Below, piece after piece: positions 1 through 11,178 of a stretch of DNA of 11,178 nt (position 1 is the stretch's first letter; each line of letters begins with the position of its first letter). The stretch is from Candidatus Methylomirabilota bacterium (lineage in GTDB: Bacteria; Methylomirabilota; Methylomirabilia; Methylomirabilales; JACPAU01): contig JACPAU010000112.1 of the NCBI GenBank assembly GCA_016180705.1, forward strand, positions 1 through 11,178, read 5' to 3'. Made by a program: the position numbers and the translations under genes. The notes under the pieces are model-generated. The model was given only the letters and a program-made list of their open reading frames with translations, was not told the DNA's origin and ran no database searches.

Positions 1-5
1 CGCGC

Positions 6-28
6 GGGGCGGACCAGGGGTCCGCCCC
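6..28. repeat. Perfect 10-bp inverted repeat, 3-nt spacer
   Basis: GGGGCGGACC (6-15) is followed by AGG and then GGTCCGCCCC (19-28), an exact inverted repeat that would form a very stable hairpin in RNA from either strand. Read on the minus strand, the T5 tract (32-36) comes before the stem rather than after it. Read on the plus strand, the stem is followed by GGGAAAAAG. Neither direction therefore shows a classic U-tailed intrinsic terminator. It may be a leader hairpin of the next minus-strand transcript, a terminator lacking a U tract, or a protein-binding palindrome. The repeat is certain; its role is not. Confidence 0.55.
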
Positions 29-43
29 GGGAAAAAGCGAGCC

Positions 44-73
44 AACCTACCACGGGCCAGAAATTGCTGTCAA
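44..73 (-). promoter_or_regulatory. Candidate sigma70 promoter pointing out of the window
   Basis: On the minus strand a perfect TTGACA (73-68) is followed after 18 nt by TAGGTT (49-44), which matches the -10 consensus at three of six positions including the first TA and the final T. It lies 37 nt after the MoxR stop codon, in one of the only two non-coding stretches of the window, and the spacer contains a short AT-rich patch (AATTT) rare in this DNA. The pattern resembles the promoter proposed upstream of the bactofilin gene (TTGACA, 17 nt, TAGCGT). It would start a transcript near base 37 whose first structure is the hairpin at 6-28. The gene it drives is outside the window. Confidence 0.4.
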
Positions 74-84
74 GCGCGCCGCGC

Positions 85-102
85 GCGCGCGGTCCCGCGC
101 GC
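85..102. repeat. GC-only inverted repeat after the MoxR stop
   Basis: GCGCGCGG (85-92) and CCGCGCGC (95-102) are exact inverted arms with a 2-nt centre, so about 7 bp could pair around a 4-nt loop. The repeat sits inside a longer alternating CG tract (77-103). On the minus strand it begins 7 nt after the MoxR stop codon and could act as a 3'-end stabiliser or factor-assisted terminator of the operon, but no U run follows. In DNA this rich in CG such a palindrome may also be fortuitous. Confidence 0.35.
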
Positions 103-109
103 CGGGCAC

Positions 110-1138
110 TTACGAGACCACCGCCTCCCGCGCGGCTGTTTCGGCCCGCCCCGCCGCGGCCAGGATCTCGGCGATGATCGCGTCGGGGTCGATCGCCTCC
201 GCCTCGCCCTCGAAGGACAGGATCAGGCGGTGGCGGAGCGCCGGGTAGGCGACCCGGTGCACGTCCTCGATGCTGACGTGCAAGCGCCCCGCGAGCAGCG
301 CCACGGCCTTGCCGGCGAGGACCAGGGCCTGGGCCCCCCGGGGGGAGGAGCCGTAGCGGATGTACTTCTTCACCGAGGACGGGGCCTCGGGGGAGTCCGG
401 GTGGGTCATGAGGGTGAGGCGCGCCACGTGGTCCCGGACGTGGGAGGCGATCGGGACGGCCCGCACGAGCGTCTTGCACTCCTCCACCACAGGGCCGCTC
501 ATGACGCGGGCGAGGCTCTCCTCGGCGGCCGCCGTCGTCCGGTCCACGATCTCCCCCAACTCGGCCCGCGAGGGATAGCGGACCTTGAGCTTGAAGAAAA
601 ACCGGTCGAGCTGCGCCTCGGGGAGGGGGTAGGTCCCCTCCATCTCGATCGGGTTCTGCGTGGCCAGGACGAAGAAGGGGCGCTCCAGGGGGTGCTGCGC
701 CCGCCCGACGGTCACCGTGAGTTCCTGCATCGCCTCGAGCAGGGCCGACTGGGTCTTGGGCGTGGCCCGGTTCACCTCGTCCGCCAGGACCACCTGGCCG
801 AAGAGGGGACCCCGCTGGAACTGGAACTGGCGCCGCCCCTCCGGATCCTCCACCACCACGTTGGTGCCGATGATGTCGGCAGGCATCAGGTCGGGGGTGA
901 ACTGGATCCGGGAGAACGCCAAATCCAGGCAGCGGGACAGGGCCTTGACCAAGAGGGTCTTCCCGAGCCCGGGCACCCCCTCGAGCAGGACGTGCCCGCC
1001 GCAGAAGAGACAGAGGAGCGTCTCGTGGACGATCTCCCGGTGGCCCACGATGACCTTCCCGATCTCCGCCTCGATCCGGGCGAACCCGTCCCGGAACGCC
1101 GCCGCCTGCCGCTCCACCTCACGAATCGCGTCGCTCAT
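110..1138 (-). CDS. MoxR-family AAA+ ATPase
   Basis: 342 residues, the usual length for a MoxR ATPase. Visible motifs are Walker A GVPGLGKT (54-61), the Walker B strand VVLADE (116-121) followed by VNRA, sensor-1 ATQNP (159-163), and LPEAQLDRF with the likely arginine finger R179. A C-terminal helical lid domain (about 200-330) contains the family-typical YIRYGSSPRGAQAL. MoxR proteins are cytoplasmic hexameric ATPases, generally encoded beside VWA proteins, that are thought to remodel or activate client complexes, sometimes by metal insertion. The ATG at 1138 is supported by AAGGGAG six bases upstream, and the gap to the TPR gene is 13 nt. It is the last gene of the operon, whereas in many Bat/MoxR operons moxR comes first. 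The family is certain; the client is unknown. Confidence 0.96.
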   Translation of the reverse strand: MSDAIREVERQAAAFRDGFARIEAEIGKVIVGHREIVHETLLCLFCGGHVLLEGVPGLGKTLLVKALSRCLDLAFSRIQFTPDLMPADIIGTNVVVEDPEGRRQFQFQRGPLFGQVVLADEVNRATPKTQSALLEAMQELTVTVGRAQHPLERPFFVLATQNPIEMEGTYPLPEAQLDRFFFKLKVRYPSRAELGEIVDRTTAAAEESLARVMSGPVVEECKTLVRAVPIASHVRDHVARLTLMTHPDSPEAPSSVKKYIRYGSSPRGAQALVLAGKAVALLAGRLHVSIEDVHRVAYPALRHRLILSFEGEAEAIDPDAIIAEILAAAGRAETAAREAVVS

Positions 1139-1151
1139 CCCCTGCTCCCTT

Positions 1152-2522
1152 TTAGCGCCGCTTCTGCTGCTCGGCGGCCCTCTGGCGCATCTTCTTCAGG
1201 TGCTGCTCGGCGATGTCGATCCACTCCTTCTCCCCCGGTATCTCCGAGGCCACTTTGATGTACTCCTCCCAGCGGGCCACCGCCTCCTTCGGGTCCACCT
1301 TCTCGTAGGCCAGGGCCAGGGCGTACAGCGCCCCGGGGTGCTTCGGCCGGAGAGTCAGGGCCTTCCGGTACGTCGCGATCGCCTCCTGGTAGAGCCCTTT
1401 CTCCTCGTACAGGTCGCCGAGGCCGATGTGCGCCTCCACGAACGTTTGGTCCAGCGCGAGGGCGCGCTGGTACGCCTCCACTGCCTCGTGGTAGAGCCCC
1501 TTCTCGGTGTACAGGATCCGGGCAAGGCTGTAGTGGACCCGAGGGTTCTGCGGATCAATCGCCAGGCCCCGCCGGTACTCCCGGACCGCCTCGTCGAACT
1601 TCCCGGTGGCCGAGAGCGCATCCCCCAGGCCCACGTACGCGTCCGCGTAGTCCGGGTCGGCCTCTACCGCCTTGCTGTAGGCCTCCGCCGCCTGCTCGTA
1701 GAGGCGCCGCGGGCTCCGGGCCAACAGATCGCCCAGCGCCTTGTAGGCCTCGGCGAAGCCCGGGTCCACGTGGATGGCCCGCCGGTACGCACCCGCGGCC
1801 CGCCAGCGGCTGGAGGCCGCCTCGTGCGCCTCGCCCTGCCGGAAGAAGGCCAGGGCGAAGGCGGGGTCGATCTCCCCGGCCTGAGCGAAGGCCTCCGCCG
1901 CCTGCTCCACCCCCTCGCTCGCGACACCCCGCTGCACGGCGCGCCCGACGGCGTAGCGCCGGAGCGCCGCGGCCGAGGGCAGCGGGCGCGCGAACGCCTG
2001 GCCGAGCCGGCGCTCGCTCGGCGCCCCCAGGGTCACCCCCAGGAACTTCGCCAGTGCCCGGCCCATCCGCTCCAGGACCCGGGAGCCATCCACCCACGGG
2101 ACCGCGGTCGTGGGGAAGGTCTCCTCCCGGGCCTGCGGCCCCCGCAGGTCCAGGAACGTGGCTCCCAAGACTACCCGGTCCTCCTCGATCCGGAAGGTCC
2201 CGAGGAGGACGGCGGCTGCCCCGAGCCCCCGGGCCGCCTCCACCGCCGCGGCCGGTGCCAGCGGCGCCCCCCAGGTCACGTCGCGCGCGCCGAGCGCCCC
2301 CACCACGGCGGACGCCTCGGTCGGCTGCAGCCGGAACGTGCGGCCCATGCCCCAGGCCACGAGGTCCATGAGCCCCTCCCCCACCAGCGCATCCGGCGCC
2401 TCCACCGGGCCGGTGAAGGGCACCAGCATGATCGGGAGCCGCGGCGCCGGGCCCTCCGCCTTCCCGGGGAGCGGCGCGAGGATCACGCTGCACAGGACCG
2501 CGCCTGACAGCCACCGCGTCAT
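1152..2522 (-). CDS. Exported TPR-repeat protein with TolB-N/CsgG-like N-terminal domain
   Basis: 456 residues. An N-terminal Sec signal peptide is visible: MTRW, then a hydrophobic core LSGAVLCSVILAPL, then a probable signal-peptidase-I site near GKA/EG (about 20-23). Residues about 29-165 (starting PIMLVPFTG, then LVGEGLMDLVAWGMG and GAAAVLLGTF) look like the small alpha/beta domain found in TolB-N, FlgO and CsgG-like proteins. That assignment is by pattern only. From about 187 to 427 there are some seven TPR units of 34-37 residues with typical W/Y-LG and A-P spacing (LGDxL, AxxxYxxAL). A basic helix ends the protein. Known bat operons often carry TPR proteins (BatB/BatE-like) presumed to scaffold the VWA proteins on the periplasmic side, which suits this one. 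The ATG at 2522 lies 2 nt after the preceding stop with GGAAG just upstream. The frame is open much further upstream, but that part is a shadow of the VWA gene and lacks a signal peptide. Confidence 0.88.
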   Translation of the reverse strand: MTRWLSGAVLCSVILAPLPGKAEGPAPRLPIMLVPFTGPVEAPDALVGEGLMDLVAWGMGRTFRLQPTEASAVVGALGARDVTWGAPLAPAAAVEAARGLGAAAVLLGTFRIEEDRVVLGATFLDLRGPQAREETFPTTAVPWVDGSRVLERMGRALAKFLGVTLGAPSERRLGQAFARPLPSAAALRRYAVGRAVQRGVASEGVEQAAEAFAQAGEIDPAFALAFFRQGEAHEAASSRWRAAGAYRRAIHVDPGFAEAYKALGDLLARSPRRLYEQAAEAYSKAVEADPDYADAYVGLGDALSATGKFDEAVREYRRGLAIDPQNPRVHYSLARILYTEKGLYHEAVEAYQRALALDQTFVEAHIGLGDLYEEKGLYQEAIATYRKALTLRPKHPGALYALALAYEKVDPKEAVARWEEYIKVASEIPGEKEWIDIAEQHLKKMRQRAAEQQKRR

Positions 2523-2524
2523 GC

Positions 2525-5257
2525 TCACTTCCACTTCCTCCCCCGGACGATGGTGACGCCCGGCCCGGCCCCCTCCCCCGCGGGCGCCGGCCCGGCCCCC
2601 GCCCAGGCGGGCGCCCGGACGCCGCGGAGGCGGCGGGCGGCAACCTCCGCGAGAAAGAGGAGGAGGGCCGCGCCGAGGAAGAAAGGCCAGGCGTCCCGCG
2701 GCTGCCGGCTGAGCCGGCGGTTGACCCGGAACACCTCCTCCGGCCGCTCGAGGGAGCCGCCCCCGGTCAGGGCGGTAAGCCGGGCCAGGAGGCCCTCGTT
2801 CACGCCGGTGCTCCGGTGCTCCGGGGAGTACGGGAGGACGAGGCTCCCGATCTCGGAGCCGATCATCGTCCCCCGGCGCCGCTGGGCGACCCCGACCAGG
2901 TACGCCCCCTGTTCTTCCGCTGGAAAGACCCCCTCGTACTGCCCGGGCGCCACCTGCTTGAGGGGGATCACCGTCCGGGTCTTGTCGGGGCCGACGACCC
3001 CCGCCTCGGCCTCGATGAAATTGATGAACTCGCCCTGGGGATTTGCCGCCTCCAGGGTCACGATTCCCCTGCCCTCCCGGAAGGAGACGTGCGTCACCAC
3101 GTCCGCCCGGTCCTTGGTCCGGAGGGTCCACCGGACCGTCTGGGCCACGAAGCGGCCGAAGGCGGGCCAGCGGAGCCAGAGCACGCCCCACTTCGCCCGC
3201 AGGTCCGAGGTGAAGGCCACCCCCCGGCCGACGCCGAAGCGCCACGCGGCCAACACCGGGTCCCCCTGGGGGGAGGCTAGGAGGACCTCCGCGGTGACCT
3301 TGGGGGTGGTGGCCACGTAGCCGCCGAGCGGCGGGACCTCCCGCCAGTCGATGCTCCGGAGGATCTCGTGGTGCCCGTGGGTGAGGACGGGCCGGAACGG
3401 GCGCTCGATGATCGCCGACTTGCTGGCCAACTGCGCCTCGAGCGTGAAGATCCGGGGGATGCTCTGCGGGTCTTCGGTGAAGTAGAAGCGGCCCCGCCCC
3501 CACCGGCTGATGTCCCGCATGAGGCGCACGTCCGCGTCCCGCCCGATCGCCACGGTGGAGACCGTGATCTTGTCCTTATTCATCCGACGGATCAGGCCGC
3601 CGAAGTCGGCCGCGGCCGACTGCCCGTCCGAGAGGACGATGAGGTGCTTGAGCAGCGCGTCCCGGGCGTACAAGATCTCGTACGCCTCCTTCAGGGCCGG
3701 GAACATGTCGGTGCCGCCGCCGGACTTGATGGAGGCGACCTCGTTGATGATCTGGTCCTTCCGTTCCGCGCGGGCCATGGGGATGACCCACGAGTTCGCC
3801 GTGTCGAAGGCGACCACCCCGAGCTCGTTCCGCTCGTCCAGCAGCTCCACCACCAGCTGGGCCGCCTCCTTGGCCAGGTCCAGCTTGGTGAAGCGGTCCA
3901 CGCTGGTCTCCATGCTCCCGGAGCGGTCAATCACCAGCACGACGGCCAGCGAGGGAACGTCGAGCTTCTGGCGCGCCTCCATGGTGACGGGGAGCGCCTC
4001 CTCCACCGGCGTGTGGAAGTAGCCGCCGACGCCGAAGGACTCCTCCCCGCCCAGCATGACGAGGCCGCCCCCCTGGTCCCGGACGTAGGTGCGGATCAAC
4101 TCCATCTGCTGCCGGGAGAAGCGGAGGGAGGAGACGTTGCTCAGGATGACCCCGTCGTAGGCGAGGAGCGGCGGCAGGTCCCGGGGGAAGGCAGCCGGAT
4201 CCGTCAGGACCGGGTCCATCTCCTGGGCCTTGAGCGCGCCGAGGAGGTGGCGGGCCTGCTCCGCATCCCGGTCCACTACGAGGACCTTCGGCTGGCCCCG
4301 GACGGCCACCACCCCGACCGCGCGGTTGTTCTCCTCGAGGGTGTCGCTCGCCACGTCCAGGGCGGCCTGGTAGACGTGGAAGCCGGCCGCGCTCAGGGTC
4401 TGCCGGTAGGCGAAGACGTTCTTGCCCGACTCCAGCTCGACCTTCTGGCTCCCCACGAACTTCCCGTCGCGGTACAGGCTCAGGTGGCCCGAGGCGGCGC
4501 CGGAGGACCAGGCCACCACCCGCACCACGAACGGCTCCCCGCGCTTCACCTCCCGGGGGAGAACCATGCGCTCGACGAGCACCTCGGCCTCCCGCCAGCC
4601 GCCCACCGGCCGGACGTAGAGGTCCACCTCGCGCTCGCGGGCCCGCAGCGCCTCGGCCGCGGCGTCCCCCCGGGTCTCGTTGCCGTCGGTGAGCAGCACG
4701 ACCCGGTGGGCCCCGTCTCGGGGGAAGGTCGCCAGCGCGAAGCCGAGCGCCTCCGCCAGATTGGTCTGGCGGCCGGGCTCGCCGCCCGGCCGGCCGACCG
4801 GTCGCGCCCCCTTCTCCAGCGGCAGCTCCAGGCGGGCCGTCTCGGCGAAAGCCAGGACACCGGCCCGGTCCTCCTTGCCCATCGCCCCGAGCGCCTCGCG
4901 GACGAACTGCCGGGCGGCGAGCCGCTCGCTGTAGGGGACGCTGTCCGACTCGTCCAGCAGGAACAGGACGTTCAGCCGGTCCCCGGGCCGGGCGACCTGC
5001 GGCAGGAGCAGGGCGGCGAGGCAGAGGGCGGCCACCGCCGCCCGGGCCGCCAGGGCGCCCGGCGGGATCGGGCGGGCCGACCGAAAGAAGAGGGAGCCCT
5101 CGAGCAGCAGGAGCGCCAGGGCGAGGGCGGTAAGGAGGGGCCAGAGTTCCCGGGAGGTCTGGAAGGTCCGACCGCTCTCCTCCGGGCTGCCTCCCGACGG
5201 GACGGCCAGGCGGGGGGTGAGGTCGCTCTCGTCCTCGTCCACGAGGTTGGCGGCCAC
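2525..5257 (-). CDS. Large VWA / GATase-fold / VWA membrane protein (possibly fused to the BatA-like gene)
   Basis: 910 residues from a GTG at 5257 (GGGAG six bases upstream). Order of parts: about 1-37 resembles the C-terminal end of a BatA-like protein (NLVDEDESDLTPRL); TM about 38-58; basic loop; TM about 69-89; VWA domain about 95-218 with complete MIDAS (D102-x-S104-x-S106, T165, D191 in LLTDGNE); beta-sandwich about 225-318; class-I glutamine-amidotransferase-like fold about 322-430 (GGGLVMLGGEESFG, no catalytic Cys at the nucleophile elbow); second VWA about 435-600 with complete MIDAS (D444-R-S446-G-S448, T516, D544); beta-rich region; TM about 857-874 and a short basic tail. Charges place the VWA domains in the periplasm. 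The frame is open upstream of the GTG, and residues coded there (beginning TAAAGIYLLQAGGWEQR) read as good BatA-like protein, so the true start may be the BatA-like ATG at 6825 through a -1 shift, giving 1433 aa. The overlap with the downstream end of the BatA-like frame is 286 nt. Confidence 0.9.
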   Translation of the reverse strand: MAANLVDEDESDLTPRLAVPSGGSPEESGRTFQTSRELWPLLTALALALLLLEGSLFFRSARPIPPGALAARAAVAALCLAALLLPQVARPGDRLNVLFLLDESDSVPYSERLAARQFVREALGAMGKEDRAGVLAFAETARLELPLEKGARPVGRPGGEPGRQTNLAEALGFALATFPRDGAHRVVLLTDGNETRGDAAAEALRAREREVDLYVRPVGGWREAEVLVERMVLPREVKRGEPFVVRVVAWSSGAASGHLSLYRDGKFVGSQKVELESGKNVFAYRQTLSAAGFHVYQAALDVASDTLEENNRAVGVVAVRGQPKVLVVDRDAEQARHLLGALKAQEMDPVLTDPAAFPRDLPPLLAYDGVILSNVSSLRFSRQQMELIRTYVRDQGGGLVMLGGEESFGVGGYFHTPVEEALPVTMEARQKLDVPSLAVVLVIDRSGSMETSVDRFTKLDLAKEAAQLVVELLDERNELGVVAFDTANSWVIPMARAERKDQIINEVASIKSGGGTDMFPALKEAYEILYARDALLKHLIVLSDGQSAAADFGGLIRRMNKDKITVSTVAIGRDADVRLMRDISRWGRGRFYFTEDPQSIPRIFTLEAQLASKSAIIERPFRPVLTHGHHEILRSIDWREVPPLGGYVATTPKVTAEVLLASPQGDPVLAAWRFGVGRGVAFTSDLRAKWGVLWLRWPAFGRFVAQTVRWTLRTKDRADVVTHVSFREGRGIVTLEAANPQGEFINFIEAEAGVVGPDKTRTVIPLKQVAPGQYEGVFPAEEQGAYLVGVAQRRRGTMIGSEIGSLVLPYSPEHRSTGVNEGLLARLTALTGGGSLERPEEVFRVNRRLSRQPRDAWPFFLGAALLLFLAEVAARRLRGVRAPAWAGAGPAPAGEGAGPGVTIVRGRKWK

Positions 5258-6825
5258 CCGCTGCTCCCACCCGCCGGCCTGCAGGAGGTAGATCCCGGCG
5301 GCCGCCGTCCCCCCGGCGGCACGGCCACGCTGAGCGGCTGTCCCGTCGCGGTCTGCAGCGGCAGGTCCTCCAGGCGCGTCGGGTAGAGCCAGCGGATCGC
5401 GTTGCTCAGAAAGAGGGGAAAGGCAGCCCGGAGCGGGAGGTCGGAGCGGAGCGGGTCGAAGCCGACGAAGACGAGGCGCGACCCGCCCTCCTCGAACGCC
5501 AGAGCCAACGGGGTGAGCGTGGACTCGATCAGGGTCCGGCTCCCCACGAGGGACCGGACCCGCAGCGCCTCCTCGATGACGACCTGCGAGAGATCCAGGA
5601 AGCGCATGGCGGGGTGGCTCCGGTCCCAGTCCACGATCACCGGGTTGCGGATCGTCCCGGTCACCTCCAGGGGGGTATTGCCGGCCACGGTATTCACCAG
5701 GATGTATCGCCCCCGCTCCAGGCGGGCGGGGGCGACCCCGTCCAGAACCACCACGTCGTGCTCGCCGGGGTCCCCGCTGAAGAGCGGGAGGGGGACGGCC
5801 GTCAGCTCGACCTGTGGATCCGACCGCAACGCCTGTTCCAGGAAGAGGTTGCCCGGGGTGACCAGGAGGATGCGCAGCGTGTGGGGGGGCGGCAGGAGGG
5901 CCCAGGCCCGGTTATCCACCGCGAGGGCGTCCGCCACCTCGGCGGTCACCTCCAGGACCCCTCCCCCCCGATGGCTGAAGGGAACGATGAGCGCCCGGCG
6001 GGTCTCCGGGGGCAGCGTGACCTGCTGCCGGCTGATCCGGACCCCCTCCAGCGTGACCATGAGGGGGAAGGTCGTGGTCTGCTGCCCGGTGTTGGCCAGG
6101 GCGACGAACAGCTCGTGCTGGGCCCCGGAGTAGTAGTTCTTCCGGAGCGTGAGTCCGGTGATGGCTACGTTGGAAGCGGGCCCACCGACGGTGTGGACGC
6201 GCACCTGCACGCCCTTGGGCGGCGGCGGGACGGTCTGGGCGGTGGCGCGATCGGTGAAGAGGTGGACCTCGGTCTGCCCCGCGCCCTCGGCGAAGGCGGC
6301 CGCGAGGCGCAACGCGGCGGCCAGGTCGGCCCCGCCGTCCTGCGGCCTCAGGCGCGCCAGACCCGCCTTGAGCTCGCTCGCCTCCCGCGTGAGGGGGGCG
6401 GCCACCGTGGGACGGGGCCCGGCCGCGACGAGGATCGCTTCCTCCCCCAGGGCCAGCCGGTCGATGACCGCCCGGGCCTCGCTCACCGCGCGGGCGAAGC
6501 GGGACGGGCGCTCGTCGGTGGCCTGCATGCTGGCCGAGGTGTCCACGATGAGGACGGCCCGGCCGAAGCCGGCGCTCCGGGCGAGGAGCCGGGGGCGCGC
6601 AAGGGCAAGGGCCAGCGCCGTCACCAGCAGGATCTGGATCAGGAGGATGAGGGGGAGACGGAGACGCCGGAAGAGGGTCCGGCCCTGGGGCTCGCCCGCC
6701 GGCAACCGCCAGAGCAGGAGGCTGCTGACCGTGGCCTCCAGCCGCCGGCGTCGTACCGTGTACAGGAGCAGGAGGAGCGGCACCCCCAGGAGGAACAGGA
6801 GCGCCAGGGGATTGGCGAAGGTCAT
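4972..6825 (-). CDS. BatA-like VWA membrane protein, frame disrupted at its C-terminus
   Basis: 617 residues as the frame stands. It starts with the BatA N-terminal signature FANPLALLFLL: TM about 7-23, basic loop (YTVRRRRLEA..., RRLRLP), TM about 57-76. A VWA domain about 88-215 follows, with MIDAS D95-T-S97-A-S99. The Thr position is Ala (GGADLAAAL, A166) and the last motif is FTDR, so metal binding may be weakened. About 215-495 is beta-sandwich plus a degenerate amidotransferase-like fold ending in LSNAIRWLYPTRLEDLPL. From residue 507 (after VPPGG) the sequence becomes a run of R, P, S and G with no family character. The normal ending (VAANLVDEDESDL, then a TM) lies in the -1 frame. Homologues usually end at about 600 residues with that TM. 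The start overlaps the DUF58 stop as ATGA, implying translational coupling. Function: periplasm-facing VWA partner of the MoxR ATPase. The last 111 residues are probably not genuine. Confidence 0.85.
   Translation of the reverse strand: MTFANPLALLFLLGVPLLLLLYTVRRRRLEATVSSLLLWRLPAGEPQGRTLFRRLRLPLILLIQILLVTALALALARPRLLARSAGFGRAVLIVDTSASMQATDERPSRFARAVSEARAVIDRLALGEEAILVAAGPRPTVAAPLTREASELKAGLARLRPQDGGADLAAALRLAAAFAEGAGQTEVHLFTDRATAQTVPPPPKGVQVRVHTVGGPASNVAITGLTLRKNYYSGAQHELFVALANTGQQTTTFPLMVTLEGVRISRQQVTLPPETRRALIVPFSHRGGGVLEVTAEVADALAVDNRAWALLPPPHTLRILLVTPGNLFLEQALRSDPQVELTAVPLPLFSGDPGEHDVVVLDGVAPARLERGRYILVNTVAGNTPLEVTGTIRNPVIVDWDRSHPAMRFLDLSQVVIEEALRVRSLVGSRTLIESTLTPLALAFEEGGSRLVFVGFDPLRSDLPLRAAFPLFLSNAIRWLYPTRLEDLPLQTATGQPLSVAVPPGGRRPPGSTSCRPAGGSSGWPPTSWTRTRATSPPAWPSRREAARRRAVGPSRPPGNSGPSLPPSPWRSCCSRAPSSFGRPARSRRAPWRPGRRWPPSASPPCSCRRSPGPGTG
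5271..5314 (-). other. Frameshift point: slippery heptamer G GGG GGA plus downstream stem-loop
   Basis: On the minus strand, 5314-5308 reads G GGG GGA in the zero frame of the BatA-like gene, which fits the X XXY YYZ pattern for -1 slippage. After GGA (codon 506), slipping back one base continues as ACG GCG GCC, coding TAAAGIYLLQAGG, which is the expected family sequence. Six nucleotides after the heptamer, CCGCCGG (5301-5295) can pair with CCGGCGG (5277-5271) around a 17-nt loop. That geometry is right for programmed frameshifting, but hairpins are common in such GC-rich DNA. No Shine-Dalgarno-like stimulator was seen 10-14 nt upstream. The simplest alternative is one missing G in a homopolymer (seven Gs would restore the frame). 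Confidence 0.6.
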
Positions 6826-7703
6826 GCGAGGACCCCGCCGTGGGTCAGGTGGCTCAGGATGAACTCCTCAAAGGGCAGGGCCGTGCTGATCCGGATGTAG
6901 TCCGCCCCGCTTCGCCGGCAGAAGTCTTCCGCCCGAAGGCACAGGGCCTTGAGGTTCTCCAGATAAACCCGGCGGGTTTCCGATGTGAGCGCCACCTCCC
7001 GCCGCTCCCCGGTCTCCGCGTCGGTGAGAAGGAGGTCGCCCCGGTGCGGCGGGTCCAGCTCGGCCGGGGAGAGGAGGTGGATGAGCACCGGGTCGAAACC
7101 CCGTCCGAGCAGGGCGGCCAGACCCGCCTCGAACCCCCCGGGGTCCAGCAAGTCCGTGAAGAGGATGGCCAGCCCCGGCGAGCGGGCCTGGCGGGCGTAG
7201 GCAGTCAACGCCAGGTTCAGGTGCGTCCCGCCCTGGGGGGTCAGGCCGGCCAGGTGCTCCAGGACGGTGAAGATCTGGGAGCGCCCCCGAACGGGCCGGG
7301 AGAGCGAGGCCAGCCCCTCGCCCAGGATACCCAGGGCGGCCCGCTCGTGGCCGGCGAGGGCGACGTAGGAGAGGGCCGCGGCGGCCCGGGCCGCGTAGGT
7401 GAGCTTGGAGGGATCGCCGAAGCCCATGGAGCGGCTCGCGTCCAGGAGGAGGTGCAGGCAGAGGTCCTCCTCCTCGACGAAGAGTTTCAGGACCAGCCGG
7501 TCCAGGCGGCTGAAAATGTTCCAGTCCAGGTACCGGACGTCGTCGCCGGCCGCGTAGGGGCGGAAGTCGCGGAACTCGACCCCGCTGCCCCGTTTCGGCC
7601 CGCGCCGCTCTCCCTTGCCCCGCCCCCGCACGTGCTTGCGCGAGACCAGATCGAGGATCTCCAGCTTGCGGCGGAACTCCGGCTGAAAGATCGTCCGCGG
7701 CAC
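6822..7703 (-). CDS. DUF58-domain protein of the MoxR/VWA cluster
   Basis: 293 residues, the usual length for the short DUF58 family. The hallmark GVEFRDFRPYAAGDDVRYLD-W occupies 41-61. It follows a basic linker (RGRGKGERRGPKRGSG) and is followed by a VWA-like core with DASRS (D88, S90, S92), a central region LTPQGGTHLNLAL carrying a Thr, and LAILFTDLLDPGG. No signal peptide or TM segment is visible, so it should be cytoplasmic or peripheral, where it could contact MoxR. DUF58 genes almost always lie beside moxR and bat genes. The exact role is unproven. The start is a GTG at 7703 chosen by the Shine-Dalgarno sequence seven bases upstream; the stop overlaps the next ATG (ATGA). Confidence 0.94.
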   Translation of the reverse strand: MPRTIFQPEFRRKLEILDLVSRKHVRGRGKGERRGPKRGSGVEFRDFRPYAAGDDVRYLDWNIFSRLDRLVLKLFVEEEDLCLHLLLDASRSMGFGDPSKLTYAARAAAALSYVALAGHERAALGILGEGLASLSRPVRGRSQIFTVLEHLAGLTPQGGTHLNLALTAYARQARSPGLAILFTDLLDPGGFEAGLAALLGRGFDPVLIHLLSPAELDPPHRGDLLLTDAETGERREVALTSETRRVYLENLKALCLRAEDFCRRSGADYIRISTALPFEEFILSHLTHGGVLA

Positions 7704-7710
7704 CCCGCAT

Positions 7711-7717
7711 TCCTTCC
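7711..7717 (-). promoter_or_regulatory. Ribosome binding site fixing the GTG start of the DUF58 gene
   Basis: GGAAGGA on the minus strand ends 7 nt before the GTG at 7703. An ATG sits directly against this site at 7710, but it has no spacing for ribosome binding and opens a different frame that is not DUF58, so the GTG is the start. Confidence 0.75.
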
Positions 7718-7734
7718 GGCCCCCGGAGGCCCGC

Positions 7735-9159
7735 CTAGCGCAGGGCCTCCAGGGAGTCGAAGTACTTCTTCACCTGCTCCCGGTAATCGGGGGGGATGGG
7801 CTCCTTCGTGAGAGCTTCCTCCATCATCTGCCGATACCGCGTCAGGACCTGGGTCTGGGGGAGGCGGGAGGTGCCCCGATCCCCCCGGCCGACCACGTTC
7901 GTGTTGTACGACTCGGTCGGGCCATCCCGCGCCTGGCCCCGCAGGGCGGTGTCCACGGTCCCGCCGCGCAGGCGCGGCGTCGGGATCCCGCGGGTGCTGG
8001 GCGAGGCGCCGGTGCCGGGGAGCGAGCCCGCACCCCCCATCCCATCCATGTCGGACTCGAAGCCATCCATCCCCTCGCCGGCGTTCTCGCCCCCCAGGCG
8101 GGGGAGGCGGCCGGTCGACTCGAGCTCGCTCCCGCCGCGACCCTCCCCGCGCCCGCGCAGCTGCGAGAGCGCCCGCTCCAGATTCCGCAGGGCCTCCTCC
8201 CGGCTGCCCCCCGACCCGCCCTCGTCCATGGAGAAGTCGTCGCCGTACAGCCCGCTGGTCCCCCGCCGCCCCACCCGCTCCAGCTCGGACAGGAGGCGCT
8301 TCAGTTCCTCGGCGCTCAGGTCCTTGAGGGACCGCTCCCCGAGCATCTCCCGCATCCGCCCCACGGCCACCTGGTAGGGGCTCCGGGTGAAGTCCTGCTT
8401 CAGGTCGGGGAGGGAGTCCGGCTTCCCGAGCAGTTTCAGCCGATCGTCCCCCTGCCGGATGAAGGACCCGAAGTCGGGGCGCCGGCCCGACAGTGGCGTG
8501 TCGCGGAACTCGGCCGCCTCCTCCCCCGTGGCGTGCGTCGGCGGGATGAGGCTCTGACTCATCCCCCGCTCCGGCGGCCGGACGGCGTCGGCCAGGAGCG
8601 GCCCTGCAGCCCGGGGCAGCTCGGCCGTCCGGGGCGAAGGTGCCTGCTCCTCTTCGAGAGCTGTCGGGTCCTCGGGCGCCTCGGCCAGCATTGCGCGGTC
8701 CCAGGGAATAGGCGGGAGGGCGAGCAGGAGGAGCGCCGCCGCGAGGGCGGCGCCCGCCCGGGCGAGATCCCGCCCCGGCACCCCGATGGGCAGCGCTCGG
8801 CGGCGATCGGGCTCGGTCGCCGCGGCCTCGGCCAGGGCCGCCGCCTCGACCGGCCGCCGCGTCGGCAGGCGCGCGAGCTCGACCCCGGTCGCCAGGCGAT
8901 CCTGCAGGTCGAGGCGGCCATCCAGGAGGCGCGCCGCGTCGAAGGGGTCGAGCCGTCGCAGCAGGCCCAGCGCGAAGCCGCCGACGGCGCCGAGCCCGGT
9001 CAGCGCCGCCAGCAGGAGCGGGGCCGGCATGGGGAGCAGGGAGCGGAACAGGAGGAACGGGAGACCGGCGAGCAGGCAGAGGGAGGCGCCGCGGACGGCC
9101 GCGCGCAGCCCCCGGAGGCAGCGGATGCGCCGGCAGGCGGCTCGCAGCGGGCGCCCCAT
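7735..9159 (-). CDS. 474-aa three-TM protein of unknown function with Gly-rich tail
   Basis: I do not recognise a named family. An Arg/Cys-rich N-terminus is followed by TM about 25-44 and TM about 46-67. A basic/acidic helical stretch with LDLQDRLATGVEL (82-95) resembles the segment after the TM pair in DUF4175-like proteins. A third TM lies at about 131-150. The rest (150-474) is soluble: an acidic Pro-rich linker, a helical region about 240-330 (MREMLGERSLKDLSAEELKRLLSELERV in pieces), then a Gly/Ser/Asp-rich low-complexity stretch about 310-400 (FESDMDGMGG). A conserved-looking end reads YRQMMEEALTKEPIPPDYRE then QVKKYFDSL. That ending is typical of a protein that sits in bat/MoxR-VWA operons. 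Three TMs put the long C-terminal region opposite the N-terminus. The ATG overlaps the mnmA stop by one base (TGATG), and the DUF58 GTG follows after 31 nt. Inference: a membrane partner or client-recruiting subunit of the VWA machinery. Confidence 0.85.
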   Translation of the reverse strand: MGRPLRAACRRIRCLRGLRAAVRGASLCLLAGLPFLLFRSLLPMPAPLLLAALTGLGAVGGFALGLLRRLDPFDAARLLDGRLDLQDRLATGVELARLPTRRPVEAAALAEAAATEPDRRRALPIGVPGRDLARAGAALAAALLLLALPPIPWDRAMLAEAPEDPTALEEEQAPSPRTAELPRAAGPLLADAVRPPERGMSQSLIPPTHATGEEAAEFRDTPLSGRRPDFGSFIRQGDDRLKLLGKPDSLPDLKQDFTRSPYQVAVGRMREMLGERSLKDLSAEELKRLLSELERVGRRGTSGLYGDDFSMDEGGSGGSREEALRNLERALSQLRGRGEGRGGSELESTGRLPRLGGENAGEGMDGFESDMDGMGGAGSLPGTGASPSTRGIPTPRLRGGTVDTALRGQARDGPTESYNTNVVGRGDRGTSRLPQTQVLTRYRQMMEEALTKEPIPPDYREQVKKYFDSLEALR

Positions 9160-10277
9160 CAGCCCGATCCCCTCGCCGACGCGCCGGCCCGCCAGGCGCG
9201 CCGGATCAGGCCGCCCCCGAGGACCGCGTCCGGGTCCCCGGCATCGAAGAAGGCGGCCACCTGACCCGCTGCCACGGCCCGCAGGGGATCGTCGAACCGC
9301 ACGACCACGGCCCCTTCCTCGCCGGGGACGAGCGTCGCCGGGCGGGGAGGCTGGCGGTGGCGCGCGGCCGCCAGGACGCCGCGGGGCCCTTCCAGGCGGT
9401 CGAAGGGGATGAAGGTCACCTCACCCACCTCCAGCGTGTCCACCAGGGCCTCCTCGGCCGACCCCACGACCACGGCGTTCGCGCCCGGATCCAGCGCGAC
9501 CACGTAGCGGGCCGGTCCCCCCGCGAGGCCGAGCCCGCGGCGCTGTCCGACCGTGTACCCTGCGATCCCGCCGTGCTCGCCCAGGACGCGCCCGGAGAGG
9601 TCGCGGATCGGACCGGGGCGCGCCCCCTCCGGCGCGTGCTGCCGCAGAAACGCCCGATAATCACTCCCCGGAACGAAGCAGATCTCCTGGCTCTCGGCCT
9701 TCTCGGCCACGGGGAGCCCCCGGGTGGCGGCCAGCGCCCGAACCTCCTCCTTCCGGAGCCCCCCGACGGGGAAGAGGGTGTGCAAGAGCTGGGCCTGCGT
9801 GAGCCCGCAGAGGAAGTAGGACTGGTCCTTGCGGAGATCCGCCGCGCGCCGGAGCAAGACCCGCCCGGTCGCGGGGTCCCGCCCGACGCGGGCATAGTGC
9901 CCTGTGGCGAGCTGCTCGGCGCCAAGCCGGCGGGCCGCCGCCAGGAGCGAGCCGAACTTCACATGCTGGTTACAGGCGAAGCACGGATTCGGCGTGCGGC
10001 CCGCGAGGTAGGCAGCCGTGAAGGGCGCGATGACGGTCCGGTCGAAGATCGCTTCGTGATTCAGGACGTAGTGGGGGATGCCGAGACGGCGCGCGGTGAG
10101 CCGCGCGTCGTCGGCGTCCCGCGCGGTGCAGCAGCCGTGCGTGAGGGCCGCGTCCTCGCCGCGGGGCGCGAGGCGGAGGGTGACCCCCACCACCTCGTGT
10201 CCCGCCTCTTTCAGCAGGGCGGCGGCGACGGCCGAGTCCACGCCCCCGCTCATCGCCGCCACCACCCGGTTGCCCAT
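9159..10277 (-). CDS. mnmA: tRNA-specific 2-thiouridylase MnmA
   Basis: 372 residues, normal for MnmA. The enzyme uses ATP to adenylate, then thiolate, U34 of tRNA-Lys, -Glu and -Gln, taking sulfur from a persulfide relay started by a cysteine desulfurase. Visible: PP-loop SGGVDS (10-15); CCTARDADDAR (49-59) and LGIPHYVLN (65-73); nucleophile Cys99 in NPCFACN; LATGHYARV (123-131); tRNA-contact DQSYFL (151-156); persulfide Cys200 in ESQEICFVPG; and GYTVGQRRGLG in the central domain, with a C-terminal beta-barrel. All key residues are present, so it should be active. A second CxxC partner (Cys102) is present in the NPCFAC motif. The gene starts 31 nt after the bactofilin stop, with only a weak GGGG upstream, and its stop overlaps the next start. 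Its place inside a MoxR/VWA operon is unusual; mnmA more often sits with iscS or cell-wall genes. Confidence 0.97.
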   Translation of the reverse strand: MGNRVVAAMSGGVDSAVAAALLKEAGHEVVGVTLRLAPRGEDAALTHGCCTARDADDARLTARRLGIPHYVLNHEAIFDRTVIAPFTAAYLAGRTPNPCFACNQHVKFGSLLAAARRLGAEQLATGHYARVGRDPATGRVLLRRAADLRKDQSYFLCGLTQAQLLHTLFPVGGLRKEEVRALAATRGLPVAEKAESQEICFVPGSDYRAFLRQHAPEGARPGPIRDLSGRVLGEHGGIAGYTVGQRRGLGLAGGPARYVVALDPGANAVVVGSAEEALVDTLEVGEVTFIPFDRLEGPRGVLAAARHRQPPRPATLVPGEEGAVVVRFDDPLRAVAAGQVAAFFDAGDPDAVLGGGLIRRAWRAGASARGSG

Positions 10278-10308
10278 CGGCGGACCCCGCGCGCGGGCGG
10301 CGGCCCCG

Positions 10309-10704
10309 TCACCCTGCCGACCCGCCCCCCTCTCCCTCCGGCCCCGGGCCCACCTCCGGCTCGGCCATGAGGCAAGTCCCGTTGAAGACGGCCCCCTCGG
10401 CGATGACCAGCGAGGGGGTGGTGATGTTGCCCGAGACCACGCAGGAGGTCAGGAGCTCCACCCGCTTCTTCGCCCGGATGTTCCCCACGATGCGGCCGCT
10501 GTTCACGACCGTGCCGACCTCCACCTCGGCCTTGAGGAAGCCGGGCTCCCCGACGATCAGGAGATCGTCCCCAACCACCTCTCCCTCCACGTGCCCATCA
10601 ACCCGAACCGTCCCCTGGAAGGAGAGCACGCCCTTGAACTCGGTCCCCTCGCCGAGGAACGCCTTGATCTCCGCCGGCTGCACCGCCGTCCTGTCCTTCC
10701 GCAC
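10309..10704 (-). CDS. Bactofilin (DUF583 polymer-forming protein)
   Basis: 131 residues. A short charged N-terminal tail (1-13) is followed by the bactofilin core about 14-115: AFLGEGTEFKG, VLSFQGTVRVDGHVEGEV, then VGTVVNSGRIVGNI and GNITTPSLVIAEGAVFNGTC. These are short beta-strand repeats with periodic G-x-V/I that form a right-handed beta-helix. A Gly/Pro-rich tail (116-131) follows. Bactofilins polymerise without nucleotides at the inner face of the membrane and localise cell-wall or envelope machinery. No TM is seen. The start is GTG at 10704, chosen because GAGGAG lies six bases upstream and residues onward fit the family. It is the first gene after the promoter at 10762-10790 and is followed at 31 nt by mnmA. 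Co-transcription with VWA membrane proteins suggests it could position them, which is an inference. Confidence 0.93.
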   Translation of the reverse strand: MRKDRTAVQPAEIKAFLGEGTEFKGVLSFQGTVRVDGHVEGEVVGDDLLIVGEPGFLKAEVEVGTVVNSGRIVGNIRAKKRVELLTSCVVSGNITTPSLVIAEGAVFNGTCLMAEPEVGPGPEGEGGGSAG

Positions 10705-10710
10705 GGCTCG

Positions 10711-10716
10711 CTCCTC
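10711..10716 (-). promoter_or_regulatory. Ribosome binding site of the bactofilin gene
   Basis: GAGGAG on the minus strand lies 6 nt before the GTG at 10704, a strong Shine-Dalgarno match at good spacing. It decides the GTG start, since no ATG lies near it in frame. Confidence 0.75.
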
Positions 10717-10761
10717 GCTGCGACGACGTGGTCGGGGAAACTTCAGGCAAAACTGCGCCGT

Positions 10762-10790
10762 ACGCTAACACACCCGCCCACCGGTGTCAA
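10762..10790 (-). promoter_or_regulatory. Sigma70-like promoter of the bactofilin-mnmA-MoxR/VWA operon
   Basis: On the minus strand a perfect -35 TTGACA (10790-10785) is separated by exactly 17 nt from TAGCGT (10767-10762), which keeps the TA at the start and T at the end of the -10 box. Transcription would start near 10755, leaving a leader of about 50 nt before the bactofilin GTG. It lies in the only intergenic gap between 110 and 11178 longer than 31 nt, so it is the likely promoter for the whole downstream gene run. The canonical -35 suggests the housekeeping sigma factor rather than the ECF sigma factor encoded upstream. No start-site data. Confidence 0.6.
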
Positions 10791-10819
10791 AACGGGGGGC
10801 GCGCCCGAAGCCGGCGCGC
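10789..10819 (-). terminator. Possible weak terminator after the anti-sigma gene
   Basis: On the minus strand GCGCGCC-type arms (10819-10813 and 10805-10799) form a 7-bp all-GC stem around a 7-nt loop, beginning in the last base of the anti-sigma stop codon TAG. The stem is followed by CCCCC, G and TTTT (10792-10789). The U run is short and separated from the stem by a C run, so termination may be partial. The T run is shared with the -35 box of the next promoter (GTTTTGACA). Confidence 0.35.
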
Positions 10820-11064
10820 TATGCCTCGGGGGCCTTCCGGAGGCGCTCCCGCAGGAACCGCTGCAGACGCTCGCCGAGCTCGGGCGGGATGTCCTCGCAG
10901 GCGACCTCACGAATGAGGCGCGTCGTCGCCCGGTACGTCTTCAGGAAGTTCAGGCACGGCGGGCAATCAGCCAGATGCTGGTCGATGTCCCGCGCCACCT
11001 CGGGTGAAAGCTGCCCTTCCAGGTAATCGGCCAGGAGATCCACCAGCTCCTTGCACGTGCTCAT
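10819..11064 (-). CDS. Small soluble zinc-binding anti-sigma factor (zf-HC2/ZAS)
   Basis: 81 residues. Cys4, then His30-x3-Cys34-x2-Cys37 (QHLADCPPC), is the zinc-binding pattern of the ZAS anti-sigma domain. The helix between (KELVDLLADYLEGQLSPEVA) and the helical C-terminal half (FLKTYRATTRLIREV, then LGERLQRFLRERLRK) match the family. In such proteins the N-terminal domain sandwiches the cognate sigma factor. The HxxxCxxC cysteines can be redox sensing, as in RsrA, but that is not shown here. There is no TM segment, so unlike many zf-HC2 anti-sigmas it is wholly cytoplasmic. The ATG at 11064 overlaps the sigma-factor stop (ATGA) and has GGGGGGAG five bases upstream inside the sigma gene, so the pair is translationally coupled. 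The confident partner is the adjoining sigma factor. Confidence 0.88.
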   Translation of the reverse strand: MSTCKELVDLLADYLEGQLSPEVARDIDQHLADCPPCLNFLKTYRATTRLIREVACEDIPPELGERLQRFLRERLRKAPEA

Positions 11065-11178
11065 GCCCGCTCCCCCCCGCGCTCGAAGTAGGCCGCCAGC
11101 CGCTCCCGCAGGGCGAGGCGCGCCCGGTGCAGGCGGGACTTGGCCGCGAGGACCGTGGTGCCGAGGATGGCGGCCACC
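11061..11178 (-). CDS. ECF-type sigma factor, C-terminal end only
   Basis: Cut by the window edge. The last 38 residues are readable: VAAILGTTVLAAKSRLHRAR, then LALRERLAAYFERGGERA, ending in TGA at 11063-11061. This is the region-4 helix-turn-helix of an ECF/sigma70 factor (family pattern: EIAxILGxSxxTVKSRLHRARLxLRxxL) that reads the -35 element. The turn reads TTVLAAKSRL rather than the usual SxGTVKSRL, a mild departure. The stop overlaps the ATG of the ZAS protein, the standard sigma/anti-sigma arrangement. Upstream regions (sigma2) and the promoter lie outside the window. Confidence 0.85.
   Translation of the reverse strand, partial: VAAILGTTVLAAKSRLHRARLALRERLAAYFERGGERA

Follow-up and report, generated by a model that had tools for sequence, protein, structure and literature searches.

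How a BatA-like gene comes to be joined to a large VWA gene by a change of frame at a run of G is the question raised by the window, by which we mean the whole stretch of DNA analysed here (the entire contig C3, 11,178 bases, from a draft Methylomirabilota genome of 1.65 Mb that is in 302 contigs and 64% complete). On the minus strand, a first open reading frame of 617 aa (6825–4972) is accompanied by a second of 910 aa, which begins at a GTG at 5257 and lies in the -1 frame. The first part of the gene (5314–6825) has 504 codons in the correct frame and encodes a BatA N-terminal domain and a VWA domain (Pfam BatA PF07584 and VWA_2 PF13519). After codon 504 the frame loses its family resemblance. 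This happens at the heptamer GGGGGGA (5314–5308), as a preliminary description based on the letters alone had stated; the same description was right that the expected continuation, GIYLLQAGGWEQRVAANL, is found in the -1 frame, where no stop separates it from the heptamer, and that the heptamer has the X_XXZ_ZZN form of a -1 slippage site in register. The remainder of the gene in that frame (2525–5307) comprises the end of a predicted beta-strand domain followed by VWA and glutamine-amidotransferase-like regions (Pfam VWA PF00092, VWA_2 and GATase1_like PF07090), and positions 4972–5313 form an out-of-frame tail of the 617-aa frame that is not family sequence. A Pfam scan of both parts and of the database protein P0001 found the BatA, VWA and GATase1-like domains in order in the window gene; what the window copy lacks is the single continuous frame of the fused BatA-VWA protein of Methylomirabilota. 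We are confident that this is one fused gene with a net out-of-frame loss of 79 nt, and that nothing about its junction is programmed.

The junction had been described as a one-base frame change, to be diagnosed by looking for six versus seven Gs in the reads. Both the description and the diagnosis prove to be wrong, as alignment with two congeners (G002 and G003) identifies the defect as a net loss of 79 nt relative to both, not of one G. Between the flanking shared codons there are 84 nt (28 codons) in each congener and 5 nt in the window, and the DNA alignment contains one gap of 79 columns with flanks that match well. The first part aligns without gaps to both congeners (86% identity to G003, 84% to G002), and the second part has 87% identity to G003, gap-free over 926 codons, and 85% to G002 with small gaps. 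Since 79 leaves a remainder of one on division by three, a single sequence read alone shows an apparent one-base shift; a single missing G is ruled out by the congener alignment.

The missing residues are a constant part of the family among the proteins compared. A protein search with the large part found 1,281 database proteins, and among the 120 matches listed, which were those checked for these residues, the missing 28–29 residues are present in all 108 proteins of at least 1,400 aa. The other 12 of the 120 are shorter; seven of them start before the place and span it, and five start after its start. A structural model built for the G003 segment from 15 sequences (mean pLDDT 65, with values of 74–89 in blocks for residues 51–110) predicts seven beta strands in residues 52–114, three of which would fall in the residues missing from the window (66–93). 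No structure matched this domain model at E ≤ 0.001 in a fold search.

Relatives carry the two halves in one frame. The 617-aa frame was searched against the genome of the window and those of 40 relatives, 41 in all, and gave matches in 18, which consist of the window, 15 useful loci (L003–L017) and weak matches in G016 and G018; left uncounted were these two weak matches, L020 and L021 (which hit the genes of L004 and L003 a second time) and L022 (a weak second hit in G025). Both halves lie in one frame across the junction in 15 of the 15 relatives. Among eight named records, all seven that span the junction are single-framed there, including L023, which is the same contig as that of G003; L026 starts past the junction. 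A search of 95 genomes across the phylum matched 68, and in 64 of these, the window included, the match nearly covers the first part. Leaving the window aside, there are 63 near-full-length matches. For 60 of them the open frame is 1,000 aa or longer (1,035–1,388 aa in nine cases), and the remaining three (G049, G083 and G093), with frames of 612–649 aa, lie within about 340 bases of the downstream-side contig end, a position taken from the fetched end sequence for G049 and from coordinates only for G083 and G093. As for the other four of the 68 genomes, G042 is broken elsewhere, the matches in G051 and G073 start from a contig edge, and that in G016 is weak. What the preliminary description had named in advance as contrary to recoding, namely relatives with one continuous frame and no conserved heptamer, is what we found. 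Its view of the locus as two linked genes fits other phyla, but in Methylomirabilota the usual form is one fused frame. As a useful by-product, the comparison shows that fusion of the BatA part with the large VWA/glutamine-amidotransferase-like part in one gene is usual in this phylum.

The neighbouring genes, all on the minus strand, are intact where they could be compared. Downstream lie a MoxR-type AAA+ ATPase gene (110–1138; Pfam AAA_3, AAA_lid_2 and bpMoxR), which has a single unbroken match in G003, and a gene for a TPR-repeat protein (1152–2507 as scanned, Pfam TPR families, with an ATG just upstream in the DNA of 2560–2480). Upstream, a DUF58 gene (6822–7703; Pfam DUF58 PF01882) overlaps the BatA start by 4 nt and has a single unbroken match in G003 and likewise in G002. 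Across seven other genes compared with congeners there was no frame break (the MoxR and TPR genes were compared with G003 only). Beside the DUF58 gene, 7735–9159 encodes a 474-aa protein that has 74–75% identity in congeners and matches nothing in Pfam or NCBIfam at E ≤ 0.001; further upstream and in the same direction, 9159–11064 holds mnmA (tRNA 2-thiouridine synthase), a bactofilin gene and a zinc-finger anti-sigma-like gene, in an order shared with congeners. No Rfam match was found in the window.

On our best reading the two frames are one gene for a fused BatA/VWA/glutamine-amidotransferase-like protein of about 1,460 aa, as is usual in Methylomirabilota. The net loss of 79 nt at 5314–5308 shifts the second part to the -1 frame, and the run of G simply marks where the edges of the loss come together. 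The dN/dS values relative to G003 are 0.175 for the first part and 0.161 for the second, beside 0.127 for the MoxR gene, 0.164 for the DUF58 gene and 0.218 for the TPR gene. As both halves are under the same purifying selection as their neighbours, the break should be either recent or an artefact of the fragmented draft, and the gene appears to have been under normal selection until recently, or to be so still. The cautious default of the preliminary description, error or mutation, holds. As to the cause, the balance tips slightly towards an artefact, a join introduced by the assembler, over a recent mutation. A small and noisy survey of the genome for frame breaks matched 35 open reading frames (61 G000 contigs) and 40 (81 G002 stretches) at 70% identity or above and flagged four in each set; its filter overlooked the break in the window itself.

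Other draft sequences show sporadic frame breaks elsewhere in this gene, which we count towards the reading as one interrupted gene. In G042 (contig C231, locus L032, 4000–5354, minus strand) the same gene has a sharp out-of-frame loss of 275 nt relative to G035, and the frame that follows runs on for over 1,000 aa without a stop. In two database proteins listed by the search with the 617-aa frame, P0132 (725 aa) and P0138 (726 aa), the family sequence stops near residues 487 and 502 of the family protein, respectively, so that breaks near the junction are, judging from these sequences, not unique to the window. The two breaks are not at the same codon, the continuation of P0132 aligns only loosely and with many gaps to the out-of-frame tail of the window, and P0138 has further stretches that by eye are not family sequence, as in error-rich sequence; we read both as sporadic breaks. 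A named Rokuibacteriota record, L027, has a frame change further down, in the large VWA part at about 7016–7020. The ends of P0125 and P0133 also look out of frame by eye, further downstream, and in all four of these proteins what follows is unrelated to the family and probably out of frame.

A recent real deletion, which would make the gene a young pseudogene, is a serious contender that we nevertheless do not prefer. The junction is sharp with flanks gap-free relative to G003, and unchanged selection on both parts is what would be expected of a young loss, but a join made by the assembler accounts for the same facts, and no independent sequence with the same junction turned up, a 208-aa query that included the tail matching nothing among the proteins of about 114–364 aa to which that search was confined. 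The database protein most relevant to the choice is P0005 (674 aa), which is 99% identical with five substitutions besides the start residue, and whose first codon lies within the large part, where it corresponds to the GTG at 4549 of the window. It may reflect a second assembly whose frame is also interrupted upstream, which, if so, would favour a real deletion and speak against an artefact. It is not decisive, because it carries the listing mark of the window's own proteins, though its letters differ, and because internal starts, at methionine, also occur in four other short database proteins (P0018, P0019, P0084 and P0098). The best hit in the search with the 617-aa frame, which reached proteins of about 339–1,080 aa, was 43% identical.

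Two sequence features near the junction were considered as sources of a deletion. Deletion between direct repeats was rejected: the 9-mer GCCGCCGGG flanks the junction, but by eye both copies remain. There is also an inverted repeat at 5320–5301 with a 7-bp stem and a 6-nt loop. Such stems number 27 in the window, compared to 9–22 in 10 first-order controls, and both arms of this one are kept in only one of the two congeners, for which reasons we build no mechanism on it.

A functional gene fission, by which this lineage would make two separate proteins as other phyla do, is very improbable, and we give scarcely more than token weight to the corresponding history in which the 79-nt deletion returned a fused BatA-VWA protein to a two-gene state with both parts still in use. 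Those relatives of the BatA part that have named sources in other phyla stand alone, at about 600–620 aa, and a GTG at 5257 or 4549 could start the second part, but the first product would carry a 113-residue out-of-frame tail and be deprived of the rest of the beta-strand domain. Nor is the gene split at this place in any of the 15 relatives, or among the 60 phylum matches (of 63) whose frames are 1,000 aa or longer. The length of the tail is a little long for chance, with the same wrong frame open for as many codons (113) at 5% of 130 sampled starts; the matching tail of the congeners contains stops (two TGA in G002, one TGA in G003), and the tail is thus not a conserved coding end.

Least probable of all is programmed -1 ribosomal frameshifting or transcriptional slippage at GGGGGGA to give a short and a long product, a reading that is unsupported because a one-base slip would still omit 26 of the 28 residues found in the congeners and kept by relatives, three of the seven predicted strands among them, so that the shifted product would not equal the family protein. 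The preliminary description had kept it as one of its open readings; we regard it as very unlikely, since the relatives are single-framed and need no shift, the site is not conserved and the protein is not restored. The heptamer is of suitable form and in register, with a GC-rich stable stem in the 68 nt that follow it; this fold does not stand out clearly from shuffled sequence (z = -1.55, with folds as stable or more so in 11 of 200 shuffles). The count of GGGGGGA in the window, nine copies where 200 shuffles averaged 10.8 (sd 3.2), is no higher than chance. GGGGGGA is in register near the junction in none of the 15 relatives: in L013 and L017 a copy lies no more than 60 nt from the flanks but out of register, the segment absent from the window carries an in-register GGGGGGC in both congeners (L003 and L004), and L012 has an in-register CCCGGGT. 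The breaks in P0132 and P0138, which lie within about 20 codons of the place, raise our estimate for recoding slightly, but the frame break is not conserved among homologues, being sporadic elsewhere in G042, L027, P0132 and P0138.

Published work bears on the motif in both directions. In a study of 64 heptamers in E. coli (PMC4066793), the most efficient are named as those with A or U in the second triplet, or C_CCC_CCC and A_AA.G_GG.G, and G_GG.G_GG.U without a stimulator had the lowest value. With a strong stimulator, 61 of the 64 exceeded the threshold, and the three below it do not include the heptamer of the window, so that the motif alone does not decide against slippage. A survey of frame transitions in complete genomes holds that programmed cases need a conserved frameshift site, and that for single protein-validated frame transitions a sequencing error is to be expected, not a genuine indel (PMC3711429). 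With the programmed -1 frameshift genes described in these two papers, the window shares a heptamer of the X_XXZ_ZZN form and differs in that its site is unconserved, is not needed by relatives and does not restore the protein. Our literature search found no paper combining Methylomirabilota, frameshift and programmed.

The break itself is ordinary and of little biological weight. Seen in one sequence only, a net loss of 3n+1 bases can mimic a site of one-base slippage, and it is comparison with relatives that settles the matter.

Compared with the fused VWA domain-containing proteins of Methylomirabilota and Rokubacteria (P0001 and similar), the window gene has the same domains in the same order, but it is a net 79 nt short and its frame is broken in two. 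Separate BatA-type proteins of 599–619 aa from Armatimonadetes, Chloroflexota, Limnocylindria, Deltaproteobacteria and Burkholderiales have BatA and VWA_2 domains and 32–40% identity to the first part; the BatA-type protein stands alone there, whereas in Methylomirabilota it is fused to the large VWA part. Genes for a MoxR-type ATPase, DUF58, BatA/VWA and TPR proteins lie side by side in the window, a cluster that we take to be akin to the bat or MoxR-VWA gene clusters, and by analogy with MoxR-VWA clusters the fused protein is probably a membrane protein that works with the MoxR-type ATPase. The bat genes of Leptospira biflexa are an example of a Bat/MoxR-VWA cluster (PMC3557215). Unlike such clusters, the window has a fused BatA-VWA-GATase-like protein.
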